Positions 1 to 64,000 of a stretch of 64,000 bases of DNA are shown piece by piece. The stretch is from Vicinamibacterales bacterium (GTDB lineage: Bacteria; Acidobacteriota; Vicinamibacteria; Vicinamibacterales; SCN-69-37). Positions within the stretch are counted from its first letter, which is position 1. Each line of letters begins with the position of its first letter. The stretch covers positions 76,923 through 140,922 of the forward strand of contig JAURFE010000003.1 of the NCBI GenBank assembly GCA_030827135.1. The letters are read 5' to 3'. Under the pieces are notes generated by a model. It did no database searches. It saw nothing but the letters and a program-made list of their open reading frames with translations, and was not told the DNA's origin. Made by a program: the position numbers and the translations under genes.

Positions 1-1
1 G

Positions 2-55
2 GCCGAGATTCAGGACGCGCTGTACGACCTGCGGTCTGGGACGTTTATCAAGTAG
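2..55 (+). CDS. C-terminal end of a CDS entering from the left (pirin-like?)
   Basis: An open frame entering from the left edge ends at TAG (53-55). The visible C-terminus is AEIQDALYDLRSGTFIK. A helix followed by a short Gly-Thr-Phe tail resembles the end of pirin-family cupins ('EEI..A..D...G.F'), but 17 residues are too few to be certain. The gene is convergent with the DinB gene, and the two 3' ends overlap by about 8 nt. The frame is real coding in appearance; the family call is a guess. Confidence 0.4.
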   Translation, partial: AEIQDALYDLRSGTFIK

Positions 56-539
56 GTCGATATCGCAGCAGATCCGTCGATGGCGGGACGCCGCCGACCA
101 GGCGGATCTGCGACGCGACTTGGCCGCGATGATACGTCGCGTGATTCGCGACGTGCTGGAGGAGGAATCCCAGCGTGGCCTGATCGACCTCGCCATTGAG
201 TCGCGTGAAGACGACTTCGCGATTCAGATCCGGATCGGACAGTCCGTCGAGAAACTCTTCGCGCTGCATGTGGATGCGGCGCCACTCCTCACGAATCTCC
301 CCGACTGACCCGTGCGCCCACGTGGGCCACGCGCCCGGACTCTCGCCGGTCCACCGGCAGAGCCACACCCAGTCGGCTGACGCGAGATGGCCCCACGTAT
401 CGCGGATACACGCAAAGCTCCCGCCGACGGGCCGGAACATCTGCTCCGGCAGCAGCGCCTCAGTCGCGTCGAACATCAGTTCGTTCGCCCACTTGGTGTA
501 ATCAAACAGGAATCGGACATCCGGCAGCGTCATGGCCAT
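48..539 (-). CDS. DinB family protein
   Basis: A 163-residue DinB-like four-helix-bundle protein. The start MAMTLPDVRFLFDYTKWANELMF.. is typical ('..Y..WAN..l'). Two His-containing motifs fit the metal site of the family: HLASADWVW near residue 52, and HVANHATYHRGQV near residue 130. DinB/YfiT proteins are metal-dependent thiol transferases or hydrolases, or have no assigned role, so the substrate is unknown. The length is normal (about 150-170 aa). The gene is probably cytoplasmic and monocistronic. A second Met at residue 3 could also be the start. Confidence 0.85.
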   Translation of the reverse strand: MAMTLPDVRFLFDYTKWANELMFDATEALLPEQMFRPVGGSFACIRDTWGHLASADWVWLCRWTGESPGAWPTWAHGSVGEIREEWRRIHMQREEFLDGLSDPDLNREVVFTRLNGEVDQATLGFLLQHVANHATYHRGQVASQIRLVGGVPPSTDLLRYRPT

Positions 540-575
540 TAGGGTAACGCGGAAGAGCTGTTCACCATGTGGATT

Positions 576-602
576 GGCGTGCTCAAACCCAGCGCGCCCT
601 AC
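576..602. repeat. Hairpin repeat, 8-bp stem, 7-nt loop, CTAC tail
   Basis: The stem GGCGTGCT / AGCGCGCC (one G-U pair) encloses the loop CAAACCC and is followed by CTAC. This is one copy of a family found at least eleven times in this window. It lies between the start of the DinB gene and the stop of the VTT gene. Confidence 0.8.
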
Positions 603-609
603 AGGATCC

Positions 610-1314
610 TCATGGTGTACCGCTCTTGCGTCGCGTCAGCCATACGACAAGAAACGCGACATAGATCAGGCCGGCGCCGATGAGCACCCAGACGGCACCG
701 GGAAGAATGCGAAAGATCTGCTCGGCGAGGTAGGCCTGCGCAAAACACAGGGGCGCCATTCCGATGAACGTCCCGAGTGCCACGCGCGAAACGGGCACGC
801 CGAGCGCGCCTGCGGTGTAGGACACCAGGTCCGACGACGTCAACGGGTTCAGGCGAAGCAGCAGCACCACCCAGAAACCGCTCGCGCGAATGGCTTCGAC
901 ATGCCCGGCCAGACGGGTGCCGTCGAGCCGACGCGCGACGGCCTGCTCCCCCAGCGACCGGCCCACCGCGCACGCAATCGAGGCCCCGATCGTGTTGCCG
1001 ATCAGCGAGAGTGCGCCGCCCTGCAGTCCACCGAACAAGGCACCGGCTGGGGCGTACAACAATGTGCCCGGAATCGGAGCAACAAGCACCTCCACGACGA
1101 CGGCAGCCACGTAGACCGCCGGCGCGAAGGCGCCCCATCGGGACAATGCCTGGCGCAGGGCCTCCAGGGACGCCTCGTTGTCGCCCATGGCGCCAGCTTC
1201 GTCAACCAGCACCCGCACGAGCCCGCCCGTGGACCACGACCAGATCGCATAGGCGACGATCACCGCCAGCAGCAGGATGGGCCAGATCGACCGGAATCGA
1301 TCGTTCATGGACAA
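610..1314 (-). CDS. TVP38/TMEM64 (VTT/DedA-like) membrane protein
   Basis: A 234-residue polytopic inner-membrane protein. One N-terminal transmembrane helix (about residues 8-27) precedes a VTT domain. The domain has the family's hallmarks: a re-entrant segment LVAPIPGTLLYAPAGALFGGLQGG (written in part) near residues 98-115, and RLNPLTSSDLVSYTAG near 155-170, with the conserved R-x-N/S-P pattern. A terminal helix follows (about 200-225). VTT/TMEM64 proteins are linked to lipid scrambling or transport; the substrate here is unknown. The start may be the first Met or the third residue (MNDRF). It is divergent from the ADOP remnant, 32 nt away. Confidence 0.85.
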   Translation of the reverse strand: MSMNDRFRSIWPILLLAVIVAYAIWSWSTGGLVRVLVDEAGAMGDNEASLEALRQALSRWGAFAPAVYVAAVVVEVLVAPIPGTLLYAPAGALFGGLQGGALSLIGNTIGASIACAVGRSLGEQAVARRLDGTRLAGHVEAIRASGFWVVLLLRLNPLTSSDLVSYTAGALGVPVSRVALGTFIGMAPLCFAQAYLAEQIFRILPGAVWVLIGAGLIYVAFLVVWLTRRKSGTP

Positions 1315-1346
1315 CCTTGGCCGGGGTCTTGTCGTCTCATCACGGC

Positions 1347-1654
1347 GTGCTCAACATTCGATTCGCGCTCCGCACCCTCTTCACAACGCCGTTTGTGACC
1401 ACGGTCGCCGTGTCGTCCCTGGCGTTCGGCATCGGCGCCAACACCGCGATCTTCTCACTCTTTAACCAGATGCTGCTGAAACCGCTGCCGGTTTCAGCCC
1501 CGAACGAGTTGGTCAACCTGGAGGCGCCTGGCCCCAAACCCGGTTCCCAGTCCTGTAATCAGGCCGGTGACTGCGACGCCGCCTCGCCGCCGGAATCATC
1601 CCCGCCTACCGCGCGTCACGCGTGGAACCGATGAAGGCGCTCAGGTGGGAATAG
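1347..1654 (+). pseudogene. Collapsed remnant of an ADOP/MacB-type FtsX permease
   Basis: From GTG 1347 the frame encodes LNIRFALRTLFTTPFVTT.., then a transmembrane segment with GIGANTAIFSLFNQMLLKPLP. This is the characteristic N-terminus of acidobacterial duplicated-orphan permeases, which are about 800 aa. After only about 75 residues the sequence jumps, in another frame, to LAAGIIPAYRASRVEPMKAL.. ending at TAG 1652-1654, which is the characteristic C-terminus of the same family. About 700 codons, including both periplasmic domains, are missing. An internal deletion followed by a frame change explains it. A functional product is not expected. Confidence 0.85.
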
Positions 1655-1668
1655 GGGTCCGGGGGTCC

Positions 1669-2210
1669 TTACGCCAACGAGGCAAACCACGTCATGAATG
1701 ATCGCCAACTCTCTGACGCGGCGACAGGCCCCATCAGTGCGTGCACGGCGATGAAGAACACAAGCGACAGTGGGTAGGCGAGCTGGCGCTGACCGGCGCG
1801 ACCATGTAGCGCCTGTGCGCCGCCGGCCGGCGCACGTTCAACAACGCCAACGTCACCAGCACGACGAGACACGCCACCGACGGAATGTCGATGAAAGCGA
1901 GCAGGGGCGGCAGGAACGGCGGCATCAGCGGGTTGCTCTGCATCACCTGAGCCATGTAGAGCGCACTGACGATCATCACCGGCAGCAGCGCCAGCGCCGA
2001 CCAGGCCACGCGACGATGCCACACGCGCAGGCCCCGCGCCATCAGCCATGACTACACAACGAGCGCCAGTACCCATCCAGTGGCTGTCACACCATGCAGG
2101 GTGTGCCACGCGCTGCCGCCCGTCAGCGGACGGAAGAACGACGGCCAGAAACCGGCCACGATCGCCGCAAACGCGGCGAGCAGGTCCCAGTGCGCAAACC
2201 GATACGACAT
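1669..2210 (-). pseudogene. Broken small membrane protein (in-frame stop plus frameshift)
   Basis: With a good AAGGAG upstream, ATG 2210 opens MSYRFAHWDLLAAFAAIVAGFW.. and runs 52 codons to TAG (2052-2054). The same frame continues without change as SWLMARGLRVWHRRVAWSALALLP.., with three further hydrophobic segments, so TAG probably replaced a CAG (Gln). Near 1790 the reading moves to another frame, which ends in AYPLSLVFFIAVHALMGP.. and stops at 1669. Joined, the parts give a plausible protein of about 180 residues with four to five membrane segments. The family was not recognised. Two independent lesions argue for decay rather than a sequencing error. Confidence 0.7.
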
Positions 2211-2255
2211 CGGGAACTCCTTGGTGCCGGGGTGCCCGATTCTACACTTGGCCCT

Positions 2256-3626
2256 CTAGCGTCGTGAACCGATTTCCTCATAGAGGATCGCCGACGCCAC
2301 AATGCCGTTGTGGAAGTTGTCGAGGTCGAGCTTCTCGTTCGGCGCGTGGGCGTTTTCGTCAGGGAGTCCTACGCCGAACAGCACTGACGGAATACCCAGT
2401 TCTTCCTGGAACGTGGCGACGACGGGAATCGAACCGCCTTCACGGCAGAACACCGGCGTCTTGCCGAAGCCCTGCTCGATCGCGCGGCCTGCGGCGCGGA
2501 CGTAGGTGTTGTCGAAGTCCGCCATCCACGGCTTGCCGCCGTGCATACGGGTGACCTTCACCTCAACCGTCTTCGGCGCGAGCTCCTTCACGTAGGCCTC
2601 GAACAGTTCCGCGATCCTGTCCGGGTGCTGGTCGGGCACGAGGCGCATGCTGACCTTCGCCATCGCCACCGCCGGCAACACGGTCTTGGCGCCTTCGCCC
2701 GTGAATCCGGACAGCAGCCCGTTCACTTCGAGCGTGGGGCGTCCCCACCGGCGTTCGAGCGTCGTGAAGCCGGTCTCGCCAAACAACTTTGGCGCACCCA
2801 GTTCCTTCATGTAGCGTTTGTCGCTCCACGGCAGCTTCTTCCACTCGTCGCGCTCGGCCTGCGTCAGCTCGCGCACGTCATCGTAGAAGCCGGGCACCTT
2901 GATACGCCCGCTGTTGTCACGCATCTTCGCGAGCATCTGCGCGAGGACCATGGCCGGGTTGGCCACCGATCCGCCGAAAATCCCCGAATGCAGATCGCTG
3001 TTGGACCCACGGACATCGATCTGGAAATACGTGAGGCCGCGCAGGCCATAACAAATCGACGGCACGCCGCGGTCGAACATCGCCGAGTCTGAAATCACGA
3101 CCACGTCGGCGCCCAGCGTGTCCTTGTTGGCCTTGATGAAGTTATCGAGGTTCTTCGACCCGACTTCCTCCTCGCCTTCGATGATCACGCGAAGGTTGAC
3201 GGGCAGGCGGCCCAACTGTTTCATATGGGCTTCGATCGCCTTGAAGTGCATGAACACCTGGCCCTTGTCATCGGCCGATCCTCGCGCGTAGATCTCGCCG
3301 TCACGTACCGTGGCTTCAAACGGCGGACTCTCCCACAACTCAAGCGGATCCACCGGCTGCACGTCGTAGTGGCCGTAGAAGAGGATCGTCGGCGCACCCT
3401 CGGCATGGAGCCAGTCGCCGTACACCACGGGGTTGCCGGGCGTATCCACAAGTTTCACATTCTCAAGGCCCACGCGGGTCATCTCAGCGGCCGTCCACTC
3501 GGCGCAGCGGCGGACGTCACCCTGATGCTCCGGCAGGGCGCTGATGGACGGAATCGCGAGGTAGTCCTTGAGTTCGGTGACGTATCGGTCGCGGTTGGTG
3601 TGAATGAAATCGATGACCTTGATCAT
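2256..3626 (-). CDS. M20 family dipeptidase / metallopeptidase
   Basis: A 456-residue zinc peptidase of the M20 (ArgE/DapE/CPG2) clan. The metal and catalytic signatures are visible: FYGHYDVQPVDP (zinc His with Asp two residues later), ARGSADDKG (bridging Asp), IIEGEEEVGS (general-base Glu and metal Glu), and CREGGSIPV with a C-terminal His region. The insertion after GSKNL is the dimerisation lid typical of 'M20/M25/M40 dipeptidases'. No signal peptide is present, so it probably works in the cytosol on dipeptides. The start at Met 3626 (MIKVIDFIHTNRDRYV) is preferred to an upstream Met that would run into the promoter of the divergent acylase gene, 39 nt away. Confidence 0.9.
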   Translation of the reverse strand: MIKVIDFIHTNRDRYVTELKDYLAIPSISALPEHQGDVRRCAEWTAAEMTRVGLENVKLVDTPGNPVVYGDWLHAEGAPTILFYGHYDVQPVDPLELWESPPFEATVRDGEIYARGSADDKGQVFMHFKAIEAHMKQLGRLPVNLRVIIEGEEEVGSKNLDNFIKANKDTLGADVVVISDSAMFDRGVPSICYGLRGLTYFQIDVRGSNSDLHSGIFGGSVANPAMVLAQMLAKMRDNSGRIKVPGFYDDVRELTQAERDEWKKLPWSDKRYMKELGAPKLFGETGFTTLERRWGRPTLEVNGLLSGFTGEGAKTVLPAVAMAKVSMRLVPDQHPDRIAELFEAYVKELAPKTVEVKVTRMHGGKPWMADFDNTYVRAAGRAIEQGFGKTPVFCREGGSIPVVATFQEELGIPSVLFGVGLPDENAHAPNEKLDLDNFHNGIVASAILYEEIGSRR

Positions 3627-3665
3627 GGCGTCTTCAGCATATCGCAGGGCTAAGATACGGGGCAC

Positions 3666-6116
3666 ATGTCCGCCCCGTCCCTCCGTCGTGTTCTCCGGGC
3701 CATCGGCCTGCTGTTGCTGGTCTGCCTTTTCGCAGTCGCCGTCCTGGCAAGCTGGGCGTGGTGGCAGGTCGGGCGGAGCCGGCCGCAGTTGACCGGTGAG
3801 CTGACGATGGCCGGGCTCTCGGCCGACGTCACCGTCGATCGGGATGATCTGGGAGTGCCCGTCGTGAGGGCGGCCACCAGAGACGACCTTGCGCGTGCCC
3901 TCGGGTTTCTACATGCGCAGGATCGTTTCTTCCAGATGGATTTGGCGCGGCGGCGCGCGGCCGGAGAACTGTCTGAGTTGTTCGGCCGCACCGCTGTCGC
4001 CGCCGACAGGAGCGCGCGACTTCACCGATTCCGGGCGCGTGCCTCAGTCGCGCTCGCGCACAACTCCGCCGAAGACCAGGCCGCCATCATCGCCTACGCC
4101 GAGGGGGTGAACGCCGGCCTGTCGGCGCTTCGCACCGCGCCATTCGAATACCACCTGCTGCGCCAGACGCCGCGGCCCTGGGTGCCGGAAGACTCCGTCC
4201 TGGTCATCGCGTCGATGTTCTTCACCCTGCAGGATGCGGTCGGTGTCGGTGAGGCCCGCATGGGCGCACTCGCTGAGGTACTGCCACGGCCGCTCGTTGA
4301 TTTCCTCAACTCGACATCCTCGGAGTGGGAGACACCGGAGTTGGGGAGCCCGTTGCCCGCACCCGTACCGCCGGGGCCCGAGGTCTTTGATCTGCGCACG
4401 GCGAGGCCGCTGGCTCTGAGCCCGGGGGCATCGGCCCCGGGGACAGACACAGGGGCTGACGCCTTTGTGCTCCATCAGGCGTCCCACCAGGAATCGGAAT
4501 CAGACCTGCGTGGCAGCAACAACTGGGCTGTGGCCGGTTCGCGCACGGCCGACGGTCGCGCCATCCTCGCTGACGACATGCACCTCGGTCTGAGCGTGCC
4601 GAACATCTGGTATCGGGCGTCCCTGACCCGGCCACACGACGGACGGGATCTCACCGTGACCGGGGCCACACTGCCTGGCGTGCCCGCGATGATTGTTGGC
4701 TCCAACGGATCGATCGCCTGGGGATTCACCAACACCACAGCCGACTGGACCGATCGCGTGCTGCTCGAAGTGCAGGGCAGCGGTGATGCGATGCAGTACC
4801 GCACGCCTGATGGATGGCGACACTTCCAGGTCGAGCGCGAGACGATCGTGATTGACGACGAGGCGCCCGAGACGATCGATGTGCGACACACGATCTGGGG
4901 GCCCGTCGACGGACCAGACGCGTTGGGCCGGCTGCACGCCATCGTCTGGGTTGCGCATTTTGCCGAGGCCATGAGTCTTGGGCTCTCGGGCATGGACACC
5001 GTCACAACGCTTGAGGAGGCGATCGTGACGGCGAACCTGGCCGGCATTCCCGCGCAGAACGTCACAATGGCGGACAATCGTGGCGGTATTGCGTGGACGA
5101 TTGGCGGCCGCATCCCCCGGCGGGAAGGATTCGACGGCCGCTATCCCTCCTCGTGGGCCGACGGCACCCGCCGGTGGAATGGCTGGTACGGACCCGACGA
5201 CTATCCGCGAATCGTGAATCCCGAGAGCGGCGTGATCGTGACGGCGAACAATCGCATTGTCTCGGACGGCTATCTCGCGATGCTTGGTGACGACGGCTAT
5301 GATCCGGGCGCGCGGGCGCGACAGATTCGTGACGGACTGCTGGCGCTGGACAGCGCCACCATCGCAGACATGCTCGCCGTGCAGCTCGACGACCGCGCGA
5401 TTTTTCTGACGCGCTGGCGCGATCTCGCCCTGACCACCATGGGGAACGCGGAGACGACTCCGGCACGCACGGAGTTTGTTCGGCTGCTGCAGACCACGTG
5501 GACGGGCAGGGCGTCGGTGGATTCCGTGGCGTACCGGCTGGTGCGCCAGTTCAGGCTGAAGGCCACCGAACTGGCGTGGGCCCCGTTTGTGGCGAGGGCG
5601 CGCACGGTGGCCCCCACCTACCCCGCCACGCCTGGTCGCGTGATTGAGGGGCCGGTGTGGGCGTTGCTGTCCACGCAGCCCCTCCATCTCCTTGATCCCA
5701 AGTACCCCGACTGGCCCGCGTTGATGGTGGATGCCATTGACCAGACGATCGCGTCGCTGACAGAGGATGGCCGGCTGTTGACGGAGCGCACGTGGGGCGA
5801 AGCCAACACGCTGGCGGCAGCGCACCCGCTCAGCCGCGCAGTGCCGCAACTGCGCGGGTGGTTGGACCTGCCTGCCACGCCTCTGCCTGGGGACAGTCAC
5901 ATGCCGCGCGTCCAGAGCGCGACCAACGGCGCCTCAGAACGGTTCGCCGTGTCACCCGGCCATGAGGGCAACGGGTACTTCCACATGCCTGGGGGACAGT
6001 CTGGACATCCGCAGTCGCCCCACTATCGCGACGGGCACGAGGCCTGGGTGGCGGGCACGCCGACGCCGTTCCTGCCCGGGCCGTCGGTGGCGCGATTGGT
6101 GCTGAAGCGCGAGTGA
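3666..6116 (+). CDS. Penicillin acylase family (Ntn) hydrolase
   Basis: An 816-residue precursor with an N-terminal membrane anchor or signal (about residues 10-32). The alpha-chain region (about 50-280) contains GVPVVRAATRDDLARALGFLHAQDRFFQMDL, given here in part, a family signature. The beta chain would start at the N-terminal nucleophile Ser284 in RGSNNWAVAG, exposed by autocatalytic removal of the linker. Conserved downstream parts include ADDMHLGLSVPNIWY and the late SATNGASERF / GQSGHPQSPHYRD. Enzymes of this group hydrolyse amides, N-acyl homoserine lactones or cyclic lipopeptides in the periplasm; the substrate cannot be told. A GC-rich quasi-palindrome in the linker codes SPGASAPG (about 4421-4441). 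Confidence 0.92.
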   Translation: MSAPSLRRVLRAIGLLLLVCLFAVAVLASWAWWQVGRSRPQLTGELTMAGLSADVTVDRDDLGVPVVRAATRDDLARALGFLHAQDRFFQMDLARRRAAGELSELFGRTAVAADRSARLHRFRARASVALAHNSAEDQAAIIAYAEGVNAGLSALRTAPFEYHLLRQTPRPWVPEDSVLVIASMFFTLQDAVGVGEARMGALAEVLPRPLVDFLNSTSSEWETPELGSPLPAPVPPGPEVFDLRTARPLALSPGASAPGTDTGADAFVLHQASHQESESDLRGSNNWAVAGSRTADGRAILADDMHLGLSVPNIWYRASLTRPHDGRDLTVTGATLPGVPAMIVGSNGSIAWGFTNTTADWTDRVLLEVQGSGDAMQYRTPDGWRHFQVERETIVIDDEAPETIDVRHTIWGPVDGPDALGRLHAIVWVAHFAEAMSLGLSGMDTVTTLEEAIVTANLAGIPAQNVTMADNRGGIAWTIGGRIPRREGFDGRYPSSWADGTRRWNGWYGPDDYPRIVNPESGVIVTANNRIVSDGYLAMLGDDGYDPGARARQIRDGLLALDSATIADMLAVQLDDRAIFLTRWRDLALTTMGNAETTPARTEFVRLLQTTWTGRASVDSVAYRLVRQFRLKATELAWAPFVARARTVAPTYPATPGRVIEGPVWALLSTQPLHLLDPKYPDWPALMVDAIDQTIASLTEDGRLLTERTWGEANTLAAAHPLSRAVPQLRGWLDLPATPLPGDSHMPRVQSATNGASERFAVSPGHEGNGYFHMPGGQSGHPQSPHYRDGHEAWVAGTPTPFLPGPSVARLVLKRE

Positions 6117-6125
6117 CGGATGTCT

Positions 6126-6152
6126 GGCGCGCTCGAGTTCAGCGCGCCCTAT
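6126..6152. repeat. Hairpin repeat (CTAT tail), supplies a stop codon
   Basis: The stem GGCGCGCT / AGCGCGCC is perfect, the loop is CGAGTTC and the tail is CTAT. On the minus strand the tail reads as the TAG stop of the sulfurtransferase gene (6149-6151). It sits between two convergent 3' ends. Confidence 0.85.
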
Positions 6153-6955
6153 GGGCGGCGCGGGTGGTCGATCGGCAGGTCGTCGCGGTCGCCCCATTCC
6201 TTCCAGGAGCCTGTGTAGGCCCGAACGCGGGGGAATCCGAGGAGCCGGAGTGCGAGGTACGTATGCGCGGCCCGGTAGCCGCCCTGACAGTACGTCACCA
6301 CCTCCCTGTCGGGCGTGACACCCAGCGCCGCATACATCGCGCGCAGGTCGTCGACGGACTTGTAGGTGCCGTCGGGTGACAGATTCTGTGTCCATTCAAG
6401 GTGCACAGCGCCAGGAATGGCACCACCCCGCTTTGCCCGAACCTGCTCGCCGTAAAACTCGGCTGCGGCGCGGGTATCCACGATCGCGACGTCCGACGAG
6501 TTGAGACGGTCGCGCACCTGGTCCCAGGTGGCCAGTCGCGCGGGTGCCGCCTCGCCGTGCCATGCGCTCGGCACAGGCGTGGTGATATCGGTCGCGGCGT
6601 CAAACCCCGCGCGGGTCCACGCCGGGAACCCGCCGTCGAGCACACGCACATTGGGATGACCGAGGTACTCAAGGAACCAGAAGACCCGCGCCGCCCGAAT
6701 GCCGGACTGATCTTCGTACACCACGACCGGCCGATCCGGCGTGACCCCACGCAGCGAAAACAGGTGCCCGATCATCCACATGAATGCACGCAGCGGCGCG
6801 GGGTCTGTGTCGATGAGGCTGACGCCCCAGAGGTCGATATGCAGGGCGCCGGGGAGCCGTGAAACGGCAAACGCCTCCGCCGGCCTGACATCCAGTACCA
6901 GCGGAGGCGTCCCCGACGCCAGTTCGCGCGACAGCGCGTCGGGCGTGATCAACAC
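6149..6955 (-). CDS. Two-domain sulfurtransferase (rhodanese type)
   Basis: A 268-residue protein with tandem rhodanese domains. The catalytic loop of the C-terminal domain is TYCQGGYRAAH, with Cys223 as the persulfide carrier. The N-terminal domain (about 5-118) keeps the fold (LVLDVRPAEAFAVSRLPGALHI) but has Glu-Asp in place of Cys (VVYEDQSGIRAAR), as is usual in the non-catalytic half. It would move sulfane sulfur from thiosulfate or 3-mercaptopyruvate to cyanide or protein thiols. No signal peptide is seen. The gene is head-to-tail after the HhH protein gene with 4 nt between them. The stop codon comes from the tail of a dispersed hairpin repeat. Confidence 0.92.
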   Translation of the reverse strand: MLITPDALSRELASGTPPLVLDVRPAEAFAVSRLPGALHIDLWGVSLIDTDPAPLRAFMWMIGHLFSLRGVTPDRPVVVYEDQSGIRAARVFWFLEYLGHPNVRVLDGGFPAWTRAGFDAATDITTPVPSAWHGEAAPARLATWDQVRDRLNSSDVAIVDTRAAAEFYGEQVRAKRGGAIPGAVHLEWTQNLSPDGTYKSVDDLRAMYAALGVTPDREVVTYCQGGYRAAHTYLALRLLGFPRVRAYTGSWKEWGDRDDLPIDHPRRP

Positions 6956-6959
6956 GGCG

Positions 6960-7601
6960 TTACTCGATCACCACGTAGCGCCACAGGCGGGCGACTTCCT
7001 TCGGCCCGACGTACTTGCCGATTTCCTTCTCGAATTGCGCCTGGGTCTTCCACGGGCGGTATTCCTTGAACTCGCGCACCATGCGCGGACCGGCGCCGGG
7101 AATGGTGAGGATGTCTTCGTCGGTGCCGGTGTTCAGATTCACGCCGATGAACACGTACTGCTTCAGACGCGCGACCTCTTCGGGGCCGACGTATTTGCCG
7201 ATTTCCTTGTCGAACTGCGCAAACGTCTTCCAGGGGCGGTATTCGCCGAACTCGCGCACCATGCGCGGGCCGGCGCCGGGAATCAGCAGGATCTCTTCCC
7301 GTGAGCCGGTGTTCAGATTCACGTGAATAAAGGCTTTGCCGTAAAACGCCGTCAACTGCTCAGCCGTCAATTTACCGGTGAGGAACTTGTTCAATTCAAC
7401 CACCGACGCAAACGGACGCGCCGCGACCAGCGCCTTCGCGAGATCCGGCGTCATGCCCGGCAACGTCGCCAGCTGCGCCTCGGGCGCCACGTTGGGATCG
7501 ACCAACCCCTTGCCGACCTGGCCACGCAGGTCGCCCTGCGACAACAGCCCGACCAGGGCCATACATGCGACAACTCCGACGACACGATTCATGCGAAACA
7601 T
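6960..7601 (-). CDS. Secreted helix-hairpin-helix repeat protein (ComEA-like)
   Basis: 213 residues: a signal peptide (about 1-27, cleavage near GDLRGQ), then three HhH-type units. The second and third (about 90-150 and 150-210) are close copies of each other: VNLNTGSREEILLIPGAGPR and VNLNTGTDEDILTIPGAGPR, each followed by MVREFxEYRPWKT.., a 60-residue period. The HhH motif binds the DNA backbone, and ComEA carries one to two such motifs for DNA uptake. Whether this protein binds DNA outside the cytoplasm or only shares the fold is unknown. The start at 7601 has GAGGAG about 9 nt upstream. Confidence 0.8.
   Translation of the reverse strand: MFRMNRVVGVVACMALVGLLSQGDLRGQVGKGLVDPNVAPEAQLATLPGMTPDLAKALVAARPFASVVELNKFLTGKLTAEQLTAFYGKAFIHVNLNTGSREEILLIPGAGPRMVREFGEYRPWKTFAQFDKEIGKYVGPEEVARLKQYVFIGVNLNTGTDEDILTIPGAGPRMVREFKEYRPWKTQAQFEKEIGKYVGPKEVARLWRYVVIE
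6961..7320. repeat. Tandem 180-bp duplication inside the HhH gene
   Basis: 6961-7140 and 7141-7320 line up at an exact offset of 180 bp with high identity, including a long shared block beginning CCGACGTA. The unit is 60 codons, so the reading frame is kept. It marks a recent internal duplication of an HhH unit. Confidence 0.85.
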
Positions 7602-7631
7602 CTGACGACTCCTCGTTGTGAACTCTGACGA

Positions 7632-8078
7632 TTACGGCTCGACTGACGACCACTCCGACCGCCAGACGGCGACCAACCCGATCAACCCAACCAGCGCCAT
7701 GTTGCCGGGCGCGAGCGATGGCGGCGCCTTCGCGTGAAGGATCTTCTCCACCAACGCGAAACCACCCAGTGACGGATCCATCTCCAGCTGAAATTCCATA
7801 TTGGCGCGATAGTGCAGTCCGGCACCGACCGCACCGGCGATCATCAGCACCACCATCAGCCCACGGAACACCCGCACCGCTGACGCCGACCATGTCGCCA
7901 TGACCCACAGCGCACCGACCACGGACACGGCCATGACGGCCAGCGGCGCCCACTGCCACGGATCTTCATGATGGCCCATCATCCACAGTTCCGTGGTGGT
8001 CGCGACGCAGGCCAGGCAGACCAGCAGGAGCAGGTACCGGCGAATGGACGCCAGTGTCGATGGGTAGAAATCGGCCAT
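7632..8078 (-). CDS. Four-helix membrane protein of unknown function
   Basis: 148 residues with about four hydrophobic helices (near 13-32, 42-62, 70-92, 125-140). A loop, HYRANMEFQLEMDPSLGGFALVEKILHAKAPPSLAPG (given as its ends), lies between helices 3 and 4 and probably faces the periplasm. No family is recognised with confidence. Its ATG shares an A with the stop of the upstream fragment (TAATG), so translation may be coupled. The HhH gene follows after 30 nt on the same strand. Confidence 0.6.
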   Translation of the reverse strand: MADFYPSTLASIRRYLLLLVCLACVATTTELWMMGHHEDPWQWAPLAVMAVSVVGALWVMATWSASAVRVFRGLMVVLMIAGAVGAGLHYRANMEFQLEMDPSLGGFALVEKILHAKAPPSLAPGNMALVGLIGLVAVWRSEWSSVEP

Positions 8079-8338
8079 TACCCGAGATGATATCTGAATC
8101 GCACCTGCACGCTGCGGCCGGGCGCGTCGCCGTGGGCACTCGCGTAGTTGGCGATGGTCTGGGAGAGCCCCGGGTGCGTGTCATGCACACCCAGATCGAT
8201 GACCACCAGCAACTGGTGGCATCGGTCGGATTCGTACCTGTTGATCAGGCTGCGAAAGACCGGATTCGCGGTCTCGAAGACCCCAGTCGTCACCACGACG
8301 GGGATGTCACACTTGAGGTGCAGACCGTCGTGCCGGTC
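8078..8338 (-). pseudogene. Fragment of a dehydroquinate-synthase-like (EboD-type) gene
   Basis: An 86-codon frame bounded upstream by an in-frame TAG (8339-8341). It encodes HLKCDIPVVVTTGVFETANP.. then LLVVIDLGVHDTHPGLSQTI... This pattern (a 'V..T.GVF...NP' strand, then 'V.iD.GV...HP.L...I..Y') resembles the N-terminal nucleotide-binding part of EboD/sedoheptulose-7-phosphate-cyclase-like proteins, but the remaining roughly 300 residues and the NAD-binding core are missing. The only usable starts are internal GTG codons (for example 8296). Family assignment is from memory of the motif and is moderate. It could alternatively be a small unrelated protein coupled to the next gene. Confidence 0.45.
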
Positions 8339-8354
8339 CTACATGGGCTGCTTG

Positions 8355-9122
8355 CTATAGACCGCCGACGACGTCGCGGCCAAACTTGCCCAGCTTTTCA
8401 AGAAGCGCTTCCACCGTCAGCCGGGCGGCGGGCCAGAGGGCGGGGGGCGTGTCGGCGTACACCCGGGCGACGATGCCGTCGAGGTCGGTCACCCCGTCGT
8501 TGAGGCACGCCAGCACCTGGCGTTCGCGTTCCGCACGATGGGCCAGATATTCCGCTATGCGACCCACAGGGTCCGTAATGACCGGCCCATGGCCGGGCCA
8601 CGCGACTGCAGGCCCGAGCGCGGCGAGCCGCTGAAGGGACGCCAAGTACTCGCGGAGACTGCCGCCCCGAGCCGCGGGCGGCACCATGATCGTCGTGGTC
8701 GCCGTCATCATGTCGCCACAAAAGAGCCCTCGCGACCGAGGCTCCCAGAAGCAGACATGATCGGCCGCGTGGCCGGGAGTATGCACGACCTCCAGGACCA
8801 GATCGCCCGCCGGCACCTGCTCACCATCGCGAAGGGGAACGCACGCCGATGCGTCAGGGGATGGCCACCTGTGCACATCCACCGCGGGCCAACGCTCGCG
8901 CAACGCGGGTACTCCCGACGAGTGGTCAGGATGACCGTGCGTCACCAACACCCTCGACAGCGCACGGCCAGCGAGATGCCGTGAGAGTTCCTCCAGATGT
9001 TCAGGATGCCCGACGCCGGCGTCGATCAGTGTCGGATGCGCGCCGTCCAGCAGCCACGTGTTGTTGCCGGGCCCGGTCAACGTCCCCGGGTTGCGCGCCG
9101 GGATGTTGGTCAGAAGAACCAT
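8355..9122 (-). CDS. MBL-fold metallo-hydrolase (LACTB2-like)
   Basis: 255 residues. The metal signature is THGHPDHSSG (about 61-70), with further ligands in HTPGHAADHVCF and FCGDMM. A helical C-terminal domain (about 190-255) with ERERQVLACL..GV and PALWPAARLTVEALLEKL resembles the winged-helix tail of LACTB2-type endoribonuclease/hydrolases. It is cytoplasmic and the substrate is unknown. Its 5' end overlaps the 3' end of the beta-barrel gene by 13 nt, so it looks like the last gene of the export operon. Confidence 0.88.
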   Translation of the reverse strand: MVLLTNIPARNPGTLTGPGNNTWLLDGAHPTLIDAGVGHPEHLEELSRHLAGRALSRVLVTHGHPDHSSGVPALRERWPAVDVHRWPSPDASACVPLRDGEQVPAGDLVLEVVHTPGHAADHVCFWEPRSRGLFCGDMMTATTTIMVPPAARGGSLREYLASLQRLAALGPAVAWPGHGPVITDPVGRIAEYLAHRAERERQVLACLNDGVTDLDGIVARVYADTPPALWPAARLTVEALLEKLGKFGRDVVGGL

Positions 9123-10354
9123 CGCAACCGCAGAAACACGAAATCGCGTTCACGAAACCGCGACAGTGTGTCCGTGCCGTCGGCATCGCCGGTGAACACC
9201 CCCCCGGACGCCTCGAGCGCGACGTTGTCGCGCACGGTCCATGCGGCGACGCCGCGCACAAAGCCGGACCCATCGACCGGGTTGCTCACGCCAAACACGC
9301 GCACCATGTACCGATCGCGCGCAAACCGGCGCTCGACCGAGCCGATAAGACTGAGATCGTGATTCACCACCGACGGCCCGTCGGTGGTCCGGTCGCGATG
9401 CCAGACCACCGACGTGAACACGCGATAGTCACCCGCCGATCGATCAACACCTATCCCTGCATCAACGGCCGCTCGATCGGGAAAATACGCCGTCTCCGCC
9501 CGAATCGCCCACGGTCCCACAATCGCTTCGGCATCCGCCGCGACCATGGTGAAGCGCGCATACCGCTCGACGAGTGTACCCACGACGAGTGGAATCGGCT
9601 GCGCCGGCACCGTCGGGTCGATGAACACCGCGGGTTCGAGCGACACGGCCCCAAATGATTCAAACCCGCGATAGGCCGAGACGCTCGCGTCTACGCGGCC
9701 CAGCGTGGTGGACAGACGGCCTCCGCCCTGCAGGTTGCGCCACGCGGCCTTCGGCTCCCGCCGATCCAGATCGTCAATCAGGCCTGCCGGGAGCACCAGA
9801 TCGCGCAGCAGATTGAAGGGCGATGACGCTTCGTCCAGTTCATCAAACCGCCCGCGTCTGCCGGGAAGGCTGACGACCGCCTCGAACGATGTCTCCTCCG
9901 TGAGAAACAGACGGCTGCGCACAAAGGCCACGGGCAACCGCGCTTCCGCACGGCCCTCGAGGAAATATCGCGACGATTCGACGGGGTTCAGCACGTCGGA
10001 GGGCATGATCTCGTCGAGCCGGCCCCAGACGAGCCGGCCGTAGCCCGCGCGGACATCCGCCTTCGAGCCCCGCACTTCCACCCACGCATCACGCGCGCGC
10101 ACAATCACATCGTTGACGCGTCCGCTCCGGTCAGCCACAAGCCCATCCACCGAGCCGTCAAATTTCAGGCGGAGCCACGATGCGGGATCAGCGGTCACGT
10201 CCAGCCTCGCGCGGCTGCGAAGCTCATTCGTGCGTCCCCCCTCAGGCTGGTTCGGCATCGAGATGCCGATCACGCTGACTTCCCCGCCGGCGTCGACCTT
10301 TTGCGCGCGGGCGACGGCGGGGAGCAGAACCAGAAGGAGCGCGAGGGCTCTCAT
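9110..10354 (-). CDS. Outer-membrane beta-barrel protein (DUF1302-like)
   Basis: 414 residues with a signal peptide (MRALALLLVLLPAVARAQ). Alternating amphipathic strands run throughout, and the C-terminus ends in aromatic residues (FLRLRWFF), as required for BAM recognition. The region AGYGRLVWGRLDEIMPSDVLNPVESS (shown in part) resembles DUF1302-type porin-like proteins, which are often encoded next to RND exporters and LolA-like proteins. It probably forms the outer-membrane element of the export system. Its ATG overlaps the RND stop (TGATG). Confidence 0.8.
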   Translation of the reverse strand: MRALALLLVLLPAVARAQKVDAGGEVSVIGISMPNQPEGGRTNELRSRARLDVTADPASWLRLKFDGSVDGLVADRSGRVNDVIVRARDAWVEVRGSKADVRAGYGRLVWGRLDEIMPSDVLNPVESSRYFLEGRAEARLPVAFVRSRLFLTEETSFEAVVSLPGRRGRFDELDEASSPFNLLRDLVLPAGLIDDLDRREPKAAWRNLQGGGRLSTTLGRVDASVSAYRGFESFGAVSLEPAVFIDPTVPAQPIPLVVGTLVERYARFTMVAADAEAIVGPWAIRAETAYFPDRAAVDAGIGVDRSAGDYRVFTSVVWHRDRTTDGPSVVNHDLSLIGSVERRFARDRYMVRVFGVSNPVDGSGFVRGVAAWTVRDNVALEASGGVFTGDADGTDTLSRFRERDFVFLRLRWFF

Positions 10355-12684
10355 CAGGCCGCCTCCGCTGTGTGATCCGCGCGCCGCACGGCGTCGGCAC
10401 CGAACAATCTCGGAAAGGTCTTGATCGTGGCGGGCAATGCAAAGACCTCCGCCAGGAATGCGACCACCATCGTGAGCGCCAGCAGCCCGCCAAACCAGGC
10501 GCTGGGCCGATACTCCGACAACATCAACACGCCAAACGCACTGCAGTTGACAATGGCCGTGGTGAGGGCCGCGCGTCCTTCATGAATCGTCGCGGCCTCG
10601 ATGGCCTCGTCGGTGGTGGCCCCCCGATGGGTTTCCTTGCGATACCGGCTGATGAAGTGGATCGTATCGTCATCCACGACCCCCAGCGCCACACTGGCCA
10701 CCATGACGGTGGCCACGTTCAGGGAGATGTCCAGCCAGCCCATGGCGCCGAAGACCGTGAGCACCGGGAACAGGTTCGGCGGAATACACAGCAGGCCGAA
10801 CCTCCACGAGCGGAACACCATGAAGATGACGGCGAAGACCGTCAGGAAGGCCATGGCAAAACTCGACATCTGTGACCGGACGAGATAGTGATCGAGGGTG
10901 CTGAACAGGCGTCCCGAGCCGGTCACCGTCGGGGTGACACCCGAGCCGGCGAAGATCGCCTGCGCCAATCGATCCGCCTCGGTGACCTGCACAAACACCA
11001 GATCCGAACTCATCGAGGCCAGTTTGACGGTGATCTGGGCTCGTGAATAGTCGGACGCGACCACACGATCGAGCTCGGCCCGGCCTTCGTCGCCCAGCCC
11101 GAAGACCAGAAGCTCCTGTGCAACTTCCTGGGACGTCGCGGGTACCACATACGCCTCAGGCCGGCCGTCGTTCAGTTCCCGGTGCACCCGCTTGACGTAA
11201 TCCGCCAGCGACGTGACCTTCTTCACGTAGGGCAAAGCCGTGAGCTCGGTTGAGAGCCGATCCATCCGGTCCAGCACGTCCGGGCGCTGCATGGCATCAG
11301 GCTCCCCCTCGAGGAAGATCTGAAAGGTGTAGATCCCCGAGAGCTTGGTATCGATCACCTGCGCGGATGTGTAGAGCTCGTGCCGCTCACTGAAAAAATT
11401 AATATGGTTGGTGTCGACCTTCAGCCGGCTCGCACCCGCCAGCGAGACGGCCACCACGACAGTGCCGACGGTCAGCACCAGCCGCGCGTGACGGGTGGAG
11501 AACATCGCCACGCGGCGCAGGGGGCCGATGAACCACGTTTCCTGGGGGATCTCTTCCGGCTCCGGCTTCACCCACGCCAGCATCGTCGGCACCAGGACGA
11601 TCGAGATCGCAAAATCCACCATCACGCCTGTGGCGGCGCCGATGCCGAATTCGCGCACCGCCACGACCTGGCTGGTCGCCAGGGACAACATGCCGAGGGA
11701 CGTCGTCAGGCTCGCGCCGAAGATCGGCGCCAGAAGGTGGCTGACCGTCGCGACAAACGAATCCTCGTGGGACTGCGTGCGACGGTAGTGGCCATAGTGC
11801 TGGAGGATGTGCACGTCGTCGGCGACCGCCAACACGACCACCAGCGGCACGATCATGCTGCTGAGGACGTTGAAGCTCATCCCAAACAGGTCGTACAGAC
11901 CGAGCGTCCACAACAGGCTGACAAGAATGGCGCCGAACGTCAGCCACGTCTTGCGCCAGGACCGGAACATCAGAAACAGCGCGCCAAGCGTCAGGAGAAG
12001 AATGGGCGGCGTGAACTTCAGCTGATTGTCGAGGGTGACGCGGTTGTACCACTCGGTGATTTCAAGGCTGCCGTTGTAGTGCGCCCGAAAGTCGGCAGGC
12101 AGGGCCGCTGTGACCAGCGCGCGGATGTCGCCGAGCACCGCGGCGCGGACGTCATCGACACGCGACTCGTCGAAGAAGACGACGACGGCCGTGACGGTGC
12201 CGTCTTCGGATACCAGATCCCCCCGGAAGAGCTCGTCGGCAATGGCCCTGGCGCCGATGGCGTCAGGCGTTGATGTGTCGAGGTCGTCCAGGAGCCGCCG
12301 GACGCTGAGGCCACCGTCTTCATCCGGCGTCGACGGCAGTGCGTCCACGATTGTGGCGGTCGCGAGGCTGCTGACCCGCTGGACAGCCTCCACCCGTTCG
12401 ATGTCTTCACTGAGCCTGGTCAGGAACGCGAACGACTCCGCGCTGAACAACCGGTCGCGCGACGGCGCCTCAAGGGCGATGATCAGGGTGCGGGTGCCCC
12501 CAAACTCCCGTTGGAACCGTTCGTAGTCCTGATAGACGGGATCTTCCCTGGAGAACCAGGCCGTCAAATCGTTGTCGATGGTCTGGATTTGCGCACGCGG
12601 CGACAGAAGGATCGCCCCGATCACCACAAACCCAGACAACCACCGCCGCCAGCGGTAGATAAATCGCGCGACGCGGAGGCTCAC
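10354..12684 (-). CDS. RND superfamily (MMPL-type) exporter
   Basis: 776 residues in two repeats, each with one leading transmembrane helix, a large extracytoplasmic loop and a block of five helices. The first block is near 215-390 (VVVLAVADDVHILQHYGHYR with the conserved Asp pair). The second is near 595-765 (VMVASVALGVVDDDTIHFISRYR, given in part). These acidic residues are the proton relay of MMPL/HpnN-type exporters. The cargo is probably a lipid or hopanoid-like hydrophobe, judged from the LolA-like partner, but this is inference. The start is GTG, overlapping the upstream stop by 4 nt (GTGA). Confidence 0.92.
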   Translation of the reverse strand: MSLRVARFIYRWRRWLSGFVVIGAILLSPRAQIQTIDNDLTAWFSREDPVYQDYERFQREFGGTRTLIIALEAPSRDRLFSAESFAFLTRLSEDIERVEAVQRVSSLATATIVDALPSTPDEDGGLSVRRLLDDLDTSTPDAIGARAIADELFRGDLVSEDGTVTAVVVFFDESRVDDVRAAVLGDIRALVTAALPADFRAHYNGSLEITEWYNRVTLDNQLKFTPPILLLTLGALFLMFRSWRKTWLTFGAILVSLLWTLGLYDLFGMSFNVLSSMIVPLVVVLAVADDVHILQHYGHYRRTQSHEDSFVATVSHLLAPIFGASLTTSLGMLSLATSQVVAVREFGIGAATGVMVDFAISIVLVPTMLAWVKPEPEEIPQETWFIGPLRRVAMFSTRHARLVLTVGTVVVAVSLAGASRLKVDTNHINFFSERHELYTSAQVIDTKLSGIYTFQIFLEGEPDAMQRPDVLDRMDRLSTELTALPYVKKVTSLADYVKRVHRELNDGRPEAYVVPATSQEVAQELLVFGLGDEGRAELDRVVASDYSRAQITVKLASMSSDLVFVQVTEADRLAQAIFAGSGVTPTVTGSGRLFSTLDHYLVRSQMSSFAMAFLTVFAVIFMVFRSWRFGLLCIPPNLFPVLTVFGAMGWLDISLNVATVMVASVALGVVDDDTIHFISRYRKETHRGATTDEAIEAATIHEGRAALTTAIVNCSAFGVLMLSEYRPSAWFGGLLALTMVVAFLAEVFALPATIKTFPRLFGADAVRRADHTAEAA

Positions 12685-13526
12685 CGGCCGCCTTGCTCCA
12701 ACGCCCGGCGGCTGAAGTCCGCTGCGGTCAGGCCGACGTTGTACTCGACCTTCTCGACCACGAGTTCCGTGCGGGTCTTCTGGAGCGTATCCACCATGAC
12801 CATCTCGAGCACGGTCCAGATGCCGTTGATCCGCTCGAGTTTCTTCACGTCGAACACTTTCTGCAGTTCATCCCGGCGGTTGTGGATCTCGCCGTGCACC
12901 ACTACGAAGTTGTCCTGACGCACAAGCGACACGACGCGGGGAAACTTCGCCTTGGGATCGCGATTCTTTGACTCGAGACGGAACGCCGGATGCCCCGTGC
13001 CATCGGGAGCCGTCCACCGGCTGGTGTCATCAAGCAGCCGATACGTGTAGTCATCGAACTCGCGCCCGCCAATATCCTCGTAGGTGAAGTCGCTGCCCAT
13101 GAAGCTGTCCTGCGTTTCGCTGCCGGCGATGCGGCGGACGCGACCCAGCGACGGCAGATACAGGAACCGTTCATCGTCGGCCGCCGGATCTTCCCAGACG
13201 AGAAACCCGGTGCCGTTGATGTCGTTCGGATAGGTGAAGCGCGTGAGGGACCGGTCGCCCGGCACTGCGCGGCCCGCGCCGCCCTTCATCCCCAGTGTGG
13301 CCAGCGCACGCTCACGCATGCGCCCCTGCCGATCGAACAGGCGCATGCGCATGGTGGAGCGGTTGTCGCGACCCGTGTCGCGATCCTGCACCTGCCGGGC
13401 GATCTGGGTTCCGCGTTCCTCAGCGGAACGTGTCTGGGGGTGGGTGGTCGCCAGAAGAAAACGCTCGTTCCCGGCCCAGGTATTAAGGAAGAGCGTTATG
13501 AGGAAGAGAGATAAAAGGCGAGACAT
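12681..13526 (-). CDS. Outer membrane lipoprotein-sorting (LolA-like) protein
   Basis: About 281 residues from ATG 13526 (MSRLLSLFLITLFLNTWAG), chosen because it gives a proper signal peptide; a frame extension of 35 codons upstream would lie over the promoter. The mature part shows the LolA-superfamily half-barrel: TMRMRLFDRQG, RFTYPNDINGTGFLVWED, RFLYLPSLGRVRRIAG, GSDFTYEDI. This is the form regularly encoded beside MMPL/RND exporters and thought to carry lipid across the periplasm. It is the first gene of the operon, followed by the RND gene with a 4-nt overlap. Confidence 0.88.
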   Translation of the reverse strand: MSRLLSLFLITLFLNTWAGNERFLLATTHPQTRSAEERGTQIARQVQDRDTGRDNRSTMRMRLFDRQGRMRERALATLGMKGGAGRAVPGDRSLTRFTYPNDINGTGFLVWEDPAADDERFLYLPSLGRVRRIAGSETQDSFMGSDFTYEDIGGREFDDYTYRLLDDTSRWTAPDGTGHPAFRLESKNRDPKAKFPRVVSLVRQDNFVVVHGEIHNRRDELQKVFDVKKLERINGIWTVLEMVMVDTLQKTRTELVVEKVEYNVGLTAADFSRRALEQGGR

Positions 13527-13616
13527 CGTTCTTACGTTGACAAACAGCTTCCGGGGAAAGGAAGCCGTGCGGGTCACTAACAAGTAGCGTGGGCCGGGAA
13601 CGACTGGCCGTAATTG

Positions 13617-13632
13617 TGTGAAATGTTTCACA
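13617..13632. promoter_or_regulatory. CRP/FNR-type operator palindrome
   Basis: The site TGTGAAATGTTTCACA is a perfect 16-bp palindrome with the half-sites TGTGA and TCACA separated by 6 bp, exactly the CRP consensus. It lies in the 129-nt divergent gap between the LolA-RND operon (start 13526) and the AsmA-like gene (GTG 13656). It is 24 nt from the AsmA start, so repression of that side and activation of the other is possible. Confidence 0.65.
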
Positions 13633-13655
13633 AAGAGTCAAGCCCATAATGGCGA

Positions 13656-15209
13656 GTGCACATCATTTTGCGGCGGATCCTGTTCTCCCTGCTGGCCGTC
13701 CTTGTCGTGACGGCGGCTGTGGTGGCCGGCCTGCTGCGCGACCGATCCGTTCTGGGCAGAGTCACCGACGCATTGTCGGCGGAATTGAAGGCCGAAGTCA
13801 CGATTGATTCGCTGTCAGTTCGTCTACTTCCGACCATCCGGATCACGGGGGAGGGCCTGACCATCCGGCGACTGGTGGACGCACCGAACCACCCCCCGAT
13901 CATCGTGGCGGAGCGGTTTGTCGTGGAGCCCGGGCTTCGACAGGTGCTGCGGGGCCGGGCCAGCAACGTCGAGATGGTTGGCCTTCGGGTCACCATCCCC
14001 AGACGCACATCCGCCGATACGACGCCGGAGACCACCGCGCGGCCTGCGGGCGAGCGAGTGCAGGGGGCGCCGCGCACGGTCGGCAGAGCCCTGATTGACC
14101 GTCTCGTCGCCCGGGACGCAGAGTTGATCTACATCTCCAGGAACCCCGAAGGGCCGTTGCGGGTCTTTCCCGTGCATGAAGTCGAGTTGCTCGACCTGTC
14201 GTTCGACGCGCCGATGGCGTTCTCGGCCCGCCTCACCAATCCGCTTCCGCACGGGGTGGTGCTGTCGCACGGACACTTCGGTCCGTTCGACGCGGATGAG
14301 CCGGGCCGAAGCCGGATCGAGGGGTCCTACAACTTCTCGGAAGCCGACTTTGGCACGCTCAAGGGGTTCAGCGGCCAGGTGCACTCGCAGGGTGTGTTCG
14401 CCGGCATCCTCGATGAAGTGCAGGTGGACGGCACCACCGACAGTGAGGACTTCCAGTTCGACGCCGGGGGCGCACCGACGCCGCTGCACACCGACTTCCT
14501 CGCCCTCCTGGACGCGACCACGGGGGACCTCACGATCGTCCATCTCGACGGTCTCCTCGCGAACAGCGCGTTTGTCGCCACGGGCCACATCACCCGCACC
14601 AACGGCCACCCGGGACGGCAAGTCGTGCTTGATGTCGAGTTTCCTGCGGGCCGGCTGGAAGATCTGCTGAACTTCATGGTGGAAGCCGCGCGACCGGTCA
14701 TGATCGGGGACCTGACGCTCAAGGCGCACATCGTGATTCCGACCGGAGAGGGGCGCGCCCTCGATCGGATGGACCTGACCGGCACCATCGGCCTGAAGGA
14801 CGCGCAGTTCAGCAGCCGCGCGTCGCAGGCCAGACTCCGGGAGATGAGCCGCCGCGCGCAGGGACGCGCGTCCGGGGATCCGCCCGATCGCGCCCTGGTC
14901 GGCCTCGCGGGCACGTTCCGTATTCAGCGCGCCCGGGCGCGGTTCCGGTCCCTCACGTTCCGCACCCAGGGTGCACGGGTGACGCTGACGGGGACCTACG
15001 GCGTACGCGACACATCCCTCAACTTCACCGGCACGATGCGCACCGACGGTCCAGTGTCGCGGGTGGTTGGCGGCGTAAAGGGGTTTCTGCTGCGCGCGGT
15101 GGATCCGTTGTTCCGCAAGGGCGGCGCGGGCGCGGTGTTGCCGATCAGGATCTCCGGCACACTGGCCGACATGGAAGCCGGACTGGAGATGCGCAGGATC
15201 TTCAAGTGA
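13656..15209 (+). CDS. AsmA-like protein
   Basis: 517 residues with one N-terminal transmembrane segment (about 7-26), then AsmA N-terminal features (LSAELKAEVTIDSLSVRLLPTI..GEGLTIRR) and a C-terminal repeating-beta part ending GAVLPIRISGTLADMEAGLEM. Proteins of this class span the periplasm as bridges for lipids or affect outer-membrane assembly. The start is GTG (MHIILRRILF). It is divergent from the lipid-export operon with a CRP-type site between, which supports a shared envelope role. Confidence 0.8.
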   Translation: MHIILRRILFSLLAVLVVTAAVVAGLLRDRSVLGRVTDALSAELKAEVTIDSLSVRLLPTIRITGEGLTIRRLVDAPNHPPIIVAERFVVEPGLRQVLRGRASNVEMVGLRVTIPRRTSADTTPETTARPAGERVQGAPRTVGRALIDRLVARDAELIYISRNPEGPLRVFPVHEVELLDLSFDAPMAFSARLTNPLPHGVVLSHGHFGPFDADEPGRSRIEGSYNFSEADFGTLKGFSGQVHSQGVFAGILDEVQVDGTTDSEDFQFDAGGAPTPLHTDFLALLDATTGDLTIVHLDGLLANSAFVATGHITRTNGHPGRQVVLDVEFPAGRLEDLLNFMVEAARPVMIGDLTLKAHIVIPTGEGRALDRMDLTGTIGLKDAQFSSRASQARLREMSRRAQGRASGDPPDRALVGLAGTFRIQRARARFRSLTFRTQGARVTLTGTYGVRDTSLNFTGTMRTDGPVSRVVGGVKGFLLRAVDPLFRKGGAGAVLPIRISGTLADMEAGLEMRRIFK

Positions 15210-15219
15210 GCGGCGGGCG

Positions 15220-15621
15220 CTACGCCTCAACCGGCGTCAGCAGCTTCGCCCGTGTCTCATCGGACAGTTCGACCGGTGTCTGGGTGTCGTAATTGAAGCG
15301 GACCTGCACGGTCTTTGCGGACAACACCAGCCGGCCGGAGGTCACATCGATGATTTCGTATTCGTAGCGGAAACTCGTCCGGCCGAATCCCTCCAGACGC
15401 ACCCGCACTTCAAGCTCGTCACCGTAGGTCGCCTGCGCGCGGTAGTCCACTTCTGCCCTGGCGAGAATCACCCCGGTGATGCCCTGGGCACGCCACAGCG
15501 CGAATCTGGCATTCTCCAGGTACGTCAGATAGACGGCATTGTTGACGTGCCCGTAGGGATCACAATCGCGAAACCTGACCGTCAGCGGCAGACGAATCAG
15601 CCACTCGGGAGCCTCGCTCAC
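15220..15621 (-). CDS. Acyl-CoA thioesterase (YbgC/4HBT hot-dog family)
   Basis: 133 residues with the hot-dog signature VRFRDCDPYGHVNNAVYLTYLE; the catalytic Asp in 'D-P-Y-G-H-V-N' is present. It would hydrolyse short- or medium-chain acyl-CoA in the cytosol. The length is normal. The gene overlaps the stop of the ThyX-like gene by 4 nt (ATGA), so it is the last gene of the thiI-lacD-def-thyX-like operon. Confidence 0.9.
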   Translation of the reverse strand: MSEAPEWLIRLPLTVRFRDCDPYGHVNNAVYLTYLENARFALWRAQGITGVILARAEVDYRAQATYGDELEVRVRLEGFGRTSFRYEYEIIDVTSGRLVLSAKTVQVRFNYDTQTPVELSDETRAKLLTPVEA

Positions 15622-17210
15622 TGCGCGCTCCGCTTCTTCTCAAGCCGTCGCTCTTCCTGCAGCCGTTCAAGCTCCACGACCGAGTGATCGGCGTATTTCA
15701 TCGCCGCCGCAATGGCATGGTGTCCGGCCCGGGTGTCGATCAGGGTGTGCATCTGCTGGCACACGCGGCGATACGCGGGATGTCCCTGGGGCGAGGTGCG
15801 AAGCTCGATCACATGCATGGCTTCGCGCGCGTTCATGTCCATGATGAAGCGCACGCGATACGCCATCGGCACCGCGTACTGGGCGACCTGCGGCAGGCCC
15901 GCCGCCGTCAGCGCCTCAGCCACGTCGGCGCACCGGTGCATCACACGCTGCCAGTCTGCGTGGCCGCCTGCCTCGACGATGGCCTCGGGCTGCGTGAAGC
16001 CGTGTGCGGTCGAGAGCGCCTGCCACTCAATCGTGCACATGCGATGCCGCTGCAGATCGCGGAATGCGCCGTAATCGGTCAACACATCAAAGCGGTACGA
16101 CGTGCGCTCAAAGGCCCGGCCGGGTTTGTGCCGGCGGTTCGCTCTGTCCCCGATGTACGCCGCGAGGACGGCCGCGCGGTCCTCCGCGCTCATCCGCCGG
16201 GCGATGGTCAGCAACTGATCGTCCGGGAGGGACGAAGACGCGTACAAGGCGGCCGCGACGACTTTGACCTCGCCCTCAGGATCAAATTCCGCCAGATGCA
16301 CTTCGCCGCGCGGCTCGGAGTCGAGCCCCGCCGTCAGACGCGCGGCCACCTCAGCGGTGCGCGCGCGGGTGTCCGCGAAGTACGCGCTCCACCGCCCGCC
16401 GCGATCCGGCTGATCCACGCGCGTGAAAAACGCCGGCACGACCTTGCGAAGTTCGGTCAGCATCAGGTCGGCACACGTCCGCATTTCCTCCAATGGATGC
16501 GCACGCATCCGAAGCAACAGCGCCTCGTACGCCTGTCCGGTGCCGTAAATCCCGACGTTGGATCGCGTCGCGGCCGGCAGCAGGCCGCGCAGGGTGTCGA
16601 GCGCCTTGGCCCGAATCGCCGACCGGTACACGGCGTCGGAGTCTCCGGCCGCCTTCGGGTAACGCCGTTCAAACCACTCGCGCATGGGATCGATCCAGCG
16701 CGCGTAGGTCTCAAATGTCAGGTCGAGCGCCTCAATGTAGGACTGCCGCAGCGGATGGCCGTCGAGTTCCGCGGGCACCAGGTACCGCCAGTGGTCATCA
16801 CGACGCTGCGTGTAGGGGATGTAGCGCGTGGACTGCTCGAGGTAGGCCGCAAGACGGCCGCGCTCCAGCACCTTCGTCAGCAGGTTCGACACGTCCTCAC
16901 ACGCCAGATGCACGCCACCCAACTGCGCGACGGAGTCATCACCGTAGTCGTTGAAGACCCGCTGATACAGCGCATCGGCCTTCGACGTCTGCACCGGCCC
17001 GGCCCCGCCGCCCTGCACGGGGCCCTGCAGCTGGTCCATGAACTCGTCGAGCAACAGGCGGCGCACACTCTTGGCTGAACGCGAGTACCGCGCGAACAGC
17101 GCCCCCTTGACGGTTTCCGGCAGATTGATCAGCGCAAACACCGGCTGATCGACGTTGGTGACATACGGCGCCAGCGCCGCCGCCTCATCCGCCGTGAATT
17201 CACTCGTCAT
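15618..17210 (-). CDS. Double-domain ThyX-like (FAD-dependent thymidylate synthase family) protein
   Basis: About 530 residues, twice the size of a ThyX. The N-terminal half has LEQSTRYIPYTQRRDDHWRY, and the C-terminal half has LQRHRMCTIEWQALSTAHGF and MDMNAREAMHVIELRTSPQGHP, both recognisable ThyX signatures. In the C-terminal half the RHRX7S motif is kept only in part: Ala stands where the Ser is expected. ThyX methylates dUMP with methylene-THF and FAD; whether this enlarged protein does so is uncertain. ATG 17210 is chosen because it lies inside the end of def (11-nt overlap); an ATG at 17225 is also possible. Confidence 0.8.
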   Translation of the reverse strand: MTSEFTADEAAALAPYVTNVDQPVFALINLPETVKGALFARYSRSAKSVRRLLLDEFMDQLQGPVQGGGAGPVQTSKADALYQRVFNDYGDDSVAQLGGVHLACEDVSNLLTKVLERGRLAAYLEQSTRYIPYTQRRDDHWRYLVPAELDGHPLRQSYIEALDLTFETYARWIDPMREWFERRYPKAAGDSDAVYRSAIRAKALDTLRGLLPAATRSNVGIYGTGQAYEALLLRMRAHPLEEMRTCADLMLTELRKVVPAFFTRVDQPDRGGRWSAYFADTRARTAEVAARLTAGLDSEPRGEVHLAEFDPEGEVKVVAAALYASSSLPDDQLLTIARRMSAEDRAAVLAAYIGDRANRRHKPGRAFERTSYRFDVLTDYGAFRDLQRHRMCTIEWQALSTAHGFTQPEAIVEAGGHADWQRVMHRCADVAEALTAAGLPQVAQYAVPMAYRVRFIMDMNAREAMHVIELRTSPQGHPAYRRVCQQMHTLIDTRAGHHAIAAAMKYADHSVVELERLQEERRLEKKRSAQ

Positions 17211-17769
17211 CGTCGTCTTTGTCATCCTCGTGCCGCACCCAGTACCGTTCGTACTCCTCAAGAAACGAGAGGCTCTCGAAGGAGGTCATGCGGTCAAAGA
17301 ACAACACGCCATCGAGGTGGTCATACTCGTGCTGGATGACGCGTGCGGAAAATCCCTTGGCGGTGAACGCGACCTGACGGCCGGCGCGGTCGAACGCCTT
17401 GACGTTGACCTCCGGTGCACGCGGGACGCGGCCCCGAATGTCGGGGATGCTCAGGCAGCCTTCCCAGCCAAGCACGGTGGGCTCACCCACCAGCGTCAGT
17501 TCGGGGTTGATCAGCGCCATCAGCGGCATCTCGCCTTCGTCGTGGACGACGGAGCCGAGCGGTCTGGCGGCGGTGCCGGCCACAAAGAGACGCAGCCCTT
17601 CGTGCACCTGGGGCGCTGCCAGCCCGATACCGGAGTACTCCCGCATCGTGTCGAACATGTCGTCGATCAGGCGCTGCACCTCCGGCGAGGTGATGCGCTT
17701 GGGGTCAATCGCGTGAGCCACGTTCCGAAGCACGGGATGGCCCAGCCGCGAGACTTTCAGAATCGCCAT
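17200..17769 (-). CDS. def: Peptide deformylase
   Basis: 189 residues with all three motifs: GIGLAAPQ (residues 47-54), EGCLSIP (metal Cys105), and HEYDH (His147, Glu148, His151). It removes the formyl group from nascent N-termini using Fe2+ or Zn2+. The C-terminal tail is rich in Asp (KDDDDE). The gene starts 6 nt after lacD and overlaps the ThyX-like gene at its 3' end. Confidence 0.97.
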   Translation of the reverse strand: MAILKVSRLGHPVLRNVAHAIDPKRITSPEVQRLIDDMFDTMREYSGIGLAAPQVHEGLRLFVAGTAARPLGSVVHDEGEMPLMALINPELTLVGEPTVLGWEGCLSIPDIRGRVPRAPEVNVKAFDRAGRQVAFTAKGFSARVIQHEYDHLDGVLFFDRMTSFESLSFLEEYERYWVRHEDDKDDDDE

Positions 17770-17775
17770 GGCGGC

Positions 17776-18786
17776 TTATCCGAGGTCGTCGGCGGTGGTG
17801 ACGCCGTAGAACGAGAACCACGGCTTCGCGGACTTGAGTGACCCGTTGACGTTCTTGATGTTCTCAACGCCCTTGGTCTCAAGCCAGCGGCGGAACGCCT
17901 CCGGGCCTTCCTTGGCGAAGACGGGCATGCCGTCCTTCCAGGTCGCGCGTCCACACAACACGCCGGAGTACCGCACACCGGATTCGCCGGCCAGCGCCAG
18001 TGATTCGGTGAACTCGGCGTTGCTGACGCCGGCCGAGAGGTAGATGAACGGCTTGGTCGACGCCTCCGCGGCCTTCAGGAAGAGTTTCTTCGCTTCGTCC
18101 CGCGTGTACGCCACTTCACCCGTCGTGTTGGCGGCGGCGCCTTCGACGAACTTCATGTTGATGGGAATCTCGACCTTCATGACGTCCACGCCGTACCGGT
18201 CCTTCGTGAACTCCGCCATCGCGCCAGTCACGACGTCAGGCTTCCGCTTCGCGTACGCCAGCCCCTTTTCGTCAGCACCCTCTTCGTAGCCGACGAACTC
18301 CAGGAAAAACGGAATGTCGTTTGCGCGGCACTCGTCGCCGATACGCTCGACCCACGCGTGCTTCAGTTCGTTGACGGGTTTGGCGTCAAACGGCGTGTAA
18401 TACAGCAGAATTTTGATGCAGTCGGCGCCGGCTTCCTTCAGGCGGCGCACGGACCAGACATCAAGCAGATCCGGCAGCCGTCCGGGTGTGGCCGCGTCGT
18501 AGCCGGTCTTTTCGTAGGCCATCAACAGGCCGGCGTTTTTGGCGCGCCGCTTGGACGGACCGATGCCCCATTCAGGGTCGAGCAGGATGGCGGAGGCGTG
18601 GGGCGTCAGCACTTCAGTGACGAGGCCTTTGAACTCCTCCATCATCGCGTCGGTCACCGGCTTGCCGCTGTCCTTGGCAAGAGCCTTCTGGAGCGAGCCG
18701 CGCTGGTCCATCGCCGCCGCAGCGATAACGCCGCGAGTGTCGGCGACGGCTTTCATCCCCGCCAGTTTGCCTGCTGAAATCTTCAT
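17776..18786 (-). CDS. lacD: Tagatose 1,6-diphosphate aldolase-like (LacD family)
   Basis: 336 residues. LacD-type class I aldolase features are AMDQRGSL near the start, LLDPEWGIG, CIKILLYYTP with the Schiff-base Lys region, VDVMKVEIP, and PFIYLSAGVSNAEF. It cleaves tagatose-1,6-bisphosphate, or a similar ketose bisphosphate, to DHAP and glyceraldehyde-3-P. No other tagatose genes are nearby, so in this organism it may act as a general aldolase. It overlaps thiI by 4 nt. Confidence 0.88.
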   Translation of the reverse strand: MKISAGKLAGMKAVADTRGVIAAAAMDQRGSLQKALAKDSGKPVTDAMMEEFKGLVTEVLTPHASAILLDPEWGIGPSKRRAKNAGLLMAYEKTGYDAATPGRLPDLLDVWSVRRLKEAGADCIKILLYYTPFDAKPVNELKHAWVERIGDECRANDIPFFLEFVGYEEGADEKGLAYAKRKPDVVTGAMAEFTKDRYGVDVMKVEIPINMKFVEGAAANTTGEVAYTRDEAKKLFLKAAEASTKPFIYLSAGVSNAEFTESLALAGESGVRYSGVLCGRATWKDGMPVFAKEGPEAFRRWLETKGVENIKNVNGSLKSAKPWFSFYGVTTADDLG

Positions 18787-20006
18787 GTCGCGGTCTCCCC
18801 TCGCGTCAAAAGCCGCCGCATCTTATCATTCCCGGTCACGGTGCCCGGGAACCGGGTTTCCTCTATCACGATACCGGACAACGCCTCTGTCATGAGCGTC
18901 TCGAGGTCGAGCCCCGCCTCGGCCCGCCGCACGGTGTCGAGGGCCGCGCGGGTGGCCGGACGCCGCGGCGTGAACAACGTGCAGCAATCCTGGTCCGGGA
19001 TGATCGACGTCGGATAGGTGCCGATACTGATGGCGTCCCGCGTAATCACGTCCTTGTCGGTCCCCACGAGCGGCCGCAGAATCGGCAACGTGGCCGCCTC
19101 GTCAATGGCCCTGAGATTTTCAAGGGTCTGGGACGCGACCTGGCCCACCACTTCGCCGGTGACCAGCGCGTCCGCCTTCACCCGGAGCGCAATCCGTTCG
19201 GCGAGCCGCACCATCATGCGCCGGTAGATGACGACACGGAGTTCCGGAGGCACGGACACGACCACCTGCTGCTGAAACGCACCAAAGGGCACGAGATACA
19301 GCCGTGTCTTGAGCTGATACCGCGTCAGCACCGCCGCCAGCTCGCGCGCCTTCTGTTGCGACGTGTCGTTCAGGATCGGGTAGGAGTGAAAGTGCACGAG
19401 CTGGACACGCACGCCGCGCCTGATCAGGCGCCACGCAGCGACCGGCGAGTCAATCCCGCCGGACAACAGACAGACCGCCTTGCCGCCGGAACCGACGGGC
19501 AGTCCGCCCGTGCCCACGGCGCGATCGACAAAGACATAGGCGTCGGTCATCAGTACGTCGATGCGCACAACAAGCTCCGGATGTTTCAGATCCACGGGCC
19601 AGTCGAGTGCGTCGATCACACGCTGGCCAACCTGGCGTTCGATCGCCGGCGAGTCAAGCGGAAATCGTTTGTCCGCGCGGTGGACTTTGATCCGGAAGGG
19701 TACGGGTGTTCGTCCGCGCATGCCGTTAATGGCGGCGGCGGCCATCGCCTCGACGGTGGCCGGCACCATGACGGCTTTGGCAAAATGGCCGATGCCGGGG
19801 ATTCGCAGCAACCGCGCGCGCACCTCATCCCAGTGGGTGTCGGAGGCCAGACGCACCTCAATGCGGCCCGACAACGCACACACGTCCTCCACATCCAGGT
19901 CGGCCAACACCGTCCGGATGTTGCGCACGAGCATATTGATGAACCAGATGCGATTCCGCCCCTTAAGCGTGATCTCCTGGTAGTGGACGATGACTGAGGT
20001 CGTCAC
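18783..20006 (-). CDS. thiI: tRNA uracil 4-sulfurtransferase ThiI
   Basis: 407 residues: an N-terminal ferredoxin-like and THUMP region (about 1-165), then the adenylation domain with the PP-loop LLSGGIDSPVAAW (about 181-193). DQDCCTLF near 335 is typical for the family. There is no C-terminal rhodanese domain, so the sulfur must come from elsewhere, for example an IscS-type desulfurase or the separate sulfurtransferase in this window. It makes 4-thiouridine at tRNA position 8 and may supply sulfur for thiamine thiazole. Confidence 0.94.
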   Translation of the reverse strand: MTTSVIVHYQEITLKGRNRIWFINMLVRNIRTVLADLDVEDVCALSGRIEVRLASDTHWDEVRARLLRIPGIGHFAKAVMVPATVEAMAAAAINGMRGRTPVPFRIKVHRADKRFPLDSPAIERQVGQRVIDALDWPVDLKHPELVVRIDVLMTDAYVFVDRAVGTGGLPVGSGGKAVCLLSGGIDSPVAAWRLIRRGVRVQLVHFHSYPILNDTSQQKARELAAVLTRYQLKTRLYLVPFGAFQQQVVVSVPPELRVVIYRRMMVRLAERIALRVKADALVTGEVVGQVASQTLENLRAIDEAATLPILRPLVGTDKDVITRDAISIGTYPTSIIPDQDCCTLFTPRRPATRAALDTVRRAEAGLDLETLMTEALSGIVIEETRFPGTVTGNDKMRRLLTRGETAT

Positions 20007-20032
20007 GGAACGAGTGTATCGGAGCGCAGGCG

Positions 20033-21502
20033 TCAGCGGCCGCGCAGAACCGCGGCCGCCGCTGCGTGTCCGGATCGCACGGCGCCCTCGATGGTGCCGG
20101 GCAGACCGGTGTCGGTCCAGTCACCAGCCAGGAACAGGCCCGGCACCGGCGTAACCGTGCCCGGTCGCGCCGGGGCACCCGGCGCGACCGAAAACGTCGC
20201 GCGCGGCGCACGCACGACGAGGGCGTGCGTGCGCCGCGCACTGCGGGCGCCCGGGACGCACTGGCCGAGCTCACGCTCGGCCAGTGCGACCAGGGCGTCG
20301 TTGTCCTGTCGCAGCAGGTCGCGAGCGCCGCTCGCGACCATCGCAACCCGGAAATGACGTCGGGTGTCTTTTCCACCGGTCTCCTGGCGAAAAAGACACC
20401 CGACGTCATTTCCAAATGCCCAATGAAAGTGGGTCCCGACGAGCCCGACCTGCCGGTCCGTCAGGACCGGCCGGTCGAACCAGAGGTTCACCGATACGAT
20501 TGGCTCTGACGCTAACTCATTGACCTGACTGATGATAGGGGCCATGCCCTCTGGAGGCCTGTCAGGCCACAGGGCCCCGAGCGCGTGCCAGGGCACAGCG
20601 CAGATGACGGCTGGAGCGGAAAAGACGTCGGGAGGTTTTTTCAGGGTAGTGGCTACCCAAAAACCTCCCGACGTCTTTTCCGCGGACAGGCGCGCGGGCG
20701 TGCGACGCAGCACCCGCCCGCCGCGCGCTTTGACGAAGCGCGCGGCGGGCTCGGCGTACAACGCGTCGAGCGGCACCGTCGGCACCCCAAGCGCCGAGGC
20801 ATCCGCCTCGGCGCTGAACAACTCACCGAGCACCCGCGCGAACGCGCGGGCACCGGCGACCTCCGGCGACTGATTGAGCGCCGCCAGCGCCAACGGGTGC
20901 CACAACCACTCCCGCACCACGGGTCCCTGCCCCATCGACGACAACCACGCCGCCACAGTAAGGTGCTCCGGCACCTCAGCGGCAGCAGCCGCAGCGCCCC
21001 GTTTCCGCGCCTGGCGCAGAAACGGAGCCATCTTCGCCGTGGACCACCGGTCCGCGAGCGGCAACGCACTCCACGCGAGGACGCCCGCCATCAGGTGCAT
21101 CGGCGCCGGCAACGGCGGACACGACAGGGCCGCCCTGCGGCCTGTCGTGTCCGCCATCACCAGTGACAGCTTCGGGTCGAGAGGGGCGAGCGCGTCCGTG
21201 CCAATCGCGCGAAGAAAGGCGTACGTCTCGCGATAACACCCAAACAGCGCATGCTGCCCGTTGTCGATGTGGTCGCCTGTGGTCTTGTCGGTAAATGACG
21301 TGGCCCGGCCACCCAGCCGCGGCGCTTCCTCAAGCACCACGACCTTGAGTCCCGCGCCGGCCAGCCGCACCGCCGCACTCAGCCCTGCGAACCCGGCGCC
21401 GATGACCACCACGTCGGCCGAGATGGCGTCCTCAAGTTCAGGACGCCCTACTTCTTGAGGACGCCCCACGTGTTCAGGGGGCCCTAACGGAGTCGCCACC
21501 AT
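20033..21502 (-). CDS. hpnE: Hydroxysqualene dehydroxylase HpnE with palindromic inserts
   Basis: A 489-residue FAD enzyme, longer than the usual roughly 420-450. Features: dinucleotide motif VVVIGAGFAGLSAA (31-44), GRATSF, DNGQHALFGCY, and the C-terminal FAD motif GLFLAGDWTDTGLPGTIEGAVRSG (in part). It reduces hydroxysqualene to squalene after HpnD and HpnC. Two stretches look inserted: residues about 274-296 (SAEKTSGGFW..KKPPDVFSA) and about 364-385 (GNDVGCLF..KDTRRHF). Each is encoded by a long perfect palindrome. The leader before residue 27 (VGRPQEVGRPELEDA) is encoded by another hairpin repeat. The gene starts inside the end of hpnD (19-nt overlap). Confidence 0.92.
   Translation of the reverse strand: MVATPLGPPEHVGRPQEVGRPELEDAISADVVVIGAGFAGLSAAVRLAGAGLKVVVLEEAPRLGGRATSFTDKTTGDHIDNGQHALFGCYRETYAFLRAIGTDALAPLDPKLSLVMADTTGRRAALSCPPLPAPMHLMAGVLAWSALPLADRWSTAKMAPFLRQARKRGAAAAAAEVPEHLTVAAWLSSMGQGPVVREWLWHPLALAALNQSPEVAGARAFARVLGELFSAEADASALGVPTVPLDALYAEPAARFVKARGGRVLRRTPARLSAEKTSGGFWVATTLKKPPDVFSAPAVICAVPWHALGALWPDRPPEGMAPIISQVNELASEPIVSVNLWFDRPVLTDRQVGLVGTHFHWAFGNDVGCLFRQETGGKDTRRHFRVAMVASGARDLLRQDNDALVALAERELGQCVPGARSARRTHALVVRAPRATFSVAPGAPARPGTVTPVPGLFLAGDWTDTGLPGTIEGAVRSGHAAAAAVLRGR
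20350..20413. repeat. GACGTCGGG palindromic element, copy 1 (in hpnE)
   Basis: Perfect 23-bp arms (20350-20372 and 20391-20413) enclose 18 nt. The arm core is TGACGTCGGGTGTCTTTT. It is read through on the minus strand as GNDVGCLF and KDTRRHF, a different frame from copies 2 and 3. Confidence 0.9.
20616..20683. repeat. GACGTCGGG palindromic element, copy 2 (in hpnE)
   Basis: Perfect 25-bp arms (20616-20640 and 20659-20683) enclose 18 nt, the same spacer length as copy 1. The core is AAAAGACGTCGGGAGGTTTT. On the minus strand it gives SAEKTSGGF and KPPDVFSA. Confidence 0.92.
21425..21451. repeat. Hairpin repeat (CTAC tail) at the hpnE 5' end
   Basis: The stem GGCGTCCT / AGGACGCC is perfect, the loop is CAAGTTC and the tail is CTAC. 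Degenerate right halves follow at about 21457-21484 (GAGGACGCCCCAC, TTCAGGGGGCCCTAA). All are translated in the leader of HpnE. Confidence 0.85.
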
Positions 21503-22311
21503 GTGCGTGCGGCAATCACCGCCTGCGTGGGTCTGGACACCCTCGCGAGGTCGGAGAACACGTCGTAGTCCCTATCTTCGATGCGGCGCAGCAAGTCGAA
21601 ATACACGCCGTGCATGATTTCCGCCGCGATGAACCGGCGCGCATCCTGCGTCGGCAGCGCCGCACGAGCGCGGGCAAAATATTCGTGGGCACGGGCCGCA
21701 TGATTCCGCAGCGCCGTCTTCACCGCCGCAGACTGCACACCGCCCCCTGACCGCTCCACTTCCCGGCGGACGTCGTCCTCGGTGCAGCCTGCCCGCGCCA
21801 GTTCCTCAAGCGGCAGGTACAACCGGCCCCGGCGATAGTCCACAGCGACATCTCTAAGGATGTTCGTGAGCTGCAACGCCACACCCAGGTCCGTCGCGTA
21901 GCGCTTAACCTGCGGATCCTGATAGCCGAAGATCTCTGCACACATCAGGCCGACCGACGACGCGACACGATGGCAGTACGGTTCCAGTTCGCCGAACGTC
22001 TGAAAGCGCATCGGGGTGGCATCCATGCCGACACCGTCAATCAACGCCTCAAACTGCACCTTCGGCAGGTTGAACCGGGCCACAAACGGCTGAAGCGCCC
22101 GCCCCTGCGGCGTTTCGGGCGCGACTCCGCCGAAAATGCGTGCCACTTCGGTCCGCCACCCATCAAGCGCGGCCTGTGCACGCGCCGGCTCCGTCTCCAG
22201 GTCCACCGCATCATCAATCGCACGGCACACGTCGAACACGGCGGTGATCGCCTGGCGTTCGGCCTTGGGCAGCACAAGAAACGAATAGTAGAAGGAGGTG
22301 TTCCGAGTCAT
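21484..22311 (-). CDS. hpnD: Presqualene diphosphate synthase HpnD
   Basis: 275 residues, squalene/phytoene synthase family. Substrate-Mg motifs are DVCRAIDDAVD (about 27-37) and QLTNILRDVAVDYRRGRLYLP, with the second Asp-rich site at 'D-x3-D'. It condenses two farnesyl-PP to presqualene-PP. The C-terminus DYDVFSDLARVSRP is family-typical. It lies between hpnC (4 nt upstream) and hpnE (overlapping), one operon for squalene and hopanoid precursor. Confidence 0.94.
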   Translation of the reverse strand: MTRNTSFYYSFLVLPKAERQAITAVFDVCRAIDDAVDLETEPARAQAALDGWRTEVARIFGGVAPETPQGRALQPFVARFNLPKVQFEALIDGVGMDATPMRFQTFGELEPYCHRVASSVGLMCAEIFGYQDPQVKRYATDLGVALQLTNILRDVAVDYRRGRLYLPLEELARAGCTEDDVRREVERSGGGVQSAAVKTALRNHAARAHEYFARARAALPTQDARRFIAAEIMHGVYFDLLRRIEDRDYDVFSDLARVSRPTQAVIAARTWWRLR

Positions 22312-22315
22312 GGCG

Positions 22316-23230
22316 TCAACTTCGAGCCCGCCACGTCACCGCATCCATGAGGATGCCGGGCGCATCACGTCTGGACAGGGTCGGTCGCCGGGAAAAGACA
22401 TCGTAATCCGCTTCGACGAGCCGGTCGAGGATTCGGGAGCCGCCAAGCCAGGTCACACGCAACTCCAGCTTCAAACGGCCGGTAACGTGATCCGGCACCT
22501 TGCGACCAGCATCAAACAAGTGGCGGGTGCGCCCCCCCACGTCGCGCATCACCTCGCGCCACGCCGGCGACAACACACCGCGGTCAAGGTCAGCCACATC
22601 GGCCCCGTGCGCACGCATGATTTCCAGCGGCACGTAGAGACGCCCCCGTGACCAATCCACCGCGAGGTCCTGCCAGAAATTCGTCAACTGCAACGCCGTG
22701 CACACAGCGTCCGACTTGATGTTGGCGGCGGGACTCGGATGTCCCGTGACCATCAGCAGCAGCCTGCCGACCGGATTCGCCGACCGCCGGCAGTAGTCGA
22801 GCACGTCATCCCACGTCTCATAGCGGGTCGTCGTCACATCCTGACGAAAGGCGGAGAGCAGGTCCGCCAGCAGTGCATGAAGACCACCACGAACATGAAG
22901 ACCCGGCAGCGTCGGTGCGCCGGCACCGATGGCGCCCAGCGTGGCCGCCAGCGCGACGAACACCGCGTCATACGGCACGTTCCCGGTCGGCGTCATCCTC
23001 CCCTCGGCAGCCTCATCAAGGCGCCGTTCCCAGGCGTCCAACAGATCCAGTCGTTCCTCCGGCGTACGTATCCCCTCGTCGGCGAAGTCGTCCGCGATGC
23101 GCGCAAACGCGTAGATGGCCGCGATGTGTGGACGCGCAGCCTTCGGCATGAGCCAGGAGGCCACCGGGAAGTTTTCGTAGTGAGACCTCGCCAGCTCAAG
23201 GCAGACGGGGTAGGCCTGGGACGTTACCAC
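22316..23230 (-). CDS. hpnC: Squalene synthase-like HpnC (hydroxysqualene synthase)
   Basis: 304 residues. Squalene/phytoene synthase motifs are FARIADDFADE (about 42-52) and QLTNFWQDLAVDWSRGRLYVP. HpnC converts presqualene-PP to hydroxysqualene. The start is GTG 23230 (MVTSQAYPVCLELARSHYENF), overlapping the stop of the adenosyltransferase by 7 nt. The final EADYDVFSRRPTLSRRD is a family motif; its similarity to the palindromic element peptide is coincidental. Confidence 0.93.
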   Translation of the reverse strand: MVTSQAYPVCLELARSHYENFPVASWLMPKAARPHIAAIYAFARIADDFADEGIRTPEERLDLLDAWERRLDEAAEGRMTPTGNVPYDAVFVALAATLGAIGAGAPTLPGLHVRGGLHALLADLLSAFRQDVTTTRYETWDDVLDYCRRSANPVGRLLLMVTGHPSPAANIKSDAVCTALQLTNFWQDLAVDWSRGRLYVPLEIMRAHGADVADLDRGVLSPAWREVMRDVGGRTRHLFDAGRKVPDHVTGRLKLELRVTWLGGSRILDRLVEADYDVFSRRPTLSRRDAPGILMDAVTWRARS

Positions 23231-23763
23231 TCGGTTTCGGGAATACCGGCGCGGGCGTTGACGAGGCGCGCCATCACAAACAGCAGATCGGACAACCGGT
23301 TCACAAAAATCAGGACCACCGGATCGACCTCTCCGTCACCGAGCGCGACCATGCGACGTTCAGCGCGGCGACAGACCGTGCGCCCGACATGCAAGCCCGC
23401 CCCGGCTTTCGACCCGCCGGCGAGAATGAAGCGCGTCAGCGGCATCAGTTCCTTCTCGAACGTGTCGATCCAGCCTTCGAGGCGCTCGATATCGGCCTCG
23501 GTGATGAGGGCCTTTTCGACGCGCCTGGCAATCTTGTGGCGCGGGTCAGCCAGTGTGGACCCGACTGCAAACAAGTCCCGTTGCAGCTGCTCCAGACAGG
23601 CGCCGATCTCATCATCGACCCCGTTGGCGCGCACCATGCCGAGCCAGGCGTTGAGTTCATCCACCTCGCCATACGCATCAACACGAGGGTCGGCCTTGCT
23701 GACGCGAGTGCCGTCAAAAAGTCCCGTGTCGCCCAGGTCGCCGGTCTTCGTGTAGATCTTCAT
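23224..23763 (-). CDS. Cob(I)yrinic acid a,c-diamide adenosyltransferase (PduO type)
   Basis: About 179 residues from ATG 23763 (MKIYTKTGDLGDTGLFDG). The ATP-binding KTGD-x-G-x-T-x-L motif and the C-terminal cofactor region VGRTVCRRAERRMV and FVNRLSDLLFVMAR are classical for PduO-type ATR. It transfers the 5'-deoxyadenosyl group to cob(I)alamin to make coenzyme B12. A TTG start 12 nt further up is possible. TATAAT at 23780-23775 on this strand could be a -10 element. Confidence 0.93.
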   Translation of the reverse strand: MKIYTKTGDLGDTGLFDGTRVSKADPRVDAYGEVDELNAWLGMVRANGVDDEIGACLEQLQRDLFAVGSTLADPRHKIARRVEKALITEADIERLEGWIDTFEKELMPLTRFILAGGSKAGAGLHVGRTVCRRAERRMVALGDGEVDPVVLIFVNRLSDLLFVMARLVNARAGIPETEW

Positions 23764-23801
23764 CGCGTCCGCCAATTATAGGCCCCCTACAATACGGGTG
23801 C

Positions 23802-24497
23802 GTGAAACGACCGCCGCCCCTCCCCACACCCCCTCGTCGTCAATGGTTCCGCCGCCGGTTGCTGACGTGGTATCGCGCGAACGGCCGGTCCTTGCCGTGG
23901 CGCGAGACCGACGACCCGTATCACATCCTCGTCTCCGAGGTGATGCTGCAGCAGACGCAGGTGGACCGAGTGCTGCCGAAGTATCACGAGTGGCTGGAAC
24001 GATTTCCCAGCCTCGAAGCGCTCGCCGATGCCGCAGAAGACGATGTGGTGCAGACGTGGCGTCCACTGGGCTACAACATCCGTCCACGACGGCTGCAGGC
24101 GATCGCGCGCGAGGCCGTGGCAAAGTACGGTGGCGAACTGCCCGGCGACGAAGAGACCCTGTTGTCGTTCAAGGGCATCGGACGATATACGGCCGGGGCG
24201 GTGATGAGTTTTGCGTTTGGCAAACGCGCCGCCATTCTCGACACCAACGTCGCGCGGGTGCTGTATCGCGTGTTTGTCGCCAAGGGTGAGCCCAAAGGCC
24301 ACGCGATGATCCGGCGTCTGTGGGAGGTGTCTGAGTGTGTCCTGCCCCACAAACACGTCTTCGACTTCAACCAGGCGCTGATGGATCTCGGCGCCACGGT
24401 CTGCCCGGCGCGCAAGCCGCTCTGCGGGCAGTGCCCGATGAAGCGGGGGTGCAAATCAGCGCCCGCCTTTCTGAAACTCAGAACTGGAAGTAGATGA
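23802..24497 (+). CDS. mutY: A/G-specific adenine glycosylase, short form lacking C-terminal domain
   Basis: 231 residues from GTG. Catalytic Glu46 (VSEVMLQQTQV), the HhH motif LSFKGIGRYTAGA (121-133), catalytic Asp147 (ILDTNVAR) and the [4Fe-4S] cysteines C201, C208, C211, C217 (C-x6-C-x2-C-x5-C) are all present. It removes adenine opposite 8-oxoG. The usual C-terminal NUDIX-like domain that recognises 8-oxoG is missing (a normal MutY is about 350 aa), and the frame ends 14 residues after the cluster. A free-standing MutT-type gene lies 340 nt downstream. Confidence 0.9.
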   Translation: MKRPPPLPTPPRRQWFRRRLLTWYRANGRSLPWRETDDPYHILVSEVMLQQTQVDRVLPKYHEWLERFPSLEALADAAEDDVVQTWRPLGYNIRPRRLQAIAREAVAKYGGELPGDEETLLSFKGIGRYTAGAVMSFAFGKRAAILDTNVARVLYRVFVAKGEPKGHAMIRRLWEVSECVLPHKHVFDFNQALMDLGATVCPARKPLCGQCPMKRGCKSAPAFLKLRTGSR

Positions 24498-24687
24498 AGT
24501 CCAGCGACTGACGGCTGCGGAGGATGAGAATGGCTGCGAACGCCAGTCCCGCCAGAACTACACGCACGGCAACCGGCCGGAAGATCCTGGACGTGCCCCA
24601 CAGGCTGTCAATCCAGAGCGGCAGCGAATGGACCGCGGCAAGCACGAACAGGTAGCCACCGGCGTGCCAGTCGAGCGGGCTCTGCGC
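24478..24687 (-). pseudogene. C-terminal remnant of an MBOAT (AlgI-like) acyltransferase
   Basis: An open frame ends in a membrane helix with ..RSRQSLDFIYFQF. The terminal 'FIYFQF' is the standard end of AlgI-type MBOAT proteins. About 70 residues are recognisable; the remaining roughly 400, including the catalytic His, are absent. Upstream codons in the frame (to 24819) look non-coding. It overlaps the 3' end of mutY by 20 nt and probably marks a deletion that joined mutY to mutT. Confidence 0.6.
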
Positions 24688-24839
24688 AACAGGCGAGAGC
24701 GTCAGTGCCCGCCACTCGGCGTCGCCGCAATGACAATAACAATGGCCAGGCCCGAGAGGGCCGGGTAGACTCGCGACATGTTCGGACTCATTCTCGTCGT
24801 CCTGCTTGCCGGACTGCAACCGAGCAGGGCGGGCAGGCA

Positions 24840-25229
24840 GTGACGACCGCGGTCATTGTCGTCACCGCCGCGGTGATTGAGCGCGACGGTCGATTCCTGA
24901 TGACGCGCCGCCTGGAGGGCACACATCTTGCGGGCGCCTGGGAGTTCCCGGGCGGCAAGTGTGATCCGGACGAATCACTTACCGCGTGCCTCCAACGAGA
25001 GCTCGTCGAGGAACTTGGCACGCGATCGACCATTGGCCGCGAGGTGTTTACCGTCGAACACGCCTATCCCCAACGAACAGTGCGGCTTCACTTCTTCGAA
25101 ACGACGATTAGCGATGAGCCGCGGGCACTGCTCGGACAGGAGATGCGCTGGGTGACCCGGGCAGAGTTGCAGACGTTGGACCTGCCGGAAGCGGACCGGG
25201 GGCTGGTCGAGCTGTTGACCAGATCCTAG
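24840..25229 (+). CDS. mutT: MutT-like NUDIX pyrophosphohydrolase
   Basis: 129 residues from GTG 24840 (TTAVIVVTAAVIERDGRFLM). The NUDIX box is complete: GGKCDPDESLTACLQRELVEELG. AWEFPGGK and the C-terminal MRWVTRAEL fit MutT (8-oxo-dGTPase) and CTP pyrophosphohydrolases. The stop overlaps the stop region of the convergent VWA gene. The position near mutY suggests a shared 8-oxoguanine defence. Confidence 0.9.
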   Translation: MTTAVIVVTAAVIERDGRFLMTRRLEGTHLAGAWEFPGGKCDPDESLTACLQRELVEELGTRSTIGREVFTVEHAYPQRTVRLHFFETTISDEPRALLGQEMRWVTRAELQTLDLPEADRGLVELLTRS

Positions 25230-26101
25230 CGATTCGCCAGATTGGTGCCGGCCCAGACGGGCGCGAACACCGACAACCCACTTTTTCGCACACCGACCAT
25301 CGAGACCTCGCCGGCCATTGGCGGCTCGTACGTCAGGGCATACTGGGCGCCAATCACGGACACGATGTTCTCAAGCGCGGATGGCAGCGTGGGAATCGAG
25401 GACGCCTCCCGTCGTCCGCCGCTCGCCTTCGTGATCTCCGAGAAGACTCGCCCCTCAGGCGACCCGAGATCCCGGTCGAAGCCGCCGACCTCGACCACCC
25501 ACAGTGACGCGTCGGCATCCCGCACGGCGCGACCAATCCGCAACGGCGTCAGACCGCCGTCACCGCCGGAGCCGAGGGACAACACCAGAATGACGCGTCG
25601 CCGGCCGGGGTCCGCACCGAGGGTCTGGGACGCAACAAGAATGCTGTCGAGCAGCGCGGTATTGGGACTTTCAAAGAAGCGTGACACCTCGCGGTCCAGC
25701 ATGTCTGCCCGCTCCGAGACCGCGCGCATCGACGGCGGCGTGCCGCCATCGCCCACCATGAGACCAACGCGTGATTCAGGATTCACGTTGCGGACCGCGG
25801 CGATGACCGCCCGCAGAGCCGCGCGCGCGTCGGAAATCGAGGACTGGCGGAAACCCGAAGGGATGACAACCACCGACAGCGGCTCGGTCGCAGGCGCCAC
25901 AGTGACGACCGTCGCGTCCTTGCCGGCAACGCGTACGACAAAGTCGGAGGCCGTCAACCCGGCGACAGGTGCGCCCTTCGAATCGGTCACCGACACAAAC
26001 ATCCGCCTGGCCTGCGCCGGCACAATGTTCGGAACGGACGCCGCCAGCACCGGGCCGATGCACGAGGCGACGACGACGGCGACCAGTCGGCTGGGATTCA
26101 T
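25226..26101 (-). CDS. Secreted VWA-domain protein (acidobacterial VWFA-related)
   Basis: 291 residues with a signal peptide (to about VLAASVP), then an N-terminal Ig-like part (RMFVSVTDSKGAPVAGLTAS), frequent in acidobacterial 'VWFA-related domain' proteins. A von Willebrand A-like fold with degenerate MIDAS follows: VVVIPSGFRQSSIS replaces the usual DxSxS. It ends ..YALTYEPPMAGEVSMVGVRKSG. It is probably periplasmic; the partner is unknown. Confidence 0.8.
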   Translation of the reverse strand: MNPSRLVAVVVASCIGPVLAASVPNIVPAQARRMFVSVTDSKGAPVAGLTASDFVVRVAGKDATVVTVAPATEPLSVVVIPSGFRQSSISDARAALRAVIAAVRNVNPESRVGLMVGDGGTPPSMRAVSERADMLDREVSRFFESPNTALLDSILVASQTLGADPGRRRVILVLSLGSGGDGGLTPLRIGRAVRDADASLWVVEVGGFDRDLGSPEGRVFSEITKASGGRREASSIPTLPSALENIVSVIGAQYALTYEPPMAGEVSMVGVRKSGLSVFAPVWAGTNLANR

Positions 26102-26110
26102 GTCCCGATG

Positions 26111-27433
26111 TTACCTGCTGACGCCCGCGCCGGCGCCTGTCATGTAGTCAACCGCCAGATGGGCCAGCGCGCGCACGCCGGTGGGCAGGGCCTTCTCGTC
26201 CACCACGAACAGCGGCGAGTGATTCTGCGGTGCCTTGCCGACCTGGGCAGGGGGCGTGATGCCCAGAAACACGAACAGCCCAGGAGCCTGACGCTGGAAA
26301 TACGTGAAGTCTTCGGCACCGGTGATGAGTTCCGACTGCTTCACCGCGCCCGGCGCCACCCGCTCAAGCGTGGGCAGCATGCGCGCCGTCAACGCCGGAT
26401 GATTCACGGTGACCGGATACCCCTTGGTGATCGTCACCTGCGCCGTGGTGCCCGCGGCCTCCGCCACGTTTTCGGCAATGCGGGTCACCTTCGCATGAAT
26501 GTCCGCCTGCATCCCATCATCAAACGTCCGGATGGTGCCGACCAGCCGCGCGCTGTCAGGAATGATGTTGTTCCGCACGCCGGCCTGAAACTGCCCCACG
26601 GTCACGATGGCGGGCAGTGCGGTGATATCCACCCCGCGACTCACGATCGTCTGGAGCGCCACGACGATCTGGGAGCCGACGACGATGGGATCGATGCCGC
26701 GCCAGGGGGTGGCGCCGTGCGTCTGGCGTCCGCGGACGGTGATGCTGAACTGATCGGAAGCGGCCATGAACGGCCCGCTTCGATAGGTGAGGGACCCGGT
26801 GGGAATGTTCGCAAAGACGTGAAGGCCGAACACGGCGTCCACGCCCTTCATGACGCCCGCGGTGACCATCGCCTCGGCACCGGCCGGCGTTTCTCCTGCG
26901 GGCGCACCTTCTTCGGCGGGCTGGAAGATGAACTTCACACTGCCGGGCAGACGGTCCTTCATCTCGGAGAGCACTTTTGCCGCCGTGAGCAGCATCGCGA
27001 CGTGGGTGTCGTGTCCACAGGCGTGCATGACGCCGACGGTGTTCCCTTCGTATTCGCCTGTCGCCTTGCTGGCAAACGGCACGTCGGTCTCTTCGCGCAC
27101 CGGCAGGCCGTCCATGTCGGCTCTGAGCGCGACCATCGGACCTGGCCGTCCGCCCGTCAGCACAGCGACCACGCCGTGGCGGGCCACGCCGGTCTGTGGC
27201 TCAAGTCCGAAGCTGCGAAGTTTCTCGGCCACGAACTTCGCCGTCTCGACCTCACGATTCGACAATTCGGGGTGCTGGTGCAGGTGGCGTCGCCATTCGA
27301 GCAGGAGCGGCTCGGAGGCCGCGATGCGTTTGTCGAGGTCGGCCAGCAGGGCCGGGGGTGCCTGCGCACCGGCGGCTGCCGTGACAGACGAGAGGATCAG
27401 TACGCCGAGCGCCACACCACGTCGAATGTTCAT
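26111..27433 (-). CDS. Secreted M20 amidohydrolase (hippurate hydrolase-like)
   Basis: 440 residues with a signal peptide (MNIRRGVALGVLILSSVTAAAGAQ, shown by its ends). M20D metal motifs are ALRADMDGLPV (Asp), HACGHDTH (Cys and His ligands), IFQPAEEG (Glu pair), GLHVF and GAEDFTYF. It is probably active in the periplasm on N-acyl amino acids or peptides. It lies 9 nt from the VWA gene and 12 nt from the SDR gene on the same strand. Confidence 0.93.
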   Translation of the reverse strand: MNIRRGVALGVLILSSVTAAAGAQAPPALLADLDKRIAASEPLLLEWRRHLHQHPELSNREVETAKFVAEKLRSFGLEPQTGVARHGVVAVLTGGRPGPMVALRADMDGLPVREETDVPFASKATGEYEGNTVGVMHACGHDTHVAMLLTAAKVLSEMKDRLPGSVKFIFQPAEEGAPAGETPAGAEAMVTAGVMKGVDAVFGLHVFANIPTGSLTYRSGPFMAASDQFSITVRGRQTHGATPWRGIDPIVVGSQIVVALQTIVSRGVDITALPAIVTVGQFQAGVRNNIIPDSARLVGTIRTFDDGMQADIHAKVTRIAENVAEAAGTTAQVTITKGYPVTVNHPALTARMLPTLERVAPGAVKQSELITGAEDFTYFQRQAPGLFVFLGITPPAQVGKAPQNHSPLFVVDEKALPTGVRALAHLAVDYMTGAGAGVSR

Positions 27434-27445
27434 AAGTTCTCCGAA

Positions 27446-28186
27446 TCAGAAGCCGATCTTGCGCATGACCACGCGAGGGAGATGCCGGATAATCAGCATC
27501 ACCAGCCGCCAGATGCCGGGAGTGTAGATGAGAGGCTTTTTGGCGTCCATCGCCCGCACGATGTCGCGCGCGACCTGCAGTGGCTCACCCGCGAATGGGG
27601 GCGGCTTGAGACCGGCCGTCATGCCCGTCTTTACAAAGCCGGGCTTCACGCACAGCACCCAGAGATGCTGTTCCCGGAACTTGTGGTCGAGCGCTTCCAG
27701 GTAGGTTGAGAGTCCGGCTTTGCTCGATCCGTAGATCGCCACAGGCTTTCGACCGCGGTCGCCCGCCACCGATGACACGACCGTCAGCCAACCGCCACCA
27801 CGCGCGAGCAACCGCTTGCGGGCGTGTTCGCAGAACGTGACTGTATTGGCGTAGTTCGCGGTCGTGAGAAGCCGCGTCAGCTCCACGTCCTTCTCGAGCG
27901 CGTCCTGGGTCGCGAACATCGCGGCTGTCACCACGACCGCCTCAAATCCCTCAAGCGCGCGGTCGGCCTCATCGAGGGCGGATGCAAACGTCTCCGGCTT
28001 CTCCAGGTCACAGATGGCGAACGACGCGGGCGTCTGGGAGGGGTGGCGCGCGATGAGGTCGGCCACACTCTTTGCGAGATCGGATTCCGTGCGCCCGAGC
28101 AGGCAGACGCGATCGCCGCGCGCCGCTAGTTGCTGGGCCACGGCGCGGCCGATGCCTGCTGTTCCGCCGAACACGACGACTTTCAT
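27446..28186 (-). CDS. SDR-family oxidoreductase (DprE2-like)
   Basis: 246 residues. Rossmann motif GGTAGIGRAVA (7-17), catalytic Ser (SSVAGDRGRKP) and YGSSKAGL (Tyr-x3-Lys). The C-terminal hydrophobic helix with positive residues (IWRLVMLIIRHLPRVVMRK) suggests membrane association. The pairing with a DprE1-like FAD enzyme (4-nt overlap) matches the two-step epimerisation of polyprenyl-P-ribose in actinobacteria, though other sugar-lipid epimerisations are possible. Confidence 0.85.
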   Translation of the reverse strand: MKVVVFGGTAGIGRAVAQQLAARGDRVCLLGRTESDLAKSVADLIARHPSQTPASFAICDLEKPETFASALDEADRALEGFEAVVVTAAMFATQDALEKDVELTRLLTTANYANTVTFCEHARKRLLARGGGWLTVVSSVAGDRGRKPVAIYGSSKAGLSTYLEALDHKFREQHLWVLCVKPGFVKTGMTAGLKPPPFAGEPLQVARDIVRAMDAKKPLIYTPGIWRLVMLIIRHLPRVVMRKIGF

Positions 28187-29499
28187 GTTTTATCCCCGAA
28201 GAGTCTACGCGACTGTGCACTGCGCAGGCGTCGCTGTGGATCCCACTTCGCCCGGAGCGCTTCAAATGCCGGCAGCCTGGGTTCCATGGCCCTGAAGTGG
28301 TCCGGCCGGGTGAAGCGGTCCTTGGTGAGGTAGATGCGACCACCGGTGGAGACGAGGAACTCGTTCAGGCCATCCACGATGCGCTGGGTGTCCTGCGTGA
28401 CGGCCATATCCACCGCGATTGAGGTGCCTTCGAGTGGAAACGACAACACGCCCTTCCCCTCCGGCCCGCAGTCCTTGATGACACACAACGGCGACGCTGC
28501 GCCGAGTTTCGTCAACCGGTCGAGAAACTCCCGCACGGCCGGTGCGCCGGCGGCTCTCGGGATGACGCACTGGTACTGCGTGAAGCCACGTGACCCGTAG
28601 CCCTTGTTCCAGTCGAGGATGGCATCGAGCGGAAAAAAAAACGTCTCGGGCGACACGGCCTTCGTGACCAGTCGCTGCAGGTGCATCCAGTAATACGCCG
28701 AGTTGAAGAGTCCCGCCGTGATCGGGTTGAGCGCCCAGTTGGGCAGCTCAATGGGCAGGGCCTTGTCGCCTTTCTCCTTTGGCGGCGTAGTCCCGGCCTC
28801 CTCGTGCGTCGCCCAGCGGCCGGCCATCAGCACGCCCCGGCCCATCGACGCCCCGCGGTTCACGCAGTCGATCCAACCCATGGTCATCGGCCACGTCTTC
28901 GCGGCGCGCTCAAGGCTGGTGAGGTACGCGTCGATGTCGGGCACCCGTTCGCGCTCCATCCATATCCACTGGGACGGCACCGCGTGAAGGACAAACTCCA
29001 CCTCAAGAATGTGGCCGAGGAGGCCCATGCCGCCGATGCTGCCGTAGAACAGGTCCGCATGCATCGTCGCGTCGCACGACACGATGGAGTTGTCGGCCAG
29101 GCGGATGCGGAGGGACCGCACGTGCCGCCCGAAACAGCCTTCGACGTGATGGTTCTTTCCGTGGACGTCGCTGGCGACCATGCCGCCGAGCGTCACGTAC
29201 TTGGTGCCCGGCACCACCGGCGGGAACCACCCCCGCGGCAGCATCAGGCGGATGAGATCGACGAGGCTGAGTCCGGCCTCCGCGCGCATGATGCCGGTGG
29301 CAGGGTCGAATGCGAGGATGCGGGTGGCGAGCTTCGATCCGGCGACCCGATCGCCGGGTGTGGCTGGAAGTGAGGAGTCGCCATAGGAGCGACCAAGACC
29401 GCGCGTCAGTGCGGCGCCTTCGGTCAGGCGTTCGAGATCTTCGTCGAGGACTTCGGTCCCCGGTTCCGGCAGCCGGCCCCACCCTGCCAGCGTGGACAT
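28183..29499 (-). CDS. FAD-binding oxidase (DprE1-like)
   Basis: About 438 residues from ATG 29499 (MSTLAGWGRLP). The PCMH-type FAD domain shows RGLGRSYGDSSL, VVPGTKYVTLGGMVASDVHGKNHH (given in part) and GGMGLLGHI. These match decaprenylphosphoryl-ribose oxidase and related D-arabinono-lactone oxidase family members. The C-terminus has RIYLTKDRFTRPDHF. It would oxidise the 2'-OH of a polyprenyl-linked sugar for its SDR partner. ATG lies 1 nt after the stop of the upstream gene (TGACATG), so the three genes are one operon. Confidence 0.85.
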   Translation of the reverse strand: MSTLAGWGRLPEPGTEVLDEDLERLTEGAALTRGLGRSYGDSSLPATPGDRVAGSKLATRILAFDPATGIMRAEAGLSLVDLIRLMLPRGWFPPVVPGTKYVTLGGMVASDVHGKNHHVEGCFGRHVRSLRIRLADNSIVSCDATMHADLFYGSIGGMGLLGHILEVEFVLHAVPSQWIWMERERVPDIDAYLTSLERAAKTWPMTMGWIDCVNRGASMGRGVLMAGRWATHEEAGTTPPKEKGDKALPIELPNWALNPITAGLFNSAYYWMHLQRLVTKAVSPETFFFPLDAILDWNKGYGSRGFTQYQCVIPRAAGAPAVREFLDRLTKLGAASPLCVIKDCGPEGKGVLSFPLEGTSIAVDMAVTQDTQRIVDGLNEFLVSTGGRIYLTKDRFTRPDHFRAMEPRLPAFEALRAKWDPQRRLRSAQSRRLFGDKT

Positions 29500-29500
29500 G

Positions 29501-30517
29501 TCAGCCGGCGAATCCACTGCTGGCGATGAGCGCCGCCGCGTCCTTCGGGTGCCGTTTGCACTCAAGCAGCGCGCTGAGCATCAGCGGCGCCACGATCGTC
29601 GCGTCGGACTCAATGACGAACATCGGCGTGTCTTCCGTCAGTTTGTCCCACGTGATCTTTTCGTTCGGCGTCGCACCGGAGTACGAGCCGTACGACGTGG
29701 TGGAGTCCGAAATCTGACAGAAATACGCCCACGGCTTCGCCGCTGCCTCCATGTCGTACTTGAGCGACGGCACGACACAAATCGGAAAGTCACCTGCGAT
29801 GCCGCCACCGATCTGGAAGAAGCCGACGCCCGGTCCCTCGGAGAGCTGCTGGTACTGGTCGTAGAACTCGCCCATGTACTCGATGCCCGACTTCGCGATA
29901 CTGGCCGTGCAGTCGCCGACCTTCACGTGCGCGGCGAAGATGTTGCCGAACGTCGAGTCTTCATAGCCGGGCACCACGGTCGGCAGATTCGCCCTGGCGG
30001 CGGCGAGCAGCCACGACTCCTCCGGGTTCCCCTGATAGAGACTCTTGTCGATGGTGGTGATCAGCTCGTAGAAGTACTCGTGCCAGAAGCGCCGCTGTCC
30101 GGACGCGCTGGCGTTTTTCCACATGGGCACGATGTACTTCTCGACGGCGCGGAACGCCTCGTCTTCCGGAATCGAGGTGTCGGTCACACGGCGCATGCGG
30201 TCGTTCAGAATGCGGGTGTCGTCCTGCTTCGTAAAGTAGCGGTATTCGGGGAAGTCCTTGTAGCTGTCGTGCGCGACGAGCCGGAACAATGACTCTTCAA
30301 GGTTCGCGCCGGTCACCGACAGACCGTGAATCAGCCCTTCGCGGATCGCGGGGGCCATCGTGATCCCCAGCTGCGCCGACGACATCGCGCCGGCGACGGC
30401 CCAGAACATTCTGCCGCCCGCCTCGATGTGGCGGTGGTAGGCGAGAAACGCATCCCGCGTCGCCCGCGAGTTGAAATTCTTGTAGTTGCGGAGGATGAAT
30501 TCAGTGATCGGCAGCAT
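29501..30517 (-). CDS. Deoxyhypusine synthase-like protein
   Basis: About 338 residues from ATG 30517 (MLPITEFILRNYKNFNSRA). Family features include AGAMSSAQLG, LSVTGANLEESL, GGGIAGDFPI and SGATPNEKITWDKL. Lys292 in 'WDK' matches the catalytic Lys of eukaryotic DHS, which forms the enzyme-butylamine imine from spermidine. Bacteria lack eIF5A, so members are thought to make homospermidine or modify another target. The neighbours are lipid-sugar epimerase-like genes. Confidence 0.88.
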   Translation of the reverse strand: MLPITEFILRNYKNFNSRATRDAFLAYHRHIEAGGRMFWAVAGAMSSAQLGITMAPAIREGLIHGLSVTGANLEESLFRLVAHDSYKDFPEYRYFTKQDDTRILNDRMRRVTDTSIPEDEAFRAVEKYIVPMWKNASASGQRRFWHEYFYELITTIDKSLYQGNPEESWLLAAARANLPTVVPGYEDSTFGNIFAAHVKVGDCTASIAKSGIEYMGEFYDQYQQLSEGPGVGFFQIGGGIAGDFPICVVPSLKYDMEAAAKPWAYFCQISDSTTSYGSYSGATPNEKITWDKLTEDTPMFVIESDATIVAPLMLSALLECKRHPKDAAALIASSGFAG

Positions 30518-30553
30518 CGACAAACGAGGGTAACACGGGGGCTGAGTCAAGGG

Positions 30554-31528
30554 TCAGCCTGCGAAGGTGGTAAGCGTGGCTTCGGCGCCGTCGCCGAGGC
30601 GCACCGTCTGCCCCAGCGTGGCCACGTCACGGTGCACGTACCCGAGCGCAAGGACGCGCCCCGTGGACGGGCTGACCGCCGCGCTCGTGACGACCCCCAC
30701 CGGCTTGCCCTCTGCGAAGAGCTCTGTGCCCGCGACGGGAACGACGGTCACGGCCGGATCAAAGGTCAGTTGCATCAGGTGCTTCACCACCTTGCCGCCG
30801 CCCCGGTGCAGGATTCGGACGATGACCTCCTGGCCGACGTAGCAGCCTTTGGTCTGGCTGATGGCCCGGTCGAGCAGGCCGGCTTCCAGAGGAATGGTGT
30901 CCGTGGTCATATCCACCCCGAAGAGCGGCCGCGCCGCTTCGATGCGCAGCGCGTCGACGGCAGAAAAGACGTCGGGAGGTTTTTCCGGAGTCGCGATTTC
31001 CTCAGGAAAACTGGCCCCGGAAAAACCTCCCGACGTCTTTTCTGCGGGCATCCACACCTCGAAGGTCGGCAGCGCGGTGTCGTCGGCCCGAATCACCCTG
31101 AAGTCCCCGACAGTCAGGTGGCCGAGCACAGGGAGGGCCTCCACGGCCGTCTCGTCGGCACCGGTCGCCGACGCCATGGCCGCGGCCGCGTCCGGTCCGG
31201 CCACAAGCACGGCGCGGGTGGACGCAGAGATGTCGGTCACACGCACGTCCTCCGAAAAGATCAGCTGATCGAAACGCGCCTGCAGGCCGGCGGCGAGGCC
31301 CGCCGGCACCTCGGCGAGAATGCCGGTCCCGGTCCGCAGCAATCGCAGGTCAGCGATCATCCGCCCCTGGGGCGTCAACCAGGCCGCGTACGCCCCCCGG
31401 CCAACCGCAAGGCCCGCGACGTCATTAGTCACGAGCGCGTGGAGGAACGACGCGGCGTCCGGCCCCTCGAATGCGAGGCGCCCGCGGGTGCTGACGTCGG
31501 TCCACATGGTGCGATACTGGAGCGTCAT
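30554..31528 (-). CDS. ygfZ: YgfZ/GcvT-like folate-binding protein with a palindromic insert
   Basis: 324 residues. The YgfZ signature KGCYVGQEVIVR is present, with LVTNDV and AAWLTPQGRMIADL before it. YgfZ helps to make or repair Fe-S enzymes with folate. Residues about 162-190 (AEKTSGGFSG..EKPPDVFSA) are encoded by a long palindrome and sit where relatives have a short link before 'ALRIEAARP'. An alternative start at 31507 (MWTDVSTRG) is equally good. If 31528 is used, the start codon overlaps that of the divergent hydrolase gene. Confidence 0.88.
   Translation of the reverse strand: MTLQYRTMWTDVSTRGRLAFEGPDAASFLHALVTNDVAGLAVGRGAYAAWLTPQGRMIADLRLLRTGTGILAEVPAGLAAGLQARFDQLIFSEDVRVTDISASTRAVLVAGPDAAAAMASATGADETAVEALPVLGHLTVGDFRVIRADDTALPTFEVWMPAEKTSGGFSGASFPEEIATPEKPPDVFSAVDALRIEAARPLFGVDMTTDTIPLEAGLLDRAISQTKGCYVGQEVIVRILHRGGGKVVKHLMQLTFDPAVTVVPVAGTELFAEGKPVGVVTSAAVSPSTGRVLALGYVHRDVATLGQTVRLGDGAEATLTTFAG
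30960..31045. repeat. GACGTCGGG palindromic element, copy 3 (in ygfZ)
   Basis: Perfect 29-bp arms (30960-30988 and 31017-31045) enclose 28 nt. The core is the same AAAAGACGTCGGGAGGTTTT as copy 2, and it is read in the same frame (EKTSGGF / KPPDVFS), although the host gene is unrelated. Confidence 0.93.
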
Positions 31529-33200
31529 GAAACAGTGGCTGAGTCATTCTAGTCTGGCACTGCTCGTCGTCATCTCGGCGGGCCTCACGACATCGTCGAT
31601 GCACGCACAGAACGCGGCGACCGGCGAAGCGGATTTTACGGTCTTCATCCGGGGACAACGCATTGGCGCCGAGCACTCCTCGGTGACCCTTGGACCGGAC
31701 GGATGGACCATTACCGCCTCGGGTACCTCGGACGCACCACTCAACCTGTCGTTCGACACCTTCATCGCAAAATACGCGACCGACTGGCAGCCCCAGTCGC
31801 TCGAGATCAACGGCCAGATGCGCGGTCAGCCAATGTCGTTGAAGACCACATTTGCGGACAATGAGGCCACGTCCGCCATCGTGCAGACCGGCCAGCAGGG
31901 GACGTTGTCGCACAAGGTGTCAACGGCCACGGTCGCCTTGCCGAACAACTTCTACTCCGCCTACGAAGCGCTCGCGCTGCGATTGCAGAACACGGCGGTC
32001 GGCGGCACCATCCCGGTCTACGTCGCGCCGCAGGCGGAGCTGGCAGTCCGCGTCGAACGCATCACGCCGCGCCGCATAGAAACCCCCACCACCCGCCACG
32101 AATTGCGCCAGTTCGACCTCGTGTTTCCCAACCCTGGCGGGCCCCTGAATGTGGAGGTCTGGATTGATGCCCGCGGCCGCCTGGCGCGACTGACGATTCC
32201 GGTGGCCTCCCTCTCGGTCGTACGGGACGACTTGAGCACGGTCCTGGCACGGCTCGACAGCTACAGTCATCCCAGGGACGAGGAACTCTTCATTCCCGCC
32301 AACGGATTTAATCTGGCGGCCACGATCACCCCGCCGACCGGCCTCGTCGAGAAGGCCCCGGTCGTCATTCTCCTCTCCGGTTCCGGTCCGCAGGACCGCG
32401 ACGAAACGGTGTTCGGCATTCCGATCCTCGGCCAGGTCGCGGGCCGCCTTTCGGACGCCGGCTTTTTCGTCGTGCGGTACGACAAACGCGGCGTCGGCCA
32501 GAGTGGCGGACGGATCGAAAGTACATCGCTCGACGCGTACGCCGAGGACGCCCGCGCGGTGCTCAACTGGGTGCGCCAGCGGCGCGGCATCGACAAAGAC
32601 CGCGTGGCGCTTGTCGGCCACTCCGAGGGCGGCGCTGTTGCGATGCTTCTGGCGGGCCGGGCCCGCGGTGACATCCGCGCGATTGGCCTGCTGGCAGCGC
32701 CAGGCGACACCGGACGCGGCATCACACTCGCCCAGCAACAGCACGCTCTCAATCGCGCGAACGAATCTGAAGACTCGAAGCGCGAGAAGGTCGCCCTTCA
32801 GAACCGCCTGATGGACGCCGTGATGACCGGCAAAGGCTGGGAGACGGTACCGCCCGAGCTCCGGCGTCAGGCAGACACACTGTGGTTCAGGAGCTGGCTG
32901 TCGTACAACCCGGCCGACACCATGCGCCGCACCAACCAGCCGATCTTCATCATTCAGGGCACACTCGACACCCAGATTCCTCCAGCGCAGGCCGACGCGC
33001 TCGAAAAGATGGGCCAGGCGCGAAAGGGAGAAGCCTCCCGCACCGTTCGCAAGGTCCTCGTGCCAGGTGTGAATCACCTGCTGGTCCCGGCGGCTACAGG
33101 CGAGGTGGATGAATATGGATCGCTCCCGGACAAAAACGTCTCTCCGGCGATCACCGACCCGCTGATTGCGTGGCTTCAGGAAGTGCTGAAGAAGAAGTGA
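31527..33200 (+). CDS. Secreted alpha/beta hydrolase with N-terminal beta domain
   Basis: 557 residues: a signal peptide (to about SMHAQN), an N-terminal beta-rich domain (about 30-240, with ADFTVFIRGQRIGAEHSSV), then a serine hydrolase domain. The latter has VILLSGSGPQDRDE (oxyanion region), VRYDKRGVGQSGG, nucleophile elbow GHSEGGAV and a late His in VPGVNHLL. It is probably a periplasmic esterase or peptidase-like hydrolase. ATG 31527 shares bases with the putative start of ygfZ on the other strand. Confidence 0.88.
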   Translation: MKQWLSHSSLALLVVISAGLTTSSMHAQNAATGEADFTVFIRGQRIGAEHSSVTLGPDGWTITASGTSDAPLNLSFDTFIAKYATDWQPQSLEINGQMRGQPMSLKTTFADNEATSAIVQTGQQGTLSHKVSTATVALPNNFYSAYEALALRLQNTAVGGTIPVYVAPQAELAVRVERITPRRIETPTTRHELRQFDLVFPNPGGPLNVEVWIDARGRLARLTIPVASLSVVRDDLSTVLARLDSYSHPRDEELFIPANGFNLAATITPPTGLVEKAPVVILLSGSGPQDRDETVFGIPILGQVAGRLSDAGFFVVRYDKRGVGQSGGRIESTSLDAYAEDARAVLNWVRQRRGIDKDRVALVGHSEGGAVAMLLAGRARGDIRAIGLLAAPGDTGRGITLAQQQHALNRANESEDSKREKVALQNRLMDAVMTGKGWETVPPELRRQADTLWFRSWLSYNPADTMRRTNQPIFIIQGTLDTQIPPAQADALEKMGQARKGEASRTVRKVLVPGVNHLLVPAATGEVDEYGSLPDKNVSPAITDPLIAWLQEVLKKK

Positions 33201-33252
33201 GCCCGGAGCCGCTCGAAAATCGCCTCCGAGCTCAGGTACACTCTCCTGCGAC

Positions 33253-33546
33253 ATGGCCGGATGGATTCTGCAGACACACGACGAAACGCCACGGATCGTA
33301 CGCATTACGTCGGGCGTGATGAAAACGATTGGGCGTGGCGCGCAGGCGGACTTCGTCTTTGACGCGCCGCTGGTGTCACGCCTGCACTGCCGACTGACCG
33401 CCGACGTCACTGGTCAGCTCGTGATGGAAGACCTCGGCAGCACCAACGGCACCTCGGTCAACGGCACCCCCACCGCACGCGCCGTGCTCCGCGCCGGCGA
33501 CATTCTCGGGGTCGGACGCGTGACGTTCACGGTCACCGAAGACTGA
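33253..33546 (+). CDS. FHA-domain protein
   Basis: 97 residues, a single forkhead-associated domain: IGRGAQADFVFDAPLVSRLHCRL (in part), then EDLGSTNGTSVNG. The phosphothreonine-binding Arg, Ser-Arg-x-His and Asn-Gly are conserved. It reads phospho-Thr made by a Ser/Thr kinase, none of which is in this window. It follows the hydrolase gene by 52 nt. Confidence 0.9.
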   Translation: MAGWILQTHDETPRIVRITSGVMKTIGRGAQADFVFDAPLVSRLHCRLTADVTGQLVMEDLGSTNGTSVNGTPTARAVLRAGDILGVGRVTFTVTED

Positions 33547-33554
33547 GTTGGGAG

Positions 33555-33602
33555 CCGCCGGGCTTCAGCCCGGCGGTCATCAGACGGACTAAGGTCCGTC
33601 TG
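33555..33602. repeat. Two adjacent GC-rich hairpins between convergent genes
   Basis: First: CCGCCGGGCT / AGCCCGGCGG with TC at the centre (33555-33576). Second: CAGACGGAC / GTCCGTCTG with a TAAG loop (33581-33602). No T-run follows. They may act as a bidirectional terminator, or they belong to a dispersed repeat class similar to the CTAC family. Confidence 0.6.
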
Positions 33603-33608
33603 CTCCGA

Positions 33609-34247
33609 TTATCTGAGGAACGGGTTACTTCGGCGCTCCTCGCCGATAGTTGTGTCGGGGCCATGCCCTGAGTGCACGACGGTGTCGTCCGGATAGGCGA
33701 ACAACCCGGTCCTGATCGACGCGATCAGCGTGTCGAAGTTGCCGCCGGGCAAGTCCGTGCGGCCGATTGACCCCGCAAACAGCGTATCCCCGACAAACAA
33801 CTCCCGTTCCGGCTGACCCTGACGGCCAATCGCCAGACACACACCTCCCGGACAGTGCCCCGGGGTGTGGGTCACCTCGACCACGAGGTTCCCGAACGCC
33901 AGCTTCTGGCCGGGCGCGTAGAACCGATCCGGCGGCGGCGGCTGCACGGCCTGCAACCCGAACATGCGTGCCTGCTCGGCCGTGCGCTCATACAGAAACA
34001 GGTCGTCCCGGTGCAGCCACACATCCACACCAAGCGCATCTTTGGCAGGACCGACCCCGGTCACGTGGTCGAGGTGCGCATGGGTCAGCAGGATCATCTT
34101 CACCGCCACGCCCTCGCGCTTCACCACGCGCAGCTGTTCCGAGACGTCATCACCCGGATCGATCAGCACGGCTTCCCGCGTGTCTTCACAGGCCACGATG
34201 TATCCGTTTTTGTGGAAGGGCGGCGCGGCGGTCGTCCATATGTGCAT
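33609..34247 (-). CDS. MBL-fold hydrolase (glyoxalase II-like)
   Basis: 212 residues from ATG 34247 (MHIWTTAAPPFHKNGYIV). Metal motif THAHLDHVTG, HTPGHCPGGVCL and the bridging Asp in FVGDTLFAGSIGRTD match the GloB/YcbL-type MBL group. Substrates may be S-lactoylglutathione or other thioesters. A long upstream open extension overlaps the divergent dehydratase gene and is not coding. The two start codons are 9 nt apart. Confidence 0.92.
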   Translation of the reverse strand: MHIWTTAAPPFHKNGYIVACEDTREAVLIDPGDDVSEQLRVVKREGVAVKMILLTHAHLDHVTGVGPAKDALGVDVWLHRDDLFLYERTAEQARMFGLQAVQPPPPDRFYAPGQKLAFGNLVVEVTHTPGHCPGGVCLAIGRQGQPERELFVGDTLFAGSIGRTDLPGGNFDTLIASIRTGLFAYPDDTVVHSGHGPDTTIGEERRSNPFLR

Positions 34248-34256
34248 AATGCGATT

Positions 34257-35201
34257 ATGAACCGGCACGACGTCGAAGCCGCAGCCCGCAGGCTTCGTGT
34301 CTGCCGGACGCCCCTGCTCAGGTCCGCATGGCTCTCCGGCCGCTGTCAGGCCGAGGTCTGGATCAAGCTCGAATCGGTCCAACCCGGCGGATCGTTCAAG
34401 ATCCGCGGCGCCTACAACGCCCTGATGCAGCTGCGCGCCAACCATCCTGGCGTCAATGAGGTGGTCACCGCCTCTGCCGGCAACCACGGCGTGGCCATGT
34501 CACTGGCCGCGCGCGACCTGGGTATCGCACTCCGCGTCCACGTCCCGAAGACTGCGCCTGAGGCCAAGCGCAAGACGCTGGTGGCCAACGGCGCACAACT
34601 CATCGAGCAAGCCGACTACGACGCCGCCGAACAAGGCGCGCGCGACGATGCGGAGGCGAGTGGCACGATGTACATCTCGCCATATAACCACCCCGATGTC
34701 ATCGCCGGCGCGGGCACGGTCGCGCTGGAAATGCTCGAGGACAGGCCCGATCTCGATGCCATCGTGGTGCCGCTGGGCGGTGGCGGCCTGCTGGCCGGTG
34801 CGGCGCTTGTCGCCCAGGACCACGTGCGGCGCGTGCGCGTGATCGGCGCGGAAGCTGAAGCCTCACCGGTGTTCACGGCGGCGCTGGCGGCCGGTGAGAT
34901 TACACCTGTCGAGGTCCATCCAACCCTGGCCGACGGCCTCGCGGGCAACCTGGAGCCCGGGAGCCGGACGTTTGATGTGGTGCGCGATCTCGTGGACGTC
35001 GTCGCGCTTGTGGCCGAGTCCTCAATCGAAACGGCCATGCGGTCGCTCGTCTGGCGTGAGCGGTTGATCGCCGAAGGCGCCGGAGCCACCGGTGTCGGCG
35101 CACTGCTGCAAGGCGGTCTCGGGCTCGAAGGCGCACGCGTGGGTGTGATGGTGACTGGCCGGAACGTGGACGAGGCCGTCCTGCGGCGGGTCCTTGCGTA
35201 G
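34257..35201 (+). CDS. Threonine/serine dehydratase (PLP)
   Basis: 314 residues, fold-type II PLP enzyme. The Schiff-base Lys48 is in GGSFKIRGAYNAL, and SAGNHGVAMSLAA and VPLGGGGLLAGAAL (phosphate loop) follow. The length fits a catabolic or biosynthetic serine/threonine deaminase without a regulatory ACT domain. Product: 2-oxobutanoate or pyruvate plus ammonia. It overlaps the MFS gene by 8 nt. Confidence 0.92.
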   Translation: MNRHDVEAAARRLRVCRTPLLRSAWLSGRCQAEVWIKLESVQPGGSFKIRGAYNALMQLRANHPGVNEVVTASAGNHGVAMSLAARDLGIALRVHVPKTAPEAKRKTLVANGAQLIEQADYDAAEQGARDDAEASGTMYISPYNHPDVIAGAGTVALEMLEDRPDLDAIVVPLGGGGLLAGAALVAQDHVRRVRVIGAEAEASPVFTAALAAGEITPVEVHPTLADGLAGNLEPGSRTFDVVRDLVDVVALVAESSIETAMRSLVWRERLIAEGAGATGVGALLQGGLGLEGARVGVMVTGRNVDEAVLRRVLA

Positions 35202-36399
35202 CCTCCTCGCGCTCATCCGCACGAACAGGAACTTCCGCTTCCTCTGGTTCGGCCAGATCGTCAGTCAACTCGGCGACTGGTTCAACACGGTCGCCATCTT
35301 CGCGCTGCTGTTTCAACTGACGGGGTCGGCGACGGCCGTCGCTCTGCTCATGGTCCTCCAGGTGCTTCCGGTCGCCATCGTCGGCCCCGCCGCAGGCGTG
35401 GTGGTCGACCGGCTCGACCGCCGGAAGATCATGATTGCGGCCGACATCGCGCGCGGTGTGGCCGTCCTCGGACTGCTGTTCGTTCGCACACCCGAGACGG
35501 TGTGGCTCGCCTACGTCGTCACGGCGGTGATGGTGTCGGCGAGTGGCTTCTTTGAACCCGCGCGATCAGCGACCGTGCCCACGATCGTCGAGCGAGATCG
35601 CCTGGTGGCCGCAAACGCCATTTCGACCGGGACGTGGTCCGCGATGCTCGCCATCGGCGCGTCTCTGGGCGGCCTCGTGGCGGCCACACTTGGACGCGAT
35701 GCGGCGTTCCTCATCAACGCGTCGTCGTATTTCCTGTCGGCGGTCTTCCTCTGGCAGATGCGTGTGCCGGCCAGGCCAGCTGGACTACGTGCGTCGGCTG
35801 GTTTGAAGGGGGTTGCCGAAGGTCTGGCGTACATGCGCACACATCGGGACGTGGCGCGTATCGCCCTGGTGAAGGGAGGCTGGGCGCTGGTGGGCGGTGC
35901 GTTGCTGCTGCTGACGGTGTTTGGAGACCGGGTCTTCCGCATCGGCGATTCGAGTGACGCGGGCATCGGCGTGCTCTACGGGGCACGGGGTATTGGCGCG
36001 ATGGCCGGGTCGCTCATCGTCTCCGTCCTGGCGGCCCGTCAACGGAATCTGGTCCGCATGATTGGCCCGGCGTATCTCGCCGCGGGCGCCTGCTACGCTT
36101 CGATTGGGATCTCGCCCACGATCTGGATCGCCGCGCTGGCTGTCATTGCTGCGCACGTCTTCGGATCCATCCTGTGGGTCTCGAGCAACGTGCTGCTGCA
36201 GCTGAATGTCCCAGATGAATTTCGCGGTCGTGTTTTTGCCGCCGAATTGTTTGCCCTGGCGGTGGTTCAGGCCACCGTGTCATACCTCACTGCCACCGCA
36301 CTCGACGTCTTCCACTTCTCGCCACAGGTGCTCGTGGCGATCGTCGGGGGTTCGTTGTGGATTCCCGGGCTGTACTGGCTTGCGCGGCGCACGGGTTGA
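35194..36399 (+). CDS. MFS transporter (EntS/DHA3-like)
   Basis: 401 residues with 12 predicted helices. The start is TTG inside the end of the dehydratase gene (MRSLLALIRTNRNFRFLWFG, 'NRNFRFLW' being typical). The loop 2-3 motif VVDRLDRRKIMIAADIARG (in part) marks the MFS of the EntS/macrolide-type DHA3 family. It probably exports a small metabolite or drug; substrate unknown. Confidence 0.88.
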   Translation: MRSLLALIRTNRNFRFLWFGQIVSQLGDWFNTVAIFALLFQLTGSATAVALLMVLQVLPVAIVGPAAGVVVDRLDRRKIMIAADIARGVAVLGLLFVRTPETVWLAYVVTAVMVSASGFFEPARSATVPTIVERDRLVAANAISTGTWSAMLAIGASLGGLVAATLGRDAAFLINASSYFLSAVFLWQMRVPARPAGLRASAGLKGVAEGLAYMRTHRDVARIALVKGGWALVGGALLLLTVFGDRVFRIGDSSDAGIGVLYGARGIGAMAGSLIVSVLAARQRNLVRMIGPAYLAAGACYASIGISPTIWIAALAVIAAHVFGSILWVSSNVLLQLNVPDEFRGRVFAAELFALAVVQATVSYLTATALDVFHFSPQVLVAIVGGSLWIPGLYWLARRTG

Positions 36400-36413
36400 T
36401 CTACCATTCCCTC

Positions 36414-36776
36414 ATGGCCAAATACGTTGACGGATTTCTGATTCCAATCCCAACCAGGAACATTGCCGCGTACAAGAAGCTGGCGAAGAAGGCGAGCAAG
36501 GTGTGGCTCGATCACGGCGCGCTGGCGTACTTCGAGACGACGGGTGACGACCTGGCTGTGAAAGGTGTCGTATCGTTTGCGAAGGTCGCCAAGGCCAAGC
36601 GGAACGAAACCGTGATCCTCTCGTGGATTGTCTACAAGTCGAAGGCGCACCGGAACGCGGTGAACAAGAAGGTGATGGAAGACCCGCGCATCGCCAACTT
36701 CGATCCGGAGATCATGCCGTTTGATTCGAAGAAGATGACCTACGGCGGATTCAAAGTACTCGTCGAGGGGATATAA
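36414..36776 (+). CDS. DUF1428 family protein
   Basis: 120 residues from ATG 36414 (MAKYVDGFLIPIPTRNIAAYKKL). The family's sequence is clear: YVDGFL.PVP, AKAKRNETVILSWIVYKSKAHRN, MPFDSKKMTYGGFKVLV. It has a dimeric alpha-beta barrel fold of unknown function. The 3' end overlaps the convergent MOSC gene by 26 nt. Confidence 0.9.
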   Translation: MAKYVDGFLIPIPTRNIAAYKKLAKKASKVWLDHGALAYFETTGDDLAVKGVVSFAKVAKAKRNETVILSWIVYKSKAHRNAVNKKVMEDPRIANFDPEIMPFDSKKMTYGGFKVLVEGI

Positions 36777-37353
36777 GAGCCCGGCTACTCCGGATTACGT
36801 CGCCCTGGCGAATGCGACCGGGTGTCACCACTCGTGCGTTGACCCCTCGAAGTCCGAGCGCGCGGCCTTCCGGCGAGTTCACCCACTTCAGCGCGTCGAG
36901 GCCGAACCGCGCCGAGAACTTCCCGCAGCCGGTATGGGGCTGATCGGTCACCTCAATCACGGCTTCGCCGATTGACAGCCGGGTGCCAGGCGGCAGGTTG
37001 TCCTGGCTGAGGTCAAGATCCACAAACAGCTGATCTCCGGCGAGGGGCCAGCGCGTCATCGGACCAGCGATCGCTGCAATCACCCGCGCGTTCATCAGGT
37101 TGAGCTGCATGTTGGGATGTGGGCCGCCATCGGCCGTGCGCGAACTCCCCCGCAACCGCCAACTGTCTCCGACCAGACCGTCCGTCAGCGACAACTCGCC
37201 TTCAGCGATCACCTCCCGGGCATCCACCTTCGGCCGCCGGACGATCAGCGCCAGCACACCGGTCTCGCGCGGAGATCGCCGGACATGGTCCAGGCACGCT
37301 CCGAGATCCTCGATCGAACGCGGGGTGGGACCGGACGGCGGAAGACAGACCAT
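36751..37353 (-). CDS. MOSC-domain protein
   Basis: 200 residues. A central MOSC-like barrel shows GELSLTDGLVGDSW, DLSQDNLPPGTRLSIG, and HTGCGKFSARFG with the conserved Cys expected to carry sulfur or molybdenum cofactor. MOSC proteins deliver sulfur for Moco-dependent and other enzymes. The start ATG overlaps the stop of the carbonic anhydrase gene (TGATG). Confidence 0.85.
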   Translation of the reverse strand: MVCLPPSGPTPRSIEDLGACLDHVRRSPRETGVLALIVRRPKVDAREVIAEGELSLTDGLVGDSWRLRGSSRTADGGPHPNMQLNLMNARVIAAIAGPMTRWPLAGDQLFVDLDLSQDNLPPGTRLSIGEAVIEVTDQPHTGCGKFSARFGLDALKWVNSPEGRALGLRGVNARVVTPGRIRQGDVIRSSRALISPRRVL

Positions 37354-37967
37354 CAGAGATCGAAGAAGTCGACCCGGCCCGTTTCCAGTGAGTACTCGGC
37401 CCCCACGATCAGCAGCCCATCGTGCCGGACGAGGTGTTCAAGAACCTCGGACCCATGCCGCAGCTGGTTGACCGACATGCGGATGTTCGCGCGGCCCGCC
37501 TCATGAATGAGTTCATCAGGGCGCTCACGAAGATTGGTCGCGAGCAACGGCTCCACCGAGGGGCGCACCCTGTCGACAATCGATCGGAGGTTCCTCGACT
37601 GGTCGGGCAATGGCCGCTTCAGCTGCTCCACGGTCGCGACGATCGCCCCACACCGCGAGTGGCCCAGAACCACCACCAGCCGCGTGCCGAACTGCTCGGC
37701 GGCGAACTCCACGCTCCCGATTTGTGATGGCGCGACAATGTTGCCGGCCACCCGGATGACAAACAGGTCTCCAAGCCCCTGGTCAAAAATGATCTCGGCC
37801 GGCACCCGGGAGTCCGAGCAGCCCAGGATAATCGCAAACGGCTCCTGGCTTTCCGCCACCTCCCGCCGCCGGGCCCGATCCGTCACCGCCTCACTGGTTG
37901 TGCCATCGTCCCGGAACCGGTGGTTGCCTTCGCGCAGACGTTCGAGTGCTTCGTGGGCGGAAATCAT
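37353..37967 (-). CDS. Beta-class carbonic anhydrase
   Basis: 204 residues from ATG 37967 (MISAHEALERLREGNHRF). Zinc ligands: Cys50 and Asp52 (CSDSRVP), His103 and Cys106 (GHSRCGA), with Arg54 completing the Asp/Arg dyad. It interconverts CO2 and bicarbonate. It lies 39 nt from the divergent MDH-like gene and is coupled to the MOSC gene. Confidence 0.95.
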   Translation of the reverse strand: MISAHEALERLREGNHRFRDDGTTSEAVTDRARRREVAESQEPFAIILGCSDSRVPAEIIFDQGLGDLFVIRVAGNIVAPSQIGSVEFAAEQFGTRLVVVLGHSRCGAIVATVEQLKRPLPDQSRNLRSIVDRVRPSVEPLLATNLRERPDELIHEAGRANIRMSVNQLRHGSEVLEHLVRHDGLLIVGAEYSLETGRVDFFDL

Positions 37968-38006
37968 TCGGGTGCCAGTATCGCATGGGCGATAGAATCT
38001 CTGCCG

Positions 38007-38843
38007 ATGTCGATCGTTGCCATTCTCGGAGCTGGCCCCATCGGCGCCAGCGTGGCCCAGGCCCTCGCGAGCCGTGCGCGCGTGCGGGATGTCCGCCTCA
38101 TCGATGACGCCGCAGCAGTTGCCGCCGGCAAGGCACTCGACATCCAGCAGTCGGGACCGATCGAGGGTTACGACACGCGAGTGTCGGGCATCGGCGACGT
38201 GTTGGCTGCCGTCGGCGCGGACGTGATTGTGATCGCAGACGCTCACATCGACGGCGAATGGACCGGCGACCGCGGACTCGCACTGGTCCGGCGACTGGTC
38301 TCCGCAGGTGCAGCTGGGCCGTTCGTCTTCGCAGGTCCCAATCAGACGTGGCTGATGGAAGCCGCCGCGCGTGAACTCCGGCTGACGCCCGAGCGCATCG
38401 TGGGCAGCGCAGCTGCGGCGATGACGGGCTCGGCCCGCGCGCTGGCGGGCCTTGAATGTGACGGATCAGGCGCTGATGTCGGCGTCACCGTCTGCGGGCG
38501 ACCGCCGGCGCTCGTCGCCGCGTGGTCCGCTGCCACGGTCGGCGGGTCGCTGCTGACCGATCGCGTGCCTGCCCATCGCCTCCGCGCCCTGTCGCAGCAA
38601 CTCGCGTCCCAGTGGCCACCTCGCCCATACGCGATCGGTGCAGCCACCGCGCCGATTGTGGAAGGGCTGTTGAGCGGCACCCGCTGCCACACGCCCGGCG
38701 TGACGATTCTCACTGGCGAGTTCGGACTGCGGGGTCTGGCGTGCCTGATGCCCCTGACCCTTGGTGGCGGGCGGATTCAGGCGCGCATCGTTCCGTCGCT
38801 CAGCGCGCAGGAACGTACAGACGTGTTGAACTCGTTGGGGTGA
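38007..38843 (+). CDS. Malate/lactate dehydrogenase-like protein without catalytic residues
   Basis: 278 residues, shorter than the 305-320 of MDH/LDH. The N-terminal NAD fold is clear: IVAILGAGPIGASVAQALA, then RLIDDAAAVAAGKALDIQQSGP (in part), the 'GKALD' of MDH. Where MDH has the catalytic GxHGD loop this protein has VTVCGRPPALVAAW with no His, and the 'TNPVD' loop is AGPNQTWL. It may bind a dinucleotide but is unlikely to oxidise malate. Its role is unknown. The gene ends 2 nt before a hairpin repeat. Confidence 0.75.
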   Translation: MSIVAILGAGPIGASVAQALASRARVRDVRLIDDAAAVAAGKALDIQQSGPIEGYDTRVSGIGDVLAAVGADVIVIADAHIDGEWTGDRGLALVRRLVSAGAAGPFVFAGPNQTWLMEAAARELRLTPERIVGSAAAAMTGSARALAGLECDGSGADVGVTVCGRPPALVAAWSAATVGGSLLTDRVPAHRLRALSQQLASQWPPRPYAIGAATAPIVEGLLSGTRCHTPGVTILTGEFGLRGLACLMPLTLGGGRIQARIVPSLSAQERTDVLNSLG

Positions 38844-38845
38844 CT

Positions 38846-38872
38846 GGCCGCCTCAAGTTCAGGCGGCCCTAC
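38846..38872. repeat. Hairpin repeat (CTAC tail), supplies lipB stop
   Basis: The stem GGCCGCCT / AGGCGGCC is perfect, the loop is CAAGTTC and the tail is CTAC. The minus strand of the tail reads TAG, the stop of lipB (38869-38871). It lies between convergent genes. Confidence 0.88.
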
Positions 38873-39531
38873 GTACGTGTTCCAAACTCCGCAGTAAAGG
38901 CGCGCTCGACTGAGGCCTCGACCTCGGCCATCGGCACGCCGCGACCGAGTTCCTGTTCAATCGACGTCACGCCTCTGTCAGCAATCCCGCACGGAACGAT
39001 CAGCCGGAAGTGACGCAGGTCCGTGGCAACGTTCAGTGCGAAGCCGTGACTCGTAATCCAGCGGCTGATACGCACGCCAATCGCCGCAATCTTGCGTTCC
39101 TTCCCGGCCTCGCCCACCCAGACGCCCGAAAGGCCCTGCACGCGCGTGCCGGTGACTCCGAAATCGCGCAATGCCTGGATCAGGACTTCTTCCAGGTCGC
39201 GCACGTATCGATGAACATCGCAGCGGTTGGGCCGCAAGTCGAGGATGGGATACCCCACGAGTTGTCCTGGGCCGTGGTAGGTGACATCCCCGCCACGCCC
39301 GGTTTCGTGCACGACCACACCCTCGCGCGCGAGTTCCGCCTCGGACGCGACGATGTGGTTGGGCCCCTGGCGTGTCTTCACGCCCAGGGTGATGACAGGC
39401 GGATGTTGCAGCAGCAGTAACGTGTCGCTGATCGTCCCGGCCCGGCGCTCCTCGACTAACGCCGCCTGCAACTCAAGCCCGGCAGCGTAATCAACAACTC
39501 CTGGACGCCTCGTCTCCAAGGACCCCGGCAA
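38869..39531 (-). CDS. lipB: Octanoyl-[ACP]:protein octanoyltransferase LipB
   Basis: 220 residues from a TTG codon. RGGDVTYHGPGQLVGYP (79-95), GRKIAAIGVRIS-type KIAAIGVRIS with Lys147, and PCGI with nucleophile Cys181 are all conserved. It transfers octanoate from ACP to lipoyl domains such as the E2 encoded next to it (3 nt away, same operon). The stop codon is contributed by the hairpin repeat. Confidence 0.95.
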   Translation of the reverse strand: MPGSLETRRPGVVDYAAGLELQAALVEERRAGTISDTLLLLQHPPVITLGVKTRQGPNHIVASEAELAREGVVVHETGRGGDVTYHGPGQLVGYPILDLRPNRCDVHRYVRDLEEVLIQALRDFGVTGTRVQGLSGVWVGEAGKERKIAAIGVRISRWITSHGFALNVATDLRHFRLIVPCGIADRGVTSIEQELGRGVPMAEVEASVERAFTAEFGTRT

Positions 39532-39534
39532 GCG

Positions 39535-40890
39535 TCAGACCCAGGACTCTTCGAAGTTCTGCAACCGTTCCTTGAGCGCCTGGAGGAACCGACCGGCATC
39601 GGCCCCATCGATCAGCCGATGGTCGTAGCCGAGCGTGAGATAGCAGATGGGACGAATGGCGATCATGTCGTCCACCACCACCACGCGCTTTTCCACGGTG
39701 CCGACACCGAGGATCGCAACCTGCGGTTGACTGATGACCGGCAACCCGAACGTGGCGCCGAAGATGCCGGGGTTCGTAATCGTGAACGTCCCGCCCTGCA
39801 CTTCTTCAGGCTTCAGCTGCTTGCTGCGCGCGCGGCCCGACAGATCCTGAATCGCGCGGCACATGCCGATCATGTTGCGCTCATCGGCGTTCCTGATGAC
39901 CGGCACGATCAATCCGGCATCCAGCGCGACGGCGATCCCCAGGTTGATGTCGCGTTTGTAGACGATGTTGTCACCGTCGATCGAGGCGTTGGTGAACGGG
40001 AAGTGCCGAATCACGTCCACCGTGGCTTTCGCGATAAACGCGGTGTACGTCAGCTTCAGCCCGGCCGCCTCGTATTCAGCCTTCTTCTTCGTGCGAATCT
40101 CGTCGATGCGGCCGAAGTCCACCTCGTACGCCGAGTACACGTGCGGCGACGTGCGCAGGCTCATCACCATGTGTTCGGCGATCTTCTTGCGCATCACGCC
40201 CATCGGCTCAATCCGCACGTTTTCGCCTGGCGCGAACGGCTTCGCGGTTGGGAGTACGTGGGGCGCGCTGGGCTGGAGCGCGCCGGCGGTCGATTGTGCA
40301 GGTTGGGTAGGGTTGGGTACGTAGGGCGCGCTGGGTTGTAGCGCGCCAGCCGTGCCGGCGCCGCTCGCCACAAAGGCTTCAATGTCCTTCTTCGTCACGC
40401 GACCCGAGATGCCGGACCCGTTCAGCTTGCTGATGTCGATGCCGTGTTCCCTGGCGATATTCCGCACCACAGGTGACGACTTGGTGCGCAGGCGGCCCTC
40501 GAGTGAATCCTCGGAGGGTGCGGGTGGTGTAGGTGGCGTAGGCGGTGCAGGTGCGGATGACGTGACCAACGCCGGCGTGGACGACGCGACGGCAGCCGCG
40601 GGAGCCGCGGCTGCTGCCGGGGCCGCCTGTGTCGCACCTGCGGGCTTCTCACCCGCCGCGCCGATCAAGGCGACTACGCTGTTGATGGGGACCGTCTCGC
40701 CTTCCTTCACGCTGATGTCGAGCAGCACGCCGGCTGCGGGCGACGGAATTTCCGCGTCCACCTTGTCGGTCGAGATCTCGAACAAGGGCTCATCCTTGTC
40801 CACCGAATCGCCGACCTTCTTGATCCAGCGGACGACCGTGCCTTCCGCAATTGACTCGCCCATCTGGGGCATCGTGACTTCGACTGCCAT
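39535..40890 (-). CDS. 2-oxoacid dehydrogenase E2 (dihydrolipoamide acyltransferase)
   Basis: 451 residues. Lipoyl domain 1-80 with Lys43 (STDKVDAEIPSP); Ala/Pro linker; E1/E3-binding domain about 135-172 (VVRNIAREHGIDISKLNGSG); a second linker; then the catalytic domain about 225-451 with YDHRLIDGADAGRF (His424, Asp428). It could serve succinyl, branched-chain or acetyl transfer; the sequence does not decide. The second linker (about 176-215) contains two copies of the hairpin repeat read as AGALQPSAPYV and AGALQPSAPHV. It is encoded with lipB and lpdA. Confidence 0.92.
   Translation of the reverse strand: MAVEVTMPQMGESIAEGTVVRWIKKVGDSVDKDEPLFEISTDKVDAEIPSPAAGVLLDISVKEGETVPINSVVALIGAAGEKPAGATQAAPAAAAAPAAAVASSTPALVTSSAPAPPTPPTPPAPSEDSLEGRLRTKSSPVVRNIAREHGIDISKLNGSGISGRVTKKDIEAFVASGAGTAGALQPSAPYVPNPTQPAQSTAGALQPSAPHVLPTAKPFAPGENVRIEPMGVMRKKIAEHMVMSLRTSPHVYSAYEVDFGRIDEIRTKKKAEYEAAGLKLTYTAFIAKATVDVIRHFPFTNASIDGDNIVYKRDINLGIAVALDAGLIVPVIRNADERNMIGMCRAIQDLSGRARSKQLKPEEVQGGTFTITNPGIFGATFGLPVISQPQVAILGVGTVEKRVVVVDDMIAIRPICYLTLGYDHRLIDGADAGRFLQALKERLQNFEESWV
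40258..40284. repeat. Hairpin repeat, coding, in E2 linker (copy a)
   Basis: Minus orientation: stem GGCGCGCT / AGCGCGCC, loop CCAGCCC, tail CCAC. Translated on the minus strand as AGALQPSAPHV. Confidence 0.85.
40321..40347. repeat. Hairpin repeat, coding, in E2 linker (copy b)
   Basis: Minus orientation: stem GGCGCGCT / AGCGCGCC, loop ACAACCC, tail CTAC. Translated as AGALQPSAPYV, in the same frame as copy a. Confidence 0.87.
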
Positions 40891-40913
40891 CTCGTTACGC
40901 TCCGGCTCAACTC

Positions 40914-41016
40914 GGGTTCATGGTTCATCGGTTCATCGGTTCATGGTGCTGGTTCGGGGTGCGTTGGAAACTCTGAATCAGCACCGATGAACCGTGAACC
41001 GATGAACCATGAACCA
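40914..41016. repeat. GGTTCA-type satellite forming an inverted repeat
   Basis: In the 134-nt gap between E2 and lpdA, GGTTCAT units (40914-40950) face their complement ATGAACC units (40981-41016) around a spacer of about 30 nt, giving an imperfect stem of about 35 bp. A smaller relative is at 43394-43424. Confidence 0.8.
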
Positions 41017-41024
41017 TAAGGGCT

Positions 41025-42455
41025 CTACATATGAATTGCGGCGCCGTGCACGGCGTGCGCCGCCTCACCCACCGCCTCCGACATCGTCGGATGCGCGTGA
41101 ATGGTGCGGATGAGTTCTTCGACCGTGGCTTCTAGGCGCAGCGCGACGCCGGCCTCCGCCACGAGTTCCGTCGCGCGGGGGCCGATCATGTGAACGCCGA
41201 GCAGTTCGTCGTACTTCTTCTCAGCCACGATCTTCACGAAGCCTTCGGTTTCATTCGCGATCTTCGCGCGACCGAGCACACCGAACGGAAAGATGCCGAC
41301 GCGCACGTCGTACCCGCGGGCGATGGCTTCCTTCTCGGTGAGGCCGATGCTGCCGATCTCCGGATCGCAGTAGGTGCAGAACGGCACGTGGTCGTAGTTG
41401 ATCGGCTTCACGTCGTGCCCGGCGATCCGTTCCGCCAGCAGGATGCCTTCGGCTGACGACAGGTGCGCCAGCTGCGGGTGCGGCCTGGTGCCCATGGTGA
41501 TGACGTCGCCGACGGCCGAGATGCCGGGGACGTTGGTGCGGAACAGGTCGTCGACCTTGATGTAGCCGCGCTCCATTACGAGTCCCACGCCTTCCGCGCC
41601 GAGTCCGTCGGTCATGGGACCGCGGCCGGTCGCGACGAGCAGTTTGTCGACCGTGAGCGTTTCCGGTGCCGCATCACCCGTCTGCATGGTGATGGCGACC
41701 TGACCGTCCTTCACGGCAGCCGCGGTGACTTTTGTGCCGGTCTTGACCGAGATCTTGCGCTTCTTGAACGCCTTCTCGAGTTCGGCGGACACCGCCTCGT
41801 CTTCGTTCGGCACCAGCCGCGGCAACAACTCGATGATTGTGACGTCGCTGCCGAAACGGCGATAGATGGACGCGAACTCGACGCCGACGGCGCCGCTGCC
41901 CATGATGGCCAGCGACGGCGGAACGTCGGCCAGACCGATCGCTTCGTCCGACGTGATGATCGACGTGCGGTCAATCTCGATGCCCGGGACGCTGCGCGCG
42001 TAGGACCCGGTGGCCACGATGATTTCTTTCGCCTGGAGTGTGGTGGCTGTTGCGCCGGTGACGTCAACGCGGCCGTTGCCGGCCAGGCGCGCGGAGCCCT
42101 TCACCCACTCAATCCTGTTTTTCTTGAAGAGAAATTCGACGCCCTTGGTGAGGCCTGTGACGACTTTGGTGCGTCGCGTGTTGACCCGCGTCATGTCGAT
42201 GCCCGGCTTCACGTCGCCGAGCGTGATGCCCCACTCCTTCGCGTCCTGCGCAATTTTGAGCGCATGGGCGTGTTCGAGCAGGGCCTTGGTCGGAATACAA
42301 CCCCAGTTGAGGCAGGTGCCTCCCAGGGATGGCTGCCGTTCGACGACCGCGACCGTGAGTCCAAGTTGTGCGGCCCGAATGGCCGCGACGTACCCGCCGG
42401 TGCCGGCGCCGATGACGACGACGTCAAACTCCTGTGCCACGCGAGGTCCTTCCAT
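41025..42455 (-). CDS. lpdA: Dihydrolipoyl dehydrogenase (E3)
   Basis: 476 residues. FAD motif VVVIGAGTGGYVAA, redox disulfide Cys48/Cys53 in GGTCLNWGCIPTK, NAD motif IMGSGAVGVEFA and the C-terminal HAHPTMSEAV with the catalytic His. It reoxidises dihydrolipoyl groups of E2 with NAD+. The start may be ATG 42455 or the internal GTG at 42440 (VAQEFDVVV). Two hairpin repeats lie just upstream. Confidence 0.96.
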   Translation of the reverse strand: MEGPRVAQEFDVVVIGAGTGGYVAAIRAAQLGLTVAVVERQPSLGGTCLNWGCIPTKALLEHAHALKIAQDAKEWGITLGDVKPGIDMTRVNTRRTKVVTGLTKGVEFLFKKNRIEWVKGSARLAGNGRVDVTGATATTLQAKEIIVATGSYARSVPGIEIDRTSIITSDEAIGLADVPPSLAIMGSGAVGVEFASIYRRFGSDVTIIELLPRLVPNEDEAVSAELEKAFKKRKISVKTGTKVTAAAVKDGQVAITMQTGDAAPETLTVDKLLVATGRGPMTDGLGAEGVGLVMERGYIKVDDLFRTNVPGISAVGDVITMGTRPHPQLAHLSSAEGILLAERIAGHDVKPINYDHVPFCTYCDPEIGSIGLTEKEAIARGYDVRVGIFPFGVLGRAKIANETEGFVKIVAEKKYDELLGVHMIGPRATELVAEAGVALRLEATVEELIRTIHAHPTMSEAVGEAAHAVHGAAIHM

Positions 42456-42462
42456 GAGTGCT

Positions 42463-42489
42463 GGCCGGCTGAAACCCAGCCGGCCCTAC
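42463..42489. repeat. Hairpin repeat (CTAC tail) upstream of lpdA, copy 1
   Basis: Stem GGCCGGCT / AGCCGGCC, loop GAAACCC, tail CTAC. A second copy starts 11 nt after it. Confidence 0.88.
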
Positions 42490-42499
42490 ATGCGCTGGT

Positions 42500-42526
42500 G
42501 GCCGGCTGCACCCCAGCCGGCCCTAT
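42500..42526. repeat. Hairpin repeat (CTAT tail) upstream of lpdA, copy 2
   Basis: Stem GGCCGGCT / AGCCGGCC, loop GCACCCC, tail CTAT. It is in tandem with copy 1, before the terminator of the HU gene. Confidence 0.88.
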
Positions 42527-42566
42527 GTACGGCAGCCCGCCCTGCGCACCAACACAGCACGTTAAC

Positions 42567-42610
42567 AAAAAAAGACGCCCGTCGGCCAGCACCACGCTGA
42601 CCAACGGGCG
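42567..42610 (-). terminator. Rho-independent terminator of the HU gene
   Basis: On the minus strand, arms CGCCCGTTGGTCAGC and GCTGGCCGACGGGCG (15 bp with one or two non-Watson-Crick pairs) enclose GTGGT and are followed by TC and seven T. It lies 28 nt after the HU stop. Confidence 0.85.
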
Positions 42611-42637
42611 GAACATATTCCCGGCTGCCGCAGTCGG

Positions 42638-42937
42638 CTACTTGCGCGGGAGGACGGCGTCCTTGAGCTGTTTCGCGATACGCGCCTTGACCACGGTCTT
42701 GGCGGGAATCTTGATCGTCTCGCCAGTGGCCGGATTGCGGCCGTCACGAGCCTGGCGGTGCTGCACGACAAGTTTGCAGATGCCGGGGAGCGTGAACTCA
42801 CCTGTCCGCTTCAGCTCCTTCTCAGACAACACCAACAACTCTTCGAAGAGGTCGCGCACAACGGTTCGCTTCATGTCGAACTTGTCAGCAAAATGCGCGA
42901 ACAGCTCCATCTTGCCCATGCGGCGGGCGTCAGCCAT
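42638..42937 (-). CDS. HU-family DNA-binding protein
   Basis: 99 residues from ATG 42937, preceded by AAGGAG at good spacing. [21 protein letters not shown].., [28 protein letters not shown] (given in part) and [21 protein letters not shown] are typical of HU/IHF. The usual 'GFG' turn is FTLPGI. It binds and bends DNA as a dimer. It is terminated by the hairpin at 42567-42610. Confidence 0.93.
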
Positions 42938-43030
42938 GTGGTAACTCCTTGTTGTAAAAGCGGCGGGTATCGTAGCCCCGCCCCCGGCGGGTGTCAATCG
43001 GCCCCGCCCCATGCTGACTACAATACCAGC

Positions 43031-43387
43031 ATGGCCGCTACGCTTGAGACGTTTCCGAATCCCCGCCCCAGCCGTGACTACGAAATCGACATCCGGTGTC
43101 CGGAGTTCACCTCCATGTGCCCGAAGACGGGGCTGCCGGATTTCGGCGAGATCCGAATCCAGTACACCCCGGGCGACACCTGCATCGAACTGAAGTCGCT
43201 GAAGTACTACATGCTCGACTATCGCAACCAGGGCATCTTCTACGAGGCTGCCACCAACAAGATCCTCGACGACCTGGTGGCCGCCTGCGCACCCCGCCGC
43301 ATGACGGTCACCGGTTCCTTCACCGCTCGCGGGGGCATCTCTACTTCGGTCGTGGTCACCCATCCCCACACCCCGGCGAGTTCATAG
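43031..43387 (+). CDS. queF: NADPH-dependent 7-cyano-7-deazaguanine reductase QueF (short type)
   Basis: 118 residues from ATG 43031. Catalytic Cys30 ([12 protein letters not shown]), Asp37, and the substrate-binding [20 protein letters not shown] with Glu72. It reduces preQ0 to preQ1 for queuosine in tRNA. The length is that of unimodular QueF. No other queuosine genes are nearby; it is divergent from the HU gene. Confidence 0.94.
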
Positions 43388-43393
43388 TCGATT

Positions 43394-43424
43394 GGTTCAC
43401 GGTTCAGCGGTGAACCGATGAACC
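43394..43424. repeat. GGTTCA-type inverted repeat, small copy
   Basis: GGTTCACGGTTCA faces TGAACCGATGAACC over GCGG, in the 121-nt gap between queF and the helicase gene. An additional direct pair AACCAGG follows. Confidence 0.75.
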
Positions 43425-43508
43425 AGGAACCAGGAACCCGGTTTGCAGTACCGGGAGGGTCGTGCCCCACGCCTGACGTGCAGGCGTGCAGGGGTGGCAA
43501 AAACTGCA

Positions 43509-45635
43509 ATGGCCGAGGTATGGATTCGCAGGCGGCGGTGGACGATTGTTGACGAACGACGCGGCGAAGGACTGACGGCGCTGCGCGTTTCGGGCGGGCG
43601 CGACGAGGCCACCCGGAGCTTCCTGCTTCCCTGTGACACGGCGATCGCAAACCGCGTCAGACGCCCGCGACGGGTCGGAATGGCCCAGGCCCTCGCGCGA
43701 CTCGCTGGACACGTCGTCCGGTCCTCCGCCGCATTTACACCAGCCTCGTTGTGCGAAGCGCGCCTCGACATCCTGCCTTTCCAGCTCGAGCCGACACTCG
43801 CCGTGTGCGCGGGACGCCGACGCGTGCTCATTGCGGATGGCGTCGGCATGGGCAAGACCGTGCAGGCCGGCCTCCTGCTGCACACCATCCTGTCGCGACA
43901 CGCCGATGCCCGCTGCCTTGTGGTGGCGCCCGCAACCCTGCTGTCCCAGTGGGCGGATGAACTGCGCTCTCGATTCGACCTCATCGCCCGGATTGCGGAC
44001 ACCGTGTCGCTCGCAAGACTGCGCGCGTCAGCGCCGTATCTTTCGAATCCCTGGCTTCAACCCGGCATCTGGCTCACGTCGGCGGACTTCCTCAAACAAC
44101 CGCACGTCCGCGATGCGCTGCCGACATCCCCCTGGTCGCTGGTTGTGTGCGACGAGGCCCATCAGTTGTCGGGCGACTCGCAGCGGCACCAGGCCCTGCA
44201 TCATCTCGCCGCAGCCGCGGACGCCGCAGTCCTGCTGACCGCGACGCCTCATGACGGCGATGAAGGGCGCTACCGCCGGTTGCTCGCCCTGGGCGCGCGC
44301 GGCGACACCCTGACACGCTTCCAGCGGTCTCGCCCGACTGACGATGCACGACGACGGACGCGGTGGGTGCGGGTGCCCCTGTTCACCGAGGACCTGCGCG
44401 TGCTCCGGGCGATCGACGCGTTTGAACGCTCGGCGCGGCCGGTCGACGGGCATCCCGGGCTCGGTTTGATCTGCGCGCTGTTCAGGCGCCGCGCGTTGTC
44501 CTCGCCGGCGGCCCTGGCGCGATCCCTGGAGCGCAGACTCATGGTCCTTGAGGGCTGTGACGAGCCGCGCGACGTGTGGCGGCAGCCGGACCTGTTCGAC
44601 GACGACATTCTCGCGGGCGACGAAGCCGAGATTCTCTCGAGCGCGAGTGGCGTACCCGTCGGACGCGAGCGCGCATGGGTGCGTCGCCTCCAGCATCTCG
44701 ACATCAGCGGCCGTCATGGCAGTCGCACCCGCGGGCTCGCCGCGCTGCTGCGCCGATCACAAGACGCCGCAGTGATCTTCACGCACTATCGGGACTCGCT
44801 GCCGGCGATCCTCGCGGCCGTGCCGTCGTGGCGGCGGGCGGCGGTGATGCACGGGGGACTGACGGCTGCGGAACAACAGGACGCGGTGCGGGCGTTCCTT
44901 GATCACCGCGTGGACACGCTGGTGGCCACGGACGTCGCGAGTCAGGGTCTCAACCTCCAGTCAGCGGCGCGATGGGCGATCAGTTTTGATGTTCCGTGGA
45001 CGCCGCTCCGGTTCGAACAGCGCATCGGGCGCGTGGACCGGATCGGCCAGACGCGGCGCGTCCACGCCACGGTGCTCACCACGCGGCATCAGTGCGACCT
45101 TGAGGCTCGCGAACGGTTGAACGCTCGAACGCAGGTGAGCGAGCGGGTGCCGGTTGCGTCGTGCCGCCGATGGATCCGCACGGCGGAGGGGTGTGCGCGC
45201 TGGAGTGATACCCAGCGCCGTCTGACTCGCCACTGGCGGCATCACGGAGAACCTCGTCCGTGTGAAGCCGTTGTCGCGTCGGCGTTCATCGCGCGGTGGC
45301 TGGGCCACGCGGCACCGGGCATCGCCTGTTACGAGGTGCCTCTTGTGCGCTCGACCGGCGAGGTGCTTGAGCGGCGCGTGGTCGCGGTGCCGCTGGAGAC
45401 GCCGGTGACCGCCGTGGCCGCCCGGTGCGCCAGGCGGGCGGCGGCGCTGGCTCGACGCCTCCAGTTGCGCGCAGCGCGGCAGAGTCGCTGGCCGCATCAA
45501 GGTGAAACCGCCACCCAACCGAGTCTGTTTACGCGCAGCGCCCACGACGGCGCGCTCAAACCCAGCGCGCCCGGCGCGCCCTGCGTCGCTGTCGGCACGC
45601 CGCGGCTGGTGGTGCGGTTTGTGAGGCGGCCATGA
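43509..45635 (+). CDS. SNF2-type DNA helicase/translocase of a methyltransferase module
   Basis: 708 residues from ATG 43509. Motif I GVGMGKT (111-117), Q-like FQLEPT before it, motif Ia VVAPATLLSQW, DEAH box (215-218) and LLTATPHDG (motif III). The C-terminal RecA-like domain has ATDVASQGLNLQ and QRIGRVDRIGQ (504-514). This layout matches RapA/DrmD-type SNF2 proteins. No nuclease motif was recognised. The 3' end carries a translated hairpin repeat (GALKPSAP, 681-688). The stop overlaps the methyltransferase start (ATGA), which implies coupled expression. Confidence 0.88.
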   Translation: MAEVWIRRRRWTIVDERRGEGLTALRVSGGRDEATRSFLLPCDTAIANRVRRPRRVGMAQALARLAGHVVRSSAAFTPASLCEARLDILPFQLEPTLAVCAGRRRVLIADGVGMGKTVQAGLLLHTILSRHADARCLVVAPATLLSQWADELRSRFDLIARIADTVSLARLRASAPYLSNPWLQPGIWLTSADFLKQPHVRDALPTSPWSLVVCDEAHQLSGDSQRHQALHHLAAAADAAVLLTATPHDGDEGRYRRLLALGARGDTLTRFQRSRPTDDARRRTRWVRVPLFTEDLRVLRAIDAFERSARPVDGHPGLGLICALFRRRALSSPAALARSLERRLMVLEGCDEPRDVWRQPDLFDDDILAGDEAEILSSASGVPVGRERAWVRRLQHLDISGRHGSRTRGLAALLRRSQDAAVIFTHYRDSLPAILAAVPSWRRAAVMHGGLTAAEQQDAVRAFLDHRVDTLVATDVASQGLNLQSAARWAISFDVPWTPLRFEQRIGRVDRIGQTRRVHATVLTTRHQCDLEARERLNARTQVSERVPVASCRRWIRTAEGCARWSDTQRRLTRHWRHHGEPRPCEAVVASAFIARWLGHAAPGIACYEVPLVRSTGEVLERRVVAVPLETPVTAVAARCARRAAALARRLQLRAARQSRWPHQGETATQPSLFTRSAHDGALKPSAPGAPCVAVGTPRLVVRFVRRP
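45549..45571. repeat. Hairpin repeat, coding, near the helicase C-terminus
   Basis: Stem GGCGCGCT / AGCGCGCC, loop CAAACCC; the tail is CGGC instead of CTAC. Translated as GALKPSAP, the same peptide pattern as in the E2 linker. Confidence 0.85.
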
Positions 45636-48600
45636 GCGGATTGCCGGGTGTTGGCGGCCACCTGTTCCCCATGCAGTTTCTGGCCGACCGCGCGCGGCCG
45701 GCCGATCTGCGCGAGCAGGTGTCGCTGGATGCGTGGTGGACCGGCGTCGCGGGCGCCTGTGGCCCGGCCACAGGCGCCCGCAGCGTCTTCGACCTCGTCG
45801 CGATGCCGCTGTTTGCGCGGCTTGGGTACCGTGCGCGCGCCGTCACTGTCGTGCGCGACGGGCTGACCGCGCGGCTCGACACGCCGCGCGGTCAGCCCGT
45901 GGGCCTGCACGTCCTCGGTTGGCGCGGGTGGGCGGCCCGCCCACCCGCGGTGTGGCGCGACGCCGTAGCCACCGCGCGTGACCACGGTGCCGCGTGGTGC
46001 TGGCTGCTGGCGCCACCGTACCTCTCGCTCGTGCCGGCGGGCGGGCACGCGAGCCGGCGCGCGCTCGAGTTCACATTCCCCGACGCGCTCGCGCCGGGCG
46101 CGTCGGGGATTCTGCTGACACTGGGCCACGCGACGGCGTTTGAGACCGCCGGACGCGCGCCCGGCGGCCCGGCGCGCAGCACGATCAACGCGTGGCTCGA
46201 GAACGCCGCGCACGACCACGCCCGCCTGCACAACGATTTGCAGGCGGGTGTGGTCGAGGCGCTGCACGCGCTCACGCGCGTGCTGCGCCGGCCGACAGCG
46301 CAGACGCCATCGGCATTCGACGAAGCACTCACGCTCGTCTACCGCATTCTCTTCCTGCTGTTCGCCGAATCACGCGCACTGGTGCCGATAGATCACCCGA
46401 TCTATCGCGAGGCGTACACGCTCAGCGGATTGTGTGAGGACGCCCTGCGCGCAGGCACGCTCGGCTTCTGGGACGCTCTGGCCGCCATCACCACGCTGTC
46501 GCGGACGGGCGGCCACGTGAACTCCCTGCATGTGTTTCCATTTAACGGCCACCTCTTCTCAAAACGCGCCGCGCCAACACTGGAGTCGGAACGCCGGCCC
46601 ACCGGCCCCACCCCGCGCAGCCTCGCCCGCGATCACGCGCTCCGCACAACACTGCTGGCGCTCGGCACGCGAGCCGACGCCACAGGCCGGCGGCCCCTGC
46701 ACTACGGCGACTTCGGCGTCGAACAACTCGGCGCCGTCTACGAACGGGTTCTCGACCTCGACCCGTCGACCATGGGCGACGCCCCGCCCAGGCGCCGCAC
46801 CACAAAAACGCACAGCGCAGCACGCAAAGACACCGGCACGTTCTACACGCCCCTCGCCATCGCGGACCTCACCGTTCGACACACGCTCGGTCCCCTCGTT
46901 GACGGTGCTACGTCCGACCACATCCTCAGCCTCCGGATCGTTGATCCATCGATGGGCAGTGGTGCCTTCCTGGTCGCAGCGTTGCGGTACCTCGCGACTG
47001 CATATGAGCACGCGGCTGTCGCGGAAGGCCGGTACGCACCGCTGGAGATCGACGACCACGTACGCGCAGGGTTCAGGCGCACAATCGCCCAGCGCTGTCT
47101 CTACGGGGTGGACGCCAACCCCGTCGCAGTGCAGGTGGCCCGTCTCTCGATGTGGCTGGCCACACTCGCCCACGGCAAGCCGCTCGGTTTCCTCGACCAT
47201 CGTCTTCGCGTCGGCAACAGCCTGCTCGGCACGAGGCCAGACGACGTCAGGCGTCCATTGGGGGCGCGCGACCACGTGTTGCCGCTGTTTGACGATACCG
47301 GCAGTCGCCTGCGCCACGGCATGCAACAGCTGACCACTCCACTGCTGGCGATGACGAACCAGCCTGACGAATCCGTGGACGTGGTGCGCCGGAAGGAGCG
47401 TCAGTGGGCCCATCTCATGTCGAGCGGCGGCCCCGCGGCTCGCTGGCGGCTGGCCATGCACCTGTGGTGCACACGATGGCTCTGGCCTGACTCGTCGCCG
47501 GTGCCGTCAGCTTCGGAGCTGACATCCGCCATCGACTCGATCGTGCGGGAGCGCGACACCATCGGCGGCCCCCACCTGGCCCGATGGTGTGATGCTGCGT
47601 CGGCCGTCGCAACAGAACGCGCACTGTTCCACTGGCCTGTTGAGTTTGCTGACGCGTTCTACGACGCGTCGGGTCATCCACGCCCGGATGCGGGATTTGA
47701 TGCGGTCATCGGCAATCCCCCATGGGAAATGGTGCGCCGCGACACGGGCTCCAGTCGCTCAGGCCAGGGCCGTGACCCCCTCGTGCGGTTCATCCGCGAG
47801 TCCGGACTGTTTCCCCTGTGCCGCACCGGTCACGTCAATCTCTACCAGCCGTTTGTCGACCGCGCGCTCCAGCTTCTGAGTCCGCGTGGACGCGTCGGGC
47901 TCGTCCTCCCCTGGGGATTTGCGGTCGATGACGGCGCCGCGGCGCTGCGGGAGGCCGTCATCAATACCGGCGCCCTCGACACGATCGTCGGCTTCGACAA
48001 CGCGAAGGGCCTGTTTCCCATTCATCGGGGCCTGCGTTTTGTGGTGGCCGTGTGCCGGCCTCCACGCGACAACCCAACGCCGGCAATCACGCGCGCCAGA
48101 TTTGGTGTCACGACCGCTGAGGAGGCGGACGCCATCCCAGAACGGGGCACGCCCGAGGCGAGCGCGGAGCTGCCACTGCAACTCGACCGCGACACACTGG
48201 TTCGACTTGGCGGTCCCACTCGGCGCCTGCTCGACCTGCGCCGGCCCGACGACCTCGATTGGATTGCGCGCATCCGGGTGCACCCGGCGCTCGGGTCCGG
48301 ATGGGGTGTGTCCTTCGGCCGCGAACTGAACGCATCCGACGATCGGCATCTGTTCGCGCCGCGCATCAACAACCGGTCGGGTCTGCTCGTCGCCGAGGGC
48401 AAACACATCGGGCCGTTTACGTTCGACCGGTCCGGCCCGGCGATGGTGATTGACGTCAAGGCTGCCGCCCGGCGGCTCGCGGACTGCCGGTACCGGCGAC
48501 CACGGTTGGCGTATCGGGATGTCTCTGGCGTCGGCAATACCCACGCGTTGGTCGCGACGATCATCCCCGAGGGTGTGGTCACCACCCATACCCTGTTCTG

Positions 48601-48877
48601 TCTGAGAACACCGTTGCCCCTGGACCTGCAGCATTTCCTGTGCGGCCTGTTCAACTCGGCGGTGTTCGACCGCCTCGTCCGCCTCGAAATGGGGAGCCAC
48701 GTGACGACGACGCTGGTGGAGAATCTGCCGGTGCCGCCCTGGACCGGGTCTCCGGTACAACGCGAGATCGCGGCACTGGCTGCCGGACTCCTGGACCACT
48801 GGACCCCTGGACTCCTGGACCGACTGAACGAGATCGTCCTGACCATGTATCAACTTGATGGTCTGCCTGCGTTATAG
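45632..48877 (+). CDS. Large N6-adenine DNA methyltransferase (Eco57I/PglX-like)
   Basis: 1081 residues. SAM motif I IVDPSMGSGAF (436-446), catalytic NPPW (695-698), and DTGTFYTPLAIADLTV before motif I, as in type IIG and PglX-like enzymes. The C-terminal region (about 830-1060) with NRSGLLVAEGKHIGPFTF and LENLPVP-type VENLPVPPW is the target-recognition part. The N-terminal region (about 1-250) has no clear nuclease motif. Together with the helicase it would be a two-gene modification-defence module related to, but lacking the other genes of, DISARM or BREX. The first 640 nt are unusually rich in inverted repeats. Confidence 0.88.
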   Translation: MSGLPGVGGHLFPMQFLADRARPADLREQVSLDAWWTGVAGACGPATGARSVFDLVAMPLFARLGYRARAVTVVRDGLTARLDTPRGQPVGLHVLGWRGWAARPPAVWRDAVATARDHGAAWCWLLAPPYLSLVPAGGHASRRALEFTFPDALAPGASGILLTLGHATAFETAGRAPGGPARSTINAWLENAAHDHARLHNDLQAGVVEALHALTRVLRRPTAQTPSAFDEALTLVYRILFLLFAESRALVPIDHPIYREAYTLSGLCEDALRAGTLGFWDALAAITTLSRTGGHVNSLHVFPFNGHLFSKRAAPTLESERRPTGPTPRSLARDHALRTTLLALGTRADATGRRPLHYGDFGVEQLGAVYERVLDLDPSTMGDAPPRRRTTKTHSAARKDTGTFYTPLAIADLTVRHTLGPLVDGATSDHILSLRIVDPSMGSGAFLVAALRYLATAYEHAAVAEGRYAPLEIDDHVRAGFRRTIAQRCLYGVDANPVAVQVARLSMWLATLAHGKPLGFLDHRLRVGNSLLGTRPDDVRRPLGARDHVLPLFDDTGSRLRHGMQQLTTPLLAMTNQPDESVDVVRRKERQWAHLMSSGGPAARWRLAMHLWCTRWLWPDSSPVPSASELTSAIDSIVRERDTIGGPHLARWCDAASAVATERALFHWPVEFADAFYDASGHPRPDAGFDAVIGNPPWEMVRRDTGSSRSGQGRDPLVRFIRESGLFPLCRTGHVNLYQPFVDRALQLLSPRGRVGLVLPWGFAVDDGAAALREAVINTGALDTIVGFDNAKGLFPIHRGLRFVVAVCRPPRDNPTPAITRARFGVTTAEEADAIPERGTPEASAELPLQLDRDTLVRLGGPTRRLLDLRRPDDLDWIARIRVHPALGSGWGVSFGRELNASDDRHLFAPRINNRSGLLVAEGKHIGPFTFDRSGPAMVIDVKAAARRLADCRYRRPRLAYRDVSGVGNTHALVATIIPEGVVTTHTLFCLRTPLPLDLQHFLCGLFNSAVFDRLVRLEMGSHVTTTLVENLPVPPWTGSPVQREIAALAAGLLDHWTPGLLDRLNEIVLTMYQLDGLPAL
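45749..46256. other. Carpet of coding hairpins in the methyltransferase 5' region
   Basis: Inverted repeats checked: 45749-45781 (16-bp perfect arms, 1-nt centre), 45858-45900 (18-bp perfect arms, 7-nt loop), 45923-45949 (13-bp arms), 46077-46109 (12-bp arms), 46213-46256 (18-bp arms, one G-T). All are inside the reading frame and each is a different sequence. The rest of the gene is not obviously enriched. Confidence 0.85.
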
Positions 48878-48886
48878 TCCCTTCGC

Positions 48887-50410
48887 GTGCCGAACTACGG
48901 GTTTGTCATCGATCTGAAAAAGTGCATCGGGTGCCACGCCTGCTCGATTGCGTGCAAGGCGGAACACGACATCCCGGTCGGCGTGAACCGGTGCTGGGTC
49001 AAGACGGTCGAGAAGGGCCGCTTCCCTGACGCGGAACGCCTGTTCCTGCCGGTGTTGTGCAACCAGTGCACCGACGCGCCGTGCATGAACATCTGCCCGA
49101 CCAGCGCCCTGTTCCGGCGCAAGGACGGCATCGTTGACCTGCATGGCGATGCGTGTATCGGATGCAAGGCGTGTATGGCCGCGTGTCCGTACGACCAATT
49201 GTTCATCGACCCGAACACGCGCACCGCGGAGAAGTGCAATTTCTGCGCGAACCGGATTGAGAATCAGCTGCAACCGGCGTGTGTCAGCGTGTGCCCCACC
49301 GAATGCCGCATCTTCGGCGACCTCGACGACCCGGCCACGAAGGTGGCACAGATCGTGGCCCAGCAGGACTTCACGGTGCGCAAGCCTGAGAAGGGCACCG
49401 GACCGAAGATTTTCTACCTGCAGGCCGACGACAGCATTATCAAACCCGAGATCGCCACCCGGCCCTTTATCTTCAAGGAAGGGAACGTGCATCTGCGTCC
49501 GCTGGGCGCGCTCGAACCGGATCCGCTCAACCCGGGCGCCCCGCGCGTGGACTATGACGCGCCCCACAAGAAGGCGTGGGGCATTGACCTCGTGCTCTAC
49601 CTGATGGCCAAGGGCATCTCGACGGGTGCGCTATTCCTCGGCGCACTGTTCTGGCTTCTGGGCGACACGTCCGCGCTCACCGGAATTGCCGCACCAGCAG
49701 TGGCCACCGTGTTTGCGATCGTCACCGCGGCAGTCCTGGTGTGGGACCTCGAACGCCCGGAACGGTTCTACTACATCCTGACGCGGCCCAACTGGACGTC
49801 GTGGATGGCGCGTGGTGCGTTCATCCTCACCGCACACGGCGCGGTCGCCGGCCTGTGTATGTTCGCCTGGCTCCTCGACCTCCCCATCGTCATCACTGTG
49901 CTCGCCGTGCTTGCGCTGCCCATTGCGCTTGCGGCCACCGCCTACACGGGTCTGCTCTTTGCTCAGGGGCTCGCGCGCGATCTCTGGCAGGGATGGCATC
50001 ACACGGTGGACCTGATCGCACAGGCCGCCGCCGAAGGCAGCGCGGCGTTGTTGCTCATCGCGCTGTTTGTCACCGTCGAGGCCAGCACGCTGCAGGCGTT
50101 GGGCTGGACGCTTGCCGGCGCCACGGCGGTGCACCTGCTGATTCTTGTCTCCGAACAGCTCATCCTGAAGAGCCACAGCCGGCACCATGCCCTGGCCGTG
50201 CGCGCGATTCGGTCCGGCGCGTACTCTCGACTCTTCTGGGCGGGCGCGCTCGGCCTCGGCGGCGTCGCGCCCCTGCTCCTCTTCTGGATCGCGTCGATCA
50301 CCGGCTTCTCGATGTTCGCGCTCGTGCCCATGGCGCTGGTGACACTCGCCGGCTCGCTCGCGTGGGAATACATCTGGGTGGAGGCCGGGCAATGCGTGCC
50401 GCTCTCGTAA
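48887..50410 (+). CDS. Fused Fe-S (NrfC-like) and NrfD-like membrane subunit
   Basis: 507 residues from GTG. Residues 1-190 hold four [4Fe-4S] cysteine clusters (C13, C16, C19, C23 in CIGCHACSIAC; CNQCTDAPC; CIGCKACMAAC; CNFCANR.. and CVSVCP). About 215-507 is an NrfD/PsrC-like domain with eight or so helices and DLERPERFYYIL. The two are separate proteins in most systems. There is no Tat signal. It would connect the quinone pool with the molybdopterin subunit that follows 15 nt later. Confidence 0.88.
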   Translation: MPNYGFVIDLKKCIGCHACSIACKAEHDIPVGVNRCWVKTVEKGRFPDAERLFLPVLCNQCTDAPCMNICPTSALFRRKDGIVDLHGDACIGCKACMAACPYDQLFIDPNTRTAEKCNFCANRIENQLQPACVSVCPTECRIFGDLDDPATKVAQIVAQQDFTVRKPEKGTGPKIFYLQADDSIIKPEIATRPFIFKEGNVHLRPLGALEPDPLNPGAPRVDYDAPHKKAWGIDLVLYLMAKGISTGALFLGALFWLLGDTSALTGIAAPAVATVFAIVTAAVLVWDLERPERFYYILTRPNWTSWMARGAFILTAHGAVAGLCMFAWLLDLPIVITVLAVLALPIALAATAYTGLLFAQGLARDLWQGWHHTVDLIAQAAAEGSAALLLIALFVTVEASTLQALGWTLAGATAVHLLILVSEQLILKSHSRHHALAVRAIRSGAYSRLFWAGALGLGGVAPLLLFWIASITGFSMFALVPMALVTLAGSLAWEYIWVEAGQCVPLS

Positions 50411-50425
50411 TGAGGCAATGGGCCA

Positions 50426-53080
50426 ATGACTGAATTCCGCTCACACCCGCCCGTCACCGACTGGGACAACTACGTCGACTTCGAGTCCACGAGTTGGCCG
50501 AAGAAGGATCGGCGCAACTACTGGATTATTCCCAGCATCTGCTTCAACTGCGAGTCGGCGTGCGGCGTGATCGCCTACGTGGACAAAGACACGCTGAACG
50601 TCCGCAAGATTGAAGGCAACCCGGTGCACCCGGGCAGCCGCGGCCGCACCTGCGCGAAGGGCGTCGTCACTCCGAACCAACTCGAGGATCCGGATCGGAT
50701 CCTGTATCCACTCAAGCGTGTTGGGAAACGGGGCGCCGGCGAATGGACCCGTGTGACGTGGAACGAAGTGCTCGACGATATCGGCGCGCGGGTGCGCAAG
50801 GCGATCGTCGAAGACCGCAAGCGCGAGATCATGTATCACGTCGGCCGGCCGGGCGAGGATGGCTACGCGAATCGCGTGATTCAGTCGTGGGGCCTCGACA
50901 GTCACAACAGCCACACCAACGTCTGCTCATCGTCGGCCCGTCTGGGGCATTTCCTGTGGACGGGGGCCGATCGGCCGTCACCGGACTATGCGAACGCCAA
51001 GACCATTCTGCTGCTGTCGTCACACCTGGAGTCGGGACACTATTTCAACCCGCACGCGCAGCGCATCATCGAAGGCAAGGCCGCCGGCGCGAAATTGATC
51101 GTGATGGACCCGCGCATGTCGAACACGTCGGCGAAGTCCGACCTGTGGCTGCCGGCAAATCCCGGCACCGAGGCGGCGCTGATTCTGGCCATCGCCCGGT
51201 ATCTGATCGATCACAAGAAGTACAACCGGGCCTTTGTCGAGAAGTGGGTGAACTGGGAGCAGTATCTCGACGCCATGCGGCCCGACCTGCCGAAGACGTT
51301 TGATGCGTTTGAAGACGCGCTGAAGCAGGAATACGAACTGTTCACGCCCGAGTACGCCGAGATCGAGACCGGCGTGCCCGCGCACAAGATCATCGAGGCG
51401 GCGGAAGCCGTGGCGTCGGCAGGCACGGCATTCGCCACACACAGCTGGCGCGCAGCGGCCGCCGGCCATCTGTGGGGCTGGCAGATCACGCGCAGCCTGT
51501 ATCTGCTTGTCGCGTTGATGGGCGCGATTGGCGAAAAGGGCGGCGTGAATCTGCACAGTGCCAACAAGTTCGTGCCGAAACACCCGAATCCTCCGCCCGC
51601 GCCCAACTACTGGAACGAACTGCTGTTTCCCAAGGAATTCCCACTCTCGTTCCACGAGCTGAGCTTCCTGCTGCCCCACTTCCTCAAGGAAGGGCGCGGC
51701 AAACTCGACGTCTACTTCACGCGCGTCTACAACCCGCTCTGGACCAACCCCGACGGGTTCACGTGGATGGAAGTGCTGGAGGACGAATCGAAGATCGGCA
51801 TGCACGTCGCGCTGACGCCGATCTGGAGCGAAACCGCGTGGTTCGCGGATTACATCCTGCCCATGGGCCTAGGCACCGAACGGCACGACACGATGAGTCA
51901 GGAAACCCATGCCGGCCGCTGGCTGGGATTCCGTCAACCGGTCACACGTGTCGCGCTCGAGAAGAAGGGCACGCCGGTTGGCACGACACACGAGGCCAAC
52001 CCGGGCGAAGTGTGGGAGGAGTCCGAGTTCTGGGTCGCCCTCTCGTGGAAGGTGGATCCCGACGGCTCACTGGGCATTCGCAAGTTCTTCGAATCCCCGT
52101 ATCGCCCTGGCGAGAAGATCACCATGGACGACTACTACGGCTGGATGTTCGAGAACTCCGTGCCCGGGCTGCCCGAGGCGGCGGCCAAGGAGAGCCTCTC
52201 GCCGCTCCAGTACATGCGGAAGTACGGTGTGTTCAAAGTGGACGACAACGTCTACAGCAAGGCGTACGAGACATCCGGCTTTACGACACCCTCAAAAAAA
52301 CTCGAGTTCTATTCGTCCACACTCGCCGAGTGGGGCTGGCCGGAACATGCGATTCCCCGCTACGTGCCCGGCCACGTGTATTGGCGCGACCTGAATCGCT
52401 CCGAGAACGAATTTGACCTGCTGCCGAACTTCCGGTTGCCGACGCTGATTCACACACGCTCCCCCGTGAAGTGGCTGTATGAAATTTCTCACAGCAACCC
52501 GCTCTGGATGGCGACCGGCGACGCCGCGCGACTCGGGATTGCCACCGGCGACCTCGTGAAGGTGCAGACCGGCATCGGCTTTTTTGTCACGCGCGCATGG
52601 GTGACCGAAGGCATCACGCCAGGGGTGGTCGGCATGTCGCACCACCTCGGCCGGTGGCGGCTCGACGAGGACAAGGGTGGTGCGCGCAATGCGACGGCAC
52701 TCGTGCGCATTGCACGGTCGGCCGACGGCAAGGTCGAGATGCGGCAGGTCCACGGCACCCAGCCCTTCTCAAGCAATGACCCCGACAGCAGCCGCGTCTG
52801 GTGGACCGAGGTGGGTGTCCACCAGAATCTGACCTTCCCCGTCCAGCCGGATCCGGTCAGCGGGATGCACTGTTGGCACCAGAAGGTCCGCCTCGAAAAA
52901 GCGGGGCCGGACGACCACTACGGGGACGTGATGGTGGATACCAACAGGTCCCACGAGCTCTACAAGGAGTGGATGGCCAGGACCCGGCCCGCGCCGGGCC
53001 CGGACGGCACACGGCGACCGGCATGGTTCGATCGCCCGTTGCGCCCGGTCGCAGACGCGTACAAACTCAACAACGAATGA
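50426..53080 (+). CDS. Molybdopterin oxidoreductase, DMSO-reductase superfamily
   Basis: 884 residues. An Fe-S site C39-x2-C42-x3-C46-x29-C76 (CFNCESAC ... RTCAKG), then Moco-binding motifs NVCSSSARLG, LESGHYFNPH, VMDPRMSNTS and a C-terminal guanine-binding domain (GVVGMSHHLGRW). The ligand position shows Ser-Ser-Ser after Cys, so the Mo ligand is not certain. No Tat signal is present, unlike periplasmic relatives, so the catalytic site may face the cytoplasm. Substrate unknown (sulfur or formate chemistry possible). Its ATG lies in a small repeat. Confidence 0.88.
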   Translation: MTEFRSHPPVTDWDNYVDFESTSWPKKDRRNYWIIPSICFNCESACGVIAYVDKDTLNVRKIEGNPVHPGSRGRTCAKGVVTPNQLEDPDRILYPLKRVGKRGAGEWTRVTWNEVLDDIGARVRKAIVEDRKREIMYHVGRPGEDGYANRVIQSWGLDSHNSHTNVCSSSARLGHFLWTGADRPSPDYANAKTILLLSSHLESGHYFNPHAQRIIEGKAAGAKLIVMDPRMSNTSAKSDLWLPANPGTEAALILAIARYLIDHKKYNRAFVEKWVNWEQYLDAMRPDLPKTFDAFEDALKQEYELFTPEYAEIETGVPAHKIIEAAEAVASAGTAFATHSWRAAAAGHLWGWQITRSLYLLVALMGAIGEKGGVNLHSANKFVPKHPNPPPAPNYWNELLFPKEFPLSFHELSFLLPHFLKEGRGKLDVYFTRVYNPLWTNPDGFTWMEVLEDESKIGMHVALTPIWSETAWFADYILPMGLGTERHDTMSQETHAGRWLGFRQPVTRVALEKKGTPVGTTHEANPGEVWEESEFWVALSWKVDPDGSLGIRKFFESPYRPGEKITMDDYYGWMFENSVPGLPEAAAKESLSPLQYMRKYGVFKVDDNVYSKAYETSGFTTPSKKLEFYSSTLAEWGWPEHAIPRYVPGHVYWRDLNRSENEFDLLPNFRLPTLIHTRSPVKWLYEISHSNPLWMATGDAARLGIATGDLVKVQTGIGFFVTRAWVTEGITPGVVGMSHHLGRWRLDEDKGGARNATALVRIARSADGKVEMRQVHGTQPFSSNDPDSSRVWWTEVGVHQNLTFPVQPDPVSGMHCWHQKVRLEKAGPDDHYGDVMVDTNRSHELYKEWMARTRPAPGPDGTRRPAWFDRPLRPVADAYKLNNE

Positions 53081-54102
53081 CCCAGGCCCGCACCCTCCAG
53101 ATCACGGTGATCGCCACAGCGGCGCTCCAGGCCGTGGTCTGGGCGGGAGCCGGCCGCGGGTGGCTCACGCCGGAGCAGGCCACGGCGCTCCATTTGCTCG
53201 TCGCCTGGGCCGCCATACTCGCGCTCGCGGTCGTGGCCGCCCGGTCGACCGCCAGGCTCCAGTCCGAACTCCAGGCGCGCCAGGTGCAGCACGAAGCCAC
53301 GCTCTCGGAAGTTGATCAACTCGGCACGCTGAACGAAATGCTGACGACCGCCGGCCAATCCAGGGACGTCGGGCTCACCTTCCAGTCTCTCGCCCGCCGC
53401 ATCGGCACACTGATCCCGTGTGATCGCCTTGGTCTGGCGCTGGTCAAGGAGGACGGCCAGTCGCTGCAGGTCTACAGCTCACGCGTCAGCGAACCCGAGC
53501 GTCGTCGTCGCCCCCGGGCGGAGTTGCAGTTCAGCCTCGAGCGCAGCATTTTCGGGCAAGTCATCCGCACGTGTGATCCAGTGCTGATCGAAGACACAAA
53601 GGCCTTCGCGTCCGATTTCCACGACGCCGGTGTGCTGGCGTCCCAGGGCTTGCATTCCCTGCTGATCCTGCCGCTGATCTCGCGCAACCGCGCCATCGGC
53701 GCGCTCACGGTCATCTCCAAGCGGACTGCGGCCTTTGATACGTCTCACCGCGACGTTCTCCAGCCGCTCGCGGAGGTCCTCGCGTTTGCACACGTTGTGC
53801 AGCACCAGTACCTCGCGTTGGATCGATTCAAGACGATGGAGGCGACGGCGGAGATGACGCTGTCAATCGCGACGGACATCAACAGCGGCTTGCAGGTCAT
53901 CGCCGGCCAGTGCGGCATCCTGCAGAAACTGCACCCAGACGCCGCCGTGGAAATCGAAGCGATCGCCCGCCAGACCGAACGCATTTCTTCGCTGCTCGAT
54001 CGCATGCGCGGCGCGGCGGATGAGCGCCTGCGCGAAGCGGCCGCCCATGCCGGAGCGATTCCCTCGAGTCCCGAAGAGTTCCCCGACGACGAAATGCGGT
54101 AG
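53077..54102 (+). CDS. Membrane-anchored GAF-domain sensor-like protein
   Basis: 341 residues. Two N-terminal hydrophobic helices (about 8-25, 38-58), a short coiled coil (about 62-90), a GAF domain (about 95-250: VGLTFQSLARRIGTLIPCDRLGL, SLLILPLISRNRAIGALTVISK, both in part), then a helical DHp-like end without an ATPase domain. It therefore looks like a sensor lacking its kinase. It overlaps the molybdopterin gene by 4 nt (ATGA), so it may sense the redox state or the substrate of that complex. Confidence 0.75.
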   Translation: MTQARTLQITVIATAALQAVVWAGAGRGWLTPEQATALHLLVAWAAILALAVVAARSTARLQSELQARQVQHEATLSEVDQLGTLNEMLTTAGQSRDVGLTFQSLARRIGTLIPCDRLGLALVKEDGQSLQVYSSRVSEPERRRRPRAELQFSLERSIFGQVIRTCDPVLIEDTKAFASDFHDAGVLASQGLHSLLILPLISRNRAIGALTVISKRTAAFDTSHRDVLQPLAEVLAFAHVVQHQYLALDRFKTMEATAEMTLSIATDINSGLQVIAGQCGILQKLHPDAAVEIEAIARQTERISSLLDRMRGAADERLREAAAHAGAIPSSPEEFPDDEMR

Positions 54103-54108
54103 TCGCAG

Positions 54109-54131
54109 GGCGCGCTGAACTTGAACGCGCC
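54109..54131. repeat. Degenerate hairpin repeat
   Basis: GGCGCGCT, loop GAACTTG, AACGCGCC (one mismatch); no CTAC tail. It lies between convergent genes and may serve in transcription end. Confidence 0.65.
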
Positions 54132-54136
54132 GGATC

Positions 54137-54433
54137 TCACCGCAATCGATAGATCGTCGTCGCGGCCAGCAGCAGAATGACTCCCACGGCGGCCCAGGCG
54201 AACGCGCGCCGGCCGGCGGCCCACTCGTCGACAAACACGGCAACCACGTTCAGGATGGGCACGGTCACCAGCAGCGCGAGGCCGGTCCAGACCATGGACG
54301 TCGCCACGTGCGCGACCGGCCCGGCCACCAGGAACGACATGACGAGGCCGAGGCCGAGGCACGCGGAGGTGGCCGCGAGCAGGAGGCGGAGTCCGGAACG
54401 GAGACGGGCGGCGGCGGTGGAGGTGGTGGTCAT
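54137..54433 (-). CDS. DUF1634-type membrane protein
   Basis: 98 residues from ATG 54433 with three hydrophobic helices (about 15-38, 45-65, 75-95). LVTVPILNVVAVFVDEW fits DUF1634 proteins, which are regularly encoded beside TSUP (TauE/SafE) permeases, as here (4-nt overlap, ATGA). It may be an accessory subunit of the permease. The upstream 255-nt open extension inside the permease gene is not used. Confidence 0.75.
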   Translation of the reverse strand: MTTTSTAAARLRSGLRLLLAATSACLGLGLVMSFLVAGPVAHVATSMVWTGLALLVTVPILNVVAVFVDEWAAGRRAFAWAAVGVILLLAATTIYRLR

Positions 54434-55245
54434 TTGAAGTAGAGGTACTCCACGGCAACGCCGGCGAGAATCACGGCCATCAGGATCTTCAGAGAGCGAA
54501 CCTTGACGCGTGTGGTGATCCAGAACCCCGCCCGCGACCCGGCGAGCACGCCGAGCACCGCGCCGGCCGCGAGCAGCGGCATCGTCAGGTATCCGAGCGA
54601 GTAGTAGCCGACGACACCCGGCAGTGCGGTGATGCCGAGGATGACGGCGCTTGTCGCGGCGGCGACACGCATCGGGACACCGCACCACGAGTTGAGCGCC
54701 GGCACGACGAGGATGCCGCCACCGACGCCGGCGAGGGACGAGATGATGCCGGCGAAGAATGCCACGCCCAGACCAAATGGCAATCGCTTCACGCGGTACC
54801 CGACTTCCTGTCCGGTGTCAGGGTCCTCGATGCGCCCTCCCAGCGCACCGACGTCGCCGGTCTCCCCCTGCAACACGTTCCGATAATCCAGCCGAGCAAT
54901 CATGACAGCGGCCACCAGCAGGGCCGTACCGCCGAAAATCTGCTCCCGCATTCTCGGTTCGATGAAAGCCAGAATCTCAAGGCCGACCAGTGCGCCGACG
55001 GCAGCGGGCACCTGCAGCACCATCGCCAGGCGCGCGTTGGCCCACTTGCGGCCGGCCGTGGACAACGACACAAAGTTCGAGGTCGCAATCACGGTGACCA
55101 GGCTGATCGCCATGGCGTTTTCAATCGGCAGGCCCAATGCGATGTTGAGCAGCGGCACCAGGAAGATGCCGCCGCCGAGACCAAGCATGGCCCCGAGGCT
55201 GCCGGCCCCAACGCCAGCACTCATGACGAGCACAACCGTCAGCAC
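54430..55245 (-). CDS. TauE/SafE (TSUP) family permease
   Basis: 271 residues from GTG 55245. Two half-repeats each contain the glycine-rich motif: LGAMLGLGGGIFLVPLL (about 17-33) and SLAGVGGGILVVPAL (about 170-184). The family moves sulfite, sulfoacetate or other organosulfonates. The neighbouring molybdopterin complex makes a link with sulfur oxyanions tempting, but it is on the opposite strand. Confidence 0.9.
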   Translation of the reverse strand: MLTVVLVMSAGVGAGSLGAMLGLGGGIFLVPLLNIALGLPIENAMAISLVTVIATSNFVSLSTAGRKWANARLAMVLQVPAAVGALVGLEILAFIEPRMREQIFGGTALLVAAVMIARLDYRNVLQGETGDVGALGGRIEDPDTGQEVGYRVKRLPFGLGVAFFAGIISSLAGVGGGILVVPALNSWCGVPMRVAAATSAVILGITALPGVVGYYSLGYLTMPLLAAGAVLGVLAGSRAGFWITTRVKVRSLKILMAVILAGVAVEYLYFK

Positions 55246-55257
55246 GACCTCATTGCC

Positions 55258-56184
55258 TCATTGCCCCATTGACCAGGGCCGGAGCACCGCATAGAGGCCT
55301 CGCATAATGGGCGTGTCCACACCGACCTCGCGGCCACGTCGCACGACGGAGCCTGGCAGGGACTCCACTTCGATGCGTTTCCCCGCCTGAAGGTCGATCA
55401 GCAGTGACGACCGCGTCGAGGCCGGGATCCCGCCGGTGTAGGTGGCGATGCGATCGTGGATGTCGGCCGCCACGTCGATGCCCGTGGCACGGGCAACGCG
55501 TTCGACCTCGCCGACCGCCTCCATGAATGTCGCGCGCGCCTCGGCATCACCCCAGATGGCACCGATGGGCTTGCGGGCGGCGCCCGTGAAGGCGGCGAAT
55601 GGCGCGAGGTAGATGAACTTCTCCCACAGCGGAATGCGCGCATCAGCGACTGGCTCCGCGTGAATATCCGCCGCCGCCATCAGCGCAGCCAGATCACGCA
55701 CGCGGGGCGAGACCGTCGGCAACGGACTGAACACTTCGCCGAACACGATGCGCCGATGACTGCCGGTCTGCCGAATGACGCCCGGCGCCTCAATGGCAGT
55801 CGCAACGTAGGTGGGCCCCGCGATCACGCGACTTTCACCGATGACACCCGCCAGATCGTTCGCGCTGTCCACACCGTTCTGCAGCGTCAACACACACGTG
55901 TCGGGACCGAGCAAAGCCGGGATCAGGGGAAATGCCGACGCATTGTCATAGGTCTTCACGGTGAGCATGACGACGTCGACGGGACCGATCGCGGCGGGAT
56001 TGTCTTCAGCCGGAATATGCACGGTGAAGTCCCCCTGTACGCTGCCGACGATCTGCAGGCCGTTGGTCCGGATGGCATCACGATGGGCGCCTCTGGCAAC
56101 AAAGCTCACGTCCGCACCGGCCCGGGACAGGAGGGCGCCGTAGTACCCACCAACGGCGCCAGCGCCGATGATCGCAATCCGCAT
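55258..56184 (-). CDS. 2-Dehydropantoate 2-reductase family protein
   Basis: 308 residues from ATG 56184 (MRIAIIGAGAVGGYYGALL). NADPH motif GAGAVGG, VKTYDN, TLQNGV, and the late KFIYLAPFAAFTG and SLLIDLQAGKRIEVE (catalytic Lys/Glu area). PanE makes pantoate for CoA; paralogues exist. Start ATG overlaps the upstream stop (TGATG). Confidence 0.9.
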   Translation of the reverse strand: MRIAIIGAGAVGGYYGALLSRAGADVSFVARGAHRDAIRTNGLQIVGSVQGDFTVHIPAEDNPAAIGPVDVVMLTVKTYDNASAFPLIPALLGPDTCVLTLQNGVDSANDLAGVIGESRVIAGPTYVATAIEAPGVIRQTGSHRRIVFGEVFSPLPTVSPRVRDLAALMAAADIHAEPVADARIPLWEKFIYLAPFAAFTGAARKPIGAIWGDAEARATFMEAVGEVERVARATGIDVAADIHDRIATYTGGIPASTRSSLLIDLQAGKRIEVESLPGSVVRRGREVGVDTPIMRGLYAVLRPWSMGQ

Positions 56185-57557
56185 CACTTCACTCCTAACA
56201 TTACTTCAGCGGTCACCAGCCGTTCGACCCGATATCGTCCATCAGGCAGCGGTGTCAGCAGCATGAGATCGGCCGGCACGGTCGCGCCCGTGGTGATCAC
56301 CAGATCGGCAGCCGCCACGGACACGAGGGCGCCCACTGCGGCGCCCTGAGTGCGGCGCGCCAACACCTGCCCGGACGCGTTGATGTCGAACGAGGTCGCG
56401 GCCGCAGTCAAATCGCCGGCGCCGACGACCGTCAGATTCAGCACGGCGGTCCGCTTTCCGGCATCCAGACGGACGCGGCGCACCCCCGCAAGGCCGACGT
56501 CCATCACCTGCGGCCGCTCCGCATCGGGGCGGGTCACCGTTGCACCGCGAATCACGGTGTGGAACCCGCCACCGGTATTCTCCGGTAACGAATCGTACCG
56601 GTCGGGATCGGCCTGATGTACCGATCCGTCCGCCAGCGCATGCAGCGACCGCACCAGCGCGATGTAGTTGAGCTTCACCAGCATCGGATCGGGATTGGCG
56701 TCGGGCCATGGGCCGGTCTCGATGAGCAGCACGGGCGTGCCGGCCAGGGTCAACTGGTCGCCAAACGCACGCGGCTCAAACGAATCGTCGTACCGCCCGA
56801 TACGCCCGAGTGCATAGGGTTCCAGCGAGTCACGAATCACGGCGCCAAGCTTCTTGGTGAGAACACGACCATCGTTCATCGATCGCGCCTCGTCGTACGC
56901 CACCGAGAGCAACGAAACAGCCGCGCCCTTCATCGGGGGCCCCACCGACGTGCGCCAGTTCTGGTTGTGCAGGTTGTACCCGATCTGGGGATTGAGTGAA
57001 TCCCGCAACGACTTGAGCAACCGCGCCTCCGGCGTCGCCAGGTCAAGCGCGTCACGATTAATGTCAACGCCCTGCGCGTTCCGTCGCTGAAACAGCTCCG
57101 CGCCATCTGGATTCAGCATCGGCACCGTGTGTACGGTCAACTGATCAAGCAGATGCGCCACCGCCGGCTGATGTTGATGCCTGCGGATGTACTCGTAGAG
57201 ATCAAACAGGGCCGAGGTTGCGGTCGGCTCGTCGCCGTGCATCTGCGACCACATCAACACCACAAATGGACCGCGCCCGAACGACACGCTCCAGATCTCA
57301 CGTCCCAGAAACGACCGGCCCTCTTCCTTCACCCGGAACAACGAGCCGCCGCCATCACGAATCGTCGTCACCCGCCGGCGGACCTCCGCATGGTCCACCA
57401 GTGGCGAGAGCGGCGAAGACACCTTCTGGCCGTCCCACATCCGCGCCAGCGTCGGCGCATTCGGAGCAATCGGCGGGTGCCGAATCGGAAACCGGGATGG
57501 GGTGGTCGCACACGCGGTCAGCGCGAGCAGCGCCGCACCAGCGGCGAACGATCTCAC
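56184..57557 (-). CDS. M14 zinc carboxypeptidase-like lipoprotein
   Basis: 457 residues with a lipobox (LLALTAC, Cys16). The peptidase domain (about 60-300) has SQMHGDEPT (zinc His-x2-Glu), NPDGAELFQRRNAQGVDINRD (in part) with substrate Asn/Arg, and LLIETGP with the general-base Glu. A C-terminal beta domain (about 330-457) follows. Probably anchored in the outer membrane or periplasm to trim peptides or peptidoglycan. Part of a four-gene run with 4-nt overlaps. Confidence 0.88.
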   Translation of the reverse strand: MRSFAAGAALLALTACATTPSRFPIRHPPIAPNAPTLARMWDGQKVSSPLSPLVDHAEVRRRVTTIRDGGGSLFRVKEEGRSFLGREIWSVSFGRGPFVVLMWSQMHGDEPTATSALFDLYEYIRRHQHQPAVAHLLDQLTVHTVPMLNPDGAELFQRRNAQGVDINRDALDLATPEARLLKSLRDSLNPQIGYNLHNQNWRTSVGPPMKGAAVSLLSVAYDEARSMNDGRVLTKKLGAVIRDSLEPYALGRIGRYDDSFEPRAFGDQLTLAGTPVLLIETGPWPDANPDPMLVKLNYIALVRSLHALADGSVHQADPDRYDSLPENTGGGFHTVIRGATVTRPDAERPQVMDVGLAGVRRVRLDAGKRTAVLNLTVVGAGDLTAAATSFDINASGQVLARRTQGAAVGALVSVAAADLVITTGATVPADLMLLTPLPDGRYRVERLVTAEVMLGVK

Positions 57558-58063
57558 GGCTGAAACCGCACCCGCGTCAGTAATCCACCGGGTGCCAGGA
57601 AAAAGAGATTGTCGTATTCGCTCTCACCGATGGTGACGTCGGGCCCGCCAAGCGCCTTGATGATGGCCGGTACCGAATTCGAGTGCCCGACCACCAGCAC
57701 CGTGCCCGTGGTGTGCGCCCTGATCTTCGCGACGAGCGACGCCTGGTCGCGTGACTCAATCGTCTCCGGTGTGAGTCTCAGGACGCCGGCGAGCGGCGCC
57801 GCCGTGTCAATGGTCCGCTTGTACTGGGTCGTGAAGATCTTCGTGACACCGGCATCCTTGAGCATTGCCGCCAACGTCAGGGATCGTGCCTTGCCGACCG
57901 CCGACAATTCGGGATCGGCCTGGGCCATCATCGCGGTGGCCGCTGGCCCACCGCCATCCGCGCGTTCGGCATGCCGCACGAGAATGACCATCTGCGCTGA
58001 CGCCACTGACGGCACCACCAACACCGCCAACACCACCCACGCCACCGACAATAGACGCTTCAT
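57554..58063 (-). CDS. Secreted histidine phosphatase family protein
   Basis: 169 residues from ATG 58063 with a signal peptide (to SVASAQ). Catalytic RHAERAD (phosphohistidine) and the second His in VVGHSNSVPAII. Short-branch histidine phosphatases of this size resemble SixA but are exported here. Substrate unknown. It overlaps the APC permease and the M14 gene by 4 nt each. Confidence 0.88.
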   Translation of the reverse strand: MKRLLSVAWVVLAVLVVPSVASAQMVILVRHAERADGGGPAATAMMAQADPELSAVGKARSLTLAAMLKDAGVTKIFTTQYKRTIDTAAPLAGVLRLTPETIESRDQASLVAKIRAHTTGTVLVVGHSNSVPAIIKALGGPDVTIGESEYDNLFFLAPGGLLTRVRFQP

Positions 58064-59331
58064 TTCGCTCCCCACCGCGCGACGGCAAACAACACCGCTC
58101 CGACGACAAGCCCCACCCCACCCACCTGCAACTGCAGGGTCGTCGCACCACCGAGAATGGCGAGCGAGACCAGCAGGGCCACAACCGGAATCACCGGACC
58201 GCCGGGAATCGTGAACACGGCGGGCCCCTGACGGCGCAGCACGAGCACCGACGCACACGTGCCCGCGTACACCATCAACCGGCTCACCGCGCTGCTCGCC
58301 GCCAATGTCACGAAGTTGCCGAACAAGGCGAGACCGAGCGCCACGAGCGAGGTCACCACGATCGCCACCGCAGGCGTGTGAAACCGTGGGTGCACCCGCC
58401 CGAAGATCGACGGCAGGTCACCCTGCTCCGCCAGTGCGTAGAGATTGCGAGAGCCGGACAAGGCTTGCCCCATGTTGTTGCCGCTCATGGAGACCGCACC
58501 GCCGGTGGTCATAAGCAGCGCGCCCCAGGCGCCAATGAAGAGCAACGACGCGTCGGCCAGTGGCCGCTGTGCCGACCCGATGTCGGGCAACGTGCCCATC
58601 GCCACCACCTGCGCCAGTGTCATCACGATGGCCACAATCACGATGGTCATGACCATGGCGAAGGGCACGGCGCGTGTGGGGTCCTTGGTTTCACCCGCCG
58701 GCACACCCACAACTTCGTACCCGCCATAGGCAAAGATCAGCAGGAGCGCGGCCGTCGAAATCTGCGTCCACGTCGGCGCCAGGTCCGGCACGAGGGCGCT
58801 GAAGGCCACGTGGGGCAATCCCAGCAGAATAAAGATCACCAGCGGCGTCAGCTTGCCGATGGTCAAGGCGTTCACGACCCACGCACTCTGACGGATGCCG
58901 AGTACGTTGATGGTCATGATCGAGAGGATGACGCCGGCGATGACGGCCTCGCGCGCCAGACCCGGCTGATCCGCGCCCAGCGTCGGCCAGTAGTACGCAA
59001 GGGCCGTCGTCAGGCCATTCACGACAGAGGCCCAGCTGGTGACGCGGGTGACCCACAGCATCCAGCCGACTTCGAAACTGAAGAACCGCCCGAAGGCTGC
59101 GCGTGTGTAGAGGTACGCGCCCCCGGTGCCCTCAAATCGGCTGCCGGCCTCGGCGAAGTTGAGCGCGATCATCAGGGAGAGGAGGCCAATCAGCGCAACC
59201 GCGATCGCACTCCAGGGTCCAATCTCCCTGGCCAGTGGCGCAGCCATCAAAAAAACCGCCCCGCCGATGACCTGATTGACGCCAATGGCCGTCAGATCCC
59301 ATTTGCCCAGCTCGCGTTTGAGGCCTGACAT
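58060..59331 (-). CDS. APC family amino acid permease
   Basis: 423 residues with about 12 helices. First-helix pattern GVNQVIGGAVFLMAAPL (unwound substrate site) and FAYGGYEVVGVPAGETKDPTRAVP in helix 6 region, given in part, are typical. Probable amino acid or amine uptake by proton symport. First gene of the run to panE. Confidence 0.92.
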   Translation of the reverse strand: MSGLKRELGKWDLTAIGVNQVIGGAVFLMAAPLAREIGPWSAIAVALIGLLSLMIALNFAEAGSRFEGTGGAYLYTRAAFGRFFSFEVGWMLWVTRVTSWASVVNGLTTALAYYWPTLGADQPGLAREAVIAGVILSIMTINVLGIRQSAWVVNALTIGKLTPLVIFILLGLPHVAFSALVPDLAPTWTQISTAALLLIFAYGGYEVVGVPAGETKDPTRAVPFAMVMTIVIVAIVMTLAQVVAMGTLPDIGSAQRPLADASLLFIGAWGALLMTTGGAVSMSGNNMGQALSGSRNLYALAEQGDLPSIFGRVHPRFHTPAVAIVVTSLVALGLALFGNFVTLAASSAVSRLMVYAGTCASVLVLRRQGPAVFTIPGGPVIPVVALLVSLAILGGATTLQLQVGGVGLVVGAVLFAVARWGAK

Positions 59332-59376
59332 GGTGTGGTGTGAGTATATTGGGGCTGCCCGGAGCCACCAAGCCTG

Positions 59377-60498
59377 ATGTCCGCCAAACCCCGATCCCCA
59401 CTCCCCCCGACGGCGTTCACCCTGCCGGCGAAGTACTACATCGATCCGGCCATGTTCGAGCGGGAACTGGACGTCTTCTTCCGTCGCATGTGGGTGTGCG
59501 TCGGCCGGTTCGAGGAGCTGGGCGAGTACGGGTCATACGTCGCCCGGCATCTGGCGGGCGACTCCTTGTTCCTTGTCCGCACCAGCCGTCCGGGAGAGCC
59601 CGACGCCGTCAGAGCCTTCCATAATCTCTGCCGGCACCGGGGCACCGCCCTGTGCGCTGAGGAGAGTGGACGCTTTGCGGGTTCGATCCAGTGTGAGTAC
59701 CACGCGTGGACGTACGACTTTGACGGCCAGCTCATCGGCGCACCCCATATGGAGGGGGCGCCACACTTCCGTAAGGAGGACTTTCCCCTGCACCAGGCGC
59801 GCGCCGGTGTGTGGGACGGATTTCTCTACGTGTGTCTGTCAGACACCGGTCCCACACTCGAGCAGCAGCTCGCCGACATGCCCGCGAAGTTCAGACCGTG
59901 GCGGATGGACGAGCTGCGACGAGGGGACGGGATTACGTACGACATCCCGGCCAACTGGAAACTCATCATCCAGAACTTCAGCGAGTGCCTGCACTGCCCC
60001 AACCTGCACCCGGCCCTCAACAAGTTGTCGCACTACCTGAGCGGCGAAAATGAGCCGCTGCGCCCGACCTACATGGGCGGCCGCATGGATCTCAACGACG
60101 GCGTGGCCACCATGTCGATGGACGGCACCTGTCCGCGCGACGTCCTGCCCGGTCTGGCACCTGACGATCAGCGCCGCGTCTACTACTACGCGCTGTTCCC
60201 GAATCTGCTCATCAGCGCCCATCCGGACTACGTGATGGCCCACACCCTCTGGCCGATCGCCACTGATCGCACCCGCCTGGTGTGCGAGTGGTATTTCCAT
60301 CCGGACGAGATGGCCAAGCCTGGATTCACGGCCGACGATGTGCGGACGTTCTGGGACATGACAAACCGTCAGGACTGGCACGTCTGCGATCTCGCGCAGC
60401 GCGGCATCAGCGCCCGCGCCTACCGCCCCGGCCCCTACTCCGCCCGTGAGGACCTGCTCTATGCGTTCGACAGGTTCATCGTCGCCGCGCACGAGTGA
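59377..60498 (+). CDS. Rieske non-heme iron oxygenase, GbcA/choline-monooxygenase-like
   Basis: 373 residues. Rieske ligands Cys85-His87 and Cys106-His109 (CRHRGTALC ... CEYHAW). Mononuclear iron: Glu203/His206/His211 in NFSECLHCPNLHPAL, and a distal Asp in NRQDWHVCDLAQRG. The pattern is that of glycine betaine or choline type monooxygenases. A reductase partner is not seen. The GcvT-like gene 2 kb away could handle C1 units from demethylation. Confidence 0.88.
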   Translation: MSAKPRSPLPPTAFTLPAKYYIDPAMFERELDVFFRRMWVCVGRFEELGEYGSYVARHLAGDSLFLVRTSRPGEPDAVRAFHNLCRHRGTALCAEESGRFAGSIQCEYHAWTYDFDGQLIGAPHMEGAPHFRKEDFPLHQARAGVWDGFLYVCLSDTGPTLEQQLADMPAKFRPWRMDELRRGDGITYDIPANWKLIIQNFSECLHCPNLHPALNKLSHYLSGENEPLRPTYMGGRMDLNDGVATMSMDGTCPRDVLPGLAPDDQRRVYYYALFPNLLISAHPDYVMAHTLWPIATDRTRLVCEWYFHPDEMAKPGFTADDVRTFWDMTNRQDWHVCDLAQRGISARAYRPGPYSAREDLLYAFDRFIVAAHE

Positions 60499-60520
60499 TC
60501 GAGGTTCCGAAGTTCCGAGG

Positions 60521-62524
60521 TCACCATGGAAAGATGGCTTCGCGGGTATTGAGTCCGTCGTGGGCACCAAAGAGCACATAGGTCGCGCTCGCGGCCCAAC
60601 ACAACAGGATCAGGCGACGATAACGCGGCGACAGGGATGGCGTGGTCACGGTGGCGAGCGCAAGACACACAAACACTTCGTACGACGCGCGCTGCGCGTT
60701 GGCCACGCGCGCCCACACATTCGGAAACGTCAGGGATAACGCCATCAGGCCGTACGCCACGAGGGCGACGCCGGTGGGGCGAGTCACAAGGGGCCAGAGG
60801 CTCCACGCGACCGCACTGACCAGCACCAGCGGGAACCACACCGCAGCCGTAGCCAGTTCCGGCACGGCGGGGTGATAGATGCCGGCGAGTACGGCGCCCC
60901 AGACCCGCGCGATGCCCAGCAGGGGGACCGAGACATTGTTGGAGGCGTAATACAGGCCCTCCCAGCCCCAGTCCGCCCACAAACCGACGGCCACGTACAC
61001 CCGCCAGGCCATCAACGGCAGCACGGCAGAGGCAATCCACACGCGATCGCGCACTGACGCCATCGGCCGAGGCAGGAACATCGCCAGCGCCACCACCCAC
61101 ACGACACCGGTTTCACGAATCAGCAGAGACACAGCCAGGGCGCCCATGGCCAGGACGAACCGTCGCTGCATCACGCACAAGTACCCCACCAGCAGCAGCG
61201 CGGCCGCCAGTGGCTCCGGCAGCACCACACGCACCGACTGAGAAAACCCGGGAATCGCGAGCACCACCAGGCCCCACCACGGGCTGAGACCTGAAGCCTG
61301 CGCGAGGTGGACGATCACTGCGGTCGAGACCGCAACGCCCAGCAGCACGAGCCCAATCATGACGGCCGGATACCAGGACCACCGATCGCCGGCCACAACC
61401 CGGACCATCCAGGACATGCCGATGCGCCCGAATCTGTACGGCGCGGCGTCCACGACGTTGCGATACTGACGTGGATCGCTGCGGAACTGCCGCAGCAGGG
61501 GATCAAACGTCGCGAAGTACATGAATTGCCCGTCGTAGCCCTCGTACGGATCGAGCGCGAGGCTGTTGCGAACGTCGAGCCGATCGCGCATCAGCGGAGA
61601 ACGATCAAATCCCTCCCCGGAGATCCGAAGCAATCCCGAGTAGTTCCCGCCAAATTCGTTGACGCTGTACTGCACCACCATGGCGTACACACACGTCACG
61701 AGCACCGAGACACCCACCACGGCAACGACGGGCCGGAACAACCACACACCCCAGGGCAATGCGCGCAGGCGACTGACGACCACGCTGCCGAGACGCAGCA
61801 ACGGCGGGGCCAGTATCACCGCCGACACCTCCACAAATGAACTTGTCGGCATCATCAGGAGGAACGGCGACACCCACGGCGATATGACCATCGCCACAAA
61901 AAACACGGCACCAGCCGCCGCGGCGACCCCATGGACGACAACCACAGGCCCGAACCAGAACTCAGCGGGCCGGACCAGGAAGAGCATCCACACCAGGACG
62001 CCGGTGAGGCCAACCGCCATCCAGCTCGGACGATGGATGTCGGTGTGGACGTCCGGCAATACGAAAAACGAAAGCAGGCGGGATGAGGACCCGTGATGGG
62101 TGGCCACCTCGAGGAAGTCCAGCGACCAGCCAGGTCCCGCACCAGTGATCACGATGCTGTGCGCCGGGCCCCAGATCCAGCCGGTCGACACGACACAGTC
62201 GAGGCGCTTCGACGAGTGCGGAGCAAGACGTGCGGCACAGACTGGCCGGTCATCGACCGCGATCGAAAACGCCTGCTCCACCGACAGCGAATTGTTGAGA
62301 ACGGCGATGAGCGCGACTGGCGCGTTCAGAAGAGCTGCGCGCTCGTCGTGAGCGGTGTCAATCCGGACAATACCATCGGCCGCCGGCACTGGAAGCTTCA
62401 CGAGCTTGACGCGAAGCGCGTCAAATTCCGTGAACACCCGCGCCGCCAGCACGACGCACAACGACGCCGCAATCGCCGCCGCTGCCAGCATCCGGACCGG
62501 CCGCATGTCGAACAGTCCGAACAT
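60521..62524 (-). CDS. Large polytopic membrane protein, possibly GT-C type
   Basis: 667 residues. One N-terminal helix, a soluble beta-rich region (about 40-165) and then about 12-13 helices. The motif DPYEGYDGQFMYFATFDPLLRQF (given in part) and YRFGRIGMSWM between helices resembles an acidic loop of putative GT-C glycosyltransferase/membrane proteins in Proteobacteria and Acidobacteria. No enzyme function can be assigned. It is convergent with the Rieske gene. Confidence 0.7.
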   Translation of the reverse strand: MFGLFDMRPVRMLAAAAIAASLCVVLAARVFTEFDALRVKLVKLPVPAADGIVRIDTAHDERAALLNAPVALIAVLNNSLSVEQAFSIAVDDRPVCAARLAPHSSKRLDCVVSTGWIWGPAHSIVITGAGPGWSLDFLEVATHHGSSSRLLSFFVLPDVHTDIHRPSWMAVGLTGVLVWMLFLVRPAEFWFGPVVVVHGVAAAAGAVFFVAMVISPWVSPFLLMMPTSSFVEVSAVILAPPLLRLGSVVVSRLRALPWGVWLFRPVVAVVGVSVLVTCVYAMVVQYSVNEFGGNYSGLLRISGEGFDRSPLMRDRLDVRNSLALDPYEGYDGQFMYFATFDPLLRQFRSDPRQYRNVVDAAPYRFGRIGMSWMVRVVAGDRWSWYPAVMIGLVLLGVAVSTAVIVHLAQASGLSPWWGLVVLAIPGFSQSVRVVLPEPLAAALLLVGYLCVMQRRFVLAMGALAVSLLIRETGVVWVVALAMFLPRPMASVRDRVWIASAVLPLMAWRVYVAVGLWADWGWEGLYYASNNVSVPLLGIARVWGAVLAGIYHPAVPELATAAVWFPLVLVSAVAWSLWPLVTRPTGVALVAYGLMALSLTFPNVWARVANAQRASYEVFVCLALATVTTPSLSPRYRRLILLCWAASATYVLFGAHDGLNTREAIFPW

Positions 62525-62561
62525 CCCGCGATTATCACACTACACGCGCAGTGCCGACCAT

Positions 62562-62588
62562 GGCGCGCTCACGACCAGCGCGCCCTAC
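62562..62588. repeat. Hairpin repeat (CTAC tail)
   Basis: Stem GGCGCGCT / AGCGCGCC, loop CACGACC, tail CTAC. Lies between the start of the polytopic protein gene and the stop of the GcvT-like gene. Confidence 0.87.
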
Positions 62589-62600
62589 CTCACCCAACCT

Positions 62601-63788
62601 CTACCCAGCCTTCCGCGCAGGGTTGAAGAACGGCGTGGGCACCACCGTCGCCGGGACGCGGTGACGGACTACATCGACGGTGTGTTCGATCTCGAGCCTT
62701 ACGCCCGTGGCGGCGTGCGCGGCGTCCACCGTGGCCAGTCCGACCATCTGCTTGAGAATCGGAGACCACGTGGACGAGGTCATGCGGCCAATCTGACGCC
62801 CACCGACCGACACGGGCACAGCCACACGCGACGCGGTCGCCTGAGCCATCGGGGGCAGCCCCACAGCTTCGTACAACTTCTCGACCGACGGCCAATCCAC
62901 ACCGACCCCGACGATCCGCCGACGCGGTGCACGAGCCTGTTCCGCCGCAAGCGCGGAACGCCCGATGAAGTGCTCCTTGTTGAAGTCCACCAGACGGCCG
63001 AGGCCCAACTCAAACGGCGAGTACAACTGCGACGCCGTCAACGCCTTTCGTGCGCTGAAAAAATCCACATCGATCAGCAGCAGTCCGGCCTCGATCCGCG
63101 CCACATCAAGCGCCAGCATCCCGGCTGGCCGAAGCCCGTGCGCCGGCCCGTGCGCCATCAGCGCATCCCACACCTTGATGGCGTCCTCACGCTGCATCCA
63201 GACTTCGTAGCCGAGGTCACCGGTGTACCCGGTGCGCGACACATCCACCTTCGCGCCGGCGATCGTGCCGGACGTCACGCGGAAGTACTTCAGCGCCGCA
63301 ATATCCGCGTGCACGACGTTGCGCAACAACGTCGCCGACGTCGGCCCCTGCACGGCGAGCGCCGCGACCGATTCGGACACATCCTCAATCGATACCTGCA
63401 GACCCGCCGCATGCTGGTGGAACCAGCGAAGATTCGGCTCCGCCGCCGTGACGCGGAACGTCTCCTCCCCCAACCGGCTCACCGTCCCATCGTCAAGCAC
63501 GCGCCCGTGTTCGTCGCACCACGGCGTGTAGATGACCCGGCCGACCGCGAGACCACTGGCGTCGCGCGTAATCACCCGGTCGACCAACCGCGACGCATCG
63601 GGCCCGGTGATCAGGTACTTGAAGAGCGGCGAGATGTCGAAGAGCGCCGCACCGTTCCGGATGGCGTTGTATTCGTGTTCGTGGTGCGCCTCGTAAGCGC
63701 TCACCGTGTAGTACCCGGCCCACTCACGGTAATTGAGACTGCCGCACAGGGGAAAGGTCCGTTCATGAAAAGGGGTCCCAACGGGCAT
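62601..63788 (-). CDS. GcvT-like aminomethyltransferase
   Basis: 395 residues from ATG 63788 (MPVGTPFHERTFPLCGS). Folate-binding fold with ALFDISPLFKYLITGPDA, YTGDLGYEVWM and the catalytic-type Asp. C-terminal FNKEHFIGRSAL and GRMTSSTWSPIL are family-typical. No gcvH or gcvP is nearby, so it may be a stand-alone demethylase of betaine/sarcosine type. Divergent from the FAD gene at the window end. Confidence 0.88.
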   Translation of the reverse strand: MPVGTPFHERTFPLCGSLNYREWAGYYTVSAYEAHHEHEYNAIRNGAALFDISPLFKYLITGPDASRLVDRVITRDASGLAVGRVIYTPWCDEHGRVLDDGTVSRLGEETFRVTAAEPNLRWFHQHAAGLQVSIEDVSESVAALAVQGPTSATLLRNVVHADIAALKYFRVTSGTIAGAKVDVSRTGYTGDLGYEVWMQREDAIKVWDALMAHGPAHGLRPAGMLALDVARIEAGLLLIDVDFFSARKALTASQLYSPFELGLGRLVDFNKEHFIGRSALAAEQARAPRRRIVGVGVDWPSVEKLYEAVGLPPMAQATASRVAVPVSVGGRQIGRMTSSTWSPILKQMVGLATVDAAHAATGVRLEIEHTVDVVRHRVPATVVPTPFFNPARKAG

Positions 63789-63900
63789 ACGAGATTCTAC
63801 CGGTCCAGGGCCCACAATTCGCAGCCCGGGGGTGGGGAGATTCCGGCTGCTCCACTACGGACCTTGGACTCGGGACGCGGGACCACTAGAATGTCCCGTG

Positions 63901-64000
63901 ATGCCCCAACAGTACGACGCCATCGTCATTGGCGCCGGCCACAATGGACTGACCGCTGCCGCCTACCTCGCCCGCGCGGGACGAAAGGTAGTGGTCCTGG
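63901..64000 (+). CDS. FAD-dependent oxidoreductase, N-terminal part (cut by window end)
   Basis: ATG 63901 opens MPQQYDAIVIGAGHNGLTAA.., a dinucleotide motif with 'GAGHNGL', seen in CrtI/phytoene-desaturase-like and related amine oxidases. A GTG directly before it could also serve. Only 33 residues are visible. Confidence 0.8.
   Translation, partial: MPQQYDAIVIGAGHNGLTAAAYLARAGRKVVVL

Follow-up and report, generated by a model that had tools for sequence, protein, structure and literature searches.

The window analyzed here, a 64 kb stretch from the chromosome of an uncultured acidobacterium, carries a gene pair at 43443-48877 that matches the DrmD and DrmMI profiles, as in DISARM. The pair consists of a DrmD-like SNF2 helicase gene (43443..45635, + strand; DrmD profile match) and, directly downstream, an Eco57I/DrmMI-like N6-adenine methyltransferase gene of 1081 codons that encodes 1081 amino acids (45632..48877, + strand; Pfam PF07669, E=2e-18; PADLOC DrmMI, E=2e-79). 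Neither drmA, drmB, drmC nor any other DISARM-like gene was found among the six neighboring proteins tested, and the pair is not assigned to DISARM here. DrmD-like/DrmMI-like pairs occur in most genomes of the order, with a gene order that is conserved within the genus, and the methyltransferase is present in 111 of the 193 genomes of the class (E<=1e-30), so that this looks like a near-core chromosomal pair of the order, unlike a mobile defense island.

Within its first ~650 nt, the methyltransferase gene holds five hairpins with arms of 12-18 bp and loops of 1-9 nt, each lying where the initial annotation had placed five inverted repeats (45749-46256). Hairpin 1 (45749..45781) pairs at 16/16 bp around a 1-nt loop and is centered on the conserved motif CGPATG, and hairpin 2 (45858..45900) has perfect arms of 18/18 bp and a loop of 7 nt, exactly as first described. 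These are followed by hairpin 3 (45923..45949; 13/13 bp, 1-nt loop), hairpin 4 (46077..46109; 12/12 bp, 9-nt loop) and hairpin 5 (46213..46256; 17/18 bp, 8-nt loop), next to which a weaker sixth can be recognized (46258..46289; 13/14 bp, 4-nt loop).

Under a rule that requires an arm score >=11 and a loop <=12 nt, five hairpins were observed at 45632-46300, against a mean of 0.05 in 300 dinucleotide shuffles and of 0.02 in 300 codon shuffles, with a maximum of one in both. The same rule returned none, with none expected, in the remaining 2.6 kb of the gene (46301-48877), which bears out by count what had been judged by eye, and none in the DrmD-like gene of the window. An equal density in shuffled controls or in the rest of the gene had been named at the outset as grounds for abandoning the observation, and neither was found; the cluster is a real, non-random feature of the gene, the reading frames that bear such hairpins are open, and the homologous protein runs on through them.

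The RNA fold of 45740-46270 (z = -8.2, against +1.2 for an equal-length control from the same gene) speaks for the main rival explanation considered here, according to which the hairpins are selected as functional structures, for instance as mRNA stems with a role in slowing translation or in protecting the transcript, or as DNA cruciform sites. On the other hand, a search against Rfam gave three sub-threshold matches and no family at the gathering score, which counts against this explanation and led to the rejection of a known RNA family as a candidate.

The genome contains at least four such clusters, that of the methyltransferase gene included. An hpnE-like gene (20033..21502, - strand; a squalene-associated FAD-dependent desaturase, named from reading the ORF and not from a family search) contains seven hairpins in 20162-21155, against 0.02 in codon shuffles (20162-20190, 20201-20239, 20248-20297, 20317-20339, 20716-20750, 20790-20815 and 21114-21155, by the same rule), and the 13 hairpins of the whole 64 kb are made up of these seven, the five of the methyltransferase and one elsewhere. 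Two further clusters lie in lpxK-like and heptosyltransferase-like genes, both named from their translations, in the 1.06 Mb that were scanned, a third of the genome; some hairpins of these two genes are copies of the dispersed element described below, from which the hairpins analyzed here are separate.

Given that hpnE, lpxK and the heptosyltransferase gene show the same pattern, in the 3' half as well, a 5' control element specific to the methyltransferase is unnecessary. The first of the two options in the initial annotation, an mRNA start region structured for control, is thus weakened by the three unrelated genes, even if the strong conservation of synonymous sites in the arms lends it some weight, and a 5' control role is conceivable but not needed. 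The hairpins sit at no fixed place within the four unrelated genes, which all behave alike, and this argues against selected structures in general.

The overall density of hairpins, 64 per Mb over the 1.06 Mb, is not clearly higher than the 17-133 per Mb found where other genomes of the order were sampled on a small scale. Clustering, taken as three hairpins within 1 kb, was seen in this genus only, the samples of the genus having been partly chosen for known loci. A codon-phase bias was considered and set aside, given that codon position 2 is paired with position 2 in 8 of 12 window hairpins, which is not clearly above the 41% obtained in codon shuffles.

The genome also contains a dispersed palindromic element with the core GAAAAGACGTCGGG(T/A)G..., which has 69 half-site matches in and between genes throughout the genome. 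Its copies in hpnE, lpxK and the heptosyltransferase gene are in frame and translated. In the window, sites of the element are found in hpnE (about 20385-20430 and 20622-20690) and at about 30965-31040. The corresponding insertion sites in these three genes hold another family (ATGAGCTCGGAGGC...) in the sister species G103, which has 79 matches of it against almost none in the window species, and this amounts to a wholesale replacement of sequence at orthologous sites. In a further relative, G101, a palindrome with 55-bp arms and an 11-nt loop lies in or next to the lpxK start (L176:1425-1545), with the dispersed element nested inside it.

The occurrence of this in-frame palindrome in three of the four clustered genes, together with a 9-nt insertion at hairpin 3, could suggest that the target hairpins are remnants of mobile palindromic elements, similar to the Rickettsia palindromic elements or MITEs, inserted in frame. 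This is improbable: the arms of the target hairpins occur nowhere else in the genome, matching only themselves and their own hairpin complements, and are therefore not copies of one element, and the dispersed element was not found in the methyltransferase gene. In addition, the arms of hairpins 1, 2, 4 and 5 align gap-free to nearly all of the relatives in the genus that lack them, which means that these hairpins were made by substitution and not by insertion. Neither many genome copies nor presence and absence as an insertion, as would characterize elements of the Rickettsia or MITE type, was observed, and a mobile origin was rejected; the exception is the left arm of hairpin 3, which overlaps the 9-nt in-frame insertion absent from all of the aligned relatives.

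The arms also differ in how closely they follow the protein family. The right arm of hairpin 5 encodes the family motif DLQxGV and its left arm is divergent (residue scores of +0.03 and -1.73, respectively, as differences from the family), and a residue-score test found a clear asymmetry for hairpins 3 and 5, in each of which one arm is divergent, picking no derived arm for hairpins 1, 2 and 4. For hairpin 2, the comparison of DNA suggests that the left arm is the derived one. Both arms lie near motifs in hairpin 1 and in the INPGA/NKRW hairpin of the heptosyltransferase gene.

Comparison with close homologues, proposed from the start as a means of dating the arms, was made with the sister species G103 and with more distant relatives. 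The genome of G103, the closest available, runs collinearly with the window (84% DNA identity) and retains hairpins 1, 2, 4 and 5, with hairpin 2 and the arms of hairpin 4 identical; hairpin 3 lies beyond this check, given that one G103 contig ends at 45923 and the next starts at 46058. In relatives with ~54% protein identity, hairpins 2, 4 and 5 are absent, and no more than 2-10 of their 12-18 positions are paired (3-8 of 18 for hairpin 2 in every more distant relative), which dates the origin of these three to the ancestor shared by G103 and the window species and counts against selected structures. Hairpin 1 is, by this comparison, either older or recurrent, given that in G101 (~54% identical) it is perfect, with the same midpoint and outer bases that differ at three pairs, both sides changed, and that 11/16 positions are paired in G104.

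In 28 relatives from across the order, nine hairpins of score >=10 were counted in the 750 nt that precede the start codon side of the methyltransferase gene, against 1.4 in shuffled sequence (10 shuffles, with a maximum of three hairpins). They fall where the helicase gene encodes its poorly conserved C-terminal region, are near chance elsewhere, and vary in position from species to species, which is better matched by a process that is tolerated where the protein is under weak constraint than by a fixed element.

The break in the sister assembly at hairpin 3, and the 80 contigs of the genome itself, might raise the suspicion of an assembly or amplification artifact. This can be given hardly any credence, as two separately recorded genomes with 84% identity share the hairpins with compensatory differences, and the open reading frames are maintained. 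Contig breaks were seen at or beside hairpins or palindromic elements in several assemblies, i.e., between G103 contigs C12 and C7 (window 45923/46058) and in the lpxK of G100 and G101. The methyltransferase match of G101 (L060 / L110) is interrupted by stop codons and lacks an open start region; the frame of its N-terminal part appears to be broken near the hairpins.

The evolution of the arms was followed by comparing the window species with G103 at the fourfold-degenerate sites of the four genes. Such sites differ at 9/133 positions in arms, 7/21 in loops, 36/161 in flanks (<=30 nt from the arms) and 379/919 elsewhere (arms vs. elsewhere, P=2e-17), and a test restricted to the window gave 7/85 in arms vs. 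3452/9425. The flanks are themselves conserved (22% vs. 41% of synonymous sites different, P=4e-6), which is simply explained neither by a coupling of the arms, which alone does not predict it, nor by selected structure.

The arms change in concert between relatives, through compensatory double changes in hairpin 5 (C-G to T-A in G103), in the heptosyltransferase gene and in hairpin 1 when compared with G101. The lpxK of G100 and G101 provides an especially clear case, in which a 23-bp stem is perfectly paired around a 1-nt loop in both species and shows exactly two differences in 47 nt, amid DNA that is 87% identical; these two differences pair with each other and change the protein in both arms (R/L in one, A/E in the other). 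The hairpin at this midpoint has 19 bp in the window species and 14 bp in G102. Similarly, an hpnE stem of 13 bp in the window species reaches 19 bp in G103, its extra pairs being accompanied by a GGC/AGA codon difference, and this extension and the G100/G101 pair are the nearest cases to a single event of reverse-complement copying.

Under the explanation by selected structure, both the compensatory changes and the synonymous conservation, which is found in the arms and not in the loops, would reflect selection on pairing, and such direct selection would give equal conservation of the silent sites. The persistence of hairpin 1 at one midpoint across proteins that are about half identical would agree with this, as would the mismatches between species, given that, of 29 broken pairs, 11 are G-U on the mRNA strand and four on the antisense strand. 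This bias (two-sided binomial about 0.12) is not significant, and may be at most a hint toward RNA, while the other 14 broken pairs are neither kind of wobble. The pairing in lpxK was, moreover, kept despite two amino-acid changes. On balance, selection for structure appears unlikely, even as the most serious competitor.

A further explanation is that pieces with hairpins were moved between the two species by homologous recombination, in which case the low divergence would be uninformative on constraint. The conserved flanks and the near-identity over 45845-45923 and about 20162-20339 would be in line with such transfer. Even so, the ~28 nt between hairpins 1 and 2 differ at seven places, with both hairpins nearly identical, the loops diverge normally, and compensatory changes require a local process, all of which makes this explanation very improbable.

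The reading preferred here, with a probability of roughly two in three, is that the hairpins represent coding palindromes that arise and persist through template switching during replication, i.e., the "hotspot for palindrome formation" that was the second option of the initial annotation. That option gains from the lineage-specific arms, the divergence of a single arm in hairpins 3 and 5, the complementary outer bases of the hairpin in a ~54% relative, and the hairpins that relatives carry at the end of the upstream gene, within its last 750 nt. The nascent strand would fold back at a partial palindrome during replication and would briefly copy from its own nearby sequence, replacing the bases of one arm by the reverse complement of its partner, a process known as quasi-palindrome correction or template switching. 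Repeated events may then re-match the arms after later mutations, and an event would survive where the overwritten arm falls in a tolerant segment of the protein.

Given this, the arms would be coupled: a synonymous site in one arm would be bound to a base of the other arm that determines an amino acid, and both would be frozen. Most double changes would be rejected by selection on the protein, and the silent sites would look conserved. Template switching leaves unexplained why these four genes are the ones affected.

SbcCD is a nuclease that cuts DNA hairpins and occurs in E. coli. Neither SbcD nor full-length SbcC was detected in seven genomes of the genus, two of them about 100% complete, and SbcCD was found in most control genomes, with clear, strong matches to SbcD and a long SbcC in G095, G186 and G189; the large subunit of Exonuclease VII is present. 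The apparent lack of SbcCD is possibly why hairpins are tolerated in the genus. SbcD was found in 31 of the 193 genomes of the class, however, and its absence from most of the class implies that the loss could be permissive at best, which led to its rejection as a sufficient cause. It is a tentative proposal, somewhat doubtful as a whole, that in a bacterial lineage lacking SbcCD, parts of ordinary chromosomal genes are converted by foldback copying into palindromes that maintain themselves, promote amino-acid replacement and hold synonymous sites fixed, as a bacterial parallel to the hairworm mitochondria described below, the dispersed palindromic elements possibly being products of the same hairpin-based process.

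The nearest precedent is found in the coding palindromes of the mitochondria of Nematomorpha (hairworms), where hairpin-bearing genes have mainly been described so far, and for which template switching is the proposed cause (Mikhailov et al. 2019, PMC6649704). As in the hairworms, there are numerous perfect, short-spaced inverted repeats in translated genes, with both arms translated, in open frames and above codon shuffles (five and seven vs. 0.02). Most are species-specific, with some midpoints common to several species, and there are concerted double substitutions that alter amino acids yet keep the pairing, and insertions that overlap repeats. The hairworm palindromes have a mean of 43 bp, with arms of up to 142 bp, and are spread over a small mitochondrial genome (PMC6649704), whereas those described here have 11-24 bp and are clustered in a few genes of a bacterial chromosome. 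A limited search of the literature found no bacterial equivalent.

Template switching has been found both to create and to maintain hairpin stems (Monttinen and Loytynoja 2022, PMC8794818), and template switches are known in yeast coding genes (Abraham and Hazkani-Covo 2021, PMC8604942). The likeness to these studies lies in the reverse-complement copying that yields perfect stems and multi-base compensatory changes, and in the homogenization of arms that results in several neighboring amino-acid changes. They dealt with single events against reconstructed ancestors, in RNA genes and yeast strains, whereas the many events placed here close together in one gene are deduced from diverged relatives, the nearest at 84% DNA identity and the next at ~54% protein identity, too far for the reconstruction of single switching events.

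The Rickettsia palindromic elements, in the account of Ogata et al. (2000) given in PMC6649704, are copies of repeat families inserted in frame in bacterial protein genes. As far as that account goes, the hairpins share with them the in-frame position of palindromes within bacterial protein genes, and differ in being unique in sequence and in having mostly arisen without insertion; the dispersed element of this genome is the closer match.

Synonymous conservation and compensatory base pairs are normally strong evidence of a functional RNA. Given their presence in four unrelated protein genes, even at the cost of amino-acid changes, this signature may be a by-product of DNA copying, the hairpins of this uncultured acidobacterium having probably been written by a foldback copying error in DNA synthesis. 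If this is true, it would be a warning for the discovery of RNAs from covariation, and the lineage would offer a natural system in which to test both template switching in the coding DNA of bacteria and the limiting role of SbcCD, in a genus whose several species, at graded distances, make the gain and loss of hairpins traceable.
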